Source of the DNA: Ferrimonas kyonanensis DSM 18153
GTDB taxonomy: Bacteria; Pseudomonadota; Gammaproteobacteria; Enterobacterales; Shewanellaceae
NCBI RefSeq assembly: GCF_000425405.1
Contig: NZ_AUDJ01000023.1
Span: 1-64,000, forward strand
DNA length: 64,000 nucleotides
Direction: 5' to 3'
Made by a program: the position numbers and the translations under genes. Positions 1 through 64,000 of this stretch are shown one piece after another (the stretch's first letter is position 1; every line of letters begins with the position of its first letter). Below the pieces are notes generated by a model, which saw only the letters and a program-made list of their open reading frames with translations, had not been told where the DNA came from and ran no database searches.

Positions 1-2
1 AC

Positions 3-68
3 CGTCGTCGATTGCACTCAAGCCTGGGCTATCAAAGTCCGCAGCAATATGAGAGAGTCGCGGCATAA
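3..68 (+). CDS. IS3-family transposase (OrfB), C-terminal end only
   Basis: The window opens inside a reading frame that ends at 66-68 and reads RRRLHSSLGYQSPQQYE before a short tail. This RLHSSLGY-SP-YE ending is typical of the rve/DDE integrase domain of IS3-family OrfB transposases. Only about 21 residues are visible; the rest lies upstream of the window, so intactness cannot be judged. It would catalyse cut-out/paste-in of the insertion sequence as an OrfAB fusion made by frameshifting (family knowledge). It is followed within 30 bases by an IS3-type terminal repeat. Confidence 0.8.
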   Translation, partial: RRRLHSSLGYQSPQQYERVAA

Positions 69-70
69 CA

Positions 71-95
71 AACCCGTGTCCATTTTATCGGGTCA
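71..95 (+). mobile_element. Right terminal inverted repeat of the IS3-family element
   Basis: Read on the minus strand the 25 bases begin TGACCCGATAAAATGGACAC. IS3-group ends commonly begin TGA and carry a TGGACAC block, and this sequence fits, 3-27 bases after the transposase stop. The element therefore ends at about position 95 and everything downstream is flanking DNA. The left end and target duplication are outside the window. Confidence 0.65.
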
Positions 96-274
96 TGATC
101 ATATGACCGTTTTACCAATCAGTGGACGAACAATTTATAAAAAATCAAAGAACGGTTAAACCTTATTAAGGGTGAGTTTGGAATTTTAGAGTAAAAATCC
201 AATGAGTCAAAGCTCGCGGGCGTATCGAAGTTATGCCCGTGTTTTAGGCGTGAAAATTCAATTGGGAGTATCGA

Positions 275-889
275 GTGCTAGAAGTGGTAGTTCAAATTAT
301 AGAAAAAGCACAACTTTCTATTATTACATTGTCTGTTGTACTTTTCTGGCTATATAAAATTGACCTTTCCGGAGTTTACAAAGGGCTCCATGAACGAAAA
401 TCTAGGCAATTAGATTTGTTAATTAATTGTTTGGATAACCATCACCTTAGTGACAATGTGAAGTTTGCAATTCAAGAAAGTGTTGAAGCTCAATTGTTTT
501 ATCAAAGTCATGGCATTCGAGCTGATAAACCGTATCGTGACGCACTGGTAAATATTAACAAGAAGTATCCAGATCAAGCCCGTTGGTTCTTCCTGAGAAG
601 AGCTTATCCATTTATGGCTTTAGGTGAGTCCGGGCGAATAGAGTTAAAGGTTGGTAGAAAAGATGTTTGGATAAATAACGCGGTTATTTGGTTTTCCATG
701 GGGGTCGTCTTATTAGGTTTTATATCTTTGTTGCTATTCTTTTTTGCTACTGCATTTAAGTACCTACCAGTTCAACTTGGCATTACGATGTTTGGGCTTG
801 GTTTTGTTATGATATTTTTGGGGATGTTATTCCATTGGACTACGTGGGGTAGGCATGCAGCAATAAAGTTGTCAGAATTAGAGATTTAA
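275..889 (+). CDS. Small membrane protein of unknown function
   Basis: 204 residues from a GTG start with a GGGAG ribosome site about 8 bases upstream. One hydrophobic segment lies near residues 10-27, and two lie close together near 138-165 and 170-192. Between them is a soluble, charged stretch of about 100 residues with many Lys, Arg and His. The topology suggests an inner-membrane protein with a central soluble domain. I recognise no family. It is AT-rich like the rest of the left island and unlike the GC-rich backbone, which points to horizontal acquisition. It sits alone, with 180 bases before it and 80 after. Confidence 0.6.
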   Translation: MLEVVVQIIEKAQLSIITLSVVLFWLYKIDLSGVYKGLHERKSRQLDLLINCLDNHHLSDNVKFAIQESVEAQLFYQSHGIRADKPYRDALVNINKKYPDQARWFFLRRAYPFMALGESGRIELKVGRKDVWINNAVIWFSMGVVLLGFISLLLFFFATAFKYLPVQLGITMFGLGFVMIFLGMLFHWTTWGRHAAIKLSELEI

Positions 890-970
890 TAAAGAATTCA
901 ATGGCGATTTCTAACAATTAAGATTTTTCGTCTAATCGTTGGATTCTGTAGTAGCGCGGTTCAAGCCTTA

Positions 971-1444
971 ATGCAGTATTTTTCAGAAAGGAATGTAGTC
1001 AATATGGAGTATTTTGAGGTTGGTTTTGAGTTAGTCAAAAGTGCATTTTGTGAAACAGATGAAATTAATGTTGGATTTGGTGCTGACTGTTCCTATCTTC
1101 AGATTGCTGACGGTAGTTCTGTAGCCTTTGCTGTTATCTATGATTTGAATGATAATGAAAGTGATTTTATAGAATTGGCGAGGTTTTTTGTACCAAAAGA
1201 GTATAGAGGAAAAGGGTTTGGTAGAGCAGCCGCAGTTTTTATTATCAGAGAGTTGTTTAAATTAAAGAGCGAAATACTGATAGACCCTTTGAGTAATTCA
1301 GTTAGATTCTGGGGGAGCGTCGCTAAAGAATTTTCTGGTAGCGTAGACTTTGTTGATGCTGTAGCACCAAAATATATTTGGACAAAAAACAATACATATG
1401 AGCTTTCTCCATGTAAAGGGACAAAATACATCCCCTCCGACTGA
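971..1444 (+). CDS. GNAT-family N-acetyltransferase-like protein
   Basis: 157 residues from the upstream ATG. The second in-frame ATG at 1004 has an AAGGA 11 bases upstream and is the likelier start (146 residues). The core reads FFVPKEYRGKGFGRAA near residues 71-87, which matches the acetyl-CoA-binding motif A (V-P-x-x-R-G-x-G-x-G) of the GNAT fold, preceded by a hydrophobic beta strand and an acidic loop. It should transfer an acetyl group from acetyl-CoA to an unknown amine. Single GNAT genes are common cargo in accessory islands and cassettes. It lies directly before the first of two related structured repeats, whose first bases overlap its stop codon. Confidence 0.65.
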   Translation: MQYFSERNVVNMEYFEVGFELVKSAFCETDEINVGFGADCSYLQIADGSSVAFAVIYDLNDNESDFIELARFFVPKEYRGKGFGRAAAVFIIRELFKLKSEILIDPLSNSVRFWGSVAKEFSGSVDFVDAVAPKYIWTKNNTYELSPCKGTKYIPSD

Positions 1445-1545
1445 ACTATCAGAGTGTCAAGCTAGCTAAGTGCTTTCTGGAAACACTTATAGAGGCTATT
1501 TTACGTGACAATCGGTAGCTGTAAATGCTGTGTTGCTACTGTTAG
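1441..1545 (+). repeat. Structured island repeat, copy A
   Basis: This 105-base segment starts CTGAAC at the stop of the GNAT gene and ends ACTGTTAG. Copy B (2951-3055) has the same length and the same ends. The conserved middle (1467-1504) contains AAGTG-CTTTCTGGAAA-CACTT, a short hairpin followed by a GAGGCT block. In copy B the hairpin becomes GCG-CTTTCTATAAA-CGC, so T/A pairs change to C/G on both arms. A second inverted repeat, GTAGC...GCTAC, lies at about 1515-1539 in this copy. Confidence 0.5.
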
Positions 1546-1899
1546 GACACAAAAAGTTTATTGTTGGTACCAAGCTAAATTTCGTCGATCACATAGTGAT
1601 TATTGGCCTTGGTAGCCTGCAATTTTCACAGCTTGATTAAGGCTCTTAGGTTGGGGAGGATGGCTCCGTAGTAACGCACGGCATCATCCACTGTGTCAGA
1701 AACTAATGCAATATCCGCACTTTCCTTGTGCACATTCAACTCGCCGAAAAGTGTGTTAGCTTTAATCGTGTCGACTGCAGAGTTTGTTTGTGACTTCAAA
1801 AAACGATATAGCTAAGGCTTTTTTAACCCACGGTTAAACGATGAAGAGCCACAATCGCAGATTAAATTATGATATCTACGTCCTTGATGAGGTTATATT
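1445..1899. other. 455-base gap without a complete gene in the AT-rich island
   Basis: The gap holds repeat copy A (to 1545), a start-less minus-strand coding remnant (1626-1803), and a perfect inverted repeat TTTAACC-CAC-GGTTAAA at about 1823-1839. It ends with the ribosome site of the next gene. The 7-mer GTTAAAC inside this palindrome also occurs at 155-161 and 3694-3700, each time 40-115 bases before an island gene. I see no RNA gene. Confidence 0.5.
1626..1803 (-). pseudogene. Coding remnant without a start codon, minus strand
   Basis: The minus strand carries about 58 open codons ending in TGA at 1626-1628. The C-terminal part reads like real protein: balanced charge, a GELNVHKESADIAL stretch and an amphipathic end VRYYGAILPNLRALIKL. 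No ATG or GTG with a ribosome site opens the frame; a stop lies just upstream, and a different frame is open across the same boundary. This looks like the C-terminal end of a gene cut off by rearrangement. I do not recognise the family. Confidence 0.4.
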
Positions 1900-2916
1900 T
1901 TGAGTCTTTATAAATATTCTTACTGTCATAGTGACAGTTATTTGAAGTCTCCAGGTGACCACTGGAAGACGATGAACTTCAAAGGAGAGGTTTATGAGGC
2001 GTCTTTCCTAGAAAACATGGTAGGTAAAATTAATGACCTCTTTGAAAGTAAAAGGAGAATTGTTTCGAAAGGCCCTTACACACCAAAGAACAACAAGTAT
2101 AAAAAAACAGGTTTTTTTTGTGATCAACGAGGAAGGATTCTGTACAATAGTAATAAAATATCTCTTGCTGAGTTTGATTGCATTGAGATCAGTGAAAACT
2201 CGTTGCTGTTCTATGAGTGCACGTTGACACAGAAGTCTGAAAATTTACGTGTTCTTAAGAAAGAAGCCATTCGAAAGTTGACTCTACTTAATAGAATTTT
2301 CCCAGGGAAAAAAGTGGTTTGTAAGGTAGTAAGTGATAACCCAGTTACACTTAAATATTTTGATGGGCTAGATTGTTTCAGTACTCTTTTTTATGGCTTT
2401 CCATCTGTAAGCCTTGATAAACTGGCTAGAGAAAGCAGGCCTGAAAGAATAGGTGTTCATTTTGGAATGGTTTCAGCAAATAGTTTAAATAATAGAATGG
2501 TTGAGTTTGATTATATAAAAGAATTTCAATTATTTAATTCAAATCTATTTAAAAACAAATCACTTGAATCTATTAAGATAGATTTGCTTTCTAGTAAAGG
2601 GTTGTATCCTAGATTATATTGGGGAAAGGTTAGGGTTGATAGTTTAGGTGATGAGTTTGTGGGGGTGAAATCTGAATATACCATAGTTTCAGTAAATTTC
2701 TCAAAAATAAACTCGCCCAAAATTAGATACTACTTTATAGGAAAGGGAAAGGCTTCCGTATATGAGGCTTTTAGCCCAGAGAAGAAGTTGAACAAAATGA
2801 AATCTAGCCGAGCAGAAATAACTAAAATATATAGTCAACTACCTGAAAGAACGATAGATGATTTGAAAGCATTAAAAGATGAGGTTCTGGAATGGCATGA
2901 AAAAACATTAATTTAA
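1900..2916 (+). CDS. Orphan protein, possible PD-(D/E)XK nuclease-like fold
   Basis: 338 residues from a TTG start with GAGG 7 bases upstream. It is very AT-rich and Lys/Ser-rich. Residues about 88-120 read EFDCIEISENSLLFYECTL followed by a Lys-rich helix. The pattern of acidic residue, hydrophobic strand, E-C-T, then basic helix resembles the D...ExK core of PD-(D/E)XK nucleases, with Thr where the catalytic Lys usually sits. This is an inference from pattern only. If correct it would be a DNA-acting enzyme, perhaps inactive or with a migrated lysine. Other readings are a toxin or a phage-defence component. It has no partner gene and is flanked by non-coding gaps on both sides. Confidence 0.45.
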   Translation: MSLYKYSYCHSDSYLKSPGDHWKTMNFKGEVYEASFLENMVGKINDLFESKRRIVSKGPYTPKNNKYKKTGFFCDQRGRILYNSNKISLAEFDCIEISENSLLFYECTLTQKSENLRVLKKEAIRKLTLLNRIFPGKKVVCKVVSDNPVTLKYFDGLDCFSTLFYGFPSVSLDKLARESRPERIGVHFGMVSANSLNNRMVEFDYIKEFQLFNSNLFKNKSLESIKIDLLSSKGLYPRLYWGKVRVDSLGDEFVGVKSEYTIVSVNFSKINSPKIRYYFIGKGKASVYEAFSPEKKLNKMKSSRAEITKIYSQLPERTIDDLKALKDEVLEWHEKTLI

Positions 2917-2950
2917 TCCAATTGAAAGGGCAATAACTATTCTTTTTAGA

Positions 2951-3055
2951 CTGAACGTTTACCGTGTCGAATTAGCGCAAATTATACTGCGCTGATAAAG
3001 CGCTTTCTATAAACGCATATGGAGGCTTTATTACACAATTTTCTGTCACTGTTAG
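2951..3055 (+). repeat. Structured island repeat, copy B
   Basis: Related to copy A at 1441-1545: same 105-base length, same CTGAAC start and CACTGTTAG end, and a shared core at 2996-3034 (AAGCGCTTTCTATAAACGCAT then GGAGGCTTTATTAC). The hairpin arms differ from copy A by compensating changes, which argues that the fold is under selection. It follows the orphan nuclease-like gene by 34 bases. Confidence 0.5.
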
Positions 3056-3178
3056 CGTCGGTGCTTTCGACGTTTCAGAGACAAGGGATCCATTTGTAGC
3101 CTTTGGCTGGCATTAATCAGCGTTGTTCGATATGATTTGTCATAAAAATGAAATGTTTGTTTTTACTTCGAGGATGCT

Positions 3179-3610
3179 GTGGCAGATTTTAAGTTCTATT
3201 TTGGAAAGACGTTAACAGGCTTGTCTTGGGGAATCGGTTTTACGCTGGGAGTAGTTCTGGCTGCCAGTTTATACCAAAAGTATGAGGGTTGGGATGATGG
3301 CATCACAATTGATAACCCCGATTTTATTGAAATTTCAGAGCATCGAATTCTAGACAAAGGGCTCAGACTTACAATCCCTGCAAAAATTACGAATAACTCA
3401 AATGAAACTTGGGAGCAGATACAGTTTACCGTAGAGGTTTTTGACCAACATGGATTCTTGGGTAAGTGCTTTGGTTTTGCTGATGATGTAGAAACAACGG
3501 CAAGTCAATATCAGGTGGCCTACTGTAGTGATTTGGATTCTTCGACATTACCAGATGATAGCAAATTGCATTACGAAATATACCCATCGTTGGCAAGTAG
3601 GAGCGAGTGA
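3179..3610 (+). CDS. Membrane-anchored protein with an FxLYD-like extracytoplasmic domain
   Basis: 143 residues from a GTG start with GAGG 5 bases upstream. Residues about 12-32 form one hydrophobic N-terminal segment (signal anchor). The rest is an acidic beta-rich domain containing KITNNSNETWEQIQFTVEV and FDQHGFLGKC, which resembles the FxLYD/beta-sandwich pattern seen in many small periplasmic proteins (a conserved N-x-S-x-x-x-W then V-x-V-F-D). Two or three Cys in the second half could form a disulfide. The likely location is the periplasmic face of the inner membrane. The ligand is unknown. It is the last clearly AT-rich gene of the island. Confidence 0.5.
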   Translation: MADFKFYFGKTLTGLSWGIGFTLGVVLAASLYQKYEGWDDGITIDNPDFIEISEHRILDKGLRLTIPAKITNNSNETWEQIQFTVEVFDQHGFLGKCFGFADDVETTASQYQVAYCSDLDSSTLPDDSKLHYEIYPSLASRSE

Positions 3611-3740
3611 CGGCATCTGGTCTATAAAGTAGATAATAAATATTGAATAACATCGAAGTTAATTTCATTTTTGCCATGTTGACACGTCATTAAGTTAAAC
3701 TTGTCCACTTTCGCTAAGAACCCTGATGGGATGACTACCG

Positions 3741-4199
3741 ATGACACCTAACATCATCGAGCTCGCCAAGGAAATGCGGTCTATTTTTGAGCTAGCTCGA
3801 GAAGAGTGCGTTGCCTTGTTCGTGGGTTCGTTTCGGTTTCCGAATCGTGGGTGCGAAGGGGCGTGTCGTTACTTCGCCCATAGGGTGATGACTCAGTACC
3901 CCGAGTGTCGGGTGTGTGTGGTTGAAGGCTATGATCGACGCGGTGACGAGAGGCACTTTTGGGTGCTGGTCGATGACCGGGTGTACGATTTGACCTGCGA
4001 TCGCTTTGAGGGGGTGTCTGCACCAATTCTTGGGGAACGGGATACTCCGCTGAGCCAGCGCTTTACTGAGCTTAGGTTTATCGAGGGTAAGGCCATCTTT
4101 GACAACTGGAATCCGGGTGAGCGATTCCAAAAGGCGAGGGTGCTCAGATACATCAACTACAAGTCGGCGCAGCCGCACCTGTATTTGGTAAAGTGCTGA
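3741..4199 (+). CDS. Small protein with a papain/transglutaminase-like Cys-His-Asp pattern
   Basis: 152 residues. Residues about 38-45 (CEGACRYF) start a helix as the catalytic Cys does in papain-like and transglutaminase-like folds. About 35 residues later come RHFWVLVDD and VYDLTCDRF: a His at the start of a strand, then an Asp in the next strand. The order Cys, His, Asp with H-F-W-x-x-V-D and Y-D-L-T-x-D-x-F is what small NlpC/transglutaminase-like hypothetical proteins show. Cleavage or amidase activity is inferred, not demonstrated, and no signal peptide is visible, so it should be cytoplasmic. Its base composition is intermediate between the AT-rich island and the backbone, so it may mark the island edge. 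Confidence 0.45.
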   Translation: MTPNIIELAKEMRSIFELAREECVALFVGSFRFPNRGCEGACRYFAHRVMTQYPECRVCVVEGYDRRGDERHFWVLVDDRVYDLTCDRFEGVSAPILGERDTPLSQRFTELRFIEGKAIFDNWNPGERFQKARVLRYINYKSAQPHLYLVKC

Positions 4200-4305
4200 A
4201 TGGCTTCGATGTGGTTAACGGTGACTAAGTGCGATCAGCGGACTTTGGTTTGGCAAACAGGCACGTTGATGAGACCACCATTACAGATAAAACGCAGGAA
4301 CCCCC

Positions 4306-4914
4306 ATGTTTGAAGCTATGACAGAGCTTGAGCCTGTCCATGTCGGCCTGGCCTTTGCGAACTCAATCGAGAGTCATCGCGGCGGCGCTATCCCTTCTGG
4401 ACTACTGTCGGCGACTCCGCTGGCACAGTTGTCATCGACATCGATTGCAGCAAGTGGCCTGGATCTGCTGCTGGTGGGCGGGGCCAGTTCAGAACAGATT
4501 GAAGCGATTACCAAGGCCTGTGATAGCTGCGGCTGCATCGTTGCCTTTATAGATGGACATGGCGGTGACTGTCAGTTGGTCTGGAACGCAATGGTCAACA
4601 TCAAGGCTAAGCTGGAAGCGCACGAGATGCCGGCGAATCTTGGGGTGACCGATGTTCGAGAACTGGCAAGCGTTGCCGATGCGTTGCTGGCTTTTGACAG
4701 TGAAAAAAGTCTGCTGGAATTTTTGCGCGCCACCCCAACGGAACGCCACTGCGGTGTTATCTATCTGGCCAGCAGCAGTGTTGGTTTAGCGCGTTATAGC
4801 GAGATGAATCAGGCCATCGCCGCTGTGCTGTCATCTACTGCCTATTTTGTTTCCAGTGTCTATTCAGCTAATAGTCACGACTGCATTGCCCTGGTGGGAG
4901 TTCGACAGCCCTGA
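4306..4914 (+). CDS. Hypothetical soluble protein, family not recognised
   Basis: 202 residues from an ATG with AGGA upstream; a second ATG follows four codons later. The sequence alternates hydrophobic strands and Ala/Glu/Leu helices (for example LDLLLVGG, CIVAFIDGHGGD, VADALLAFDSEKSLLEFL, GVIYLASSS), as expected for an alpha/beta fold. Three Cys are close together near residues 65-71. The GHGGD and VADALLAFDSEKSLLEFL stretches recall FtsZ/tubulin-type folds faintly, but no GGGTG motif is present and I do not assign it. It is isolated, with a hairpin after its stop and a pyrimidine tract beyond. Confidence 0.5.
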   Translation: MFEAMTELEPVHVGLAFANSIESHRGGAIPSGLLSATPLAQLSSTSIAASGLDLLLVGGASSEQIEAITKACDSCGCIVAFIDGHGGDCQLVWNAMVNIKAKLEAHEMPANLGVTDVRELASVADALLAFDSEKSLLEFLRATPTERHCGVIYLASSSVGLARYSEMNQAIAAVLSSTAYFVSSVYSANSHDCIALVGVRQP

Positions 4915-4937
4915 TACGCCGGGGGAAGCGCCGGTAT
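4912..4937 (+). terminator. Hairpin after the 4306-4914 gene
   Basis: GATAC(gc)CGG and CCGGTATC can pair around an 8-base loop, starting at the stop codon of the preceding gene. A pyrimidine-rich rather than pure T stretch follows, so termination is plausible but not textbook. Confidence 0.4.
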
Positions 4938-4939
4938 CT

Positions 4940-5165
4940 GCGCGTTTCCCCTTTATCTACTTACCTCTTTCTGTACTCATCTTTTTCCTATCGATACCTT
5001 TCTCCACTTACCTATTTCTTTACCTAAGCCTTTCTCTATCTACTTTTAGCTCGTTGTCTGAGTCCCTCACTGGTTTACTGTTTCTCCCTTTTCGCTTTCT
5101 CGAGTCGCTTTTCTTTCACGCCATCCCTATCCGGCCTTTGTTTCCTTTCTTCCATTTGCACCGGT
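4940..5165. other. Long pyrimidine-rich tract between genes
   Basis: About 225 bases in which C and T strongly predominate on the plus strand, with degenerate repeats of the form CTTACCT-TTTCT. It contains one apparent frame (4847-5182), but its translation is nearly all Phe, Leu and Ser, which is what such a tract produces by chance. I see no gene in it. Confidence 0.55.
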
Positions 5166-5210
5166 TGCTTGTTCGCGGCTAAAGTAACGCCAGTTATGGT
5201 GTGAAAGGCG

Positions 5211-5606
5211 GTGAATGTGAACAAGGGCAGGGAGCCATTTTGGCAGCGGCTGGCAAAATGGGTGGTGGCAACAGTGGTGGTAACTGTGGCCCTGTATCAG
5301 GGGTACCTGTTTGTGCTGCCGTCCATCACCGTGGTTAACGCCTCTGGCGGGGCTGTTAGCGTGACGGTGCGCCTGCCCAGCAATCGTCTGGATTTTGGCC
5401 GCATCGCGCCGGGGGCGGATAACACCCTGTATTACACCCTGGCTCAGCAACCGGGTGATTACCGTTATCGGTTGCAGCGCAGTGGCGCCGAAGTCACCGG
5501 CCACTGCGGCCGAGTGGCGGAGAATGAGGTGCACAAGCGAGTGAAGATGACCATTGGCAGCGATGGCCAGTTACGTTGCCTCAGTAATAACAACCTGGAA
5601 CGCTAG
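5211..5606 (+). CDS. Single-pass membrane protein of unknown function
   Basis: 131 residues from the first GTG. AAAGG lies 2 bases before this codon but about 8 bases before the in-frame GTG at 5217, so 5217 is the better start. A hydrophobic segment at residues about 16-36 anchors the protein. The remainder looks like a small periplasmic beta domain (NASGGAVSVTVRLPSNRLDFGRIAPG), with two Cys near the end that could pair. It is followed after two bases by the GrpB gene, so the two are probably co-transcribed. I do not recognise the family. Confidence 0.55.
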   Translation: MNVNKGREPFWQRLAKWVVATVVVTVALYQGYLFVLPSITVVNASGGAVSVTVRLPSNRLDFGRIAPGADNTLYYTLAQQPGDYRYRLQRSGAEVTGHCGRVAENEVHKRVKMTIGSDGQLRCLSNNNLER

Positions 5607-5608
5607 TA

Positions 5609-6148
5609 ATGAGAGAAGTGGTAGTAGTAGCGCATCGGCCACAATGGCGCGATGCCTTTATCAGTGAGTCGGCGCAGCTTCGCCAGGCACTGGCGGGGCT
5701 CACTGTATCGATTCATCACATCGGCAGCACCTCGGTGCCTGGGCTGTGCGCCAAGCCGGTTATCGACATTCTTATCGAGGTGGAGGCGGTCTCGTTGTTG
5801 GATACGCCGGAGATCACCGCCCAACTGGCGAGGCTGGGTTATTCGGCCCGCGGCGAAAACGGCATTGCCGGGCGGCGCTATTTCGAAAAGGGCGGCGAAG
5901 ACAGGACTCACCAGATCCATGCTTTTGCCGGTGGCAGCGCCGGTGTGCGGCGTCATCTGGCGTTTCGGGATTATCTGCGGGCGCACCCGAGTGTGGCCGA
6001 GGCCTATGGCCAGCTCAAACAACGGGTGGCACTGAGGTGTGACCACGACATTGTCCGTTACTGCCAGGGTAAAGACGCCTTCATCAAATTGCATGAGCAG
6101 CGGGCACTGGCGTGGATCAGCGCGCGCGGCCAATCCGCCGGTGGTTAA
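5609..6148 (+). CDS. GrpB/UPF0157 family nucleotidyltransferase-like protein
   Basis: 179 residues, the usual size. The signature HHIGSTSVPGLCAKPVIDI is at residues about 36-54 and corresponds to the G-S-x9-D-I core of the nucleotidyltransferase fold in the GrpB family. Downstream RRYFEKGG and THQIHAF are also family-typical. Some homologues are fused to dephospho-CoA kinase, but the substrate of the stand-alone form is unknown. It is cytoplasmic and starts two bases after the small membrane protein, suggesting one transcript. Confidence 0.85.
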   Translation: MREVVVVAHRPQWRDAFISESAQLRQALAGLTVSIHHIGSTSVPGLCAKPVIDILIEVEAVSLLDTPEITAQLARLGYSARGENGIAGRRYFEKGGEDRTHQIHAFAGGSAGVRRHLAFRDYLRAHPSVAEAYGQLKQRVALRCDHDIVRYCQGKDAFIKLHEQRALAWISARGQSAGG

Positions 6149-6285
6149 TGCCGTTGCGTCGTTGATGGTTTTGGCTTAGGCGCCTGCGATGGAGTGTGAG
6201 TCGCTGTGGGTTGCCGGTTCCCCTTCGATGTCGTTTAAGGCTTGAGCCTCTCCCCCTTTGATCGGTGTAACGGCGGCCTCGGTTT

Positions 6286-6313
6286 TTCGACAAGCCGATC
6301 AACAATCTATACT
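6286..6313 (+). promoter_or_regulatory. Possible sigma-70 promoter of the P-type ATPase gene
   Basis: TTCGAC (6286-6291) and TATACT (6308-6313) are separated by 16 bases and lie about 50 bases before the GTG start. The -10 is good and the -35 is weak. Confidence 0.35.
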
Positions 6314-6361
6314 CAATCACCATAGGCTCTAAACCGAAGCGTCGACAGAAGGGGTGGTGGT

Positions 6362-9091
6362 GTGGCAACAGCGGATGACCGGGCCGAAGCCGACAGCCTT
6401 CGGGACAATGACCGATTCTTAGTCCAGCCCCACAGTGTTGCCATCGATGAGGTGCTGGCGTTACTGCACAGCTCGCGCCAAGGTCTGTCGGAGTCCCACG
6501 CCAGCGAGCGCCTGGCCCTGTATGGCCCCAATACTCTCCCCAGTGGCAAGCCGCCGGGGATGCTGGTGATCTTTTTCAGGCAGTTTAAGAGCCCGCTTAT
6601 CTACATCCTGTTGGCGGCGGCCCTGCTGTCTGCGGTAACCACCGCCTGGTCTGACGCGGTGTTCATAACCGCCATTCTGTTACTCAACGCCATCATCGGC
6701 TCGATCCAGGAGTACTCGGCACAGCGGGCCACCGAGGCGCTGCAGAAGATCGTCACCGCCCGGGCGCGGGTGCTTCGAGACGGCCAGCTGCATGACAAAG
6801 ACGCCAGCGTGTTGGTGCCCGGTGACGTGGTGGCGCTGGAGTCCGGCGATCGGGTGCCGGCGGATCTGCGCCTGTTCACCGTTCATGACACCGTCATCGA
6901 TGAATCCCTGCTGACCGGGGAGTCTGTGGCGGTGAGCAAGAAGCCGGATGTGGTGCTCGTGCCGATGACGCCGCCGGGCGACCGCTGCAACATGGCCTTT
7001 GCCGGCACCATGGTCGAGCGGGGCCGGGCCTGGGGCGTGGTGGTCAATACCGGCTTGGCCACCGAAATTGGCCGTATCGCCACCCATGTGTTGTTGCGCC
7101 CGGTTACCAAGTCGCCGCTGCTGTTGCGGATGGAGCGATTTACCCGGCGGGTGGCGGTGTTCGTCGGAGTGGCGGCGATGGTGGTGGCGCTTATCTCCAT
7201 CGCCCGGGGCACCGAGTTGGCGGAGATCTTCTTCCTGGCGGTGGCCCTGGCGGTGTCCGCCATTCCTGAGGGCCTGCCGGTGGCGCTGACCGTCGCCCTG
7301 GCCATCGGACTCAGGCGAATGGCCAATCGCAACGTCATCGTCCGGCGCCTGATCTCGGTCGAGGCACTGGGGTCGTGCACCTGCATTGCCACCGATAAGA
7401 CCGGCACCCTGACCGTCAATCGAATCACGGTGAAGCGGGTTGAGCTGGCCGATGGCAGCCAACTGGAGGTGGCGGGCGAGGGGATCGTTCCTAGTGGCAG
7501 GCTAACCATTAACTGTGACGCCCCCGGTGAGGCGCTGCAAGTTCCGCTAAGTCGGCTGGCCCGCGCCTCGGTTCTGAGCAATGAGGCCCAGCTTATGGTG
7601 CGCGATGGCGAGTGGACCGCGCAGGGGGACGCGGTCGATGTCGCCCTGTTGGTGATGGCGCACAAGCTGGGCATGGTGAAAGAGAAACTGGCGGTCCAGT
7701 GCCCCGAGATCGACACCATTCCGTTTGAGTCCGAGCACATGTTTTCCGCCAGCGTTAACCGGGTCGAGGCAAACACCCTGTGGTCGGTGAAAGGGGCGCC
7801 GGAGACGATCCTGTCCATGTGCAGCGCCATGGCGGTGGCCGGCGGGGATTTGGCCATCGACCGGGCTGGCATTCAGCGGCGGGCCGAGGCGTTGGCGGCA
7901 CAGGGCTACCGCATGTTGGCGGTGGCAGAGGGCCAGATGGACGAACCGGTTGAGGCGGCTGTGTCCGAACGGCGGCTAAGCGGCCTGACTTTTTTGGGGT
8001 TGTTGGGCATGGTGGATCCGCTGAGGCCAGAATCGGCTCAGGCGGTGGCGAGTTGCCAGCAGGCGGGCATTCGAGTGGTGATGGTCACCGGCGATCATCC
8101 CATTACCGCCCTGGCCGTGGCCCGGCAGCTGCAGCTGGCAGACGACGAGCGCGCCATCGTCACCGGGGCGGATCTCAAGCTGGCCGACAGCGAGCCGGGG
8201 CTGGATCGGCTGACGGAATCAGCGCGGGTCTACGCCCGGGCCGAGCCGGTGCAAAAATTGGAGGTGGTTAAATCCCTGCAGCGTCATGGCCATTTTGTGG
8301 CGGTCAGCGGCGACGGCGCCAACGATGCTCCGGCGCTGAAGGCGGCCCAGGTCGGCGTGGCCATGGGGGCCAGTGGCACCGAGGTGGCCAGGGAGACCGC
8401 CGATCTGATCATCACCGATGACAACTTCAGTTCCATCCTGGCCGGGGTGGAGGAGGGGCGCGTCGCCTACTCCAACGTGCGCAAGGTGATCTTCTTGCTG
8501 ATCTCCACCGGCGCGGCCGAACTGGTGCTGTTTACCCTTGCCCTTATCACCGGCACACCGCTGCCGCTGATGGCGGTGCAGCTGCTGTGGCTGAACCTGG
8601 TCACCAATGGCATCCAGGACATCGCCCTGGCGTTTGAACCGGCCGAGGGCAATGAGTTGTCGCGGCCACCGCGACCGCCGAACGAGGCGATTTTCAACCG
8701 GGTGATGATCGAGCGGGTGGCGGTGTCGGCATTGACCATCGGCGGCATCGCCTTTGTGTTGTTCCAGTGGTTGCTGATGCAGGGCTACAGCATCGAGGAG
8801 GCGCGCAACGGCACCCTGTTATTGATGGTGCTGTTTGAAAATGTTCAGGTGTTCAACAGCCGTTCCGAGACCTTGTCGGTGTTTCGCCATAACCCGCTAA
8901 GGAATCCGCTGCTGCTGTTTGGCACCCTGGCGGCGCAGCTGATCCACATCGGCTCGATGTACACCCCCGGCCTCAGTTCGGTGCTGCAGGTGCAGCCGGT
9001 GTCGTTTGTGCACTGGTCGCAGTTGCTGCTGTTGGCCCTGCTGCTATTGGTGGTGATGGAGGTGCACAAGGCCGTTCGGGGTCAAGGCTAG
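6362..9091 (+). CDS. Cation-transporting P-type ATPase (P2 / Ca2+-ATPase-like)
   Basis: 909 residues from a GTG start preceded by AAGGGG. An N-terminal cation-ATPase domain (residues about 22-90) is followed by two TM helices, the actuator domain with LTGES near residue 183, and TM3-4 containing AIPEGLPVAL near 302. The phosphorylation motif is DKTGTLT with Asp345, the nucleotide domain contains KGAPE, the hinge is GDGANDAPALK near 655, and the C-terminal block has about six TM helices containing NLVTNGIQDIALAFEP. The PEGLP and NLVTNG-D motifs place it with P2-type pumps (Ca2+ or Na+/K+ related) rather than heavy-metal P1B pumps; no metal-binding CxxC is present. It should export a cation, most likely Ca2+, from the cytoplasm. 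It is a single-gene unit. The exact ion cannot be read from sequence. Confidence 0.88.
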   Translation: MATADDRAEADSLRDNDRFLVQPHSVAIDEVLALLHSSRQGLSESHASERLALYGPNTLPSGKPPGMLVIFFRQFKSPLIYILLAAALLSAVTTAWSDAVFITAILLLNAIIGSIQEYSAQRATEALQKIVTARARVLRDGQLHDKDASVLVPGDVVALESGDRVPADLRLFTVHDTVIDESLLTGESVAVSKKPDVVLVPMTPPGDRCNMAFAGTMVERGRAWGVVVNTGLATEIGRIATHVLLRPVTKSPLLLRMERFTRRVAVFVGVAAMVVALISIARGTELAEIFFLAVALAVSAIPEGLPVALTVALAIGLRRMANRNVIVRRLISVEALGSCTCIATDKTGTLTVNRITVKRVELADGSQLEVAGEGIVPSGRLTINCDAPGEALQVPLSRLARASVLSNEAQLMVRDGEWTAQGDAVDVALLVMAHKLGMVKEKLAVQCPEIDTIPFESEHMFSASVNRVEANTLWSVKGAPETILSMCSAMAVAGGDLAIDRAGIQRRAEALAAQGYRMLAVAEGQMDEPVEAAVSERRLSGLTFLGLLGMVDPLRPESAQAVASCQQAGIRVVMVTGDHPITALAVARQLQLADDERAIVTGADLKLADSEPGLDRLTESARVYARAEPVQKLEVVKSLQRHGHFVAVSGDGANDAPALKAAQVGVAMGASGTEVARETADLIITDDNFSSILAGVEEGRVAYSNVRKVIFLLISTGAAELVLFTLALITGTPLPLMAVQLLWLNLVTNGIQDIALAFEPAEGNELSRPPRPPNEAIFNRVMIERVAVSALTIGGIAFVLFQWLLMQGYSIEEARNGTLLLMVLFENVQVFNSRSETLSVFRHNPLRNPLLLFGTLAAQLIHIGSMYTPGLSSVLQVQPVSFVHWSQLLLLALLLLVVMEVHKAVRGQG

Positions 9092-9112
9092 CGCCAAGGT
9101 CACTGGCGAGGA

Positions 9113-9880
9113 TTACAGCTTGCGGGCACTGAGCAGGTAGTTGACGTCGGCGCTGTGGCTCAGGCGCCAGCGGCGGCTGAAGGGGTTGTAGCTCATGCCG
9201 GTCAGGTCGTTGATCTCAAACCCCTGCGGCGCAATGGCCTGAATGATCGCGGTGGGGCTGACGAACGCGCGCCAGTCATGGGTGCCACGGGGCAGGGCGC
9301 GCAGCACGTACTCGGCGCCAATAATGGCCACGAAGAAGCTCTTGATGGTGCGGTTGAGGGTGGCCACGATCAGCAGTCCGCCGGGTTTAAGCAGTTGGCC
9401 GCACTCGGTCAGCAGGGCCTGTGGGTCTGGCACGTGCTCCACCACTTCGGTGTTGAGCACCACATCATATTGCTGGCGTTCTTGAAGCAGGGCGGTGGTC
9501 AGGCAGTGGCGGTAGTCTACCTGGGTGGCGGAGAGTCTGGCGTGACGACGGGCCACCTCAATATTGTGGGCACTGGCGTCGATGGCGGTGACTCGGTGGC
9601 CTTGGCGGGCCAGCGGTTCGGCCAGCAGTCCTGCGCCACAGCCCACATCCAACACCGTCAGTGGCTGATTTTCACTGGCTTGCCCAAGGCCAACCGCATC
9701 GGCCAGATGGGCATCGATGGCGTCGGTGATGTACTGCAGCCGAACGGCATTGAAGGCCAGCACGGTTTTGAACGGGCCGTCGGGATCCCACCAGGCTTCG
9801 GCCAGGGCATCAAATTTCTCAATCTCCCGCTCAGACAGATTGGCGGCCAGCTCCGGGCTGAGTTTGTCTCGATGCAGCAT
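9113..9880 (-). CDS. UbiG-like SAM-dependent O-methyltransferase (second copy)
   Basis: 255 residues. The N-terminal WWDPDGPFK (residues 30-38) and SAM motif I VLDVGCGAG (76-84) are UbiG hallmarks, and the post-motif EVVEHVPDP and the C-terminal RGTHDW and YNPF blocks also match. UbiG methylates two hydroxyls in ubiquinone biosynthesis. However, the window holds another, more canonical ubiG next to gyrA (53563-54300), and this copy differs from it throughout, with a longer N-terminus. It may be a redundant isozyme or act on a different quinone or phenolic substrate. It is followed on the same strand by an acyl-CoA-binding protein gene that lies upstream in transcription, so the two may form a unit. 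Confidence 0.8.
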   Translation of the reverse strand: MLHRDKLSPELAANLSEREIEKFDALAEAWWDPDGPFKTVLAFNAVRLQYITDAIDAHLADAVGLGQASENQPLTVLDVGCGAGLLAEPLARQGHRVTAIDASAHNIEVARRHARLSATQVDYRHCLTTALLQERQQYDVVLNTEVVEHVPDPQALLTECGQLLKPGGLLIVATLNRTIKSFFVAIIGAEYVLRALPRGTHDWRAFVSPTAIIQAIAPQGFEINDLTGMSYNPFSRRWRLSHSADVNYLLSARKL

Positions 9881-9975
9881 GGTATCGACTCAAATAAACG
9901 CAATACTGACAGGTACGCAGGCCACAGGGAAGGGGATCAACAACGGGCCTGGAGTCAGGCCCGTGTGGGTGGGGG

Positions 9976-10242
9976 TTAGCTGTGCTTTTTCAGCAGCGAG
10001 TCCACCAGTTCAACGTAGCGGCGCTTGCACTCGGCGGCGTCCAGTCCAGACAGCGCTTTCCAGGCCTGGTACTTGGCGTGTTCTGCCATCTTAAACATGG
10101 AAGGGGCGGAGCCGGTCACGTCACCGGAAACCGCTTGCTTGTACAGCCCGTACAGAGACAACAGGTGCTCATTGGCCGGGCGCTGGGTCAGGGTTTTGAC
10201 TTGCTGTTGGGATTGTTCGAATCGTTGGTTCAGTTCTTCCAT
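9976..10242 (-). CDS. Acyl-CoA-binding protein (ACBP family)
   Basis: 88 residues, exactly the compact four-helix ACBP length. Residues 31-37 YGLYKQA followed by GD and, later, KYQAWKALSGL and YVELVDSL reproduce the ACBP signature: Tyr and Lys residues contact the CoA phosphate and adenine. ACBP carries long-chain acyl-CoA esters in the cytosol and buffers their pool. It is divergent from a FadL-type fatty acid porin 227 bases away. In this genome a wax-ester locus that consumes acyl-CoA lies about 16 kb downstream. ACBP genes are widespread in eukaryotes but patchy in bacteria. Confidence 0.88.
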   Translation of the reverse strand: MEELNQRFEQSQQQVKTLTQRPANEHLLSLYGLYKQAVSGDVTGSAPSMFKMAEHAKYQAWKALSGLDAAECKRRYVELVDSLLKKHS

Positions 10243-10469
10243 GTTGCGTTCTCCTTGTTAAGCAGTCTAAAAATTAGCGTGGATCCGCACCGAGGGAAAG
10301 GAGCCAGATCAATTAAGCGGTGAATAGTGTGGGTGGCGTTTATGACAGCATTACTGTTGCGCTGTTATTTCGCAGGTTGCTCATTTTTCTGATTTTTAAT
10401 TCGGTTGGCAACGCACCGCGGCTCGGCTTGGACTACCCTTGTGGCTATCAGGGATGAGGGGAGTACAGG

Positions 10470-11675
10470 ATGAAAACGAGTTTGGGGTTGGCCGCTTGCG
10501 TGGCGATGCCGTGTTGGGCCGCAGCGCCGCTTTTTCCCGAGATGGGCAATCTGAGCGCCTCTACCGCCGGCGCCGGCTCGGCGGCCATCGCCGAAGGGGC
10601 GGAAACCGCCTTTGCCAATCCGGCGGGGATGGTGCGGTTTTCGCGTCCGGCCTGGGCGGTGCAGTCGCAACTGGTGTCCTCCAGCATTAACTACAAAGAC
10701 AACGGCTCCAGCGGCCTGTTTGCCAGTGGCAGTGATGGCGGCGACGCCGGCACCAATGCGCTGGCGGCGGGGCTGTACTGGGTGCAGCCGCTTAACCGGG
10801 AGTGGGTGTTCGGCTTGGCGCTGGCGTCTCAGGGAGGCTCGGCACTGGACTACGGCTCCGATTTTCGCGGCGCCTTGCTGGTCACCGACGTCGAGGTGCT
10901 GTCATTGCAGTTTAACCCCAGCGTCGCCTATGCCATCAGCTCCCATTGGTCGTTGGCGTTGGGGGTGGCGTTGGAGTACGCCAAGCTGGAGCAGACACTG
11001 GGGATTCCCGAGACCCAGCGGCAACTGTTCACCGACGGTGACAGCTGGAACATGGGCATCAACCTGGGGCTGATGTACCAGCTCAACCACGATCATCGCC
11101 TCGGCCTCAGCTTTCGAATGGAAGCCGACCATCAGTTTGAAGGCAATGCCAGCCTGTCCGGTCGCGACGGCGAGGTGGCCGACAGCGTCAATTTTCCCTT
11201 TCCGGCCACCGCCGTGCTCAGTGGCGTGCACGAGTTTCATTACCTGACCGTGCTGTGGAACCTGGGTTACGGCTGGTTGGATGCGTTCGATACCACCACC
11301 TTTGAGCTGGGGGAGCAGCCGGTGCTGGCGATCGAGCGTCAGTGGCAGGATACCTGGAACGGCGCGCTGGGCGTTCATGTGCCGCTGAACCGCTACTGGC
11401 GATTGGAGTTTGGGGTTGGTTACGAGCAGTCGCCCCAGGACGATCCCGCCTATCAATACCCGGATCTGCCGGTGGACACCCTCATTCGCTATGGACTGGG
11501 GGCCAGTTACCGCTTTAACGATCACTGGCGCTTGCAGCTGTTCTACGAGTATCTGGATGCGGGAGAGCCGCACATCGATCGGGCCTTTGGTGATCAGGGG
11601 CGCCTCGGTCGGCTCACGGGGCAGTGGAATAACGCTATCGAATTCATGGGCTTGGCGCTGAATTACCGCTATTGA
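10470..11675 (+). CDS. FadL/OmpP1-family outer membrane transporter
   Basis: 401 residues starting with a signal peptide that ends near residue 19 (CWAA-AP). The mature N-terminus LSASTAGAGSAAIAEGAETAFANPAGM contains the conserved A-x-x-NPAG block of the FadL plug/hatch. The rest alternates amphipathic strands and ends in Tyr-Arg-Tyr, as outer-membrane barrels do. FadL channels long-chain fatty acids or other hydrophobic compounds across the outer membrane. Ribosome site GGGGAG precedes the ATG. It shares a divergent region with the acyl-CoA-binding protein gene, which suits a lipid role, although the substrate could be an aromatic hydrocarbon instead. Confidence 0.85.
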   Translation: MKTSLGLAACVAMPCWAAAPLFPEMGNLSASTAGAGSAAIAEGAETAFANPAGMVRFSRPAWAVQSQLVSSSINYKDNGSSGLFASGSDGGDAGTNALAAGLYWVQPLNREWVFGLALASQGGSALDYGSDFRGALLVTDVEVLSLQFNPSVAYAISSHWSLALGVALEYAKLEQTLGIPETQRQLFTDGDSWNMGINLGLMYQLNHDHRLGLSFRMEADHQFEGNASLSGRDGEVADSVNFPFPATAVLSGVHEFHYLTVLWNLGYGWLDAFDTTTFELGEQPVLAIERQWQDTWNGALGVHVPLNRYWRLEFGVGYEQSPQDDPAYQYPDLPVDTLIRYGLGASYRFNDHWRLQLFYEYLDAGEPHIDRAFGDQGRLGRLTGQWNNAIEFMGLALNYRY

Positions 11676-11820
11676 GGTCTGACCAGAGGCCGTAAATCGG
11701 CTCCATTGGCCGACGGCCATGCCTATATAGAGGTAAATCACAGTTTTCATGGTGTCAGGTCAATAAACGCCGTGATGCGGGGGGTAGTATGGAGGCATCA
11801 GCGAGATTCAAGGAGGAGTT

Positions 11821-12330
11821 ATGCACCAATTTGCCCATCGCGAGTCTGCTGCGGCCGTGCCCGCCATCAGCCACGCCGAAACCTGGCGCTATCTGAAACA
11901 GGGATGGCGGCATTGGGTCCCGGATCAGGCCCGCACTCTGGCCTGGGGCGTGGAGCCGGAGCTGGCGGAATGTCTGGCGAAACTGGGTTACCAGGTTGGC
12001 TATGTGGTGCCCCATAAGCCCGAGTGTGCTGATGACAGCCTCATACAATGGCACGTCGGTAGCCTGAGCGATGTTCCTAACTCGGCCGACATCGAGTTAA
12101 TGGTGGTGAAAACCGCCGAGTGCACACCGTCGCGATCCGCCGGATTGTTTGCCGAAGCCAAGCGGCTGCTGCGTTACTCCGGAGTGCTGGTACAAATTTG
12201 TGGACGCGGTGGCAAGGAGTCCGCCGGTCGCAACATCGTCCAGGGGTTCAAGGCGGGCTGGTCGCTGCGGGCCCGTTACGATGCCGGTAGCGTCGAGGGC
12301 GCGGTCACCCTGGTGTGGCAAAAGCTGTAA
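11821..12330 (+). CDS. Hypothetical protein, degenerate methyltransferase-like
   Basis: 169 residues with a very strong ribosome site (AAGGAGGAG) 3-6 bases before the ATG. The middle and C-terminal parts, with IELMVVKTAE, LFAEAKRLLRYSGVLVQICGRG and a final AVTLVWQKL strand, resemble the second half of class I SAM methyltransferases (motif IV to the last strand). The N-terminal half has no GxGxG motif, so it is either a degenerate member or an unrelated alpha/beta protein. It is monocistronic, between the fadL-type and alkaline phosphatase genes. The substrate is unknown. Confidence 0.55.
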   Translation: MHQFAHRESAAAVPAISHAETWRYLKQGWRHWVPDQARTLAWGVEPELAECLAKLGYQVGYVVPHKPECADDSLIQWHVGSLSDVPNSADIELMVVKTAECTPSRSAGLFAEAKRLLRYSGVLVQICGRGGKESAGRNIVQGFKAGWSLRARYDAGSVEGAVTLVWQKL

Positions 12331-12403
12331 CAGTTGTACAGTGGAAAAAATTGGTAAATCAGGGCAGTATCTTCAATCTTATTGATTTTAGGACCCTGTT
12401 ATC

Positions 12404-13705
12404 ATGTTGCGCACCTCTGCTCTGGCACTGGCGATGCTGTCGGCGTCTGCCTCGGCGGCCCCGACTCTGCCCAAAAACGTCATCTTCTTTATCGGCGATG
12501 GCATGGGCCCGGCGTACACCACCGCCTACCGTTATTACCAGGCCGACAGTGAGGTGGGTCAGGTGGCGCCGACGGTGTTTGACCGGCTGATGCTGGGCAG
12601 CGCCAGTACCTTTCCCCATGATGACACCGTGGTCACCGACTCCGCCGCCTCGGCCACCGCCCTGGCTACCGGAGTAAAAAGCTACAACGGTGCCATCGGC
12701 GTCGATGAGCACAAGCAGCCGTTAGACTCGATGTTGGTGGAAGCCAAGCGGTTGGGCTGGCAAACCGGCATCGTCTCCACCTCCCAGGTTAACCACGCCA
12801 CCCCGGCCAGTTTCGTGGCCCACGCCGAACTGCGCAGCCAGTACGATCTCATCGCCGAGCAGTTTTACAGCCGTCGCCTGCAGGAAAACCAGCCGCTGGT
12901 GGACGTGATCCTCGGCGGCGGACAGAAGTACTTTCCCATGGACGACGGCGGCCTGGGGCAATCGATGCTGGAGTGGGGCTACCAATACACCGACAGCCTG
13001 ACACAGCTGGACAGCCTGAACCGGACCCCGGCCATGGGGCTGTTTGCCGATAAGGGGCTGGAGTACGCCATCGACTCGGACCAGCCTCATCGCCTCAGCG
13101 CCATGGTCTCCACCGCGCTGCGGCTGTTCGAGGGATCCCAGCAACCGTTCTTTATGCTGGTCGAGGGCAGTGAGATCGATTGGTGTGGCCATGGCAACGA
13201 CATCGCCTGCGCCATGAAAGAGATGGACGACTTTGCCAAGGCACTGGAAGTGGCGGAAACCTATGCCAAACGCCATGGTGATACCCTGGTGGTGTTTACC
13301 GCCGATCACTCCACCGGCGGCCTGACCCTGGGCAACAACGGCGAGTACCAGTGGGACGCCAAGGTGGTGAAGCAGGTTAACGCCTCATTGCCGATCATCA
13401 GCAAGGCGATCATCAATCAGTCCGCCGCTGAGATGGCCAAGACCCTGACCCAGTATGTAGAGTTTGCCTTTACCGAGCAGGAACTGGCGCGCCTGGCGTC
13501 GCTGAATCAGGATAACGAGGCGCTGTACTGGGCCCTGTCCGAGATCATCAGCGATCGCAGCTTTACCGGCTGGACCACCAGCGGTCATGACGCCATCGAT
13601 GTGCCGGTGGGCGCCATCGGGCCGCAATCGCAGCGGTTTATTGGCCACCACGACAACATCGACCTGTCCAAGCAGTTGACCGAGATCATTCAGGCTCAGC
13701 GCTGA
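12404..13705 (+). CDS. Secreted alkaline phosphatase (PhoA superfamily)
   Basis: 433 residues with a Sec signal peptide ending near residue 19 (ASA-AP). Metal ligand Asp32 lies in FFIGDGMG, and the nucleophile Ser80 in VTDSAASATALATG. Later TPASFVAH, EGSEIDWCGHGND and FTADHSTGGL supply the remaining Zn/Mg ligands. This set defines the alkaline phosphatase superfamily. The enzyme would hydrolyse phosphomonoesters in the periplasm or outside the cell, releasing phosphate. No Pho box is obvious within the short upstream gap. Three hairpins follow the gene, which should end the transcript. Confidence 0.9.
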   Translation: MLRTSALALAMLSASASAAPTLPKNVIFFIGDGMGPAYTTAYRYYQADSEVGQVAPTVFDRLMLGSASTFPHDDTVVTDSAASATALATGVKSYNGAIGVDEHKQPLDSMLVEAKRLGWQTGIVSTSQVNHATPASFVAHAELRSQYDLIAEQFYSRRLQENQPLVDVILGGGQKYFPMDDGGLGQSMLEWGYQYTDSLTQLDSLNRTPAMGLFADKGLEYAIDSDQPHRLSAMVSTALRLFEGSQQPFFMLVEGSEIDWCGHGNDIACAMKEMDDFAKALEVAETYAKRHGDTLVVFTADHSTGGLTLGNNGEYQWDAKVVKQVNASLPIISKAIINQSAAEMAKTLTQYVEFAFTEQELARLASLNQDNEALYWALSEIISDRSFTGWTTSGHDAIDVPVGAIGPQSQRFIGHHDNIDLSKQLTEIIQAQR

Positions 13706-13712
13706 TGCAAGC

Positions 13713-13734
13713 CCCTGTCCGGTGCCGGACAGGG
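13713..13734 (+). terminator. Perfect hairpin after the alkaline phosphatase gene (first of three)
   Basis: CCCTGTCCGG pairs perfectly with CCGGACAGGG across a two-base loop, 8 bases after the stop. There is no T-run. Confidence 0.5.
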
Positions 13735-13761
13735 TCATTGAAGCGGGTTCTTTTCGATGTG

Positions 13762-13784
13762 GGCGCAGTGGCTGCCACTGCGCC
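13762..13784 (+). terminator. Second perfect hairpin after the alkaline phosphatase gene
   Basis: GGCGCAGTGG pairs perfectly with CCACTGCGCC around a CTG loop. There is no T-run directly after it. Confidence 0.5.
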
Positions 13785-13791
13785 TCATTGG

Positions 13792-13806
13792 CCCCATAGG
13801 GGTTTT
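13792..13806 (+). terminator. Third, short hairpin with T-run
   Basis: CCCC-ATA-GGGG followed by TTTT, 7 bases after the second hairpin. This has the T-run the others lack. No gene is seen from here to 13996. Confidence 0.45.
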
Positions 13807-13996
13807 GAGGATCTCTGGTCATTGCGGCGGTGGCTCATGCTGCTGCGGCAATTCAATACAGACAAAGCCTCTGACCACTCCATGTCGCTTTATCCCACTT
13901 TCCTGAACAACAACGAAACCAAGTTGCTGAAATGTAGTCCTAAATGGTCAGTGGCGTGATAAGTTAGCGTTTTAGGATAAAGGGAAGGGACTGACG

Positions 13997-15964
13997 GTGA
14001 ATAGATTGAAAATAAAAACGACTCTCCTGGCCGCCGTGGTGCTGTTGTCCGGATGCACCGATCCCTCCGTTCCCCCGTCCGAGCTGGAGGCCTCCGACTT
14101 TACCCGTACTCACCAGAATATGGTCAAAGACACCCTGCCTCTGGATGATCCCACCGATTTTGACCGCGCCACCAAGGGACTGATCGCCAGCGACGACAGC
14201 CTGATCATCAACAACGCCAACGGCGAACCGATCTGGAACATGGATCAGTACCGGTTCTTGCAGGGGCAGGCGCCCTATACCGTCAATCCCAGTCTGTGGC
14301 GCCAGGCCAAGCTCAATGCCATTCATGGCCTGTTTGAGGTGGCGCCGGGCCTGTACCAATTGCGCGGCTATGATCTGGCCAACATGACGGTGATTAAAGG
14401 CGAGCGTGGCTGGATCATCGTCGATCCCCTGACCACTGCCGAGACCGCGGCCCGGGCGATGAAGATGGTCAACCAGCAGCTGGGCAAACGACCGGTAACC
14501 GCGGTGATTTTCACCCACTCCCATGCCGACCACTTCGGCGGCGTGGATGGGGTGCTGGCGGGTCAGGATCGCGACGGCGTCGAGGTGATTGCCCCGGCCG
14601 GATTCATGAAAGAAGCCACCAGTGAAAACCTGCTGGCGGGGCCGGCCATGGTGCGCCGGGCCGGCTACCAATACGGTAAGGATCTGACCGCCTCCGCCAA
14701 GGGGCACGTCGACCTGGGGCTGGGGAAGTCCCTGGCCATGGGCAGCGTTGGCATCGAGGTGCCCACCCGCGAGGTGGATGACACCGGTGAGGTGGTCGAG
14801 GTCGATGGCGTCACCCTGGAGTTTCAGATGGTGTCCGGCTCCGAAGCGCCGGCGGAATTCACCTTCTATCTGCCGCAGTGGAAGGCGTTTTGCGGCGCCG
14901 AGTTGGTGTCGCAGACCATGCACAACATCTATACCCTGCGCGGCGCCAAGGTGCGTGATGCCCTGCAGTGGAGTCGCTACATCGATGAGGCGCGGCTGCG
15001 CTTTGCCGATGCCGAGCTGTATTTTGGCAGCCACCACTGGCCGGTGTGGGGCCAGCAGAGTGTGCAGGAGTTTCTGATTAAGCAGCGGGACTTGTACAAG
15101 TTCATTCACGATCAGACCTTAAGGTTTGCCAACCAGGGCTACAGCGCCGATGAAATTGCCGAGCGGGTGCACCTGCCGGACGGGCTCAAGCAGACGTTCT
15201 CGGCCCGTGGCTACTACGGCACCCTTAAGCACAACATTCGTGGCGTCTACCAGTACTACTATGGTTGGTACGATGCCAATCCCGCCCACCTGGATCCCTT
15301 GCCGCGTTCCACCGTGGCCCGGCGTTATGTGGAGCTGGCTGGCGGCGCCCAGGCGATGCGTGAGAAGGCCCAGGTGGCGCTGGATCTCGGTGAGTACCGC
15401 TGGGCGGCAGAGTTACTGAATCACCTGGTGTTCTTCGATGCCTCGGATCAGCGCTCAAGGCAGATGCTGGCCCAGGCCTATCGGCAGATGGGCTACCAGG
15501 CCGAGTCCGGCCCCTGGCGCGACGTGTACCTGAGCGGCGCTCAGGAGCTGATCGACGGAGTGAAACGTGACGGCCCCAGCATGGAGAAGAACATGGCCGA
15601 GGTGTTGGCCAAAACGCCGATGGTGCACTTCCTCGATGTATGGGCCACCCGCCTGGATTACGAAGCCGCCGGCGACAAGCACTATCAGTTTGTATTGGGG
15701 CTGACCGATAAGAAAGAGTATTACCTGTTGGAAGTGACCAACGGCGTGATGACCTACCGACAGATCCCTGAGTCTGTACCAGAGGGGGTACCGGCGTTGG
15801 TGCTGACCCATTCTTTGTTCATCGATATCGCCACCCGGCGGATCGAGTTGCGATCGATCCTGGGTCACGACGAGCTGGAGGTGTCCGGTGATGTGGTCGA
15901 CATCGTCAGCTTCTTCCGTCTGTTTGACAGTCCGGAGCCGGGGTTCGCCATCATTGAGCCCTAG
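13997..15964 (+). CDS. Lipoprotein alkyl sulfatase (SdsA/BDS1 type, MBL fold)
   Basis: 655 residues from a GTG with an AAGGGAAGGGA ribosome site. The N-terminus carries a lipobox (LLSGC near residue 19), so the protein should be lipid-anchored. The metallo-beta-lactamase domain has THSHADHFGG near residues 171-180. It continues into the alkyl-sulfatase dimerisation region (about 370-510) and a C-terminal SCP2-like domain that binds hydrophobic chains, the three-part layout of SdsA1 and YjcS. These enzymes hydrolyse primary or secondary alkyl sulfates such as dodecyl sulfate to alcohol plus sulfate. The fatty alcohol product could in principle feed the wax-ester synthase encoded 10 kb downstream. 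It is monocistronic with a terminator. Confidence 0.88.
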   Translation: MNRLKIKTTLLAAVVLLSGCTDPSVPPSELEASDFTRTHQNMVKDTLPLDDPTDFDRATKGLIASDDSLIINNANGEPIWNMDQYRFLQGQAPYTVNPSLWRQAKLNAIHGLFEVAPGLYQLRGYDLANMTVIKGERGWIIVDPLTTAETAARAMKMVNQQLGKRPVTAVIFTHSHADHFGGVDGVLAGQDRDGVEVIAPAGFMKEATSENLLAGPAMVRRAGYQYGKDLTASAKGHVDLGLGKSLAMGSVGIEVPTREVDDTGEVVEVDGVTLEFQMVSGSEAPAEFTFYLPQWKAFCGAELVSQTMHNIYTLRGAKVRDALQWSRYIDEARLRFADAELYFGSHHWPVWGQQSVQEFLIKQRDLYKFIHDQTLRFANQGYSADEIAERVHLPDGLKQTFSARGYYGTLKHNIRGVYQYYYGWYDANPAHLDPLPRSTVARRYVELAGGAQAMREKAQVALDLGEYRWAAELLNHLVFFDASDQRSRQMLAQAYRQMGYQAESGPWRDVYLSGAQELIDGVKRDGPSMEKNMAEVLAKTPMVHFLDVWATRLDYEAAGDKHYQFVLGLTDKKEYYLLEVTNGVMTYRQIPESVPEGVPALVLTHSLFIDIATRRIELRSILGHDELEVSGDVVDIVSFFRLFDSPEPGFAIIEP

Positions 15965-16268
15965 GGTGGGGCGGCTGTGATGCCGCCTTTGTCACTTGGT
16001 TGTTGCCATCGAAGCGGCGTTGTCCGTCAGCGAGGCCGCAGTTGATCTTCTCTTGGTACCTCAGTAATCTTGCGGGCCAATTGCTACCACTGGGGTTGTG
16101 CAGTGGCGCCGGCGTTTCAGTGATGGCCGCTTCGGGTCGTTGTGTTACAGAGTCCGGCAGCGGCTATTGGCCCCAAGCAGGGGCGAGTATTGGCCGTGAA
16201 GCGTTGCTCGGGAACTCCGGTAACGACTGGGGCTCTAAACAGGCAGCGGAATTTGGGGAGTATAAAAA
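15965..16268. other. 304-base intergenic region
   Basis: It starts with a terminator-like hairpin (15970-15990). No convincing gene or RNA is visible in the rest; a 90-codon frame at 16000-16272 has Arg/Ser/Trp-rich composition and no ribosome site. The last bases (GGGGAG) form the ribosome site of the next gene. Confidence 0.5.
15970..15990 (+). terminator. Terminator of the alkyl sulfatase gene
   Basis: GGCGGC-TGTGAT-GCCGCC followed by TTT, 6 bases after the stop codon. Confidence 0.6.
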
Positions 16269-16703
16269 GTGAAGTTTAAGTCCTTGTTGCAGGGGTTGGC
16301 GGCGGCGGTGTTTCTGTTTCCGCTGTTGGCGCCGGTGATGGACCTGCCGTTGGTGTTTGAAACCCAGAATCGCGGTATGCAAGTGATCCCGGCCAGCAAC
16401 GAGTTGCAGCATTTTGCCCTGATCAGCTACTGGCTGCCCGCCTGTTGGTTGAGTGCGGCGCTGCTGCTGATTGCCTATGGCACGGAGCATGGTGCCGGAT
16501 TGTTGCGGTTCGGCGCGCTGCTACTGGTGGCGTTTCCTTTGGTGCATTACGGGGTGGCCTGGCTGATCGCCGAGCTGATCGTCTCCTGTGGTGAGTGCCT
16601 GGTGTTCAGTGCCTGGGAGCTGGTTTTTGATGGCGTTTGCCTGCTGGCGGGATTGGTCGTCTTGGCCTACGCTCGGCGGCTGCAGCATCGAACGCTGGCC
16701 TGA
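16269..16703 (+). CDS. Four-helix inner membrane protein of unknown function
   Basis: 144 residues from a GTG with GGGGAG 8-10 bases upstream. Four hydrophobic segments are seen: about 4-24, 50-70, 76-96 and 110-132. A short periplasmic loop after the first (FETQNRGMQVIPASNELQHF) and two Cys before the fourth (SCGEC) are the only distinctive marks. The C-terminus is basic and should face the cytoplasm. I do not recognise the family. It is followed by a strong terminator and is monocistronic. Confidence 0.55.
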   Translation: MKFKSLLQGLAAAVFLFPLLAPVMDLPLVFETQNRGMQVIPASNELQHFALISYWLPACWLSAALLLIAYGTEHGAGLLRFGALLLVAFPLVHYGVAWLIAELIVSCGECLVFSAWELVFDGVCLLAGLVVLAYARRLQHRTLA

Positions 16704-16723
16704 GGGCAATACCACCCGATGAT

Positions 16724-16747
16724 GAAGACCGCCGCGAGGCGGTCTTC
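16724..16747 (+). terminator. Strong terminator-like hairpin after the membrane protein gene
   Basis: GAAGACCGCC-GCGA-GGCGGTCTTC, a perfect 10-base-pair stem with a GNRA tetraloop, followed by GTCGTTTT. A second small hairpin, TGGCGCT-GGATA-AGCGCCA, follows at about 16755-16773. Confidence 0.65.
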
Positions 16748-16953
16748 GTCGTTTTGGCGCTGGATAAGCGCCAGCTGGCAAAGATTGCTCGGCCGTGGTG
16801 AGGGCCTCGGTGGCAACTTAAGGGGACAAGACCAAGCGCTTGCTTGTTTGCGATCCCTTTGTTAGCTTGCACAGAGACACACGGCCAGCCCGTGAGCACC
16901 GAGCGCCAGCACCGACAGGGAGTGGCAATTGACCCGGCATCGACGGAGAGGCT

Positions 16954-17775
16954 ATGCCAATACGACAACGATTTGAGTATCAGGGCGTTGAGGGAGCCAG
17001 GGTGGGGCGGCTCAATCGTGGCATCAATACCACCTTCGTGGTCTATCGCCTCGGCGAAACCGTCATCGACACCGGTCCCAGCAACCAGTGGTCGTCGGTG
17101 CGCCGTTTCCTCGATAGCCGGCCACCCCGGCAGTTGCTGCTGACCCACCATCATGAAGATCACAGCGGCAACGCCGCCCGCATTGCCCAGCGATTCGGAT
17201 TAACCCCTCTGGCCCCGGAACTGGGCCGGGCCAAGCTGGCGTCGGGTTATCGCACCCCGCCGATTCAGCGCTTCATCTGGGGCCGGCCCTATCCGGTTCA
17301 GACCGAGCCCTTGCCGGAGCGGATCAGGCTGATCAGCGGCGATACCCTGACCGCGGTGGCCACCCCGGGCCATGCCAAAGATCTCACCTGTTTCCATTGG
17401 CCGGAGCGGGGCTGGCTGTTCAGCGGCGATCTCTATATCTCCAAATCCCTGCGTTACCTACGCGCCGATGAGGAGTTGCAACTGTTGATGCACAGCATTC
17501 ATAAGGTGCTGCAGCTGGAGTTTGAAGTGGTGTTCTGTCCTCATCGCGGGGTAGTGGAGCAGGGGCATCAGGCGCTGTCGGAGAAGCTGGAGAATCTGAA
17601 ACAGCTGTGCCATCAGGCCAGGCATCTGCGTCAGCAGGGGCTGGATGAGCAGGAGATGGTGCGACGGTTGTTGGGGCCGGAGGATTGGCTGGCCAAGGTG
17701 AGTTTCTACAACATCAGCAAGGGCAACCTGGTGCGCCAGGCCGCCCGAGTGTCCTTGGGCGGCCTGGGGGGTTAG
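16954..17775 (+). CDS. MBL-fold metallo-hydrolase
   Basis: 273 residues. The zinc motif HHHEDHSGN occupies residues 65-73, with the other metallo-beta-lactamase landmarks following: ATPGHAKDLTCFHW near 140, LFSGDLY near 155 and CPHRG near 197. It lacks a signal peptide and should be cytoplasmic. The fold is a hydrolase of thioesters, phosphoesters or lactones; the C-terminal helical tail with LRQQGLDEQEMVRRLLG is common in lactonase/glyoxalase-like members, but the substrate is not assignable. The gene overlaps the convergent nrdG by four bases. Confidence 0.78.
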   Translation: MPIRQRFEYQGVEGARVGRLNRGINTTFVVYRLGETVIDTGPSNQWSSVRRFLDSRPPRQLLLTHHHEDHSGNAARIAQRFGLTPLAPELGRAKLASGYRTPPIQRFIWGRPYPVQTEPLPERIRLISGDTLTAVATPGHAKDLTCFHWPERGWLFSGDLYISKSLRYLRADEELQLLMHSIHKVLQLEFEVVFCPHRGVVEQGHQALSEKLENLKQLCHQARHLRQQGLDEQEMVRRLLGPEDWLAKVSFYNISKGNLVRQAARVSLGGLGG

Positions 17776-18272
17776 TCGTTGATGCGGGGCACGCTGGCCT
17801 TGGCCCGCTCGGACAGGCGGTGAACGATCTGGTTGCTGCTGCCGCGGTACAGCAGCGACGGGTCGGCCAGATCCTGTTCGAAGCGGCCGTCCACCAGTAC
17901 ATCCAGGTAGGGCAACAGCTGCTGTTGATGGGCACTGAGTTCATCCAGCCGATAGCCGGTCCAGCACCAGATGTCTTTGTCCGGGCACTCGCTATGGACT
18001 CGGGTCACCAGTGCCAGCACGTCATCGACGTTGGCCGGATGCAGCGGATCGCCGCCGGACAGCGTCAGTCCGCGCCGTGAAATGCGGGTATCGGACAGAT
18101 CCTTGATGATCTGATCCGCTAACGCCTCGGGAAAGCGGTGGCCGGAGTCCAGGCGCTGGGTGCTTTGGTTGTAGCAGCCTTTGCACTGATGTTCGCATCC
18201 AGACACAAACAGGGTGCAGCGAGTGCCCGGGCCGTTAACGACGTCAACGCTGTGGTAGGTGTGATAGTTCAT
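17772..18272 (-). CDS. nrdG: Anaerobic ribonucleotide reductase activating enzyme
   Basis: 166 residues. The radical SAM motif is C26-x3-C30-x2-C33 (FVSGCEHQCKGCYNQST), the standard CxxxCxxC ligating a 4Fe-4S cluster; GGDPL and WCWTGY follow as in NrdG. It uses SAM and an electron donor to place the glycyl radical on NrdD. It lies just downstream of nrdD on the same strand, with a 55-base gap holding a terminator-like hairpin. GAGG 6 bases before the ATG is its own ribosome site. It is cytoplasmic and works only without oxygen. Confidence 0.95.
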   Translation of the reverse strand: MNYHTYHSVDVVNGPGTRCTLFVSGCEHQCKGCYNQSTQRLDSGHRFPEALADQIIKDLSDTRISRRGLTLSGGDPLHPANVDDVLALVTRVHSECPDKDIWCWTGYRLDELSAHQQQLLPYLDVLVDGRFEQDLADPSLLYRGSSNQIVHRLSERAKASVPRIND

Positions 18273-18285
18273 GGTTGCCTCACTG

Positions 18286-18309
18286 AAAAAGGGGCCGCAG
18301 CCCCTTTTT
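18286..18309 (-). terminator. Symmetrical hairpin between nrdD and nrdG
   Basis: AAAAAGGGGC-CGCA-GCCCCTTTTT can act as an intrinsic terminator in either direction. It lies between the nrdD stop and the nrdG start, so on the operon transcript it may attenuate nrdG relative to nrdD or protect the nrdD message end. Confidence 0.65.
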
Positions 18310-18327
18310 GTTATTGCTGCCTGATGC

Positions 18328-20445
18328 CTACAGGTGCTTGACCCGGCGTTTTACCTCTTCCTGCTTCCCTTCGTTGAACGGCCGTGCGTCCGGGCTGCCC
18401 AGGTAACCGCACACTCGGCGGGTTACCGACACCTTGGACGGATCGTGGTTGCCGCATTTCGGGCAGGTAAAGCCTTTGGAGGTACACTCGAACTCACCGG
18501 TAAAGCCACACTCGTAGCACTCGTCGATGGGGGTGTTGGTGCCGTAGTACGGTACATGCTGATAGGCATAGTCCCAGACGTCTTCCAGCGCTTCGACGTT
18601 GTGCTGCATGTTGGGGTACTCGCCGTAGCAGATAAAGCCGCCGTTGGCGATGGCCGGGTAGGGCTTCTCGAAGTCAATCTTGTCGTAGGGATTGACGTTC
18701 TTTTCCACGTCCAGGTGGAAGCTGTTGGTGTAGTAGCCCTTGTCGTTGACCCCTTCCACCACGCCGTAGTGGCGTTGGTCGATCTTGCAGAAGCGGGTGC
18801 ACAGGTTTTCACTCGGCGTGCTGTAGAGGCTGAAGCCATAACCGGTCTGGGCTTTCCAGGCGTCGGTGGCGGCGCGCAGACGCTCAACGATGGTCAGGGC
18901 GCGAGCTCGCAGCTCCTCGGAGTCGTACAGGTGCGCTTCGGTGCCGTACAGGGCGTTGACGGTTTCGTGCAGGCCGATGTAACCCAGAGAGATGGAGGCG
19001 CGGCCGTTCTTGAAGATCTCGCTGATGTCGTCGTCCGGCTGCAGACGCACGCCACAGGCACCTTCCATATACAGGATCGGAGCCACTCGGGCTTTCACCC
19101 CTTCCAGACGGTTGATGCGGGTCATCAGCGCTTTCTTGGCAATGGCCAGACGCTCATCCAGCAGTTCGAAGAAGCGGGTTTCAGAGCCCTTGGCTTCGAT
19201 GGCGATGCGCGGCAGGTTGAGGCTGACCACACCCAGGTTGTTGCGGCCTTCGTGGATCAGTTCGCCATTCTCTTCGTAGGCGGACAGGAAGCTGCGACAG
19301 CCCATCGGGGTCTTAAACGAGCCGGTGACTTCAACCACTTTGTCGTAGTTGAGAATGTCCGGGTACATCCGCTTGGTGGAGCACTCCAGCGCCAGTTGCT
19401 TGATGTCGTAGTTGGCGTCGCCGGATTTGTGGTTGAGGCCGTCTTTAATGGCAAACACCAGTTTCGGGAACACCGGGGTCTTACGGTTTTTGCCCAGGCC
19501 CACCATCCGCACTTTGAGGATCGATTGCTGAATCAGTCGGCACTGCCAGCTGGTGCCCAGGCCAAAGCCAAAGGTAACGAACGGGGTCTGGCCGTTGGCG
19601 GTGTGCAGGGTGTTGACCTCGTACTCCAGGCTCTGGAACGCGTCGTAACACTCTTTCTCGGTGCGGGCACGGGCGTAGGCTTCGGCATCGGCCACCTGCC
19701 ACTCTTCGCCTACCTCGAGGTGTTTCTCGTAGCTCTTGGTGACGTAGGGCGCCAGAATCTCATCGATGCGGTTGATGGTGGTGCCGCCATAGATGTGGCT
19801 GGCCACCTGAGCGATGATCTGGGCGGTGACGGCGGTGGCGGTGGAGATGGACTTGGGCACGTCGATCTCGGCGTTGCCCATCTTGAAGCCGCCGGTCAGC
19901 ATGCCGTGCAGATCGATCAGCATGCAGTTGAACATTGGGAAGAACGGGGCGTAGTCGAGATCGTGATAGTGGATCTCGCCATTCTCGTGGGCCTTGACCA
20001 CGTCGCGGGGCAGAATGTGGCGGGTGGCGTAGTGCTTGGCCACAATCCCTGCCAGCAGATCGCGCTGGGTCGGAATCACCTTGGAGTCTTTGTTGGCGTT
20101 CTCATGCAGCAGCGCGGCGTTGCTCTGATCCACCAGGCCACGAATCTCACGGTTCAAGCGGCTGTTGGACTCTCGGGCGATGTCACGATCGTGGCGGTAC
20201 TCGATGTAGGCACGGGCCACGGCCTTGTACGGGCCTGCCATCAGATGGTTTTCCACCATCTGCTGAATTTCGTCAATGTTGACCTGTTGCAACTCCGCCA
20301 GCTCGAGTTCAATGGTTTGGGCTACCCGCCCTGCGTAGTCGTCGTCTTTGACGTCGGCAGCCAGCGCAGCCCGACTGATAGCTTCGCAAATCCTTGCGCT
20401 ATCAAAAGGGACATGGCAACCGTCTCGCTTAATCACAACTGGCAT
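18328..20445 (-). CDS. nrdD: Anaerobic ribonucleoside-triphosphate reductase
   Basis: 705 residues, close to the E. coli enzyme length. An ATP-cone domain fills residues about 1-95 (VIKRDGCHVPFDSARI). The C-terminus carries a four-Cys zinc site (CYECGFTGEFECTS then CPKCG) and the glycyl radical loop RVCGYLG with Gly680. It reduces NTPs to dNTPs without oxygen, using a radical generated by NrdG and formate as reductant (family knowledge). The promoter upstream has a perfect FNR site and two NrdR boxes spaced 31 bp centre to centre, so expression should rise anaerobically and fall when dATP is abundant. Confidence 0.97.
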   Translation of the reverse strand: MPVVIKRDGCHVPFDSARICEAISRAALAADVKDDDYAGRVAQTIELELAELQQVNIDEIQQMVENHLMAGPYKAVARAYIEYRHDRDIARESNSRLNREIRGLVDQSNAALLHENANKDSKVIPTQRDLLAGIVAKHYATRHILPRDVVKAHENGEIHYHDLDYAPFFPMFNCMLIDLHGMLTGGFKMGNAEIDVPKSISTATAVTAQIIAQVASHIYGGTTINRIDEILAPYVTKSYEKHLEVGEEWQVADAEAYARARTEKECYDAFQSLEYEVNTLHTANGQTPFVTFGFGLGTSWQCRLIQQSILKVRMVGLGKNRKTPVFPKLVFAIKDGLNHKSGDANYDIKQLALECSTKRMYPDILNYDKVVEVTGSFKTPMGCRSFLSAYEENGELIHEGRNNLGVVSLNLPRIAIEAKGSETRFFELLDERLAIAKKALMTRINRLEGVKARVAPILYMEGACGVRLQPDDDISEIFKNGRASISLGYIGLHETVNALYGTEAHLYDSEELRARALTIVERLRAATDAWKAQTGYGFSLYSTPSENLCTRFCKIDQRHYGVVEGVNDKGYYTNSFHLDVEKNVNPYDKIDFEKPYPAIANGGFICYGEYPNMQHNVEALEDVWDYAYQHVPYYGTNTPIDECYECGFTGEFECTSKGFTCPKCGNHDPSKVSVTRRVCGYLGSPDARPFNEGKQEEVKRRVKHL

Positions 20446-20484
20446 GACAAAATTTCCTTAAATTTGTGTTTTCGGTCTTGACAG

Positions 20485-20500
20485 GCACAACATATTGGTG
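20485..20500 (-). promoter_or_regulatory. NrdR box 1, proximal to nrdD
   Basis: Core CAACATATTG (20488-20497) matches the NrdR core CwAtATaTwG at nine of ten positions. It is centred 31 bp from box 2, the three-turn spacing typical of paired NrdR operators. NrdR represses nrd genes when bound to dATP. Confidence 0.7.
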
Positions 20501-20515
20501 TGTCGATTCAATTAT

Positions 20516-20531
20516 GACCTATATGTAGGAT
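20516..20531 (-). promoter_or_regulatory. NrdR box 2
   Basis: Core CTATATGTAG (20519-20528) matches the NrdR core at nine of ten positions. It lies just downstream of the inferred transcription start (about 20534). Confidence 0.7.
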
Positions 20532-20540
20532 GGACGTCGC

Positions 20541-20584
20541 ATATTAGGCGCTAAAACAGCGGCTAATAAATTGATCCGGATCAA
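20541..20584 (-). promoter_or_regulatory. FNR-type (FNR/EtrA) activated promoter of nrdDG
   Basis: TTGATCCGGATCAA (20571-20584) is a perfect FNR palindrome, TTGAT-N4-ATCAA. On the minus strand a TAATAT -10 lies at 20541-20546, placing the site near -43, the class II activator position. Anaerobic induction of nrdDG follows by inference. Confidence 0.75.
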
Positions 20585-20893
20585 GAAGTTACCCAAGCGA
20601 AAAATGGCAAGCGTTGGTTTTTTGTGATCCATTGGCGAAGATCAGGTTTTGGTTAAGTAGCGGCTTTGTTTGGCTTGTGTTTCTAATTTGTGTGTGTTGG
20701 ATAGAGAGTCAGCGACCGCTGCTGTTTCTTTGTAATAAAAAAGTGATTGACTCTGGAGCCGGTTAATCACCGCCATTTCAGTGGACAGAGTTCAGCTTGT
20801 GGAAAACCCAATTCACACCTAGGGCTGGCGCGCTCTGAGGCTGTGGTTAGATCTTTGTGATCATTCTGATCCAATAAACTCGATTCTGATAAC

Positions 20894-20921
20894 AAAAAAA
20901 GGGAGCGTTTGCTCCCTTTTT
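20894..20921 (-). terminator. Terminator of the M3 peptidase gene
   Basis: GGGAGC-GTTT-GCTCCC flanked by A7 and T5, 20 bases beyond the peptidase stop. Confidence 0.8.
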
Positions 20922-20941
20922 GACCAGTCAAAAAATTGGCG

Positions 20942-22798
20942 TTATGGCTGGCGGTTGAGAATGGTTTCCATCTCATCCATGAGGCGATTCATGCGGGCAA
21001 ACACCGCCTCGTAAGGCGCCGCGGTGGCCAGATCGACGCCGGCACGCTTGACCAGATCGTAGGGGTAGTCGCTGCCACCGGATTTCAGCAGCGTCAGGTA
21101 GCGGTCGTAGGCGGCGCGGTCGCCACTGAGGACCTCATCGGCAAAGGCGGCCGAGGCGGCGATGGAGGTGGCGTACTGATAGACGTAGAAGTTGTAGTAG
21201 AAGTGCGGCACGTAGGCCCACTCAATGCCGTAATCCTCGTCGATGGTCATTACCCCCTTGTCATGGCCGTGGTAACGACGCAGCAGGTCGAGAAACAGCG
21301 CTGAGGCTTTGGTGTCGCTCAGGGGCTCACCGGCTTCCACGGTTTCGTGAATCGCCCGCTCAAACTCGGCAAACATGGTCTGACGGAAGAAGGTGCCGCG
21401 GAAGGTCTCCAGGGTCTGGCCGAGGAAGTACAGCTTTTCGGCGTCGTCCTTGGCGTTGGCCAGGGCGTAGTCGGTCAGCAGGTGCTCCTGGAAGGTGGAG
21501 GCGATCTCGGCGGTAAAGGTGGCGTAAGCGGCCGTGGGGTATGGCTGATTGGCGTTGGCGAACACCGAGTGGTTGGCGTGGCCCCACTCGTGGGTCAGGG
21601 TCGACACCGAGGCGTAGTCGTCGTTGTAGTTCATCAATACATAAGGATGAACGTCGTAGGCGCTGCCACTCATGTAAGCGCCGGAGCGCTTGCCGGTCTT
21701 AGGGTAGGTGTCCATCCAGCGCTGCTTAAGGCCGGTACGGATGTTGTTGACGTAGCTTTCGCCCATGGGCGCCAGGGAGGACAGCATCATGTCGATGCCG
21801 GTGTCGATGGGGTAGTTGCGGGTGGCCTTCACCACCGGGGTGTAGATGTCGAAATACTGTTGGTCCTGCAGCTTAAGCAGACGGGCCCGCAATTTCAGGT
21901 AGCGTTGCAGGGTATCCAGGTTGGCGTTGGTGGTGTCCACCAGGGCGCTGTAGACCTCAACCGGAATGTTGTCCTGGGCCAGGGCCGACTCCAGGGCGCT
22001 GTCGTAGTGGCGGCTCTGGGCGTTGAACACGTCGGCTTTGACGTTGGCGTCCAGCATCGAGGCGATGGTGCGGCGGTACTGGCTGAGGGTAGCAAAGAAC
22101 TGATCGAACGCCTGCTTGCGTACGGCCCGATCGCCATGGCTGCGGTATTTGGCATAGTTGGCTTGATTCAGGGTAACCGTGTCACCGGCCAGTTCCACCT
22201 GAGGCCAGGGCAGTTCGGCGTTAGTAAAGGTGGCGTAGCTGGAGTAGGGGCTGCCGGTGAGGGCGCCGGTGGCGGCCATGATCTGTTCGGTCTGCGGGCT
22301 CAGGGTGTGGGCCTTGGCCCGAAGGATGTCCTGCAGCGGAAAGCGGTACGGTTGCAGGCGTGGCTCCTGGTTGATCATCGCTTCGACCTTGGCATCGCCC
22401 AGGGCGATCAGCTCCGGCTTGATAAACGCGCTGATCTGATCGAACTGATTGGATAACATGTTCATCGACTGACGTTTTGCGCCATTGTCGGAGTTTCGCA
22501 GATCGGTATCGGCATTAAGGTTGGCATACACCGACAGTTGGGATAGGGTTTTGGCCAGATCATAATAGAGGTCCAACGCGTCGGCCAGTTGGCCTGCGCC
22601 GTTGCCCAACTGGCCCTGATAGCGACTCAACTGCTTCATGTCGCGGGTCAGGGTGTCTTTCTGTTGTTGCCATTGCTGCCAATCTGTATACAAAGGTGAC
22701 AGATCCCAGTTTTGCTGGGAATCGCTGCTGGCCACCACGGTGGTGCTACCGGCGCACGCAATCAAAAAGGTTGCGCAAATTAATGATTTTTTAAACAT
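20942..22798 (-). CDS. Exported oligoendopeptidase F-type M3 metallopeptidase
   Basis: 618 residues. The zinc site HEWGH lies at about residues 403-407, within THEWGHANHSVFAN, and a downstream Glu in TFTAEIASTFQEHLL completes the gluzincin site. The N-terminal helical PepF domain (WDLSPLYTDW, near 31) and overall length fit M3B oligoendopeptidases, which cleave short peptides. Unlike cytoplasmic PepF, this protein starts with a hydrophobic signal and a lipobox-like FLIAC near residue 15, so it is likely a periplasmic lipoprotein. It may recycle peptides in the envelope or degrade cleaved signal peptides. It is monocistronic, with a clear terminator. Confidence 0.88.
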   Translation of the reverse strand: MFKKSLICATFLIACAGSTTVVASSDSQQNWDLSPLYTDWQQWQQQKDTLTRDMKQLSRYQGQLGNGAGQLADALDLYYDLAKTLSQLSVYANLNADTDLRNSDNGAKRQSMNMLSNQFDQISAFIKPELIALGDAKVEAMINQEPRLQPYRFPLQDILRAKAHTLSPQTEQIMAATGALTGSPYSSYATFTNAELPWPQVELAGDTVTLNQANYAKYRSHGDRAVRKQAFDQFFATLSQYRRTIASMLDANVKADVFNAQSRHYDSALESALAQDNIPVEVYSALVDTTNANLDTLQRYLKLRARLLKLQDQQYFDIYTPVVKATRNYPIDTGIDMMLSSLAPMGESYVNNIRTGLKQRWMDTYPKTGKRSGAYMSGSAYDVHPYVLMNYNDDYASVSTLTHEWGHANHSVFANANQPYPTAAYATFTAEIASTFQEHLLTDYALANAKDDAEKLYFLGQTLETFRGTFFRQTMFAEFERAIHETVEAGEPLSDTKASALFLDLLRRYHGHDKGVMTIDEDYGIEWAYVPHFYYNFYVYQYATSIAASAAFADEVLSGDRAAYDRYLTLLKSGGSDYPYDLVKRAGVDLATAAPYEAVFARMNRLMDEMETILNRQP

Positions 22799-22920
22799 TC
22801 TTTGTCCATATTATCGTTATGGTTACTGGAATGCTGAGATTACCACGGTCGGTGTGCGGCCACCACTGAGACTCGGCCAGGCTGTGACTGGCATGGGCAA
22901 TAAACGCATAAGGAACAGCG

Positions 22921-24153
22921 ATGAGCATTAAGATGTCGCCCAAGCAACAGGTGCTGGCGCTGCTGGATCAATGCCTGGCCACCGGCGTTCGCGGCCGGGT
23001 CCAGGCGGTGATTAAGCAGGCCATTGCCGACATCGAGGGCCAGAGCAGTCAGCGGGGCTATCAGCACGCCGACAGCGACATCAATGAAACCGACTGCCCC
23101 GGCCTGATCTTCAAGGTGGGCAAACACACCCGCCGCTGGGTGTACCGCTATACCCCATCCGGTGCCCGCAGTACCCGCCAGATAACTCTGGGTTACTACC
23201 CGCAGATGGATCGCGCCGCCGCCATTGCGGCCTGGGAGGCACAGCGCCTCGCCCTGGCGGGCTCGGCGCCTCAGACTGAGGCACCATTGAGCCTCAACGA
23301 CGCCATTAGTCGCTACATCGACGACTACGCACGTCAGCACCGGCCGCAGTGGCGGCGGGAACGGCAGCAACTGGAGCGCTGGTTGGGGGATGAGTGGGGC
23401 GAGGTGGCCGCCGACGCCCTGACTCCGGACCAGGCTTTGCAGGTGGTTCGGCCACAGCAAAGCGGTGCCCGCCAGCGGCTGGCGCTGCTGCGTCACTTCT
23501 ACCGGGTGGGACGCGGCTTGTGTGACGAGCTGCAACAGGGCTGGCTGCCGCCAACCCTGGCGTGTCCCTTTGAGCAGGTTCAGGTGTCTCAAGGCAAGCG
23601 TCATCGCGTTCAGGTTGGCTGGCCCCAGGTGGGGCGCTATCTGCGGGAGGTCAATGGGCTGGAAGACAGTGACCCGCGTAAACTGGTGTTGCAGCTGCAG
23701 TTGACCAACCTGGGGAGCCTGGCGTTCTGGTGCCAATTGCAGTGGCAGGACATCGACTGGCAAGCCGGATTGGCCCAGGTCGGCCAGGGCAGTGACAGCG
23801 CCATTATGCCGTTATCGCCCGCCAGCCTGGAGCTGCTCAAGCGTCGTCAGCGCAGTGCCGGCCCCAGCGTCTGGGTGTTCCCCAGTCACAGCGATGACCG
23901 CAAATCGATGCCGCATCATTACCCAGCAAAACTAATGCAAAATCTGAGGGCAAGCCTGGGGCTGCCACCGCACTTCACCGCCAGCGCCCTGGCTCGTCTT
24001 GGTCAACACTGGCTGGCAGAGCAGGGCAGGGAGATCGACTCACCCCGCTGGCCGTTGGCCACCACTCGGCCATCGGCGGCGGTGTTGGCACAGCAAAATG
24101 ACTGCCTTAAATTGTGGGTCAAAAGGCTACACATCCAAAAGCAGAGTGATTGA
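22921..24153 (+). CDS. Tyrosine-recombinase-like protein lacking the catalytic residues
   Basis: 410 residues. Residues about 60-115 match the integrase arm-binding domain of P4-type integrases (GLIFKVGKHTRRWVYRY then RQITLGYYP and a helix with AAWEAQRLALAG). A core-binding helical domain follows (about 120-220). The C-terminal third has the catalytic fold outline: LQWQDIDW (usual L-W-x-D-I-D), MPLSPASLELL (usual V-P-L-S), WVFPS, and a helix ending WLAEQG. Expected catalytic residues are missing: R in the R-x-G-E turn is replaced (LTNLGSLAF), H-x-x-R becomes HFTA, and no L-x-H or nucleophilic Tyr block is present at the C-terminus. It probably binds DNA but cannot recombine it. No phage or island genes flank it. 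Confidence 0.7.
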   Translation: MSIKMSPKQQVLALLDQCLATGVRGRVQAVIKQAIADIEGQSSQRGYQHADSDINETDCPGLIFKVGKHTRRWVYRYTPSGARSTRQITLGYYPQMDRAAAIAAWEAQRLALAGSAPQTEAPLSLNDAISRYIDDYARQHRPQWRRERQQLERWLGDEWGEVAADALTPDQALQVVRPQQSGARQRLALLRHFYRVGRGLCDELQQGWLPPTLACPFEQVQVSQGKRHRVQVGWPQVGRYLREVNGLEDSDPRKLVLQLQLTNLGSLAFWCQLQWQDIDWQAGLAQVGQGSDSAIMPLSPASLELLKRRQRSAGPSVWVFPSHSDDRKSMPHHYPAKLMQNLRASLGLPPHFTASALARLGQHWLAEQGREIDSPRWPLATTRPSAAVLAQQNDCLKLWVKRLHIQKQSD

Positions 24154-24690
24154 TGATGCCGGGTCCAGGGTGGGTTTTGCCACTTTTACCAAAATTACAC
24201 GATGTAACTAATTTTGTAACCAGTCATCTCAGAAAGGGTTTTGGTGATGATTTATTCCAATGAGTTGCTTCTAATTGCCGTTTTTTAAGACCTGCCTCTT
24301 CGCCGGGCTTCTCTGTGCTTGCCCAGGCCAATGTTTGAATTGTCGTGCCTTGTTACCCAATGGTTCGAGACGTTGCCCTCATCGAGGTGACCAAATTGGC
24401 GAAACGAAAATTCAGCTAACGGCGGCTGGCGGCCACTCTGTTTCGTCGACCTTGTCATTGCGTCATCTCTCCTCGGCGAATGACCACTCTCCAAACTTCG
24501 CGGTATTCCTCATACATCACTCCAACTTATTCGAATAATTATTCCTCATGTATTGGTTTGATTTTTGATGACCGGGTGCCGGTATTCGACTAAATGATCA
24601 TTGGTGTTCTGTTGGGCATTTGTTAGGGTGGTGTGTATTGGCAGGACGCCATGATTATAATTATTTGAAGTTAAATGGACCGCCTTGTTT
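24154..24690. other. 537-base regulatory/intergenic region upstream of the lipid locus
   Basis: Less GC-rich than its neighbours. It contains TTACA-CGA-TGTAA (24195-24207), two further GTAAC units within the next 15 bases, and the palindrome GAATAATTATTC (24533-24544). An 87-codon frame at 24275-24538 starts at TTG, has no ribosome site, and is not accepted. Promoters of the phasin/wax operon probably lie in the last 150 bases, but I cannot name one with confidence. Confidence 0.5.
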
Positions 24691-24966
24691 ATGACCGCAA
24701 TTTTCATCCAACGATCGCACCAACTCGGACACCAGGGGATCCGGGACCTCAGCGAGAAGATGGCTCATGACCTGCAACGCCAGTATCAGATTCGCTGGCA
24801 ATGGCAGGGCGAGCGGATGACCTTTCGTCGCATGGGAGCCCGGGGCATCCTGGTTCCCGAAGCACAACTGGTGACACTGGATATGAAACTGGGACTGATT
24901 CTGGTTCCGGTGGCGCCGATGATCCGCCAGGGAATTGAAGAAACCTTGGACGACCTGCTTATTTAG
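24691..24966 (+). CDS. Polyhydroxyalkanoic acid system (PHA granule region) family protein
   Basis: 91 residues from the ATG at 24691; a TTG two codons earlier is also in frame. The pattern IQRSHQLG, then EKMAHDLQRQYQIRWQWQGERMTFRRMGARG, then LGLILVPVAPMIRQGIEETLDDLL matches the small PHA_gran_rgn family, which in PHA producers sits next to phasins and PHA synthase. Its biochemical role is not established; association with granules is inferred from family context. Here it opens a run of phasin and wax ester synthase genes, and no PHA synthase is nearby. It is 109 bases before the first phasin. Confidence 0.75.
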   Translation: MTAIFIQRSHQLGHQGIRDLSEKMAHDLQRQYQIRWQWQGERMTFRRMGARGILVPEAQLVTLDMKLGLILVPVAPMIRQGIEETLDDLLI

Positions 24967-25075
24967 TCGCCTAATTTGATTCTGCTCAATTTCCCGAGGT
25001 GGATTAGAATGCTCCTTCTAATAACTTCGCTTACGGTAGAGATGAAAAGACAATTTAATCCGTAGTGGAGGCACC

Positions 25076-25573
25076 ATGTTAAAGAAACTGTTTGGTTCAA
25101 AAGCAACCGCTGATGTAGACGCTCAAGAAGCGCTGTATCGCAAAATCTGGTTGGCCGGTCTGGGCGCGTACTCTAAGGGTGCAGAAGAGATTGGTCAGTT
25201 GTCTGAACGCGGCTTTGGCTTGTTTGATGAGCTGATGGAGCGCGGTAAGGAGCTGGAATCTTCTACCGTCGAGAAGGTGTCCGAAGCTTCAACCCAGACC
25301 AAAGAAGCGTTTGAGTCTCAGTTGCACAGCCAGGTTCAGAAAGTAACCGGGTTGGAGGTGGACCAGCTGGAAGAGCTGGAAACCAAGATTGATCGTCTGA
25401 CCGCTCTGGTGGACAAGATGGCCGCTGAAAAAGCCGCTGCCGCCAAGGCCGCCGCTAAGCCAGCACCTGCCGCCAAGCCGGCCCCTGCCAAGGCTGCCCC
25501 GAAAGCGGCACCTAAGGCAGCCGCCAAGCCTGCGGCGAAGACGACCCGTCGAACCACCACCAAATCAGCTTAA
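25076..25573 (+). CDS. Phasin with Ala/Lys/Pro-rich tail (PhaF-like)
   Basis: 165 residues. The N-terminal ~115 residues form the phasin helix: YRKIWLAGLGAYSKGAEE at about 21-38, then amphipathic heptads (FDELMERGKELE) ending in a leucine-zipper-like stretch. The tail (about 120-165) is built of A-A-K-P repeats and ends in TRRTTTKSA, like the histone-like basic tail of Pseudomonas PhaF. Phasins coat PHA or other hydrophobic inclusions, and the basic tail can tether granules to DNA. A GGAG ribosome site precedes the ATG. The next gene is a shorter phasin 24 bases on, so the two are probably co-transcribed. Confidence 0.88.
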   Translation: MLKKLFGSKATADVDAQEALYRKIWLAGLGAYSKGAEEIGQLSERGFGLFDELMERGKELESSTVEKVSEASTQTKEAFESQLHSQVQKVTGLEVDQLEELETKIDRLTALVDKMAAEKAAAAKAAAKPAPAAKPAPAKAAPKAAPKAAAKPAAKTTRRTTTKSA

Positions 25574-25597
25574 TAACCGGCGAATAAGGAGCACAGT

Positions 25598-25948
25598 ATG
25601 AACAATGAACTTCATGGAATCCCCCCTGTAGAAGGCGTAGACAACGAACAGCTGGCACGCAACATCTGGTTGGCCGGACTGGGCGTATACAGCCGCAGTG
25701 TGGAAGAAGCGAAAGATCTGGAAGGCAAGTCCAGCGATCTGTTTGAGCGTCTGGTAGAGCGCGGTCGCGAGATCGAGTCCAACACCAAACAGCGCGTTGA
25801 AGACAACCTGGATCGCGCTAACGAAGAGGTGGAAGCCCGGGTTCACAACCTGTTCTATCGCCTCAGTGGTATTCACCCGCGCCAAATCGACGAGCTGAAT
25901 GCGAAAGTAGACAAGCTTGCCGAGGCGATTGAAAAGCTGGCCAAGTAG
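25598..25948 (+). CDS. Phasin without tail (PhaI-like)
   Basis: 116 residues. NIWLAGLGVYSRSVEEAKDLEGKSSDLFERLVERGREIE parallels the helix of the preceding phasin, including the W-L-A-G-L-G-x-Y-S core, but the protein stops before any basic tail. The C-terminal AKVDKLAEAIEKLAK is a short coiled coil for oligomerisation. Like PhaI next to PhaF, it should be the major coat protein of an inclusion. AAGGAG precedes the ATG. The wax ester synthase gene starts 23 bases later. Confidence 0.88.
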   Translation: MNNELHGIPPVEGVDNEQLARNIWLAGLGVYSRSVEEAKDLEGKSSDLFERLVERGREIESNTKQRVEDNLDRANEEVEARVHNLFYRLSGIHPRQIDELNAKVDKLAEAIEKLAK

Positions 25949-25971
25949 GTGTCAGCTCCAAGGAGGGCCTA

Positions 25972-27375
25972 ATGGCGTCATTGTCTCTATCTGAACTGGT
26001 GTTCCTGCTTTTTGAAAGCGACTCGACACCGCTTCACGTGTCAGGACTGATGCTGTTTCGTCCTCCCGTCGACCAACCGGATTTCGCCGTCACCCTGCAC
26101 CAGCAGATGGTGAATGGCGGCCCGGTTGCCCCCCCTTTCGATCGCGTGATCACCAGTAACCGCCTCGGGCTGCCGAAATGGCGCAACGCCGAAGACGTGG
26201 AGCTGGGTTATCACGTGCGTCTGTCGAAGTTACCCAAACCCGGCGATACCGATCAGCTGCTGGAGCTGGCGGCGCGAATTCACAGTTACCGTCTCGACCG
26301 CAGTCGGCCGTTGTGGGAACTGTGGATCATTGACGGCCTGGCCAGCGGTGAAGTGGCGATGATGGTCAAGTTCCACCATGCCCTCACCGATGGCATGCGC
26401 GCGGTGCAGTTGCTGGAGCGCAGCTTTGCCATCAGCGAGCAACGCGGGCACCTGGTGCCGTTCTGGCAGCTGGGCGAGTCCATCAGCGACCACAACGACG
26501 ATGAGTTCACCAGTGTGATGGCGGTGCTGCAGCCGTCATTCTGGCGCAAACAGCTCAAAGTCGGCTTTGACAGCGCTCGCCTGTTGGCCATGGCCGGTGC
26601 TGGCAGGCTCAAGCTGATCGACACCCCGATCAAACTGCCGTTCAGCGCTCCCAGGACCCCGTTTAATCACCTGGCGGCCGGTCGCGCCAAGCAGGTAACC
26701 CTGGCCAGCCTCAGCGACGCCCGCGTCAACCGACTGGCATTGCTGACCGGTGCTCAGAGTGACGATGTGATACTGACCCTGTGCGACATGTCGCTGCACC
26801 GCTATCTGCAGCAGCATAACTGGCAGGAGAGTGAGCCGCTGGTGGCCATGGTGCCGCTGCGGGATCACGACACCGGCGAGCGCTTGCACATGATCTCCGT
26901 CGGCCTGGTAGAACTGGGCGGCGCCTGGACGGACCCCCTTGAGCGCCTGGGCCAGATTCAGCGTACTCATCAGGGAATTCGGCGTCAGACCAACCGTACC
27001 AGCCTTAAGGCCTATAACCGCTACTCGTCGGTCATTAACGTGCTGTCGCTGATGGTGGCCCGTTTCGACGATCAACAGTATCTGCCGCCGGCGGCCAACA
27101 TGCTGATCACCGAAGTGGATGCCAGCCACACCGCACTGACCTTCCAGGGCGCGGAACTGGTGGCGACCTACCCGTTGTCGCTGTTGATGCCCGGCCAGAC
27201 CCTCAACATGACCCTGTTGCGCTATGGTGGTCAGTTGCACTTCGGCCTGGTGTGCTGTCGTCACTCGCTGCCGGGCTTTGAAGCCTTTGGCGATTACCTC
27301 GAGCAAAGCCTGGATGAGCTGGAAGCGACGGTGGTCGGTAACTTGTCGCGGCGCCTGAACACCTTGGCCAGTTAA
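25972..27375 (+). CDS. Wax ester synthase / acyl-CoA:diacylglycerol acyltransferase (WS/DGAT)
   Basis: 467 residues, the normal length. The catalytic HHxxxDG motif is complete (His135-His136-x3-Asp140-Gly141, in VKFHHALTDGM), preceded by the family block PLWELWIIDGL at 113-123. The second conserved block has SDDVIL in place of the more usual NDVVL. The enzyme joins acyl-CoA to fatty alcohol, making wax esters, or to diacylglycerol, making triacylglycerol, at the membrane or lipid-body surface. AAGGAGGG precedes the start. Phasin genes precede it directly, and a fatty acyl reductase that would supply the alcohol is encoded 2 kb downstream on the other strand. Confidence 0.93.
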   Translation: MASLSLSELVFLLFESDSTPLHVSGLMLFRPPVDQPDFAVTLHQQMVNGGPVAPPFDRVITSNRLGLPKWRNAEDVELGYHVRLSKLPKPGDTDQLLELAARIHSYRLDRSRPLWELWIIDGLASGEVAMMVKFHHALTDGMRAVQLLERSFAISEQRGHLVPFWQLGESISDHNDDEFTSVMAVLQPSFWRKQLKVGFDSARLLAMAGAGRLKLIDTPIKLPFSAPRTPFNHLAAGRAKQVTLASLSDARVNRLALLTGAQSDDVILTLCDMSLHRYLQQHNWQESEPLVAMVPLRDHDTGERLHMISVGLVELGGAWTDPLERLGQIQRTHQGIRRQTNRTSLKAYNRYSSVINVLSLMVARFDDQQYLPPAANMLITEVDASHTALTFQGAELVATYPLSLLMPGQTLNMTLLRYGGQLHFGLVCCRHSLPGFEAFGDYLEQSLDELEATVVGNLSRRLNTLAS

Positions 27376-27384
27376 GGAAGCTGA

Positions 27385-28293
27385 ATGTCTAGTTGGCGGG
27401 CAAAAGCACTGAATAAAGTGTTGTTCCGGGCGATCCGAAGTCGCCTGGAGCGGTGTAACGACATTCTCTCCATGCGCGGAGTCATCGCCGGGCTGGACAA
27501 ACTCAACGCCTACATCGGCAGCCCCACCAACCTGGAGTTCATCGACGATCACCTCAACGGTGTGCCCTGTCAGTGGCTGGTCAAGGGCCGGCCTGCCGGT
27601 GATAAGGTGCTGCTGTATTTTCACGGCGGCGGTTTTTGCTTCCGCTCCCCCAAGGTGCACAACGCCATGTTGTACCACCTGACCCAGGCTACCGGCTCTC
27701 GCGGAGTCATGGTCAACTACCGTCTGGCGCCGGAGTTTCCGTTTCCGGCGGCGACGTCGGACTGCTTCAATGCCTATAAGGCGCTGCTGGACCAGGGCAT
27801 TGCCGCGGATAAGATCATCATTGGTGGTGACTCCGCCGGAGGCAACCTGGCGCTGACCACCATGCTGAAGGCCAAGGAGAAGGGCTTTCCGCAACCGTTG
27901 GCGGCGCTGCTGTTCTCGCCGGCACTGGATCTGACCATGAACACCCAGTCCGGTTTTGTGATGCGCAATGAAGACCCGTTCTTCGATCTCGGCAGCCTGA
28001 TGCTGCTGCGCAACAGCTACCTCAATGGCCATACCCCCTGTGATCCCATGGCGTCACCGCTGGCGGCGGATCTGACCGATCTGGCGCCGATCATGGTGCA
28101 TGTGGGCAGTGTTGAGATTCTACTGGACGATTCGGTGCGCCTGGCCAACAAGGTACGGCGCCTGGGGGGAGAGGCAGACCTGACCATCTGGCCCGGACTG
28201 CCTCATGTGTTTACCCTGTTCTATCAACTTCCCGAGGCCAAAGAGGCCATCGATCGTTGCGGCCGTTTTATCGAACGCTGTCTGCAAAATTGA
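27385..28293 (+). CDS. Alpha/beta hydrolase of the hormone-sensitive lipase family
   Basis: 302 residues, starting 9 bases after the wax synthase. The oxyanion motif HGGGFCF lies near residues 77-83, the nucleophile in GGDSAGGNLAL near 148, Asp in the VGSVEILLDDS region near 245, and catalytic His in LPHVF near 272: the HSL-type esterase/lipase set. It has no signal peptide. In this operon the likely job is hydrolysis of stored acyl esters (wax ester or acylglycerol mobilisation), though it could act on other esters. Its 3' end overlaps the convergent TetR gene by 26 bases. Confidence 0.87.
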   Translation: MSSWRAKALNKVLFRAIRSRLERCNDILSMRGVIAGLDKLNAYIGSPTNLEFIDDHLNGVPCQWLVKGRPAGDKVLLYFHGGGFCFRSPKVHNAMLYHLTQATGSRGVMVNYRLAPEFPFPAATSDCFNAYKALLDQGIAADKIIIGGDSAGGNLALTTMLKAKEKGFPQPLAALLFSPALDLTMNTQSGFVMRNEDPFFDLGSLMLLRNSYLNGHTPCDPMASPLAADLTDLAPIMVHVGSVEILLDDSVRLANKVRRLGGEADLTIWPGLPHVFTLFYQLPEAKEAIDRCGRFIERCLQN

Positions 28294-28870
28294 GCTGACG
28301 CTTGAGGTAGGGGCTGACCAGAGACATCAACCGGTTGGCCCCGGTTCGTACCATCTCCTCCTCCTCCTTCTCCGGCCCCAGGGTGGTTTCGAAGCACAGC
28401 CAGGACAGCCCCAGCAGAAACAGGTTGTCCGCCAGCTCAAACCGCTGTTGGGCACTCATCTCCACCAGGTTCTTTTTTTGCAGGGCAGAAAGGCTGTGGG
28501 CGGTGAAGTTACGCAGCTGCTTGATCAGCCGCTGGTTACCCCGATTGCCGACGGTGCTCTGTTCGATGGCTTGAAAGTCGAGGAACAGGAACCGGTAGTG
28601 CAAACAGACCCGCAGCAGTGAGTTAAGAAACACCCAGTACTCCTGCTCGCTGATGGCGTCGAGGTCGAGCCGCGCCAACAGTTTTCCCACCGCCAGTTCG
28701 CACTCCTTGAACAGTTGGGCGATGATCTCCTCTTTGCCCTTGTAGTGGTAGTAGAGGTTGCCGGGACTGATCTCCAGCTCGGCAGCGATGTCCAGACTGG
28801 TGACGTTGCCTGAGCCCTGATGATTAAACAGGGCCAGGCTGGTCTCCAGTATCCGCTCCCGGGTGCCCAT
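28268..28870 (-). CDS. TetR-family transcriptional regulator
   Basis: 200 residues from the ATG at 28870, beginning MGTRERILETSLALF. The helix-turn-helix occupies about residues 22-45 (VTSLDIAAELEISPGNLYYHYKGKEEI), the standard TetR pattern with the Y-Y-H-Y/F-K-K ending. A ligand-binding helical domain follows. The start is one base after the stop of the DUF2505 gene, so it is the last gene of the FAR-DUF2505-tetR operon and probably autoregulates it. A perfect 8-2-8 inverted repeat just upstream of the FAR start (31379-31396) is a candidate operator. The ligand is perhaps an acyl-CoA or alcohol (inference). Confidence 0.88.
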   Translation of the reverse strand: MGTRERILETSLALFNHQGSGNVTSLDIAAELEISPGNLYYHYKGKEEIIAQLFKECELAVGKLLARLDLDAISEQEYWVFLNSLLRVCLHYRFLFLDFQAIEQSTVGNRGNQRLIKQLRNFTAHSLSALQKKNLVEMSAQQRFELADNLFLLGLSWLCFETTLGPEKEEEEMVRTGANRLMSLVSPYLKRQLNFADSVR

Positions 28871-28871
28871 A

Positions 28872-29366
28872 TCAGGCGGTTTCCCTGGCCAGTTGCTGCT
28901 GCAGGTAGTCGCGCTCGGCATTGGCCATGCGCTCAATCTCATCGCAGACGAAGCGGGTCAGCTTGTTGCCGATAAACGGCAGGGCGCTCTTCAACTGCAG
29001 CTCGACGTGGTTGGCACAACCGCTGTCTGTGGGGGCGAAGTGCAGGGTGCCGGTGATCTTAATCGGCACGCCAACCAGTTCTACCGCCATCTGGCAATGG
29101 TAGTGGTCGCCGTCGATGCGCCACTGCTCGGCTTGCTTGGCGACGTTGCGAGCGCCGAGCAGACGTTTGAGAACCGAGGGCACGTTGCTTTCCATCTCCC
29201 GCTTGGTGGACAGCGTCAGGCCGTCGTCCTTCGGGGTCAGTTCGGTGACCCGAACGTTGTCACAGTCGATGTCACTGTACTTCTGGGTAATCAGGTCCGG
29301 CTCGCTGAAGAAACGAAACAGTTCCGCGGTGGAGCAGCTGTACAGGTGGGTCATTGCTAGTTTCAT
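28872..29366 (-). CDS. DUF2505 family protein
   Basis: 164 residues from the ATG at 29366, with AGGAG 6 bases upstream. MTHLYSCSTAELFRFFSEPDLITQKYSDI at the start and the later RDYLQQ tail match the DUF2505/SRPBCC-like pattern, in which a hydrophobic cavity is formed by a curved sheet and a long C-terminal helix. Such folds bind lipids or other hydrophobic ligands; the actual ligand is unknown. It lies 8 bases downstream of the fatty acyl reductase and one base before the TetR gene, so a role in handling acyl chains or fatty alcohols is an inference from the operon. Confidence 0.75.
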   Translation of the reverse strand: MKLAMTHLYSCSTAELFRFFSEPDLITQKYSDIDCDNVRVTELTPKDDGLTLSTKREMESNVPSVLKRLLGARNVAKQAEQWRIDGDHYHCQMAVELVGVPIKITGTLHFAPTDSGCANHVELQLKSALPFIGNKLTRFVCDEIERMANAERDYLQQQLARETA

Positions 29367-29374
29367 TGTATCTC

Positions 29375-31354
29375 CTAAAAGTGGATGCCTCTGAGCATCG
29401 CAGCCAAACCAATCATCTGTTGTTGTTCGGTGTAATTCAGTTTGTCTTCGTGAACCTCCCCGGATTCCGGGAACATGCGAAACAGCATGTTCATGCTGAT
29501 CTCGGCCAATCGTGGTGACAGCGCGTGCAGCACGGCGCCAAAAATCCCCAGTTTGGTGGCGATGCGTTTCGGTCGATGCACCACCGCCTGGGCGATGAGT
29601 TCGGCGGCCTGCTCCGAGCTGAGGGTGGGCACCGCCTGATACAGCTGGGTGGGGGCACTCATGGGCGTGTCTACCAGCGGCATGTTGATGGTGGTGAAGC
29701 GTACGCCGCTGTCTGAGTACTCGGCGGCGGCGCAGCGACAGAAGGATTCCAGCGCCGCGTTGGAGGCCACATAGGCACTGAACCGCGGGGCGTTGGTCAG
29801 CACGCCGATGGAGGAGACGATGATGATGTGCCCCTTCTGCTGCTCGGCCATGGGCCCGATCAGCCCCAGAATCAGCCGAAGGGCGCCAAAGTAGTTGATG
29901 GCCATGGTGCGCTGATAGTCGTGAATCCGTTCCACCGAGGCGGCGACCGAGCGTCGTATCGAGCGCCCGGCGCAGTTGATCATCACGTCCACCTTGCCGT
30001 GGCGGGACAGCAGGGTCTGCACCAGGGTATCGGTTTGGGCCTCGTCGGTGAGATCGCACAGGTAACACTGGGCTTTGCCTCCCCGTTCGCGCACCTTCTG
30101 CTGCACCTGTTGCAGTCGCTGTTTATCGCGGCCGACCAGCAGCAGGTGGGCGCCGGAAGCGGCCAGGCGCTCGGCACTGGCTTCGCCGATGCCGGAACTG
30201 GCACCGGTAATCAATACGGTCTTGTGTTGCAGGCGGTGGTTCAGTTCGTCGTCGAGAAACAGGTCCGGATCCAGCTCCCGTTCCCAGTAGTCCCATAAGC
30301 GGTTGGCGTAGCTGGCCAGATCCGGGCAGCGGATCTGGTGGGCATCGAGCAGGGTACGGGTCTTCTGGTTGTCGAAGCGGGTCGGGTAGTTCAGCAGCGC
30401 CATCAGATCCGGTGGAATGCCGTAATCCGACAGAATGCGTTGGCCAAGTTTCACCAGCGGCGGGTATTGCGACGCCAGTTGCAGCCACGGCTGTGGCAGC
30501 AGGCTGGTGAGGTTCATGTTCATCTTCAGGGTCATGGTCGGTCCGCGCCCGGCCCGAGAGATGATGTTCAGCACCTCACCGGCGTGATAAGGGCGGGGAT
30601 CGGTCAGGTGGAAGCACTCGCCGTCCTGATCCGCCAGGTGCATCAGGCAGTCGAAGGCATCGGCGACGTAGTCCACCGGCACGATGTTCAGAGGACCGCC
30701 TTCAAATCCGGCCAGGGGAAACCAGCGCGGCAGGGCATCGCGCACCTTTTGCAGCAGCTTGAAGAAATAGTAGGGCCCCTGAACCCGGTTGGCGGCGCCG
30801 GTTTCGCTGTCGCCGATGACGATGCCTGGGCGATAGATGCGATAGGGCAGGCCATTGTGTTCGCGCACCGCCTTTTCGCACAGGTGGCGAGACAGGAAAT
30901 AGGGGTGAGTCAACTGTTCGGCTTCGGCAAACATCTGCTCGTCGAAGCAGCCCCGGTACAGCCCGGCCGCGGCAATGGAACTCAGGTGGTGGAAGCAGGT
31001 GGCTCCCAGCAACTCGGCGCAGGCCAGGGCGTGCTCGGTGGCGGTGACATTGGCCTTCACCAGCTCATGGCCGTTTCGGCGAAAGTCGGAGTGGCTGGCC
31101 AGGTGGACAAAATGCACGATCTTGTCCCGCAGCGATTCGGTGTCGCGGGGACACAGGCCCAGGGCCGGATCGTTGAGGTTGCCACGAATTGGCAGCACTC
31201 GATCCAGCGCCGCCAGTTCGCTGGCGCTCTTTCGCAGTCGCTGCTCGGCCTGGTCGTCTTTTACCAGGCAATAGAGGGTGCCTTCACGGGCCAGCAGGCG
31301 CCGTAACAGCTGTTGTCCCACCAATCCGGTGGCACCGGTAACAAAGTAGCTCAT
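29375..31354 (-). CDS. Alcohol-forming fatty acyl-CoA reductase (Marinobacter FAR type, two SDR domains)
   Basis: 659 residues from the ATG at 31354, which has AAGGAAGGAG upstream; an upstream in-frame start is less likely. The N-terminal extended SDR/NAD-binding-4 domain has TGATGLVG (6-13), HHLSSIAAAGLY and YRIYRPGIVIGDSETG. The C-terminal classical SDR domain has ITGASSGIGEASAE near 380 and the SSIGVLTNAPRFSAYVAS active-site block. Both domains in this order, and blocks such as GPYYFFKLLQK, NIVPVDYV and YWERELDPDLF, match the Marinobacter fatty acyl reductase from memory. It reduces fatty acyl-CoA with NADPH, through the aldehyde, to fatty alcohol, the second substrate of wax ester synthase. 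It is first gene of a three-gene operon. Confidence 0.9.
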   Translation of the reverse strand: MSYFVTGATGLVGQQLLRRLLAREGTLYCLVKDDQAEQRLRKSASELAALDRVLPIRGNLNDPALGLCPRDTESLRDKIVHFVHLASHSDFRRNGHELVKANVTATEHALACAELLGATCFHHLSSIAAAGLYRGCFDEQMFAEAEQLTHPYFLSRHLCEKAVREHNGLPYRIYRPGIVIGDSETGAANRVQGPYYFFKLLQKVRDALPRWFPLAGFEGGPLNIVPVDYVADAFDCLMHLADQDGECFHLTDPRPYHAGEVLNIISRAGRGPTMTLKMNMNLTSLLPQPWLQLASQYPPLVKLGQRILSDYGIPPDLMALLNYPTRFDNQKTRTLLDAHQIRCPDLASYANRLWDYWERELDPDLFLDDELNHRLQHKTVLITGASSGIGEASAERLAASGAHLLLVGRDKQRLQQVQQKVRERGGKAQCYLCDLTDEAQTDTLVQTLLSRHGKVDVMINCAGRSIRRSVAASVERIHDYQRTMAINYFGALRLILGLIGPMAEQQKGHIIIVSSIGVLTNAPRFSAYVASNAALESFCRCAAAEYSDSGVRFTTINMPLVDTPMSAPTQLYQAVPTLSSEQAAELIAQAVVHRPKRIATKLGIFGAVLHALSPRLAEISMNMLFRMFPESGEVHEDKLNYTEQQQMIGLAAMLRGIHF

Positions 31355-31378
31355 CTGGATTGCTCCTTCCTTGACGCA

Positions 31379-31396
31379 AGAGTGCCCAGGCACTCT
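31379..31396 (-). promoter_or_regulatory. Inverted repeat upstream of the fatty acyl reductase, candidate TetR operator
   Basis: AGAGTGCC-CA-GGCACTCT is a perfect 8-bp inverted repeat with a two-base spacer, 25 bases before the FAR start. TetR-family operators are often of this size. It could also be a leader hairpin. Confidence 0.45.
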
Positions 31397-31630
31397 CAGA
31401 TGGCTGTCTAACTTTTCACCTAAGTTAACCCTCAGAGTAAATAAGTGCTTGACCAGAATCAATAAAGATCTTGGAAATCGGCCATAAGCGTTATGAATTA
31501 TTGATTAAACAACGTTTCTTTTGAGTCGTTGCAGTGTTGGATATTCCAGCGGTTAAATGATCCGGCCGTTGGCCAGTGAGGGGGGATGATCTAAGATGGT
31601 TCGTTTTTCTTTCAGCCCCCGAGGAGTCAC

Positions 31631-32512
31631 ATGGAAACCGCAGCAATCATCAATGGGAAACAGGTCGCCGATACCCTGGTCGCCACCATTGCCACTCGAG
31701 TGGCACAACTGGACGCCGAGGGTAAGCGGTTGCCGGGATTGGCTGTGGTGATGGTGGGCAGCAATCCCGCCAGCGATGTGTACGTACGCAACAAGACCCG
31801 CCGCTGCCAACAGGCGGGCATTGTCGGTCAGGAGTTTCGCCTCGATGAGGCCACCACCGAGTCAGACCTGCTGGGGCTGGTGGATCGCCTTAACGCCGAT
31901 CCCAGTGTCGACGGCATTCTGGTGCAGTTGCCGCTGCCGTCGCACCTGAATGAGCAGCGGGTGCTCAATCGCATCGCCGTGGCCAAGGATGTGGACGGGT
32001 TTCATCCCAACAACGTCGGTAAGCTCAGCCTCGGCGACGCCACCGCGCTGGTGCCGTGCACGCCACAGGGCTGCGTAACCCTGGCTCAGAGCGTACTCGG
32101 TGAGGATCTGTCCGGTAAGCATGTGGTGATCGTCGGTCGCTCTAATATCGTCGGCAAGCCGGCGGCGCAGCTGTTCCTGGCTCAGCACTGCTCGGTCACC
32201 GTGGTGCATTCCCGTTCCAGCAATGGCGCCGAGTTGGCCCGTCAGGCCGACATCCTGGTGGTGGCCGTCGGCCGCGCCGAGATGGTGGGGCCGGAGTGGG
32301 TTAAGCCCGGGGCGGTGGTGATCGATGTCGGCATCAACCGCATCGAGGGCGATGGCAAAGCCAAGTTGGTGGGCGACGTGGCGTTTGCGCCGGTGGCCAA
32401 GGTGGCGGCGGCGATTACCCCGGTTCCCGGCGGTGTCGGGCCGATGACCATTGCCTACTTGCTTGAAAATACAATGAAAGCCTATGAGATGAATCAGCAT
32501 CAATGCGACTGA
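31631..32512 (+). CDS. folD: Bifunctional methylenetetrahydrofolate dehydrogenase / cyclohydrolase
   Basis: 293 residues. VGSNPASDVYVRNKTRRC near 38-55 contains the catalytic Y-V-x-x-K (Tyr/Lys) signature, GILVQLPLPSHL near 95 and VVIVGRSNIVGKPAAQLF near 160 are FolD hallmarks, and PVPGGVGPMTIAYLL near 265 is the second PROSITE block. It interconverts 5,10-methylene-, methenyl- and 10-formyl-tetrahydrofolate with NADP. A GAGGAG ribosome site precedes the ATG. It is divergent from the FAR operon and monocistronic. Confidence 0.97.
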   Translation: METAAIINGKQVADTLVATIATRVAQLDAEGKRLPGLAVVMVGSNPASDVYVRNKTRRCQQAGIVGQEFRLDEATTESDLLGLVDRLNADPSVDGILVQLPLPSHLNEQRVLNRIAVAKDVDGFHPNNVGKLSLGDATALVPCTPQGCVTLAQSVLGEDLSGKHVVIVGRSNIVGKPAAQLFLAQHCSVTVVHSRSSNGAELARQADILVVAVGRAEMVGPEWVKPGAVVIDVGINRIEGDGKAKLVGDVAFAPVAKVAAAITPVPGGVGPMTIAYLLENTMKAYEMNQHQCD

Positions 32513-32586
32513 TTTTGGTTGCCAAAGCGCGAGTTAGTGGCGATCATTGATGCTAAACAGCTTTCCAGAATAAAACGGTTACAGTT

Positions 32587-32895
32587 ATGGTTATTCCCGG
32601 TTTTGAAGGTCATGAAGCCACCGAGTTTGCATTGATTCGGTTGCAGGTGTCGTTTGTGGTTGATCCGGCTCAGGTGCCGCCGCTGGAGCGCCTGCTGGAG
32701 CAGTACATGGAGTCGGCGACGTCGGAGTCCAGCGTGATGTCCAGCCAGTACGTGGGTCGGGAGATGCAATTGGAGCTGAGCTTCTTTGGTGCCGGCCAGA
32801 GTACGGTAAAAAGTGAGTTGGCCCGGCTGCATAAGGTGGTGCAAAGCCTGCTTACCCCTGCGCCGGTGTTTACCGTTACCGTCGATAAGGATTGA
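32587..32895 (+). CDS. Small hypothetical protein
   Basis: 102 residues. The sequence is regular: strands (FALIRLQVSFVV, MQLELSFFG, PVFTVTVDKD) and two helices (VPPLERLLEQYMES, STVKSELARLHKVVQSLL), which suggests a small ferredoxin-like alpha/beta fold. I see no clear ribosome site before the ATG. The stop overlaps the ribosome-site region of the patatin gene, so the two are probably translated together. Family not recognised. Confidence 0.5.
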   Translation: MVIPGFEGHEATEFALIRLQVSFVVDPAQVPPLERLLEQYMESATSESSVMSSQYVGREMQLELSFFGAGQSTVKSELARLHKVVQSLLTPAPVFTVTVDKD

Positions 32896-32903
32896 GTCTG
32901 AGT

Positions 32904-33779
32904 ATGGACGCAGGCGAGGCCAACAAAGCCTACGGCAAACGGGCATTGGTGGTTGAAGGGGGCGCCATGCGTGGCATCTTTGCCGCCGGCGTGCTGGATG
33001 CCTTCATTGAGCAGCAGCACTACCCCTATGACGCCTGTTACGGAGTCTCGGCCGGGTCCACGGCGCTGGCCGCTTACCTGTCCGGTCAAAAGGGCCGCAC
33101 CCGGGCCATCATCGCCGATTACTCCTGCCGGCCCGAGTTTATCAATTTTCGCCGCTTTTTCGGCGGTGGCCACCTGTTGGATCTGGACTGGCTCTGGCCC
33201 ATTACCCTCAATGAGTTGCCGTTTGACTTCGATGCCTTTGAGCGCCGCGCCATCCCGTTGTTGATCGGGGTCACCGAGGTCAACAGCGGCCAGGGCCGTT
33301 ACCTGCGTGCCAACCGCGATGATCTGGCGATGCTGATGAAGGCCTCTTGCTCGGTGCCGGTGGGCTACCGCGGCTTTGTGTCCCTCAATGGCCAGGCCTA
33401 CACCGACGGCGGCGTGGCGGACTCGATTCCGGTGCGCCAGGCCTATCAACAGGGCTATCGGGATCTTACCGTGGTGCTGTCCCAGCCTCTGGGCTATCGC
33501 AAACGCCCGAGTCGTTTTCCCTGGTTGTTGAGATGGGCCCTCAGGGAGCACCCGCCGCTGCTGGCGGCCATGGAGGCGCGCCATCGACAGTACAACCAAA
33601 CCCTGGCGTTTATCTCCGAGCCTCCCAAGGATTGCCGCATTCGAGTGCTGGTGCCGCCGCCGGCGTTTGCGGTTGGCCGCCTGACCCGAGCGCCACAGGC
33701 GTTGGCCAGTGGCTATGAGTTGGGCCGCGACTGTGGACTGGCGCATGTACGCCGGCAGGCCGAGGTGCTGGCGCCATGA
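32904..33779 (+). CDS. Patatin-like phospholipase
   Basis: 291 residues from the ATG at 32904, with AAGGA upstream overlapping the previous stop. ALVVEGGAMRGIFAAGVLDAF carries the glycine-rich oxyanion G-G-x-x-R-G, GVSAGS is the nucleophile elbow (G-x-S-x-G), and DGGVADSIPV supplies the catalytic Asp. This is the Ser-Asp dyad of patatins, closest in style to YjjU-type cytoplasmic patatins. It should hydrolyse acyl chains from phospholipids or other lipids. The next gene starts in the ATGA overlap at its stop. Confidence 0.88.
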   Translation: MDAGEANKAYGKRALVVEGGAMRGIFAAGVLDAFIEQQHYPYDACYGVSAGSTALAAYLSGQKGRTRAIIADYSCRPEFINFRRFFGGGHLLDLDWLWPITLNELPFDFDAFERRAIPLLIGVTEVNSGQGRYLRANRDDLAMLMKASCSVPVGYRGFVSLNGQAYTDGGVADSIPVRQAYQQGYRDLTVVLSQPLGYRKRPSRFPWLLRWALREHPPLLAAMEARHRQYNQTLAFISEPPKDCRIRVLVPPPAFAVGRLTRAPQALASGYELGRDCGLAHVRRQAEVLAP

Positions 33780-34672
33780 GCGGCGCCGGGTCGTTATCAT
33801 CACTGAGCCAGTCGCCGTGGCCGCTGGTGATTGCGGCCATAGAGCGGGCCAATGGCCGCGGTTTTACGCCGACCCAATTGACCCGCGTCGGCGGCGGCTG
33901 CATCAACCACTGTTATTGCCTCAGCGATGGCCACCAAAGCTGGTTCGTGAAGCTGAACCGTCATCAGTGTCTGAGCTTGTTTGAGGCCGAAGCCGATGGG
34001 CTGGCGGCCCTGGGAGACTGGTCATTGTCGCCTCTGACTTTGGGGCAGGCGGGAGAACACGCGTTTCTGGTGTTGCCGTTTGTGGCGCTGACGTCTCACG
34101 GCAATCATTTTGAGGCCGGGCGCGCCATTGCCCGCCTGCATCAGGCCGAGCCCCATCACCTCGATCCTCAGGGCTATGGCTGGCACCGCCACAATTTCAT
34201 TGGCGAGACGGTGCAATACAACCACTGGCAGGGGTGTTGGGCCCGGTTCTGGTGGCAGTGCCGGTTACAACCGCAACTGACGCTGGCGCGCCAGCGCGGC
34301 TTTGGCAAGGCCCTGGCGCCGGCGGTGGCCGGACTGGAGTCGATCAGTGACCGAGTGCTGGCCGAGCATCAACCCCAGGCCTGCCTGGTGCACGGCGATT
34401 TGTGGCAGGGCAACCTGGGCTTTGTCGACGGCCAGGCGCGGGTGTTTGATCCGGCCTGTTACCTGGGCGATCGGGAAACGGATCTGGCGATGACCGAACT
34501 GTTTGGCGGCTTTGACCCCGAGTTCTATCGTGGCTATGAGTCGCAGTGGCCGCTGTCACCGGGTTACCAGCGGCGACGGCCTCTGTATCAACTGTATCAC
34601 TTGCTCAATCACCTCAACCTGTTCGGCGACGGCTACCTGGATTCGGTGCGCGCCAAGCTGCAGCAACTTTAG
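33776..34672 (+). CDS. Fructosamine-3-kinase-like protein (YniA/FN3K family)
   Basis: 298 residues with a four-base overlap (ATGA) to the patatin gene. Features are GGGCINHCY (nucleotide-binding start, near 39), FVKLNR with the catalytic-site Lys, GRAIARLHQAEP near 116, a tryptophan-rich FN3K segment (NHWQGCWARFWWQ), and the catalytic loop HGDLWQGN near 203 followed by FDPACYLGDRETDLAM. The family phosphorylates ketoamines (fructosamine, ribulosamine) on glycated proteins, which destabilises the adduct. It is cytoplasmic. The 3' end overlaps the convergent FhuF gene by four bases. Confidence 0.85.
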   Translation: MSGAGSLSSLSQSPWPLVIAAIERANGRGFTPTQLTRVGGGCINHCYCLSDGHQSWFVKLNRHQCLSLFEAEADGLAALGDWSLSPLTLGQAGEHAFLVLPFVALTSHGNHFEAGRAIARLHQAEPHHLDPQGYGWHRHNFIGETVQYNHWQGCWARFWWQCRLQPQLTLARQRGFGKALAPAVAGLESISDRVLAEHQPQACLVHGDLWQGNLGFVDGQARVFDPACYLGDRETDLAMTELFGGFDPEFYRGYESQWPLSPGYQRRRPLYQLYHLLNHLNLFGDGYLDSVRAKLQQL

Positions 34673-35403
34673 CCCTGACTGTCGACCTCGAAGCGGCGTC
34701 GGCGTGGGCGCTGCATCGGGCAGCCGCCGCAATAGTCAACCTCATCGAGTCGAAAACGAAGGCAGCAGCGTCGACGCTGTCCACAGTGTGGCGGTGGCAG
34801 CATCAGCCGAGTTAATGGTCCAGCCGGTTTGGCCTGTTCATCAAACAGCAACCCGTGACGCAATGCCAGCGCCTGCTCATCCCCCACTTGCAGCAGTAAC
34901 CAGTCCACGATTGCCGCCACATTTCCCCAGAGAATCGTCGGTGTTAACCCGGTTTGCTCAGACAAGCGCAGGATGTCTCTGGTGATGAGGGTACTGAGGC
35001 TGTGGGACACCAGATCGGTACTGGCCTCAACGCTGGGTTGCCAGTGACCGCAGAATCCGCTCGGCTGCCCGCGTTCATAGCGGCCATGGAGTGAGTCGGG
35101 CTGCAGTTGATAGCGCTCGGTTCCCAGTGCCGCCAGCAGCAGCGGTGGCAGCAACAGCCCAAAATGCCATTGTGACCACAGTGAGGCCAGCGATTGGGTT
35201 AGCGGCGGTGTCGCCGTGGTCAGCATGGCCGCCCCATACTCTCCAAGGGGGGCGACTAAGGCCGAGCGGCTGGCAACAGGGCGCCAGTCAGCGCTTTGCT
35301 GAGGCTGCCAAGCGCTGGAGCAGTGGCTGGCATAGTGCTGCAACCGGGTTGCCAGCGGCGTCGGTAACGGGGTGGCGGTCAGCGACGGGTCATCATCAGC
35401 CAT
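34669..35403 (-). CDS. Siderophore-iron reductase, FhuF family
   Basis: 244 residues. The C-terminus has RCCLRF-x6-YCGGCP, the C-C-x10-C-x2-C pattern that ligates the unusual 2Fe-2S cluster of FhuF. The N-terminal two thirds match the FhuF helical domain loosely. FhuF reduces Fe(III) in hydroxamate siderophores after import, freeing iron in the cytoplasm. Its start lies 25 bases inside the 3' end of the permease gene, so it is the last gene of the siderophore operon. Confidence 0.85.
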   Translation of the reverse strand: MADDDPSLTATPLPTPLATRLQHYASHCSSAWQPQQSADWRPVASRSALVAPLGEYGAAMLTTATPPLTQSLASLWSQWHFGLLLPPLLLAALGTERYQLQPDSLHGRYERGQPSGFCGHWQPSVEASTDLVSHSLSTLITRDILRLSEQTGLTPTILWGNVAAIVDWLLLQVGDEQALALRHGLLFDEQAKPAGPLTRLMLPPPHCGQRRRCCLRFRLDEVDYCGGCPMQRPRRRRFEVDSQG

Positions 35404-37331
35404 AACAGGTAGGGCCCTCCGATAAGCGTGGTGAGCAAGCCGGCGGGCAGTTGCCAGGGAAAGATCAGGTATCGCCCCGCCCAGTCGGCGCTGATCAGCA
35501 GTCCGGCGCCCAAAGGCGCTGCCACCAGCAGTTGCTGGCCCAGGGTGATGGCGCCGAGTCGACGGGCGATGTGGGGCGCCATCAGGCTGATGAAGCTTAA
35601 GGGGCCAACCGCCAGAGTGGCGGCGCCACTCATCATGGCGATCAACGCCAGCAATCCCAAACGCGCTTTCGCCGGGTGAAAGCCGCAGTTGCGGCAGTTC
35701 GCATCCCCTAAAGCCAGCGCTTGCAATGGTCGCTGTGCCAGTGCCGCCTGAGTCAGCAGTAGGGCGGCGGCCAGGCCACAGGTGAGCGCCACCGGGGCAC
35801 TGACCCGGTAGGTTGAGCCATTGAGCCAGCTGAGCAGGGTTGCGGCACGGGGATCGCCGCTGGCGGTGATCATGACGGTCGCCCCCTCCATTAGGGCACT
35901 CAGGGCGATGCCAGACAAGATCAGGGTGGTGGCCTGATACTGGTTGCGATGGTTGACGGCGCTGATGATCATCAGGGTGATAAAAGCCCCGGCGATGGCA
36001 CCGCCGAGCTGACCGCTCAGTCCTGAACGGTCAAATACCATCATGGCGACGGCGATCCCCATGGCGGCGCCGGCGCTGACGCCAAGCAGCTCCGGGCTGG
36101 CCATGGGGTTGGCCAGCAGGCGTTGCATCATCACACCGGAGCTGGCCAGCAGCACACCCGCACAGGCGGCTGCCATAACCCGGGGCCAGCGCCAGGGTAA
36201 CAAGCCCGGGTTGAACGCCCAGCCTTCAAGTCTGTACCCGACCAACAGCGCAACGGCGGCCAACAGCACGCACAATAGTGCCATGACGAGCGCCAGCGCG
36301 GTGGGGTGGTGGTGGCGCCGGGTTTGGCTGGAGTGGGATTGCAGCGCCGGTGGGGATTTGGGCAAGGTAAACAGCAGTAGCATCAGCAGTGGCGCGCCAA
36401 ACAGGCCCGTCACCGCGCCGGTGGGTAGCAGGCTGCCCGCCACCGGACCGATGACCTGGACCGCCAGATCGATACTCCATAGGGTCAGGGCACCGAGGAT
36501 TGGCGCCCATAACAGCTGCAGCCCGAAACGCTGGCAACCACACAGGCGGGCCAGGGCCGGCGCCGCCAGGCCGATAAAGCCGATGATGCCGACCTGGGAC
36601 GCCACCATGGCACTGAGGACGGTGGCCAGAATCAAGGCGGTGATTCGAACGCCGCCCAAATGGACGCCCAGACCGACGGCAACCTGTTCGCCGAGGCTGA
36701 GCAGAGACAGCGGCCGAATCAACAGAGTCGAGAGCAGGGCGGTGATCACCAGCGTGATGGCCAGTGCGTGCACACTGTGCCAGTCATTTTGTATCAGTGA
36801 GCCGGCGCCCCACAGCAATACGCCAGCGAGCTGATCATGATGGATCAGCACTAACCCGGCACTGGCGGCGGCGCAGTACAGGCTCAACAGCATGCCAGCC
36901 AGGATCACCGCCAGCGGGGAAAACCGGCGTCGCGACGATAGCGCCAATGCCATGCCGGCCGCCATCAGCGCACCGGCGATGGCCACCCAGGGGCGACCGA
37001 TGATCAGCAGGCTCGGTGCATAGAGGGTCGCCAGGGTCAGGCTAAGCTGCGCACCGGCCGAGACCCCAAGGGTGGAGGGGGAGGCCAGAGGGTTGCGTAA
37101 GCACTGCTGAAACAAACAGCCGCTCAGCCCCAGCGCGGCGCCGCAGAGCAGGGCCACCAGTTGTCGCGGGGCCCAGCTGTAGTGCAGCAACAACCGTTGC
37201 CAGCCGTCCGCCGGGCCGTGCCAAAGCTGAGTCAGGGGCATGGCGCCAGCGATGTGATGCAGAGAGACTGCGGCCAGTGCCACGCTCAGCAGCGCCATAA
37301 ACAGGGTCAGCCGCATGGGAGACAGGGTCAT
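35379..37331 (-). CDS. Fe3+-hydroxamate ABC transporter permease, double length (FhuB-like)
   Basis: 650 residues from the ATG at 37331, which overlaps the binding-protein stop (ATGA). It contains two FecCD permease halves joined head to tail, residues about 1-325 and 326-650, each with roughly ten TM helices and the family blocks SPSTLGVSAGAQ / ASPELLGVSAGAA and GFIGLAAPALARL / SFISLMAPHIARRL, which face the ATPase. This duplicated form is the FhuB type, giving a pseudo-symmetric channel from one chain. It imports ferric hydroxamate delivered by the binding protein. Confidence 0.92.
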   Translation of the reverse strand: MTLSPMRLTLFMALLSVALAAVSLHHIAGAMPLTQLWHGPADGWQRLLLHYSWAPRQLVALLCGAALGLSGCLFQQCLRNPLASPSTLGVSAGAQLSLTLATLYAPSLLIIGRPWVAIAGALMAAGMALALSSRRRFSPLAVILAGMLLSLYCAAASAGLVLIHHDQLAGVLLWGAGSLIQNDWHSVHALAITLVITALLSTLLIRPLSLLSLGEQVAVGLGVHLGGVRITALILATVLSAMVASQVGIIGFIGLAAPALARLCGCQRFGLQLLWAPILGALTLWSIDLAVQVIGPVAGSLLPTGAVTGLFGAPLLMLLLFTLPKSPPALQSHSSQTRRHHHPTALALVMALLCVLLAAVALLVGYRLEGWAFNPGLLPWRWPRVMAAACAGVLLASSGVMMQRLLANPMASPELLGVSAGAAMGIAVAMMVFDRSGLSGQLGGAIAGAFITLMIISAVNHRNQYQATTLILSGIALSALMEGATVMITASGDPRAATLLSWLNGSTYRVSAPVALTCGLAAALLLTQAALAQRPLQALALGDANCRNCGFHPAKARLGLLALIAMMSGAATLAVGPLSFISLMAPHIARRLGAITLGQQLLVAAPLGAGLLISADWAGRYLIFPWQLPAGLLTTLIGGPYLLWLMMTRR

Positions 37332-38194
37332 GGTGCCTCCTGCAGCAGTGCGTCCACCAGCAGGGTGGCCATGCGCTGAGCCGATGGCAGTGCGCCAAAC
37401 ATCAACACCACCGGTAGCACCTGGTAGTGGTTGTCGGCAAACCAGCGTTGATGTCGCCACAGCGGCGACTGGCCTAGGGTGGCGACGCCACCGTGAGGTA
37501 CGGGGTCGAGAAACAGAATCCTGGCTTGAGGCGGCTGGCTGAGTATCTCGATGCTCTGGGCGCTGAAGCCCCAGGTGTTGGTGGGCTGCTGCCAGGCATT
37601 GCTGAGGCCGAGCCTGTCGATAACGGCCTGTCCGAGGCTGTGTTTTCCATACACCCACAGATGGCGGTCATCGTGCATCCTGATCAGATACAGCGGCGGT
37701 GGCGACGCAACCGCGTGTTGCAGTCGCCGCCGTTGGGCCTGCAGATGGTCGCGGCTGCGGTCGATCAGTGATTGCGCCTGTGCCTGCAGATTCAGGAGTT
37801 GACCCAGGTTGCGGGTCAGGGTCTCGGCCTTTTCTATGGCGTCGCCGGTGGACTGGTAGATTGAGAAGCTGTGAACCGGCGCAATTCGGCTCAGCAGTGG
37901 CGTCAGCTGGGCCTGGTAGGGCGTAATCAGAATCAGATCCGGCCGGATTTGAGCCAGCAGCTCCAGGTTGGGCTCATTGGCACTGCCGAGGTCGATGATG
38001 TCGCCGGGCAGGGGCGGCGTCAGTACCCAGCGCCGGTAACCCGCTACATCGGCGATGGCCACCGGGGGCAAGCCGAGGGCGATTAAGGTGGTGGTGGTGG
38101 CGTAGTCCAGCGACACCACCTTCAGGGGCGACCGCTGGGCCATCGCCGACAGTGGCAGCCACAGCAGGGAAAGGATCAGCATGGTCAGTCTCAT
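37328..38194 (-). CDS. Periplasmic ferric hydroxamate-binding protein (FhuD-like)
   Basis: 288 residues with a signal peptide ending near residue 19 (LSAMAQ). The mature protein has the class III periplasmic binding pattern: VVSLDYATTTTLIALGLPPVAIAD near 27-50, a DLILITPYQAQL edge strand, a long backbone helix, and a C-terminal lobe with WRHQRWFADNHYQVLPVVLMFG. It captures the ferric siderophore after outer membrane entry and hands it to the permease. It overlaps both neighbours by four bases (ATGA at both ends), so fhuC-D-B-type genes are translationally coupled. Confidence 0.88.
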   Translation of the reverse strand: MRLTMLILSLLWLPLSAMAQRSPLKVVSLDYATTTTLIALGLPPVAIADVAGYRRWVLTPPLPGDIIDLGSANEPNLELLAQIRPDLILITPYQAQLTPLLSRIAPVHSFSIYQSTGDAIEKAETLTRNLGQLLNLQAQAQSLIDRSRDHLQAQRRRLQHAVASPPPLYLIRMHDDRHLWVYGKHSLGQAVIDRLGLSNAWQQPTNTWGFSAQSIEILSQPPQARILFLDPVPHGGVATLGQSPLWRHQRWFADNHYQVLPVVLMFGALPSAQRMATLLVDALLQEAP

Positions 38195-39024
38195 TTGAGG
38201 ACCCCCAGCGGCGCCCGGTTCGGCCGCTGAATGACTTCCATGGCAACGTCAAAGATCTGCTGCAAGGGCTCCGGCTGCATCAGCTGCGCCGGTGGCCCTT
38301 GGGCGATCAGCCTGCCGCCTTTGAGCGCCAGCAGTTGGTGGCAGAAACGGGCGGCCATGTTGATGTCGTGAATGATGACCACCACGCATTTGTGCTGTTC
38401 AACCGCCAGGCGCCGAATCAGGGTCAATACCTCCAATTGGTGTCCAGGATCCAGGGCCGAGGTGGGTTCGTCCAGCAACAGCACCTCGGTCTGCTGGGCC
38501 ACCAGCATCGCCAGCCACAGCCGTTGGCGTTCGCCCCCGGACAGCGAGCCGATGTCAGCGGTTAATAAGGGTTGGGTTCCGGTCAGGGCGACCGCGTGTT
38601 CAATGGCGGCGCGATCGCGGGCACGTTGGTGGCCGAGCAGGCCCTGCCAGGCAAAACGGCTCATGGCCAGCAGCTCATGGCCTTTGAGGTCGTCGGTGAC
38701 AGGGAGGTGTTGCGGCAGCATCGCCACCTGCCTGGCAAAGGCGCGGCCGCTCCAGCTGTCCAGCTCGCGACCCTTGAATCGACATTGACCGGTGCTGGCG
38801 CTGAGTTGACGCGCCAGCACTTTCATCAGCGTGGATTTTCCCGAGCCATTGTGACCGATGAGGCCATACAGGGTACCCGACTGCAGCGTCAGCGACGTCG
38901 GGTGCAGTATGGCTTTTCGATCCACGTTGACGCTGACCTGTTGCAGCTGAAACAGATCTCTGGCCATAGCCGAATCCGGGTCAGCCACAGGGCTGACCAC
39001 GGTCAAGGGTTGACGACCACGCAT
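38191..39024 (-). CDS. ABC transporter ATPase for ferric siderophore (FhuC-like)
   Basis: 277 residues from the ATG that overlaps the upstream stop (TGATG); an internal ATG at 38967 (MARDLF) is a possible alternative. Walker A GHNGSGKST (57-65), signature LSGGERQR, Walker B VLLLDEPTSALDPG and the H-loop Asp-rich IIHDINMA are all intact. The order and spacing match FhuC/FecE-type importers. It hydrolyses ATP to drive uptake through the double permease encoded two genes on. Confidence 0.93.
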   Translation of the reverse strand: MRGRQPLTVVSPVADPDSAMARDLFQLQQVSVNVDRKAILHPTSLTLQSGTLYGLIGHNGSGKSTLMKVLARQLSASTGQCRFKGRELDSWSGRAFARQVAMLPQHLPVTDDLKGHELLAMSRFAWQGLLGHQRARDRAAIEHAVALTGTQPLLTADIGSLSGGERQRLWLAMLVAQQTEVLLLDEPTSALDPGHQLEVLTLIRRLAVEQHKCVVVIIHDINMAARFCHQLLALKGGRLIAQGPPAQLMQPEPLQQIFDVAMEVIQRPNRAPLGVLK

Positions 39025-41405
39025 CAGTGGGTCTCAGTGGCGGCGAACGCCGCAATCGGGTTGGTCAGTTGGCCCTGAAACTGCAGACTGCCGGCAGGAT
39101 CGGCCAGGTCGACCATTTGCTGATTGTTGGCCAATTGCAGCCGATTCAGGCAGGAGTGATCGAAGTGCGCACCAAACAGATCATAACGTTGGAACTGGTC
39201 CGCCAGTTGTGGTTGGCTGGCCTGATAGCTGAGGATGCAGTCGGCAACCAGTCGCCAGAACTGAGATTGATCAAACCCGAGCTGACGGTGCAGCAAGGCC
39301 GAGAGGTAACGGAAGAAGCCGTCAAAGATGTCGGTCTGAATCGACAACACCTTCAGATCATCCGGAACGTCAACGGCGATGCGGGCGATGGTCGGCGACA
39401 AGACCGCGTCCTTATTCAGCACCGCGCACTCCTCGGCGATGTCTTTCATCAAGCAGTACTGGGGCGTGTGGTTGTCCAACACCAGGATCAGGTTTTCTCC
39501 ATGGGGCATGAACACCAGGTTGTGGGCATAGAAGCAGTGCAACAGCGGTTTCAGGTAGGCGTCCAGATAGTGCTCAAGCCAGCGGGCGGTCTCCAGACCG
39601 GAGGCGCGGATCATCGCCACCGCCAAAGAACGACCGTCGTTGCCGCAATGAAGCAACCCGGCCATGGTCATCAATCGTTGCTGGCCCTGGAGTCGGGGCT
39701 GTGGGCTTTCGCGCCACAAGGCGGACAACATCTTGAGTTGAGCGTCCCCCTTGGGCACCAGTCCTTGCCATTGCGGCCGCCGATAGCCAACGGCGGCGAC
39801 CTCTCTCAGGACACTGAATCCGTTGGCGTGCAGGAAGGGATCGTGCTCGATCAGGGTGGCAATCCAATCGTTGATGGCTGGCGTGGCGTCCATGTAATCG
39901 GCAGACAATCCGCGCACAAAGCCCATGTTCAATATCGACAACGCCGTTTTGACGTAGTGCTTTTGTGGCGCGGTGTGATTGAACAGGGTGCGAATGGACT
40001 GCTGCGGCTGATAGTGATCGTGGCCGCTGCCCAGGTACACCAGATCCTGATTGGCCAAATCGGCGCCAAAACCCATGGCGATTTTGTTGTGCCATTGCCA
40101 AGGGTGCACCGGGATCAGGCAGTAGTCGCTCAGCTGCAGCTGTTTCGAGGCCAGCTGCTGTTCGAACTGCGCCAGCAGCGAGTCGCCTAGCTCCTGCTGA
40201 AACAGCTGGCTTTCTGACAAGGACTTACTGAAGCTTTGCACGCAGAGGCTGCGTCGTGCTGCCAGCCATACCGGTTGAAAGACGTTGCCGGTTTCCGGGG
40301 CGTAGTCGAGGAAGTCCTGTTGACCAAATCCGATGCGGCCATTGTTGGCGATAAAGGCCGGATGGCCCTCACTCATGGCGGCTTCCAGAGTCTGGAAATC
40401 GGCGTCGAGCAGGGTGTCGACCTCACGATCACCATGGGCCAACTTATAGGCTCCGGCACGCAGCGTGCTGGCGATCTCCTCCAGGTACAGCGGCAACTGG
40501 GCGTCGCTGATCCCCAGTGATTGCTGGAATTCACCGATGAAGGCGATGGCATCCAGCGGGGCACTGTGTTGCTGGTGGTGTTTCTCGATGCTGTCTGGAT
40601 CAATCACCCAGTGTTCCAGCGCCAGTCGCTCGGCGTTAAAGCGGTAGTGGCCCTGATCAAAGTCCAGTTGGTAGTCGCCGTTTTCTAACGGCGTTGGTGC
40701 AAACAGACGCTCATGGCACCCTTCGCTGAGCGCTTTGGTGATCAGTTGGCGATTGGCCTGGTGCCAGTTGGCAGGGGTGAGAAAGTGATGATTCATGGTG
40801 TCCCGAGTCCTTGGGTTGGTGTGGTTGGTCATCATTGAATGTTGATGGCGATAGAGAAAAGCCAGGTAGGCGTGTTTGTGAGGCAGCCGCAGCACCCCTT
40901 GGTAGCGAAAGCCAGCATGGGCGTTGAGGCGGTGTATGGCGCGGTTGTCGGCATCGGGTTCGACGACGATCCGCGCCACGTCGGGGTGGCGAAAGATAAA
41001 GGCGATCAGCGCAGTAAACACCGCCGTGCCAAATCCGGCGATGGGCCGGGTGGGTGGCCCCAGCAGAATGTGCATCCCGATGTCGCCCCGACGCACTGGA
41101 TAATGCTGCGACAAAGGGTCGGCTGCGGGGTGGTAGATCTCAAACAGGGCACGAGGTTGGCCGTCGATTTCGGCCACCAGTATTTGGCTGTGGCCGGCGA
41201 GCCGAGTGTACTCGGTGATCACCTCATCGACCGTGCACCCTTGCATTCCCCAGAATGCGGCGTAGTCCATGTTCAGCCACTGCTGCAGCCACAGGGCGTC
41301 TTCGGCCACTTCGAACGGTCTTAGGCTCATGGGGTTCGTTGCCTCGAGACAAAGACGGAATCGAGACAGGACCAGCTTTGGGGCGCCGGTGGTGGCAGTG
41401 GTCAT
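39024..41405 (-). CDS. Fused hydroxamate acyltransferase (GNAT) and NIS siderophore synthetase
   Basis: 793 residues from the ATG at 41405, which has AAAGGAG upstream and overlaps the MFS stop. Residues about 25-190 form a GNAT domain of the IucB/AlcB/RhbD type (LRPFEVAEDALWLQQWL, ending FRYQGVLRLPHKHAYLAFL). Residues about 205-793 form an IucA/IucC NIS synthetase (DYCLIPVHPWQWHNK, KTALSILNMGFVRGLSADYM, GLLHCGNDG, NLVFMPHGENLILVLDN, then a FhuF-like C-terminal region). In most relatives these are separate genes (AlcB+AlcC, PubB+PubC, DesC+DesD). The protein would acylate an N-hydroxydiamine and then condense and cyclise the units. An internal ATG at 40796 has AAGGA/GGGA upstream, so a free synthetase of 590 residues could also be made. 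Confidence 0.88.
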   Translation of the reverse strand: MTTATTGAPKLVLSRFRLCLEATNPMSLRPFEVAEDALWLQQWLNMDYAAFWGMQGCTVDEVITEYTRLAGHSQILVAEIDGQPRALFEIYHPAADPLSQHYPVRRGDIGMHILLGPPTRPIAGFGTAVFTALIAFIFRHPDVARIVVEPDADNRAIHRLNAHAGFRYQGVLRLPHKHAYLAFLYRHQHSMMTNHTNPRTRDTMNHHFLTPANWHQANRQLITKALSEGCHERLFAPTPLENGDYQLDFDQGHYRFNAERLALEHWVIDPDSIEKHHQQHSAPLDAIAFIGEFQQSLGISDAQLPLYLEEIASTLRAGAYKLAHGDREVDTLLDADFQTLEAAMSEGHPAFIANNGRIGFGQQDFLDYAPETGNVFQPVWLAARRSLCVQSFSKSLSESQLFQQELGDSLLAQFEQQLASKQLQLSDYCLIPVHPWQWHNKIAMGFGADLANQDLVYLGSGHDHYQPQQSIRTLFNHTAPQKHYVKTALSILNMGFVRGLSADYMDATPAINDWIATLIEHDPFLHANGFSVLREVAAVGYRRPQWQGLVPKGDAQLKMLSALWRESPQPRLQGQQRLMTMAGLLHCGNDGRSLAVAMIRASGLETARWLEHYLDAYLKPLLHCFYAHNLVFMPHGENLILVLDNHTPQYCLMKDIAEECAVLNKDAVLSPTIARIAVDVPDDLKVLSIQTDIFDGFFRYLSALLHRQLGFDQSQFWRLVADCILSYQASQPQLADQFQRYDLFGAHFDHSCLNRLQLANNQQMVDLADPAGSLQFQGQLTNPIAAFAATETH

Positions 41406-42607
41406 AACGTGGCTCCTTTGAGGCGTTTCTCGCGGGGCATAAACCATTGCCAGAACAGCAAGGTGGTCAGGATAAATCCGCCACTGGCACAGACAAACAG
41501 CAGCTGGTCACCGCCGGCCACCATCAGCTGTCCCGCCGCATAGGACGCGACCAGCACGCCCAGGCTCTGGAAGATATGCAGGGTGGCGAAGTCTTTGCTG
41601 TACTCGTTAGGATGACTGAGGGCAAAGATCTTAAGATCCAGTTTGACGGTGGCATGGAACAGCGCCCAGCCATACAGCACGCGACCAACGATGATCCAGT
41701 GCGGTTGGGGCTGAGCCTGCAGGGCAAAACCGACGGCGCCAATGGCCAATGCCACCGGGATCTGGCCCAGAGTCTGTAGCCAGCGAGGCTGACGCGAGTG
41801 CCGTTGCAGCATCAATGCCGCGATGGCAATGGCGGCAGGAATGGCAAAGATGACGGCGGCTTCAATCTCGCCGGACTGAGGCGACAGCCGGTGCCAGTAC
41901 TGAACGAAAAACGGACGGATCAGGTAAGCACTGAAGTAGAACAGCCACATAATCAGTGCCAGTTGCACTTTGGGTCGAGTAGTGGCGCGACGGGCGGCGG
42001 CCGTGGTGTCTTCGCAAGGCTGCTGGCGGTTGGCGACCAGGCTTTGGGGCTGCACTCGAAGCAGCAACCAGCCACACACCAGTATCTGTAAGCCATCACC
42101 GACGGCCATCCACAAAAACGCCTGAGGCGGGTGGGCGAGCTGCAGAATGCTGCCGCCGACCAGGGCGCCGATGATGGCACCGAGGTGCACGATCACCGAC
42201 AGCAGGCCGACGGTGTGAGGCTGGTGTTTGGCCTCTTCCAGTGTCAACAGGTAGGGATAGACCAGCAGGTAGCTGGCTTTGAACAGCACCATGATCCAAC
42301 CCGAGGCAAATAGGACCGCAAGCGTTGGCGCATTGGCGCAGCCGACGCTGGCCAGCAGCGCCCCTACTTGTGACAGCATCAGAACCTTGAGGGTACCGAA
42401 TCGGCGAGCCACTCGAGCCCAAAGCGGCAGCGCGACGATGACAATCAGGCAACTGACGGCCAGATAGCGGCTGGTGAGCAAGGGGTCGCTGCTGTGAAAC
42501 ATCACCTCAAAGTAGATGGGATAAAACGGCAATAACATGCTGTCGCTGATCACCGCAAACGCGGTGACCGCAATCAGTGCCCATTTGGCAAGCTGGTTTG
42601 GACTCAC
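41402..42607 (-). CDS. MFS transporter, probable siderophore exporter
   Basis: 401 residues from a GTG that overlaps the monooxygenase stop (GTGA). About twelve hydrophobic segments; a central cytoplasmic loop rich in Arg/Thr near residue 205 separates two six-helix halves. The MFS A-like motif between TM2 and TM3 is PLWARVARRFGTLKVL. Its place between the N-hydroxylase and the NIS synthetase suggests export of the finished siderophore, as with AlcS-type exporters; the substrate is inferred from context only. Confidence 0.85.
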   Translation of the reverse strand: MSPNQLAKWALIAVTAFAVISDSMLLPFYPIYFEVMFHSSDPLLTSRYLAVSCLIVIVALPLWARVARRFGTLKVLMLSQVGALLASVGCANAPTLAVLFASGWIMVLFKASYLLVYPYLLTLEEAKHQPHTVGLLSVIVHLGAIIGALVGGSILQLAHPPQAFLWMAVGDGLQILVCGWLLLRVQPQSLVANRQQPCEDTTAAARRATTRPKVQLALIMWLFYFSAYLIRPFFVQYWHRLSPQSGEIEAAVIFAIPAAIAIAALMLQRHSRQPRWLQTLGQIPVALAIGAVGFALQAQPQPHWIIVGRVLYGWALFHATVKLDLKIFALSHPNEYSKDFATLHIFQSLGVLVASYAAGQLMVAGGDQLLFVCASGGFILTTLLFWQWFMPREKRLKGATL

Positions 42608-43890
42608 GCGCCTGCCTCATCGAAACCAAACTGCTGAAAGGCGATCTTTTTCTCAACCGCATAGGGTTGCCACCCCAACAACTTGTGCAGCAGCACGCTG
42701 TTTCGATAGCAGGCCATGCCCAGATCCGGGGTCACGAAGCCATGACTGTGCAGCTCGGCGTTTTGAACAAAGAGCCGTTGCTGTTTGTCGATGGCGTAGT
42801 GGCGGCTGACCGCGAGTCGCTCCTTGCTGTCCCAGCAGATCTCGTTGGCAATGCCGCCGAGAAACTCGGGCAGGGCTGCACGGTAGCCGGTGGCGAAAAT
42901 CAGCGCGTTGGTGGTCAGGGTAGCGTGGCGCTGTTGCTCCTGATGATCCAGGCTCAGGTGAAACTCAGCGCCGCTGGCCTCGACTCGACTCACTGCGGTG
43001 TTGGTCAGCAGCCTGACTCGGGGGGCATGATGCAGATCCATTTCATACAGGCGGTCGAAAATGGCGTTAATCAGGTCGCTGTTGATGCCTTTATACAGGT
43101 TTTGCTGTTGAGACAGCAGCGTATCCCGGGTAGCCATCGGTAGCGAGTGGAAGTAATCCACGTACTCCGGTGAGGTCATCTCCAGGGTCAGTTTACTGTA
43201 TTCCAGCGGGAAGTAGCGTGGTGAGCGGGTGATCCAATCGAGATGAAACGAGCGCTGCCGCTGTTCATCCAACAGGTCGTAGACGATCTCCGCCGCACTT
43301 TGTCCACCACCAATGACGCTGATCCTTGGTTGTTCAAGTAACGTCGGTTTTTGCTGAAGGTATTCACTGGAGTGAATGGCGTGCTCACCCAGCGTGTCGC
43401 AGCCGTCGGGCCGGTGAGGGACTGGGCCGGTTCCGATCACCAGTTTGCGGGCGTAATACAGGCCGTTGTCTTGGCCATCGGGGCGGCGGGTTTCCAGGCG
43501 GTAGCAGTGGTGTTCGGCATCGAAACTGATGGCGGTGACCCGAGTATTGAAACGAAGGTTGGTCAGTTGCCGGCACACCCATTGGCAGTAGAGGTTGTAC
43601 TCGTGCCGCAGAATGAAGAAATTCTCTCGAATGTAGAAGCGGTACAGTTTCTGGTGCTGTTTGAGGTAGTTCAGGAAACTGTAGGGGGAGGTTGGATCGG
43701 CCAGCGTCACCAGATCCGACATGAACGGAGTCTGAAGGTGGGTCCCTTCCAGCATCATCCCCGGGTGCCAATTGAAGTCACTGCGCTGCTCCAGAAACAG
43801 GGCGTCGGCTTGATCCAGTGGCTGAGTGAGTGCGGCCAGGCTGAGGTTAAACGGCCCTAAGCCGATGGCAATAAAGTCATAGATTTTCAT
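42604..43890 (-). CDS. Lysine/ornithine/diamine N-monooxygenase (siderophore hydroxylase)
   Basis: 428 residues. FAD motif FIAIGLGPFNLSL (6-18), substrate loop FNWHPGMMLEGTHLQTPFMSDL, NADPH motif VIGGGQSAAEI near 192, and the C-terminal ATGYR motif identify the IucD/PvdA/PubA/DesB family. It uses NADPH and O2 to hydroxylate the terminal amine of a diamine (cadaverine or putrescine) or of Lys/Orn. The adjoining decarboxylase argues for a free diamine substrate. It lies 8 bases downstream of the decarboxylase gene. Confidence 0.93.
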   Translation of the reverse strand: MKIYDFIAIGLGPFNLSLAALTQPLDQADALFLEQRSDFNWHPGMMLEGTHLQTPFMSDLVTLADPTSPYSFLNYLKQHQKLYRFYIRENFFILRHEYNLYCQWVCRQLTNLRFNTRVTAISFDAEHHCYRLETRRPDGQDNGLYYARKLVIGTGPVPHRPDGCDTLGEHAIHSSEYLQQKPTLLEQPRISVIGGGQSAAEIVYDLLDEQRQRSFHLDWITRSPRYFPLEYSKLTLEMTSPEYVDYFHSLPMATRDTLLSQQQNLYKGINSDLINAIFDRLYEMDLHHAPRVRLLTNTAVSRVEASGAEFHLSLDHQEQQRHATLTTNALIFATGYRAALPEFLGGIANEICWDSKERLAVSRHYAIDKQQRLFVQNAELHSHGFVTPDLGMACYRNSVLLHKLLGWQPYAVEKKIAFQQFGFDEAGA

Positions 43891-43898
43891 GAGCGGTC

Positions 43899-45440
43899 CT
43901 AGGCGAATTCCGTTTCTGCAGAGGCGATGTGAAGTTCCTGACCATAGCGGCAGATTCTTTGAACGACCTGATGGATCGCCTTGATCTCGGTGGCAGGGTT
44001 AAGCAGGGTGAATTTCAGGTACTGGTGGCCCCGATAGCGGGTGGCGGCGATCAGCGCATCGCCCTGATTCGACAACCGGGAGCGAATGGCGCGGTTCAGG
44101 GTGTCGATGTGCTCGTCGCTGGCGTCAGCGCTCGGCAGGTAGCGGAACACCAGGGTGCTGATCTGTGGCTGATGCACCACCTCAATTTCCGGTTGAGACA
44201 GCAGCAACCAATAGACCTGTTTCGCCAGGTGCTGCAACTGATCGAAGCCGCGTCCCAGGGTGTCGGCCCCCAGAATTCTCAGGCTGAGCCACAGTTTTAA
44301 AGCGTCGAAGCGGCGAGTGGTTTGCAGGCTTTTGTTGATCAGATCCGGGATGCCGGCCTGATGCTGGCGCAGCGGGTTTAAATACTCGGCGTGGTAGGTC
44401 AGTGAGCAGAGGGTGGCCGCCTCTCGCACCAAAAATCCACTGCAGGCGACCGGTTGGAAAAACGCCTTGTGGTAATCCACGGTCACGGAGTCGGCCAGCT
44501 CAATGCCGGACAGTTTATGGCGAAACTTCGGTGAAATCAGCAGCCCGCCGCCATAGGCAGCATCCACATGCATCCACACCGAGTGCCGAGCGCATAAGGT
44601 TGCGATGGCGGGCAGCGGATCGATGCTGCCGAAGTCGGTGGTGCCAGCGGTTGCGACCACGGCCATGGGCACCAGCCCCTGTTGCCGTGCCTGTTGCAGT
44701 GCCTGTGACAGGGCGGCCATGTCCATGCGCTGGAATCGGTCGGAGGGGATGGCGACCACCGCATCAAACCCCAATCCCAACATGGAGGCGGCTTTCTGGA
44801 TGCTGAAGTGACTGAGCTCCGAGGTATAGATGCGCAATCTGTTTGCCTGGGGCGGCAGGCCCTGCTGGTGAGGGTCCCACTGCCAGTGGCGCTGACAGGC
44901 GCGGTAGCGTGCCAACAGCATCGCCATCAGGTTGGACTGACTGCCTCCGGAGGTGAACACGCCGTCGGCATCGGCACCCCAACCAATTTTGTCGCAGCTC
45001 CAATCGACCAGTTTCTGCTCGATCAGGGTGGCACCGGCGCTCTGATCCCAGGTTTCCACCGCAGTATTCAAGGCCGAGGCGATGGTTTCCGCCGCCAGGC
45101 TCGGCAAGGTGATGGGGCAGTTCAGATGCGCCAGGTAGTGGCGGTGATGAAAATGAACGGCGTCGTCGAGATACAGGCGGCTGAGTTCGGTGTAGGCGGA
45201 TTGCCAGCGTCGCAGCGGCTGGTCGAGATCCACCTCGGCGAACAGGGTCGCCAGCGCCTCGGGGCGGGTGCCGGTAAAGGCGCGGTCACTGGTGTTGATG
45301 TGTTGGCTGACCAGCCGCATCGCTTGCGTCATCCGTGTTTGGTATTGATGTTGAGTCTGTTGAGTAAACAGGGATGCCTTGAGATCCGCTGAGAGTTCCT
45401 TCTCTGCAGTGGCATCAAACGTAGCGCAATTGTTGTCCAT
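43899..45440 (-). CDS. PLP-dependent amino acid decarboxylase, first siderophore biosynthesis enzyme (DesA-like)
   Basis: 513 residues of the group II decarboxylase fold (aspartate aminotransferase type). FTSGGSQSNLMAM binds the PLP phosphate, VDAAYGGGLL supplies the Asp and VDYHKAFFQP carries the PLP lysine at about residue 325. HFHHRHYLAHLNCP near 98 is typical of diaminobutyrate/lysine decarboxylases such as DesA. In this operon the likely reaction is lysine to cadaverine, feeding a desferrioxamine or bisucaberin-type product; ornithine to putrescine (putrebactin) is the alternative. It is the first gene after the Fur-controlled divergent promoter. Confidence 0.87.
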   Translation of the reverse strand: MDNNCATFDATAEKELSADLKASLFTQQTQHQYQTRMTQAMRLVSQHINTSDRAFTGTRPEALATLFAEVDLDQPLRRWQSAYTELSRLYLDDAVHFHHRHYLAHLNCPITLPSLAAETIASALNTAVETWDQSAGATLIEQKLVDWSCDKIGWGADADGVFTSGGSQSNLMAMLLARYRACQRHWQWDPHQQGLPPQANRLRIYTSELSHFSIQKAASMLGLGFDAVVAIPSDRFQRMDMAALSQALQQARQQGLVPMAVVATAGTTDFGSIDPLPAIATLCARHSVWMHVDAAYGGGLLISPKFRHKLSGIELADSVTVDYHKAFFQPVACSGFLVREAATLCSLTYHAEYLNPLRQHQAGIPDLINKSLQTTRRFDALKLWLSLRILGADTLGRGFDQLQHLAKQVYWLLLSQPEIEVVHQPQISTLVFRYLPSADASDEHIDTLNRAIRSRLSNQGDALIAATRYRGHQYLKFTLLNPATEIKAIHQVVQRICRYGQELHIASAETEFA

Positions 45441-45456
45441 TAATTGCCTCTTTGTT

Positions 45457-45475
45457 GATAACGAGAATGAGAGTG
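45457..45475. promoter_or_regulatory. Fur box-like site 1 in the divergent siderophore promoter
   Basis: GATAACGAGAATGAGAGTG resembles the Fur consensus GATAATGATAATCATTATC, strongest in the left and middle repeats. It partly overlaps site 2, giving an extended array. Confidence 0.6.
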
Positions 45476-45484
45476 GTTATCATT
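45466..45484. promoter_or_regulatory. Fur box-like site 2
   Basis: AATGAGAGTGGTTATCATT has AATGA and TTATCATT arms in 7-1-7 arrangement. It overlaps site 1 by ten bases, as tandem Fur sites often do. Confidence 0.65.
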
Positions 45485-45490
45485 CGCAGG

Positions 45491-45509
45491 AATGGTAAGT
45501 GATAATCAC
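45491..45509. promoter_or_regulatory. Fur box-like site 3
   Basis: AATGGTAAGTGATAATCAC carries a good GATAATCA core. Together the three sites sit between the decarboxylase and receptor starts, so iron-replete repression of both directions is expected. Confidence 0.65.
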
Positions 45510-45539
45510 AATAGAAATCAATGGATGAGGGATTAAAAA

Positions 45540-47672
45540 ATGAATGGAAATCACCCAGGGCGCCGTGCGCTTGTCTGCGCGGCATTGTTGCCGGTGATTC
45601 ACCAGGCGGGTTGGCCGACATCGGCCTGGGCCAGCCAGGAAGAGCAGGGACGTGAGATTGAGGTTATTGAGGTGCAGGGCGCAGCCTATCGCACCACCGG
45701 CACCAAATCCTCGTTGCGGCCGCTGGAGTCGCCGATGAGTTTTGAGGTGTACGACCGGGCGTTGCTGGACCGGCGCCAGGTGGACAGCGTCAATGAGGCG
45801 CTGCGCTATGTGCCAGGGGTTACGGCCGAGAACCGCAGCAGTGTCACCATCTTCGATCAGTACACCATTCGGGGCTTTGAGACCTACCGGAATTTCTACG
45901 ACGGTTTGCCGCTTCAGTACAATGGCTTGTGGAACCTGGCGCCCCAGGTGGATGCCTTTGCCACAGAGAGCATTGAGATTTTGAAGGGACCGACCTCGGT
46001 GCTCTATGGCGCCGCGCCTCCGGGCGGGATGGTGAATCAGGTCGCGAAAAAGCCACAGGCCGACGCCATGACCGAGCTGCGAGGTCGGGTAGGCAGCAAC
46101 GACCTCTATGAGCTGGCACTCGACTCCACCGGGGCGTTAACCGACGGCCTCAATGGTCGCCTCATCGCTTTGTACCGGGATCGGGACGGCCAGCAGGAAA
46201 CCACCCGAGAGGAGCGTCGTTTCATTGCCCCCTCAATCGTCTGGGAGATGGGCCGTCACACCAGCATTGAGCTCAGCGCCTACTACCAGGATGATCCGTC
46301 AATGGTGCCCTCGACGCCGTTGCCTGCCTTGGGAACGGTGTATTCCGCCAGCTATGGCAAATTAGCCAGCGATGCCTATGCCGGTGACGCCAACTGGAAT
46401 CGCTTCGACCGCCAGGTGTTGATGTTGGGCTATAAACTCAATCATCAGTTTTCCGATAGCCTGGAGTTTCTGCAGAACTTTCGCTACACCGATGCCGATG
46501 CGGGCCAGCGCAATATGTACAACTACGGTCTGGCAGACCAGCAGAACCTGATTCGCAGTGCCTATTTTACCGATGAGTCCATCGAGGGCTACGTGGTGGA
46601 TAACCAGTTGGCGTGGTTGACCAGCCTGGGCAGCAGCGAGCATCGCTGGTTGCTGGGAGTGGAATACAGCAGCCTGGACTCCGATGTCGCCTATGGCGAT
46701 ACCCTGGGGCAGCAGACGCCGATGCTGGATCTGGCCAGTCCCGATTATCACTTGATTGATCCGGCCAGCTTGCCGGTGGACTTCTATCAGCAGGCCAATG
46801 TGATCGAGCAGACTCAGCTGGGGATTTACCTGCAGGACGAGGTTCGGTTCGATGCCTTGACCCTGGTTGTGGGGGCGCGCTGGGATCGCTATGAAAGCAC
46901 CGACACCGCCGACAATAACTACGCTGGCACCGAGTACGGCAGTGTCACTGAGATCGATCAAGATGAGTTGAGTGCCCGGGCGGCGGCCATCTATACCTTT
47001 GACAGTGGTTGGGCGCCCTACCTCAGTTACTCGGAGTCATTTGAGCCGGTGTCCGGTGTGGACAGCAATACCGGCGCCGCGTTCAAGCCGACCACGGCCA
47101 GTCAGTGGGAGGTTGGTGTGAAGTATCACAATGCCGATCTGGCTTCGACCCTGACGGTGGCCGCCTTCGACATTCGAAAGAAGAATGTAGTGGTGAATAC
47201 GCCGGATTTTGGCCAATACACGCAAAATGGTGAAGTGCAATCCCGAGGGGTGGAACTGGCGTTGTCTCAACGTCTGCTGGATAACCTGGAACTGACCTTG
47301 AATTACGGATACCTGGATGCGGAAGTGACCGACAACCCACTGGATCCGGCCATCGAGGGCACCACCCCGGTGTGGGTGGCGGATCAAACGGCGTCAGCCT
47401 GGTTGGATTACTACCCGCTGGAGGCGATGCAGGTGAGTGCCGGTGTCCGCTACGTCGGCGAAACTCAGCTGGATGCGGCCAACACCGATACGGTGCCTGC
47501 CTATACCCTCTGGGACATGGCCGCTTCCTATCAACTGGGTGAGCAGTGGAGTCTGAGCCTGTCGGCCAGCAACCTGTTTGATAAACGCTATGTGGGCGCG
47601 TGCTTTGATGGCAACAACTGCTGGATGGGCGCAGAGCGCAGCATTGAAGCGTCGGCGTCGTTCTGGTTCTGA
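45540..47672 (+). CDS. TonB-dependent ferric siderophore receptor
   Basis: 710 residues with a signal peptide ending near residue 32 (SAWA-SQ). A TonB-box-like REIEVIEVQ follows, then the plug domain (SPMSFEVYDRALLDRR, VNEALRYVPGV, YTIRGF, IEILKGPTSVLYGAAPPGG), and a 22-strand barrel ending in SASFWF with the terminal Phe. It belongs with ferrichrome/ferrioxamine receptors (FhuA/FhuE/FoxA class). It imports the ferric siderophore using TonB-ExbBD energy; no tonB genes are in the window. It is divergent from the biosynthetic operon and shares the Fur-site region. A terminator follows. Confidence 0.92.
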   Translation: MNGNHPGRRALVCAALLPVIHQAGWPTSAWASQEEQGREIEVIEVQGAAYRTTGTKSSLRPLESPMSFEVYDRALLDRRQVDSVNEALRYVPGVTAENRSSVTIFDQYTIRGFETYRNFYDGLPLQYNGLWNLAPQVDAFATESIEILKGPTSVLYGAAPPGGMVNQVAKKPQADAMTELRGRVGSNDLYELALDSTGALTDGLNGRLIALYRDRDGQQETTREERRFIAPSIVWEMGRHTSIELSAYYQDDPSMVPSTPLPALGTVYSASYGKLASDAYAGDANWNRFDRQVLMLGYKLNHQFSDSLEFLQNFRYTDADAGQRNMYNYGLADQQNLIRSAYFTDESIEGYVVDNQLAWLTSLGSSEHRWLLGVEYSSLDSDVAYGDTLGQQTPMLDLASPDYHLIDPASLPVDFYQQANVIEQTQLGIYLQDEVRFDALTLVVGARWDRYESTDTADNNYAGTEYGSVTEIDQDELSARAAAIYTFDSGWAPYLSYSESFEPVSGVDSNTGAAFKPTTASQWEVGVKYHNADLASTLTVAAFDIRKKNVVVNTPDFGQYTQNGEVQSRGVELALSQRLLDNLELTLNYGYLDAEVTDNPLDPAIEGTTPVWVADQTASAWLDYYPLEAMQVSAGVRYVGETQLDAANTDTVPAYTLWDMAASYQLGEQWSLSLSASNLFDKRYVGACFDGNNCWMGAERSIEASASFWF

Positions 47673-47682
47673 GGCTATTGAA

Positions 47683-47706
47683 AAGCCCGGCACAGTGGCC
47701 GGGCTT
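47683..47706 (+). terminator. Terminator of the TonB receptor gene
   Basis: AAGCCCGGC-ACAGTG-GCCGGGCTT, a 9-bp stem 10 bases after the stop. A further G/C-rich imperfect hairpin ending GTTTT lies at about 47720-47745, before the convergent gene. Confidence 0.6.
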
Positions 47707-47764
47707 GGATAATGCAGACGGGCGGGCTCCTCAGGGGGCCCGTTTTACGTGCGCCTGGGCGGGC

Positions 47765-48271
47765 TTACAGGGCCGCCAGTTCCCGCTGCTGCACCAGCTG
47801 CAAAAACTCACCCATCTCAATCTTATACAGCTCGGACAACTGGCCGATGAACTCCTGATGGCTCCAGTCGTGGCTGCGCTGATCCGCCACCGCGTCCATC
47901 AGCACCTGGGTGTTGTCGGCATGCAAGGCCACCTCGGTGGTCTCCAGCAGGGTACCGTTCTCGGCATCGAACACCTGCAGGGTCAGCGGCAACTGGCCGT
48001 CGTCATTCAGTGTCGGGGCAACGAAGTGTTCACCCAGTCCCTTGGCTTCAAAGGGGCAATCCATCACCAGGCCGTTGCCGAAGTCAAAGGAGAGCAGGAT
48101 GGCGGGGACACGATAGACCACACCGGCCTTGATGCGGTGTTGGCCTTTGCCCAGTACCTGCTCCACCTCGGGGTGACTCGGTGCTGGAATGGCGATCATG
48201 ATGCGGTTGATGTCACCGTTGAACAGCTCGGCGGAAGCGCCTTCGGGTGGAATCTTGTTTGGCTCGGTCAT
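47765..48271 (-). CDS. Hypothetical cytoplasmic protein
   Basis: 168 residues. An N-terminal beta-rich part (RIMIAIPAPSHPEVEQVLGKGQHRI, VVYRVPAILLSFDFGNGLVMDCPFEAKG) is followed by an acidic helical C-terminus (DWSHQEFIGQLSELYKIEMGEFLQLVQQREL). No signal peptide, no Cys-rich site, and I do not recognise a family. It is convergent with the TonB receptor and divergent from the following lipoprotein. Confidence 0.55.
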   Translation of the reverse strand: MTEPNKIPPEGASAELFNGDINRIMIAIPAPSHPEVEQVLGKGQHRIKAGVVYRVPAILLSFDFGNGLVMDCPFEAKGLGEHFVAPTLNDDGQLPLTLQVFDAENGTLLETTEVALHADNTQVLMDAVADQRSHDWSHQEFIGQLSELYKIEMGEFLQLVQQRELAAL

Positions 48272-48468
48272 TATCGGTCTCGTTGCCCGGTTATCAATGC
48301 CGCAAGTGTACCAAAGCCTGAATCCGATAACAGGGAAAATGGTGGCCGGGCGGTGAAGGTTTCTGCTTCTGGATCAACGAATGTGTGATCCCGGCGAAGA
48401 AATAACCGCCTCGACGCCCATCTTGAGTGAGTGGACTATGCTTAGTGCTATTCGACGGAGGGCAGGTC

Positions 48469-48837
48469 ATGCATCAACCTATGAAGTGGTTAAAGGTACT
48501 GGTGGTGATGGGGTCGGTCGGATGGCTTAGTGGCTGCAGTGAAGCCAATCAGGAGAGGGTAGACAGAGCCATGGACAACGCTCAGGCGGCGGCTCGGGTC
48601 ATTCTGGACAGCACCATCGAGGTGGCGCAGGTTTTGTGGCTGGAAGCGCAGCACCTGGGAGAGGATTCGTTGCAGCAGAGCCAGGCGATGACCGGTGAAG
48701 CGCAGTTGGCTCTGGAGCGGTGGCGGCCGCCACAATCGCCGGTGGACAAATACGCCGAGCGGGAAGTGGCGATGGCCAAGGCCCGGCCGGCAACGCCGTT
48801 AACCGGGGAAGCCGAGCCTGACGCTAGCCAAGATTGA
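48469..48837 (+). CDS. Small hypothetical lipoprotein
   Basis: 122 residues from the ATG at 48469, with GGAGGG 6-8 bases upstream. The N-terminus MKWLKVLVVMGSVGWLSGCSE is a lipoprotein signal with lipobox LSGC. The mature part is a single Ala/Gln/Glu-rich helix (about 40 residues, likely coiled coil) followed by a Pro-rich tail. It probably associates with the inner face of the outer membrane or with the inner membrane. The 3' end overlaps the convergent yfaE by 14 bases. Function unknown. Confidence 0.6.
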   Translation: MHQPMKWLKVLVVMGSVGWLSGCSEANQERVDRAMDNAQAAARVILDSTIEVAQVLWLEAQHLGEDSLQQSQAMTGEAQLALERWRPPQSPVDKYAEREVAMAKARPATPLTGEAEPDASQD

Positions 48838-49087
48838 GCTCGAGATCCGTTTCCGGGGCACAGCAGCAGGGCAAAATCTCACCGGGTTTGAGGAAGGCCA
48901 TGGGGGTGGTCAGGTAGCGGACGCTGCCGCTCACCAGGGTGGCCTTGCAGGCGCCGCAGTAGCCACTGCGGCACTCACTGTAGTGGCCGACGGATTCCAG
49001 GGCCTGAAGCAGGGTGGTGTGGTGACTGCCATGCTCCAGTTCCCGGCCGCCGTTGAGGCGGATTTTCCACAGTTTCAATCGTTGCAA
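48824..49087 (-). CDS. yfaE: 2Fe-2S ferredoxin maintaining class Ia ribonucleotide reductase
   Basis: 87 residues of plant-type ferredoxin fold. The cluster motif is CRSGYCGACK (C-x4-C-x2-C) near 40-49, with the fourth Cys in the ILPCCCAP stretch. It follows nrdB by three bases, the arrangement of E. coli nrdA-nrdB-yfaE, where YfaE reduces the NrdB diiron centre to regenerate the tyrosyl radical. It is cytoplasmic. Confidence 0.9.
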   Translation of the reverse strand: MQRLKLWKIRLNGGRELEHGSHHTTLLQALESVGHYSECRSGYCGACKATLVSGSVRYLTTPMAFLKPGEILPCCCAPETDLELNLG

Positions 49088-49090
49088 CCG

Positions 49091-50227
49091 TTACAGTTCG
49101 AACGAGGAGAACTCGTCCTGGTGGACTTCGTTCTTAATCTGGTTGGTTAGGTAGCTGCTGACCTCGACCTCTTGTGGCGCCACCTGAACGGCGTCACTCT
49201 CCAGCCACTTGCTCATCCACGGCAGCGGGTTGGAGCGCTTGTCAAAGATCGGGGCAAGCCCCAGAGCGCTCATGCGCTGGTTGGTGATGAATTCGACGTA
49301 ATCTTCGATGATCTTCTTATTCAGGCCCAGCATCGAGCCGTCTTTAAACAGGTAGGAGGCCCAGTCTTTCTCCTGCTCGGCGGCACGGCGGAAGATCTCC
49401 ACCGCTTCGCTGTGACACTCGATGGCGATTTCGGCCATCTCGTTGTCGTCCTGGTTGGTGGCCATCAGGTTGAGCATGTGTTGGGTGCCCACCAGGTGCA
49501 ACTGTTCATCACGGGCGATAAAGCGAATGATCTTGGCATTGCCCTCCATCACTTCCCGCTCGGCAAAGGCAAAGGAGCAGGCGAAGCTGACGTAGAAGCG
49601 CACCGCTTCCAGGACGTTGATGGACATCAGGCACAGGTACAGCTTCTTCTTCAACTCGCGGCGACTGAGGGTGAACTGCTCGCTGCCCACCTGATGCTGG
49701 CCTTCGCCAAACTGCTGATAGCGCTGGGTGTAGTCGATCAGGGCATCGTAGTACTTGGAGATGTCGTTGGCGCGTTTCTGAATTTCGCTGTTGGCGACGA
49801 TGTCGTCGAACACCACCCCGGGATCATTGACGATGTTGCGAATGATATGGGTGTAAGAGCGCGAGTGGATGGTCTCATAGAAAGACCAGGTCTCAATCCA
49901 GGTTTCCAACTCCGGCAGTGATACCAGCGGCAGCAGTGCCACATTGGGGCTGCGGCCCTGAATCGAGTCCAGCAGGGTCTGGTATTTCAGGTTCGACAGG
50001 AAGATGTGCTTTTCGTGTTCCGGCAGATCATTGAAGTCGATGCGATCCTGAGTGACGTCTACCTCTTCCGGGCGCCAGAAGAACGACAGCTGCTTTTCGA
50101 TCAGTTCTTCGAAGATCGGGTGTTTCTGTTGGTCGTAGCGGGCCACGTTCACCGGGTTGCCGAGGAACATCGGCTCTTTCAGGGCGTTGTTGGCTTCCCG
50201 TGAAAATGTGCTGTATCTGTGGGTCAT
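49091..50227 (-). CDS. nrdB: Class Ia ribonucleoside-diphosphate reductase, small subunit
   Basis: 378 residues (E. coli 376). [44 protein letters not shown] and [16 protein letters not shown] contain the Glu/His/Asp ligands of the diiron site and the region of the radical Tyr. The C-terminus ends [11 protein letters not shown], the acidic tail that docks to NrdA. It supplies the tyrosyl radical for aerobic dNTP synthesis. The gap to nrdA upstream is 49 bases with a small G/C-rich hairpin. Confidence 0.96.
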
Positions 50228-50276
50228 AATCTTGTCCTATCCGTGGCAGCGCCCCGCCTGAGCGGGGCCCTGGCGG

Positions 50277-52553
50277 TTAAATCTTACAGGCGCCACCGGC
50301 GCAATCGTCGTCGCTGTCCGCTTTGCTCTGGGCGTCGGACTGGCCGTCACGGGTGTTCTGGTAGTACAGCGTCTTCAAGCCGTACTTGTACGCCAGCATC
50401 AGATCCTTGAGCAGCATGCCCATGGGCATCTTATTGTCCTCATAGCGGGACGGATCGTAGTTGGTGTTGGCAGAGATGGCCTGGTCGACGAACTTCTGCA
50501 TGATCCCCACCAGTTGCAGGTAACCGGTGTTGCTGGGAATGTCCCACAGCAGCTCGTAGTTGCTCTTGAGGGTGTCGATGCCCGGCACCACCTGCTTCAT
50601 GATGCCATCTTTGGAGCCTTTGACACTCACCAGTCCCCGAGGGGGCTCGATGCCGTTGGTGGCATTGGAAATCTGCGAGCTGGTCTCCGACGGCATCAGC
50701 GCCGACAGGGTGGAGTTGCGCAGGCCGTGCTCAACGATGCTGGCGCGCAGGCCGTCCCAATCCAGATGCAGCGGCTCGTCGCAGATCTCATCGATGGCGT
50801 CTTTGTAGCTGTCGATGGGCAGGATTCCCTGAGAGTAGGTGGTCTCATTGAACCCCGGGCAAGCTCCTTGCTCGATGGCCAGCTCGTTGGAGGCCTTGAG
50901 CAGGTAGTACTGAATCGCTTCAAAGGTTTTGTGGGTCAGGTTGTTGCCGCTGCCATCGGAGTAGCGGGCGCCATTTTTGGCCAGGTAGTAGGCGTAGTTG
51001 ATGACGCCAATCCCCAGGGTGCGGCGCTTCATGGAACCAAGCTCGGCCGCCGGTACCGGGTAGTCCTGATAGTCCAGCAGGCTGTCCAGTGCCCGCACCG
51101 CCAGGGACGCCAGCTCTTCGAGTTCGTCGAGGCTGTCGATGGCACCCAGGTTGAACGCCGACAGGGTGCACAGGGCAATCTCACCGTCGGTGTCGTTGAG
51201 GTGCTTGAGTGGCTTGGTGGGCAGGGCGATCTCCAGGCACAGGTTGGATTGCTTCACCGGGGCCACTTTCGGGTCGAACGGGCTGTGGGTGTTGCAGTGA
51301 TCCACGTGCTGAATGTAGATGCGGCCGGTGGAGGCACGTTCCTGCATCAGCAGGCTGAACAGGGCCACCGCCTTGACGGTCTTACGGCGAATGCTGCTGT
51401 CGGCTTCGTACTGGCAGTACAGGCGCTCAAACTCTTGCTGGTCGGCAAAGAAGGCGTCGTACAGACCGGGCACGTCCGAAGGGGAAAACAGGCTGATGTC
51501 GCCACCATCCAGCAGGCGCTGATACAGGGTGCGGTTGATCTGAACCCCGTAATCCAGGTGACGGATGCGGTTGGCGTCGGTGCCGCGGTTGTTCTTCAGT
51601 ACCAGCAGCTCTTCCGCTTCCAGGTGCCACAAGGGGTAGAACAGGGTCGCTGCACCGCCGCGCACGCCGCCTTGAGAGCAGGATTTGACCGCGGTCTGGA
51701 AATGCTTATAGAACGGCAGGCAGCCGGTGTGGAAGGCTTCGCCGCCGCGAATCGGGCTGCCCAGGGCGCGAATGTTGCCGCCGTTGATGCCGATGCCGGC
51801 CCGCTGGCTGACATAATTGACGATGGCCGCTGAGGTGGCGTTGATGGAGTCGAGGCTGTCGCCACACTCGATCAGCACACAGGAGCTGAACTGCCGGGTC
51901 GGGGTGCGCACACCGGACATGATCGGTGTGGGCAGCGAGATCTTGAACTTGGAGGTGGCGTCGTAGAACCGCTTGACGTAGTCCAGGCGGCTGGCCTTCG
52001 GGTAGTTGGCAAACAGACAGGCCGCCACCAGCATGTACAGGAACTGGGCGCTCTCGAACACTTCGCCGGTGACCCGGTTCTGCACCAGGTATTTGCCTTC
52101 CAGCTGCTTGACCGCCGCGTAGGAGAAGTCCATGTCGCGCCAGTGATCGAGGTGCTCGTTCAGCTCATTGAGTTCGTCGCGGCTGTAATCCTGAAGAATG
52201 TGCTGGTCGTAACGGCCCAGCTCCACCATCTTACTGACGTGGTCGTACAGGTGCGGCGGCTCGAATTGACCGTAGGCCTTCTTACGCAGGTGGAACACCG
52301 CCAGGCGCGCGGCCAGGTACTGGTAGTCCGGGGTCTCTTCACTGATGAGGTCTGCAGCGGCTTTGATGATGGTTTCGTGAATCGCTTCGGTCTCGATGCC
52401 ATCGAAGAAGTGGATGTGACTGGCCAGCTCTACCTGAGAGACCGAGACGTTATCCAGATCCTGGGCTGCCCAATAGATCACCCGATGGATCTTATCGAGA
52501 TCGAGGGGCTCCTTTTTGCCGCTGCGTTTGGTAATGAGCAGATTTTTATTCAT
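50277..52553 (-). CDS. nrdA: Class Ia ribonucleoside-diphosphate reductase, large subunit
   Basis: 758 residues from the ATG at 52553 (MNKNLLITKRSG); an upstream in-frame ATG at 52580 is less likely. The ATP-cone domain (about 1-95) gives dATP inhibition. The active-site cysteines are in FSSCVLIECGDS and QSNLCLEIALP, and the C-terminal redox pair is in DCAGGACKI. It reduces NDPs to dNDPs with NrdB, using thioredoxin or glutaredoxin. NrdR-like and DnaA-box-like sequences lie upstream. Confidence 0.97.
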   Translation of the reverse strand: MNKNLLITKRSGKKEPLDLDKIHRVIYWAAQDLDNVSVSQVELASHIHFFDGIETEAIHETIIKAAADLISEETPDYQYLAARLAVFHLRKKAYGQFEPPHLYDHVSKMVELGRYDQHILQDYSRDELNELNEHLDHWRDMDFSYAAVKQLEGKYLVQNRVTGEVFESAQFLYMLVAACLFANYPKASRLDYVKRFYDATSKFKISLPTPIMSGVRTPTRQFSSCVLIECGDSLDSINATSAAIVNYVSQRAGIGINGGNIRALGSPIRGGEAFHTGCLPFYKHFQTAVKSCSQGGVRGGAATLFYPLWHLEAEELLVLKNNRGTDANRIRHLDYGVQINRTLYQRLLDGGDISLFSPSDVPGLYDAFFADQQEFERLYCQYEADSSIRRKTVKAVALFSLLMQERASTGRIYIQHVDHCNTHSPFDPKVAPVKQSNLCLEIALPTKPLKHLNDTDGEIALCTLSAFNLGAIDSLDELEELASLAVRALDSLLDYQDYPVPAAELGSMKRRTLGIGVINYAYYLAKNGARYSDGSGNNLTHKTFEAIQYYLLKASNELAIEQGACPGFNETTYSQGILPIDSYKDAIDEICDEPLHLDWDGLRASIVEHGLRNSTLSALMPSETSSQISNATNGIEPPRGLVSVKGSKDGIMKQVVPGIDTLKSNYELLWDIPSNTGYLQLVGIMQKFVDQAISANTNYDPSRYEDNKMPMGMLLKDLMLAYKYGLKTLYYQNTRDGQSDAQSKADSDDDCAGGACKI

Positions 52554-52657
52554 CGTTGAGTATCGACGTGCGAACAACACAGTCGCAATGGACTGAAGGC
52601 ACGTCTCATGTCCTTAATGTAAGTACTTGAGATGATAATCACCGGTCAGACCGGCGA

Positions 52658-52673
52658 TCCCCGACGTTAGTGT
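52658..52673 (-). promoter_or_regulatory. Weak NrdR-like box upstream of nrdA
   Basis: Only the right half (TTAGTGT) fits the consensus well; it lies 32 bp centre to centre from the stronger box. Supported mainly by spacing. Confidence 0.35.
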
Positions 52674-52689
52674 TCTTTTTTATTATCGG

Positions 52690-52705
52690 ACACTACATGT
52701 AGTAG
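52690..52705 (-). promoter_or_regulatory. NrdR box upstream of nrdA
   Basis: Core CTACATGTAG (52693-52702) is a perfect palindrome matching eight of ten core positions of the NrdR consensus, within ACTACATGTAGT. Confidence 0.6.
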
Positions 52706-52763
52706 CGCCAATGGGATGATCTACAAGATAAGCCGGTTTTGGGGAATGCGCAAGGCCCTCGAA

Positions 52764-52795
52764 TGTGGGCAAATTGTGGGTAACTGTGTGAATAA
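52764..52795 (-). promoter_or_regulatory. Cluster of DnaA-box-like sequences upstream of nrdA
   Basis: On the minus strand, TTATTCACA (52787-52795) fits TTWTNCACA; TTACCCACA (52775-52783) and TTGCCCACA (52764-52772) are one or two bases off, spaced 11-12 bp. DnaA regulates nrdAB in E. coli, so a similar link to replication initiation is plausible. Confidence 0.5.
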
Positions 52796-52871
52796 CCGCA
52801 GCCAGAAAAGGGCCAGCTTCGTGGAACCTGCACCAGCATTGCGCTGACAGAAAAGCAACCCCTTTTTCGAC

Positions 52872-52905
52872 AAAAAAAAGGCACCGGAAAAAAATTTCCA
52901 GCGCC
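52872..52905 (-). terminator. Terminator of the HAD phosphatase gene
   Basis: On the minus strand, GGCGCTGGAAA and TTTCCGGTGCC pair (11 bp with two wobbles) around TTTT and are followed by eight T. Confidence 0.85.
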
Positions 52906-52916
52906 GGTTTGTGTGG

Positions 52917-53597
52917 CTATTTTTGAGCCAGATCACGGACCAGATCAAACAGATCGTCGGGTCGATCGCAACGATGGCTGGCGGGCCATTCGTGGGCTCG
53001 GTCTTCGGGACTGATGTAGCCCCACAGGGCGGCGACGCTGATCATGCCGGCGTGGTTGGCGGCCACCATATCCCGTTCGGCGTCGCCCACATACAGGATC
53101 TGCTCCGGGGCTACCCCCATCTCGTCCGCCGCCTTCAGCAGCGGCGCCGGATGCGGCTTGGATACCGGCAGGGTGTCACCGCCCACCAGGCTGACGCTGG
53201 CGGCCATGCTCGGCTGCTGTTGCAGCAACTGCCTGGCCAGGCCTTCCGGCTTGTTGGTGACAATGCCCCAGGGCAACTGCAACTGCGCCAGCAGACTCAG
53301 CATCCGTTCGATGCCGTCGTAGGGGCGAGTGTGCTCGCTGATGTTGTCGGCGTAGGCGGCCAGCAAGACTTCACGCAACGGCGTGATATCGGTGCGCTCG
53401 AAGGTGTCCTCTCCCAAGGCCGCCTTCAGCAACCCGCGGCTGCCATGGCTGGTGTACAGGTAGGCCTGTTCCCGGCTGAGGCCAGGGTAGCCAAACTGGG
53501 CCAGGGCCACATTGGCGGCCTGGCCAAGATCCAAAGCGGTATCCAGCAGGGTGCCGTCGAGATCAAAGAGTAGGGCTTTCACTTCCTTGGTTTTCAT
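52917..53597 (-). CDS. HAD-family phosphatase, phosphoglycolate phosphatase / MupP-like
   Basis: 226 residues. HAD motif I LLFDLDGTLLDTA (9-21) has both catalytic Asp; motif II is GIVTNKP; motif III Lys lies in KPHPAP; motif IV is YVGDAERDMVAANHAG. This is the Gph subfamily. It begins inside the 3' end of ubiG (35-base overlap), the same ubiG-HAD pairing that in Pseudomonas encodes MupP (N-acetylmuramic acid 6-phosphate phosphatase). Gph (2-phosphoglycolate) and MupP cannot be separated from this sequence alone. A strong terminator follows. Confidence 0.85.
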   Translation of the reverse strand: MKTKEVKALLFDLDGTLLDTALDLGQAANVALAQFGYPGLSREQAYLYTSHGSRGLLKAALGEDTFERTDITPLREVLLAAYADNISEHTRPYDGIERMLSLLAQLQLPWGIVTNKPEGLARQLLQQQPSMAASVSLVGGDTLPVSKPHPAPLLKAADEMGVAPEQILYVGDAERDMVAANHAGMISVAALWGYISPEDRAHEWPASHRCDRPDDLFDLVRDLAQK

Positions 53598-54300
53598 CTG
53601 GTTTCACCGCGTGAATCATGTAGTTGATGTCCATCCGGTTGGACAATTTAAAGGTTTCGGTCAGCGGGTTGTAGAGCACGCCGTCGGCGTGAGCGACCCG
53701 CAGTCCTGCCTGTTCGCACCAGCGGATCAGCTGTGACGGTCGCAGGAACTTTTTATAATCGTGGGTGCCCTTGGGCAGGACCTTAACGATGTGCTCGGCG
53801 CCAACGATGGTGGTCAGGTAAGCCAGTGGGGTCTTGTTGATGGTGGACAGGTACAGGTGGCCGCCGGGTTTGACCATGGCGGCACAGGCGCGAATCACCG
53901 ACTCCGGATCAGGAACGTGTTCCAGCATCTCCATGCAGGTCACCACCTCGTAGTGACCGGCTTTATGCTCGGCATGGGCTTCGGCGGTGCATAACTGGTA
54001 GTTGATATCCAGTTCGCTTTCCAGCGCGTGCAGGCGCGCCACCTCTACCGGCTCCTCGCCCATGTCCAAACCGGTGGCCTGGGCACCGGCCTTGGCCATG
54101 GCCTCGGTCAGCAGACCGCCACCACAGCCCACATCCAGCACCTGCTTGCCGTACAAGCCGTCGGCGTGTCGCTCGATGTAACCGGCGCGCAGGGGGTTGA
54201 GTTGATGCAGGGGTTTGGAATGACCTTGCGGATCCCACCAGGTGGTCGCCAGTTTTTCAAATTTGCCGACTTCAACGGGATCAACGTTCGACTGCTGCAT
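53563..54300 (-). CDS. ubiG: Ubiquinone biosynthesis O-methyltransferase
   Basis: 245 residues (E. coli 240). KFEKLATTWWDPQGHSKPLHQLNPLR, SAM motif VLDVGCGGG (54-62), CMEMLEHVPDPESV, and the C-terminal GTHDYKKF, YNPLTETFKL and NYMIHA blocks match UbiG closely. It performs both O-methylations of the ubiquinone ring, at the membrane surface. Its position directly upstream of, and divergent from, gyrA is the conserved gammaproteobacterial arrangement, which marks it as the orthologue, in contrast to the UbiG-like copy at 9113-9880. Confidence 0.95.
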   Translation of the reverse strand: MQQSNVDPVEVGKFEKLATTWWDPQGHSKPLHQLNPLRAGYIERHADGLYGKQVLDVGCGGGLLTEAMAKAGAQATGLDMGEEPVEVARLHALESELDINYQLCTAEAHAEHKAGHYEVVTCMEMLEHVPDPESVIRACAAMVKPGGHLYLSTINKTPLAYLTTIVGAEHIVKVLPKGTHDYKKFLRPSQLIRWCEQAGLRVAHADGVLYNPLTETFKLSNRMDINYMIHAVKPDENQGSESPTL

Positions 54301-54657
54301 TCTCTGTCCTTTTTATCTTGCCTGCAGGGGTTCTGGTGAGATTGTGTGCCGAAGCACCTCGCTGCAACCACAGAACCGATTGAGTGGGTCCAGTATACGC
54401 CGACAGGGGTTGAAGAGAAAACCACTAAAGCGGCCGGAAAATGTCAAAACTACTGGTTAAAATTGCGTCATTCACTCATTGGAGACCGCCAGTTTGAGTG
54501 AAAAATGGCCACTTATAAGTCGTTGTTTATCAGGATAAGAAACGCCACTTTCCAATCGCTTTGACTGTGTTAAAATGTTCAATCACCGTTTTTACCGGCT
54601 TGGCCGGGGCGACTGGAACCGAGGTTTCAGGGCGCTATTTAGGGACAACATCTGTCT
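54301..54657. promoter_or_regulatory. Divergent ubiG / gyrA promoter region
   Basis: 357 bases without a gene. A -10-like TAAAAT (54571-54576) with TTTCCA 16 bases upstream could be the gyrA promoter, 80 bases before its start. The ubiG promoter must lie nearer 54320-54420 but is not clear. The region is relatively AT-rich near 54470-54600, as supercoiling-sensitive gyrase promoters often are (inference). Confidence 0.4.
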
Positions 54658-57297
<2,640 letters not shown>

Positions 57298-57324
57298 CTT
57301 CCTGCTGGGGTTTTCGACCTGATA

Positions 57325-57350
57325 ACGGACGCTTCGGCGTCCGTTTTTTT
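57325..57350 (+). terminator. Terminator of gyrA
   Basis: ACGGACGC-TTCG-GCGTCCGT, a UUCG tetraloop hairpin followed by six more T. Confidence 0.9.
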
Positions 57351-57473
57351 ATGCCTGCGGCACCAAAAAGGTGGCGCTGTGGCTGGCGGTTATGGGGTTA
57401 TCGATTATTTTTCATCGCGCTGGCGTCCATGTTGGTGTTAAATGGCTGTTTTAGCAGTTAGGGATTGAGAACA

Positions 57474-58538
57474 ATGACCGTATACAACTTCTGCGCCGGT
57501 CCGGCGATGTTACCCACTGATGTGATGGCTAAGGCTCAGGCCGAGTTGCTGGATTTTCAGGGGTTGGGGGTATCGGTTATGGAGCTCAGTCACCGTTCGT
57601 CATCCTTTATGGCGGTGGCCGAAGCCGCCGAGGCCAACCTGCGCCAGCTGATGAACATCGGCGACGACTACGCAGTGTTGTTTACCCATGGCGGTGCCCG
57701 GGCTCATTTCTCTGCCATTCCCCAGAACCTGGTGGCCGCCGGTGCCAAGGTGGATTACCTCATCAGTGGCCAGTGGTCTGCCGGGGCGGCCAAAGAAGCG
57801 GCCAAGTACGCCAGCGTCAACGCCATCGACCTGCGCGACGGCGGTGGCCTGGATCTCAGCCGCCTCAGCCAGGCCGGCGAGGGCGAGTACCTGCATTATT
57901 GCCCTAATGAAACCGTCGACGGGGTGGCGATGTTCGATGAGCCGGTCACCGATAAGCCACTGATCGCCGATTACTCCTCCTGCATTCTCGGGCGCCATAT
58001 CGATGTCAGTAAATACGGCCTGATCTACGCCGGTGCCCAGAAAAACATCGGTCCGGCGGGGCTGGCGATCGTGATCGTGCGCCGGGACTTGCTCGGTGAG
58101 GGGCAGCCGCAGTTGCCGTCGATCCTCAACTACCGGTTGCTGGATGACAACGGCTCCATGTACAACACCCCGCCAACGTTTGCCTGGTACCTGGCCGGGG
58201 AGGTGTTTAAGTGGCTGCAGCACCAGGGCGGTGTCGACGCCATGGCCGAGGTGAACCGGGCCAAGGCAGCCCTGCTGTATGATTTTATTGACAGCAGCGG
58301 CTTCTACCAAAACCGGGTTCAGCCGAGCCATCGCAGTGAGATGAATGTACCTTTCCAATTGACCGATGCCAGCCTGGACGGCGCGTTTCTTGCCCAGGCG
58401 GAGCAGGCCGGATTGATGGCGTTGAAAGGGCACCGCAGTGTGGGCGGTATGCGGGCCAGCATCTACAATGCCATGCCACTGGAGGGCGTCCAGGCCCTGG
58501 TCGACTTTATGAAGCAGTTTGAAAGCGACAACCGATAA
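57474..58538 (+). CDS. serC: Phosphoserine aminotransferase
   Basis: 354 residues from the ATG at 57474, with GGGA 7 bases upstream; a TTG three codons earlier is less likely. [10 protein letters not shown] at the start, [12 protein letters not shown] near 36, and the PLP-lysine block [13 protein letters not shown] (Lys near 190) are standard SerC features. It converts 3-phosphohydroxypyruvate to phosphoserine with glutamate and also serves pyridoxal phosphate synthesis. hisC follows after 17 bases, so the two are probably one transcript; the conserved gyrA-serC-hisC-aroA order is seen in many gammaproteobacteria. Confidence 0.97.
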
Positions 58539-58555
58539 CTACAAGGGAGAACGTT

Positions 58556-59653
58556 TTGTCACTTGATCTATTATCTATGGCCAACCCCGGTGTGGATGGC
58601 CTGATGCCCTATCAGCCAGGCAAGCCCACCGAGGAGCTGGAGCGGGAACTGGGGATTGGCGACATCGTCAAGCTGGCGTCCAACGAGAACCCGTTGGGCC
58701 TGAGCCCCAAGGCGCGTCAGGCCATCGAGGCCGCCACCGCCGAGTTGTGCCGTTACCCGGATGCCAACGGGTTCTACCTGAAACAGAAGCTGGCGCAAAA
58801 ACTTCACTGCAGCAGTGACCAGATCACCCTGGGTAACGGTTCCAATGAGGTGCTGGAGATTCTGTTCCGCACCTTCGTCGGCGCCGAGGATGAGGTGATC
58901 TTCGATGCCCATGCCTTTATCGTCTATCAGTTGCTGACTCAGTCCTGCGGCGCCACCGCCGTCAAGACCGCGGCCAAAGAGTGGGGCCACGATCTGGAGG
59001 CGATGCTGGCGGCGATTACCGAGCGCACCAAGCTGATTTGCATCGCCAACCCCAACAATCCGACCGGCACCTTCCTGGCGCCGCAGCAACTGGCTGAGTT
59101 TATGGCCCGAGTGCCGGAGCGGGTGCTGGTGGTATTGGATGAGGCCTATTACGAGTATCTGAAGGCCGACCAGCGCGCCGACAGCATCGGTTGGCTGGCC
59201 CAGTATCCGAACCTGATGGTCAGTCGTACCTTCTCTAAGGCCTACGGTCTGGCCGGACTGCGGGTCGGCTACCTGGTGGCGTCCAGCGCCATCACCGATC
59301 TGTTGAACCGGGTGCGGGAGCCGTTCAATAACAACTCGCTGGCCCTGGCGGCGGCCGAGGCGGTGCTGGATGATGGCGAATACCTGGCCGCAGGCATCGC
59401 CCTCAATGAGCGTGAGATGGCTCGGTTGCAAGGCTATTTTGACCAGCGCGGCATTCGTTACATTCCCAGTGTCGCCAACTTCATTACCATCGAAGTGGGC
59501 GCCGCCGGTGAGATTTATGAGGCTCTGCTGAAAAAAGGGGTGATAGTGCGCCCCATTGCGGGGTATGGTATGCCTTCTCACCTGCGTGTCAGCATCGGTC
59601 TGGAGTCTGAAAACTCCCGATTTATGGACGCGTTGGATGAGATACTGGCCTAA
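58556..59653 (+). CDS. hisC: Histidinol-phosphate aminotransferase (HisC2 type)
   Basis: 365 residues from a TTG with AAGGGAGA 7 bases upstream; an internal ATG at residue 8 is a weaker alternative. KLASNENPLG near 39, FIVYQLLTQSCGA, CIANPNNPTGTF near 161, VLDEAYYEY and the PLP lysine in SRTFSKAYGLAGLRVGY (Lys228) are the class I/II aminotransferase HisC marks. It transaminates imidazole acetol-phosphate in histidine synthesis and, in this serC-hisC-aroA context, may also act on aromatic keto acids. A terminator hairpin follows directly, only 19 bases before aroA. Confidence 0.95.
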   Translation: MSLDLLSMANPGVDGLMPYQPGKPTEELERELGIGDIVKLASNENPLGLSPKARQAIEAATAELCRYPDANGFYLKQKLAQKLHCSSDQITLGNGSNEVLEILFRTFVGAEDEVIFDAHAFIVYQLLTQSCGATAVKTAAKEWGHDLEAMLAAITERTKLICIANPNNPTGTFLAPQQLAEFMARVPERVLVVLDEAYYEYLKADQRADSIGWLAQYPNLMVSRTFSKAYGLAGLRVGYLVASSAITDLLNRVREPFNNNSLALAAAEAVLDDGEYLAAGIALNEREMARLQGYFDQRGIRYIPSVANFITIEVGAAGEIYEALLKKGVIVRPIAGYGMPSHLRVSIGLESENSRFMDALDEILA

Positions 59654-59669
59654 ATGAATTGAACGTTTG

Positions 59670-59695
59670 AAAAGGGGCCGCTGCGGCCCCTTTTT
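59670..59695 (+). terminator. Terminator hairpin between hisC and aroA
   Basis: AAAAGGGGCCG-CTG-CGGCCCCTTTT plus one more T. It ends 20 bases before the aroA start, too close for a separate aroA promoter downstream of it, so it may act as attenuator or processing site. Confidence 0.75.
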
Positions 59696-59714
59696 ATTGT
59701 GGGGAAGAAGAGTC

Positions 59715-60995
59715 ATGGAGCAGTTACGCCTAGAGCCAATTTCACGTGTCGGGGGAGTGATTCAGCTGCCCGGGTCCAAGAGCATTTCAAACCGCGCCTT
59801 GCTGTTGGCCACCATCGCCAGCGGCCGCACCCGGTTAACCAACCTGCTGGACTCCGACGATATCCGTCATATGTTGACCGCCCTGGATCAACTGGGCGTG
59901 AGCTATGACTATTGCAAACAGCAAGCCACCATCGAAGTCGAGGGCCTGGGAGGCCGATTGGCGCGCGGGCAGGTGGCGGAGCTGTATCTGGGTAACGCCG
60001 GAACCGCCATGAGACCGTTGGCGGCGGCGCTGGCCATCGGCAGCGGCGAATTCGTGCTGACCGGCGAACCGCGGATGAAGGAGCGGCCCATCGGTCACCT
60101 GATTGATGCGCTGCAGCCCCTGGGCGCCAACATCGAGTACCTAGAAAACCCCGGCTATCCGCCGCTGAAGATCAGCGCCGGCGACCTGAGCGGTGGCCGG
60201 GTCAGCATCGATGGCTCCATCTCGTCGCAGTTTTTAACCGCGCTGTTGATGGTGGCTCCGCTGCTCGGCAGTGATCTGACCATCGAGGTTAAGGGCGAGC
60301 TGGTGTCTAAGCCCTACATCGACATCACCCTGGGGATGATGGCCCGCTTTGGGGTGACGGTGGAAAACCGTGACTACCGTGAGTTTGTGATTGCCGCCGA
60401 CCAGCACTACGTCAGTCCGGGGGATTACCTGGTCGAAGGCGATGCCAGCTCGGCATCCTACTTCCTGGCAGCGGCGGCCATCGGCGGAGGCAGCATCGAG
60501 GTGCGGGGCGTCGGTACCGACAGCCTGCAGGGGGACAAGCATTTTGCCGACGTACTGGAAGCCATGGGCGCCAGGGTGGAGTGGGGTAAGGATTTCATTC
60601 GTTGCAGCAAGGGCGATCTGAACGGCGTGGACATGGACATGAACGCCATCCCGGATGCGGCCATGACCATCGCCACCACGGCCCTGTTTGCCAACGGCCC
60701 CACCACCATTCGCAACATCTACAACTGGCGGGTCAAGGAGACCGACCGCTTGACCGCCATGGCCACCGAGCTGCGCAAAGTGGGCGCGGTGGTGGAGGAG
60801 GGCGAAGACTACATTCGCATCGAGCCGGCGGCCGAATTGCGTCACGCCGACATCGAGACCTACAACGACCATCGCATCGCCATGTGCTTCTCAATGTTGG
60901 CGGTGGGGGGACAGAGCGTGACCATTCTGGATCCCGGCTGTACTGCCAAGACCTTCCCCGATTACTTCGAACGCTTGGCGTCGGTGAGCCAGTAG
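59715..60995 (+). CDS. aroA: EPSP synthase (3-phosphoshikimate 1-carboxyvinyltransferase)
   Basis: 426 residues from the ATG at 59715. [19 protein letters not shown] near 19-37 binds shikimate-3-phosphate; [13 protein letters not shown] near 93-105 is the PEP-site block with Gly96 equivalent; [19 protein letters not shown] near 340 and [12 protein letters not shown] near 380 complete the active site. The sequence around Gly-Asn-Ala-Gly-Thr-Ala is the class I, glyphosate-sensitive form. It joins PEP to shikimate-3-phosphate in aromatic amino acid synthesis. A terminator hairpin follows. Confidence 0.97.
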
Positions 60996-61008
60996 TTACC
61001 TCCAATTA

Positions 61009-61031
61009 GGGAGCCGCAGTCGCCGGCTCCC
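61009..61031 (+). terminator. Terminator of aroA
   Basis: GGGAGCCG and CGGCTCCC pair around a 7-base loop; the T-run after it is short. Confidence 0.6.
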
Positions 61032-61174
61032 TTGACTACACTCTATTACCTGCCGTGGCTGCCGGGCAGTGGTGGCGCTTTAAGGCGAGCCAGCCTGGAT
61101 CACTGTTCTGGTATTGCTGTGGCAGCGGCCCGGATCCCGTTTCTATAAAGGCTTACTTTAGCTGGGGAATCTGT

Positions 61175-61180
61175 ATAATA
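61175..61180 (+). promoter_or_regulatory. Likely promoter of cmk-rpsA (TATAAT -10)
   Basis: A consensus TATAAT lies 63 bases before the cmk ATG, preceded by TG. The -35 is weak (TTACTT/GCTTAC, 15-17 bases upstream). Confidence 0.6.
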
Positions 61181-61242
61181 GGCGCGCTTTCGCGGAGCCG
61201 GTTTCGTGAAGCGACCGAATAGAACGACAATTGGAGAGTACC

Positions 61243-61926
61243 ATGCCTGGACAGGCCCCTGTGATTACCATTGATGGACCAAGCGGCGTAGGCAAAGGCA
61301 CGGTGTGCCACCTGCTGGCAGAGAAACTGGGCTGGCACTTGCTGGACTCCGGCGCCATCTATCGGGTGCTGGCGCTGGCCGCACTGCATCACAATATTGA
61401 ACTCGACAATGAAGAGGGCCTGGCCCTGACCGCGGCGCACCTGGATGTGGTGTTCAGCCCGGATGACAACGGTGGCATCAAGGTGGTGCTGGAAGGCGAG
61501 GTCGTCAGCCGCGAGATCCGCACTCAGGAGTGCGCCAATGCCGCGTCAAAAGTGGCCGCGTTTCCCCGGGTACGGGAGGCGTTATTGCGTCGCCAGCGCG
61601 CGTTTCGGGTGGCCCCGGGGCTGATTGCCGATGGCCGCGACATGGGAACAGTGGTGTTCCCCGATGCAGACGCTAAGCTTTATATGACTGCCAGTGCCGA
61701 AGAGCGTGCGCGCCGTAGGTACTTACAGTTGAAGGAGAAAGGCTTAGGTGGTAGTATTGACCGCCTTTTGGCGGAGATACGTGAGCGCGATGAGCGCGAT
61801 GCCAACCGTAAGGTGGCTCCCATGAAGCCCGCCGAAGATGCGTTACTTATTGACACGACAGAGCTGACTATTGATCAAGTTGTTGATCATGCATTACGCT
61901 TTGTCGTTGAAAAACTTGGCCAATAA
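61243..61926 (+). CDS. cmk: Cytidylate kinase
   Basis: 227 residues from the ATG at 61243, with GGAG 7 bases upstream; the TTG at 61231 overlaps that site and is not used. P-loop GPSGVGKGT (12-20), [12 protein letters not shown] near 34, and the LID/NMP region [24 protein letters not shown] then [13 protein letters not shown] match Cmk. It phosphorylates CMP and dCMP with ATP. It precedes rpsA by 120 bases in the conserved cmk-rpsA-ihfB order. Confidence 0.97.
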
Positions 61927-61937
61927 TGGCTTTGAAA

Positions 61938-62046
61938 AACTTAGCTAATTCTGGCTAAGAGGTGCCAGCTTCACGGATGAGGCAGGCTTTAGACAACTAC
62001 CCCATGTCCAGGATGGCCATGGATGACTAATGAAATTAACTTAAAC
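61938..62046 (+). promoter_or_regulatory. rpsA leader with hairpins
   Basis: CTTAGC-TAATTCTG-GCTAAG forms a hairpin at about 61938-61957, and the last 45 bases contain overlapping ATGGCCAT / CCATGG palindromes with no strong Shine-Dalgarno before 62047. In E. coli rpsA has a structured leader with weak SD through which S1 controls its own translation; a similar mode is inferred here. Confidence 0.5.
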
Positions 62047-63714
62047 ATGACTGAATCTTTTGCTCAACTGTTTGAAGAATCCCTAAAGGATCTGGAAACT
62101 CGTCCTGGTGCCATCGTTAAAGGTACCGTTGTTGCTATCGAGAACGGCATCGTTCTGGTTGACGCTGGCCTGAAATCTGAGTCCGCTATCCCAGCCGAGC
62201 AGTTCAAGAACGCCAAAGGCGAGCTGGAAATCAGCGTTGGCGAATCTGTTGACGTAGCTCTGGATGCCGTAGAAGACGGCTTCGGTGAAACTCAACTGTC
62301 TCGTGAGAAAGCGAAGCGTCACGAAGCTTGGCTGCGTCTTGAGAAGGCTTACGAAGACGAAGAAACTGTTACCGGTATCATTAACGGTAAAGTTAAAGGC
62401 GGCTTCACTGTTGAACTGGAAGGCATCCGTGCGTTCCTGCCAGGTTCTCTGGTTGACGTACGTCCAGTACGTGACACCACTCACCTGGAAGGCAAAGAGC
62501 TGGAATTCAAGGTAATCAAGCTGGACCAGAAGCGCAACAACGTTGTTGTTTCCCGTCGTGCGGTTATCGAATCTGAAAACAGCGTTGAGCGTGAACAGCT
62601 TCTGGCTAACCTGCAGGAAGGTCAAGAAGTTAAAGGTATCGTTAAGAACCTGACCGACTACGGCGCGTTCGTAGATCTGGGCGGCGTTGACGGCCTGCTG
62701 CACATCACCGATATGGCTTGGAAGCGCGTTAAGCACCCAAGTGAAATCGTAAACGTTGGTGACGAAATCAACGTTAAGGTTCTGAAGTTCGATCGTGAGC
62801 GTACTCGCGTATCTCTGGGCCTGAAGCAGCTGGGTGAAGATCCATGGGTTGCTATCGCTGGTCGCTACCCAGAAGGCACTAAGCTGACTGGTCGCGTAAC
62901 CAACCTGACTGACTACGGTTGCTTCGTTGAAATCGAAGAAGGCGTTGAAGGTCTGGTACACGTTTCTGAAATGGATTGGACCAACAAGAACATCCACCCA
63001 TCCAAGGTTGTTAGCCTGGGTGACAACGTGGAAGTTATGGTTCTGGACATCGACGAAGAGCGTCGCCGCATCTCCCTGGGTCTGAAGCAGTGCAAAGCTA
63101 ACCCATGGGATGAGTTCGCAGCCAACTTCAACAAGAACGACAAAGTTACCGGTAAGATTAAGTCTATCACTGACTTCGGTATCTTCATCGGTCTGGAAGG
63201 CGGCATCGACGGTCTGGTTCACCTGTCCGACATCTCCTGGAACGTAGCTGGCGAAGAAGCTGTTCGCGACTACAAGAAAGGCGAAGAGATCTCTGCAGTT
63301 GTACTGTCTGTTGATCCTGAGCGCGAGCGTATCAGCCTGGGCGTTAAGCAGATCGAAGAAGATCCGTTTAACAAGTACCTGTCTGATAACAAAAAAGGTG
63401 CTATTGTTACTGGTACCATCACTGCAGTTGACGCCAAAGGCGCAACCGTAGAGCTGGGTGAGAGCGTTGAAGGTTACATCCGTGTAGCTGATATCTCTCG
63501 CGATCGCATCGAAGACGCATCTACCGTGCTGAATGCCGGTGAAGAAGTTGAAGCCAAGTTCATGGGCGTTGACCGCAAGAACCGTACCGTTAGCCTGTCT
63601 ATCCGCGCGAAAGACGAAGCTGACGAGAAGGAAGCGATTGACACTCTGAACCAGCGTGAAGAAGCTACCTTCTCCAGCGCTATGGCAGAAGCGTTCAAAG
63701 CTGCTAAACAATAA
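62047..63714 (+). CDS. rpsA: 30S ribosomal protein S1
   Basis: 555 residues from the ATG at 62047 ([21 protein letters not shown]), the start that aligns with E. coli S1 (557); an upstream in-frame ATG at 62023 would add eight residues. Six S1/OB-fold repeats follow one another (for example [76 protein letters not shown]). S1 binds mRNA leaders and brings them to the 30S subunit. Codon choice is strongly biased toward GTT/GCT/CTG types, unlike its neighbours, as expected for a very highly expressed gene. A terminator hairpin follows. Confidence 0.98.
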
Positions 63715-63725
63715 TCGCCTGTTGT

Positions 63726-63746
63726 ATGGGGAGCGCGTCTCCCCAT
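63726..63746 (+). terminator. Hairpin between rpsA and ihfB
   Basis: ATGGGGAG-CGCGT-CTCCCCAT, perfect 8-bp stem, no clear T-run. It may terminate part of the rpsA transcripts or stabilise them. Confidence 0.6.
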
Positions 63747-63780
63747 TAGGCGACTGTAATTGGCTTGTAGGAGAGCGAGG

Positions 63781-64000
63781 ATGACGAAATCCGAACTTAT
63801 CGAAAGATTGGCCAGTAAACAGTCGCACCTATCCGGAAAAGAAGTGGAAGGTGCAATTAAAGAGATGCTGGAGCAGATGGCAACCACCCTGGAGCAAGGC
63901 GATCGCATTGAGATTCGCGGCTTCGGGAGCTTTTCTCTCCATTATCGGGCTCCACGGACTGGCCGTAACCCCAAAACTGGGGATGCGGTTGAGCTGACTG
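63781..64000 (+). CDS. ihfB: Integration host factor subunit beta (partial at window end)
   Basis: 73 residues visible, starting [17 protein letters not shown] with AGGAGAGCGAGG upstream. [29 protein letters not shown] carries the IHF/HU signature (GFGSF) and the R-N-P-K-T-G beta arm that inserts its Pro into the minor groove. With IhfA it bends DNA sharply at specific sites. The window ends before the C-terminal helix. Confidence 0.97.

Follow-up and report, generated by a model that had tools for sequence, protein, structure and literature searches.

The locus at positions 24691-31354 of the analysed window, i.e., a 64,000-nt stretch of contig NZ_AUDJ01000023.1 of Ferrimonas kyonanensis DSM 18153 (assembly GCF_000425405.1), raises the question of which storage bodies are covered by PHA-type coat proteins that are encoded next to a WS/DGAT. 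To our knowledge, few coat proteins are known for bacterial wax or fat bodies outside Actinobacteria. Using Pfam and NCBIfam profile searches, we confirmed all eight genes that an earlier note on this DNA had claimed here, and their placement was correct; the start codons of the PHA_gran_rgn protein (24691), TetR (28870), DUF2505 (29366) and FAR (31354) were refined. The features are the following:

24691 to 24963, plus strand: small PHA_gran_rgn protein (PF09650/TIGR02610), 91 aa; PF09650 E 6e-21
25004 to 25021, no strand: palindrome TTAGAA-N6-TTCTAA upstream of phasin 1, candidate operator of the PhaD-like TetR
25076 to 25570, plus strand: phasin 1 (PF05597), 165 aa; E 2e-10; 48-aa basic K/A/P/R-rich tail
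25598 to 25945, plus strand: phasin 2 (PF05597), 116 aa; E 6e-16; no tail
25972 to 27372, plus strand: WS/DGAT, 467 aa; PF03007 (E 2e-51) and PF06974; match to PDB 6chj (E 2e-52)
27385 to 28290, plus strand: HSL-type alpha/beta hydrolase (Abhydrolase_3); motifs HGGG and GDSAG
28271 to 28870, minus strand: TetR-family regulator (PF00440 and PF13972); 36% identity to the TetR that occupies the PhaD position in the pha cluster of P. aeruginosa PA7
28875 to 29366, minus strand: DUF2505, E 1.5e-29; StART-like fold, best Foldseek match 6bym (E 2e-5)
29378 to 31354, minus strand: FAR-type two-domain SDR, 659 aa; NF005539; Y152..R156 and Y528..N532

The TetR, DUF2505 and FAR genes are convergent to the PHA_gran_rgn-phasin-phasin-WS/DGAT-hydrolase genes. 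Both phasins pass the curated PF05597 cut-off of 28.8 bits (41.5 and 59.1 bits), and neither reaches the NCBIfam TIGR01837 cut-off of 94.7. The WS/DGAT has both Pfam domains, together with the HHALTDG (HHxxxDG) and PLW motifs, and its TIGR02946 score of 303.7 bits is slightly below the cut-off of 309.95; a check for other WS/DGAT genes, suggested earlier, found two more elsewhere in the genome. The AlphaFold2 model of the PHA_gran_rgn protein has a pLDDT of 88.9, and a fold search with it returned no solved structure at E<=0.001.

The PhaC_N profile (PF07167) had no match genome-wide at E<=0.001 in this 99.99% complete genome, which bears out the previously noted absence of a PHA synthase; thus, the locus does not qualify as a PHA biosynthesis locus, for which a synthase in the locus or in the genome is expected. 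Because a genome devoid of phaC keeps PHA-type coat genes in one conserved block with WS/DGAT, the gene content suggests that coat proteins of the bioplastic type cover oil or wax droplets here, rather than plastic granules. We consider it probable that the locus serves neutral-lipid storage, with phasin-coated WS/DGAT bodies, a TetR-controlled coat and a FAR that is devoid of its catalytic lysines in this species. In this model, triacylglycerol (TAG), wax ester or both would be the product of WS/DGAT, and the lipid bodies would be coated by the two PF05597 phasins, possibly joined by the PHA_gran_rgn protein, in the way that PhaI and PhaF cover the PHA granules of Pseudomonas. The HSL-type esterase appears to be placed for lipid mobilisation, whereas the DUF2505 protein, a possible lipid carrier to judge from its StART-like fold, would be placed for carrying acyl or alcohol intermediates. 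The coat promoter would be under the control of the PhaD-like TetR via the conserved palindrome, and FAR would be the ancestral supplier of fatty alcohol, with both catalytic lysines lost in this species.

Another explanation is that the phasins coat PHA granules of a synthase encoded elsewhere, their adjacency to WS/DGAT being incidental. The phasin family is named for PHA granules, Pseudomonas has the same set (PHA_gran_rgn, two phasins and TetR) beside phaC, and phaC was found in 10/14 Ferrimonas and in 9/9 of the Photobacterium genomes searched, in all of which WS/DGAT is located outside the block. However, in addition to the lack of a phaC match in this genome, phaC has a companion of its own: among 60 related genomes, it was present in exactly the 20 genomes with PF09361 (20/20), whereas PF05597 phasins were present in exactly the 19 genomes with a full WS/DGAT (19/19), a co-occurrence that is inflated by physical linkage. 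Over all 60 genomes, PF05597 showed a weak association with phaC (10/19 vs 10/41, p 0.04, in a test that, like our other association tests, ignores phylogeny); outside the genus the association vanished (1/6 vs 9/40), and phaC was missing from 9 of the 19 PF05597 genomes. In the class sample, WS/DGAT was found in 13/17 phasin genomes, compared to 1.0 expected, and the remaining four had neither WS/DGAT nor a strong phaC; among 39 named phasin-bearing genomes, 38 had WS/DGAT and 19 had phaC. We regard PHA granules as a very unlikely target of these phasins.

Less probable still is that the phasins are left over from a PHA system that has disappeared, with linkage to WS/DGAT as the sole reason for their retention. 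It is true that phaC and PF09361 are both gone from this lineage, while the neighbours of the phaC site are still there. Nevertheless, phaC was lost together with PF09361 at least three times in Ferrimonas, the flanking genes of the vacated phaC sites remaining in place, and the phasin-WS/DGAT block was retained every time; in one Ferrimonas species, only phaC and PF09361 were retained. Purifying selection on the coat genes is strong: in a comparison of two species without phaC, phasin 1 has a dN/dS of 0.03, and phasin 2 has no amino-acid changes in 116 codons (dS 0.09, dN/dS 0.00). The comparison of synteny in relatives with and without phaC, proposed previously as a check, showed that the block is kept across phaC losses, and the eight-gene order is conserved in 13/14 Ferrimonas, in Paraferrimonas, in the relative G044 and in Vibrio sp. 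PID17_43, while G054 comes close to it. Comparative sequence evidence, i.e., the phylogenetic profiles, the repeated loss of phaC and the conserved synteny, lends strong support to the proposal of the earlier note that phasins dress WS/DGAT bodies rather than PHA granules.

The Ferrimonas block resembles the coat cassette of the Pseudomonas pha cluster (phaC1-Z-C2-D, phaF-phaI and PHA_gran_rgn), with WS/DGAT apparently replacing the PHA synthase. Both have a PHA_gran_rgn protein, two PF05597 phasins and a convergent TetR, and P. aeruginosa PA7 has a related palindrome ahead of its first phasin. In contrast, the present locus has WS/DGAT, esterase, DUF2505 and FAR where Pseudomonas has PHA synthases and a depolymerase, and its tailed phasin comes first, while the longer phasin frame is second in the Pseudomonas loci. 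The similarity of the regulator to PhaD is suggested by the full-length identity of 36%, the matching convergent position and the palindrome at the phasin promoter, which was found before the first phasin in 13/13 Ferrimonas loci; the TetR gene has a dN/dS of 0.03 (calculated from a later start). A common operator at the phasin and FAR promoters was considered and rejected, as they have no common 17-base word with at most three mismatches. Among the best two palindromes per locus, the one upstream of FAR (31379-31396) is common only to G005.

PHA-type genes beside WS/DGAT have been described in Betaproteobacteria in a metagenome paper (PMC10351704), in which WS/DGAT loci of Beta- and Gammaproteobacteria contain an SDR-type, Maqu_2507-like FAR, and some Burkholderiales scaffolds carry a polyhydroxyalkanoic acid system protein and one scaffold a putative phasin. 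Those genes are described there as PHA-related, and the available text of that paper contains neither co-distribution with phaC and Phasin_2 nor an HSL-TetR-DUF2505 block. A further parallel is a granule phasin of Rhodococcus ruber that was reported on lipid inclusions (Kalscheuer 2001, as cited in PMC5658603); however, it is a lone protein of a PHA producer and does not represent a dedicated lipid block.

It is an evenly balanced proposition that, in Gammaproteobacteria at large, the PF05597 cassette and the PhaD-like regulator together form a polymer-neutral coat module, mostly for WS/DGAT bodies, that PF09361 serves PHA, that Pseudomonas represents a derived or alternative pairing, and that many "PHA granule" annotations are misnamed lipid-body coats. 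The partition of PF05597 and WS/DGAT versus PF09361 and phaC is a direct and cheap prediction. If PF05597 is such a coat in Ferrimonas, Alteromonas, Photobacterium and their kin, many genes taken as evidence of PHA need re-reading, a tractable perilipin-like system is on offer, and the question of DNA tethering can be studied for oil bodies in Gram-negative bacteria.

Such tethering, i.e., attachment of lipid bodies to the nucleoid by the basic tail of phasin 1, is plausible by analogy with PhaF, PhaM and MLDS on their own inclusions, although we would rate it at slightly below an even chance. The 48-residue tail has a net charge of +11 here and of +5 to +12 in 13/13 Ferrimonas, including four without phaC, but it is net neutral in G044 (the tail analysis covered the Ferrimonas and G044 phasins). 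PhaF is described as having a DNA-binding C-terminal domain (PMC3574117), and PhaM as attaching PHB granules to the nucleoid (PMC3556143). MLDS of Rhodococcus jostii RHA1, a protein of neutral-lipid bodies, is reported to bind DNA on lipid droplets through its lysine-rich C-terminus (PMC5504291); however, Rhodococcus belongs to another phylum, and the parallel between MLDS and the PF05597 phasins is drawn here from the published description. RHA1 is described in PMC2667194 as having no protein highly similar to known phasins.

The claim of a full path from acyl-CoA to alcohol to wax ester is weakened: WS/DGAT and the FAR architecture are present (NF005539 score of 812 bits versus a cut-off of 549, i.e., Maqu_2507-like/PRK07201 by profile score), but the alcohol step is doubtful because the SDR catalytic motif YxxxK reads YFLSR and YVASN in the two domains, arginine and asparagine replacing the lysines of the relatives, a change that the earlier note had not seen. 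The C-terminal change is common to 6/6 members of this FAR's clade, and in one of these (G011) the same domain is interrupted by an in-frame stop. In F. futtsuensis DSM 18154, another species devoid of phaC, the lysine of the N-terminal FAR domain is retained, and F. balearica has both phaC and a canonical FAR. That the wax-ester pathway is active in this species, with this FAR converting acyl-CoA to the alcohol used by WS/DGAT, is consistent with an in-frame gene under purifying selection (dN/dS 0.10), with the location of 17 canonical FAR relatives in the same block or adjoining a phasin, and with the FARs reported near WS/DGAT in PMC10351704; given the lost lysines, we consider it somewhat less likely than not. 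The dN/dS of FAR does not decide the question of activity, as values of 0.04-0.13 (four pairs of this clade) compare to 0.06-0.08 (three canonical pairs). Relaxed selection on FAR was rejected, dN/dS being 0.04 for G008-G011 and 0.12 for G011-G012. Since both catalytic lysines have been lost, the product here would probably be TAG for the most part, or else wax ester whose alcohol has a different origin, and on the evidence of the motifs TAG is no less likely than wax ester. A search for solved structures of FAR (E<=1e-20) returned 12 sequences, each covering a single domain. Ten ORFs from the surroundings of the two additional WS/DGATs (nine out of a list of 28, and one further) were compared to Pfam; none of these ten was a two-domain FAR, and those near the second WS/DGAT included an iron alcohol dehydrogenase and an SDR with a single domain.

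Profile matches in the window place the eight genes of the block at 24691-31354 in the positions and orientations that the earlier note had described, in two groups.

Genes of the block
Rightward group, + strand: PHA_gran_rgn protein, phasin 1, phasin 2, WS/DGAT and HSL-type esterase, with intergenic gaps of at most 112 bases.
Leftward group, - strand: FAR, DUF2505 protein and TetR; the ends of the TetR and esterase genes overlap.

In the Ferrimonas clade of the window, a tyrosine-recombinase-like gene with an arm-binding domain (22921-24150) adjoins the block. The absence of a PHA synthase holds for the whole genome (99.99% complete), where a PhaC_N (PF07167) search at E <= 0.001 found nothing. 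The check for other WS/DGAT genes gave two outside the block; the second WS/DGAT (L089:9565-14214) is followed immediately by an HSL-family esterase and then by an iron alcohol dehydrogenase; a single-domain SDR is also nearby.

We searched four families in 60 genomes, comprising 14 Ferrimonas, 22 others of the family and 24 others of the order. PF05597, the family of both block phasins, exceeded the cut-off in 19 of the 60 genomes and a full WS/DGAT was present in the identical 19, after a PF05597 match below the cut-off (G050) and a WS/DGAT match of 62 residues (G043) had been left out. The PHA synthase gene phaC was found in 20 genomes, and the other phasin family, PF09361 (Phasin_2), in the identical 20. 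Outside the genus, PF05597 and WS/DGAT coincide in 6/6 genomes, and PF09361 and phaC in 10/10. Fisher tests, which ignore phylogeny and linkage, gave 5e-16 (all 60) and 1e-7 (outside the genus) for the first pair, and 2e-16 and 3e-10 for the second. phaC accompanied PF05597 in 10/19 genomes, versus 10/41 of those without it (p 0.04, all 60 genomes); the corresponding values outside the genus were 1/6 and 9/40 (p 1). The locus is real and conserved, and a putative lipid-body coat role, as proposed earlier for phasins dressing wax-ester or TAG bodies, is well supported by comparative evidence. The locus consists of known parts in a new pairing. In Betaproteobacteria scaffolds, a polyhydroxyalkanoic acid system protein, a phasin and Maqu_2507-like FARs occur near WS/DGAT (excerpts of PMC10351704), and a Rhodococcus ruber phasin from lipid inclusions is cited in part of PMC5658603. 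No earlier statement of the partition between PF05597/WS-DGAT and PF09361/phaC was recognised in the portions of the literature searched, which was mostly open-access.

In a class-wide sample of 369 genomes, PF05597 exceeded the cut-off in 17 (28 at E <= 0.001), WS/DGAT was found in 21 (22 in a looser count) and strong phaC in 71 (93 at E <= 0.001). WS/DGAT was present in 13 of the 17 PF05597 genomes (1.0 expected), strong phaC in four (3.3 expected), and neither in four (G071, G223, G268 and G331). The genomes G071, G223 and G331 (L102, L103, L104) belong to one family and have a strong PF05597 phasin without phaC or WS/DGAT. Among the best 80 of 452 confirmed phasin-2 relatives, some on short contigs, the flanks contained WS/DGAT in 42 cases, phaC in 7, both in 1 and neither in 32. 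Whole-genome searches of 39 genomes chosen from these 80, a phasin-selected set that overlaps the 60 in at least four genomes, found WS/DGAT in 38 (Pseudomonas aeruginosa PA7 being the one exception) and phaC in 19.

All ten phaC-bearing Ferrimonas have phaC adjoining ygiQ, with PF09361 just upstream of phaC in four. ygiQ and the site neighbours are present, and phaC absent, in the window's genome (G000), G001, G005 and G008. FastTree trees indicate at least three independent losses, in G001, in G008 and in G000+G005; G008 stands beside G011 in both the block tree (support 1.0) and the ygiQ tree (0.88). The ygiQ tree also has G010 (L084) as the sister of G001 (L058/L202; support 0.95), and their contents are reciprocal: G010 has phaC and PF09361 without PF05597 or WS/DGAT, and G001 has PF05597 and WS/DGAT without phaC or PF09361. 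In the phaC-less pair G000-G005, dN/dS is 0.00-0.10 across all eight genes.

Comparison of synteny in relatives showed the full block kept in 13/14 Ferrimonas, phaC-less species included, as well as in Paraferrimonas (G017), G044 (a relative outside the genus) and Vibrio sp. PID17_43; G054, also outside the genus, keeps all eight genes, with PHA_gran_rgn ~4 kb further off. The Vibrio maritimus CAIM 1455 block (L131:9362-16327) has broken frames in phasin 1, WS/DGAT, DUF2505 and FAR, perhaps assembly errors. Among 11 Photobacterium loci (L120-L129, L135), nine contain every gene but WS/DGAT and two end at a contig or flank limit; all nine Photobacterium genomes searched have one WS/DGAT, outside the 20 kb around the block, and one phaC. 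Many Alteromonas and kin have a phasin (often two), TetR and WS/DGAT within ~10 kb. Four Pseudomonas loci share with the block PHA_gran_rgn and two phasins with a TetR convergent to them; two phaC genes follow.

The earlier note had read FAR and WS/DGAT as a full path from acyl-CoA through alcohol to wax ester. Both genes are present; however, the window FAR (29378-31354), a two-domain SDR-type fatty acyl reductase, has YFLSR and YVASN where YxxxK is expected, leaving neither domain with the catalytic lysine. Because SDR enzymes require this lysine, the likelier product here would be TAG, or else wax ester whose alcohol comes from elsewhere. YxxxK occurs in both domains of 17/23 aligned FARs. 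The C-terminal YVASN is common to all six FARs of the window's clade, and the N-terminal lysine position is R in G000 and G005, H in G002, and K in G008, G011 and G012; in the G011 FAR, codon 578 of 659 is an in-frame stop. For pairs that overlap in members and include some dS near or above 1, dN/dS of FAR was 0.10, 0.04, 0.13 and 0.12 (four clade pairs) and 0.06, 0.07 and 0.08 (three canonical pairs), compared to 0.06, 0.03, 0.10 and 0.12, and 0.05, 0.04 and 0.06, for WS/DGAT; thus, FAR is not singled out by selection relative to WS/DGAT. There are two or three WS/DGATs in the window's clade and one in other block-bearing Ferrimonas.

The palindrome TTAGAA-N6-TTCTAA (25004-25021) lies between PHA_gran_rgn and phasin 1 in 13/13 Ferrimonas loci (nine exact, three with one mismatch, one with two). 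Twelve Ferrimonas loci (236 kb) contain 13 such palindromes in total, 12 of them at this gap, and the window has no other copy within two mismatches. G044 and V. maritimus have exact copies; the palindrome has one mismatch in Vibrio PID17_43, two in G054 and one to two in 8/8 Photobacterium examined, and is absent from the Paraferrimonas locus; stray copies occur elsewhere in some non-Ferrimonas loci. P. aeruginosa PA7 has it before the first phasin with one mismatch; in three other Pseudomonas, the forms at this place all carry three mismatches. The block TetR is 36% identical to that of the PA7 cluster. P. putida PhaD is described, in part of PMC11592762, as an activator that binds operators at two promoters, Pc1 and PI.

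The search with the PHA_gran_rgn model (pLDDT 88.9) gave no firm structural match; the DUF2505 model (pLDDT 91.5) is a StART-like domain (best Foldseek match 6bym, E 2e-5). The phasin 1 tail has a net charge of +5 to +12 in 13/13 Ferrimonas and +7 in Paraferrimonas, and is neutral in G044; the long phasin of G054 is visibly K/A/P-rich, its tail boundary not being found by the script. MLDS on Rhodococcus droplets binds DNA, according to excerpts of PMC5504291.
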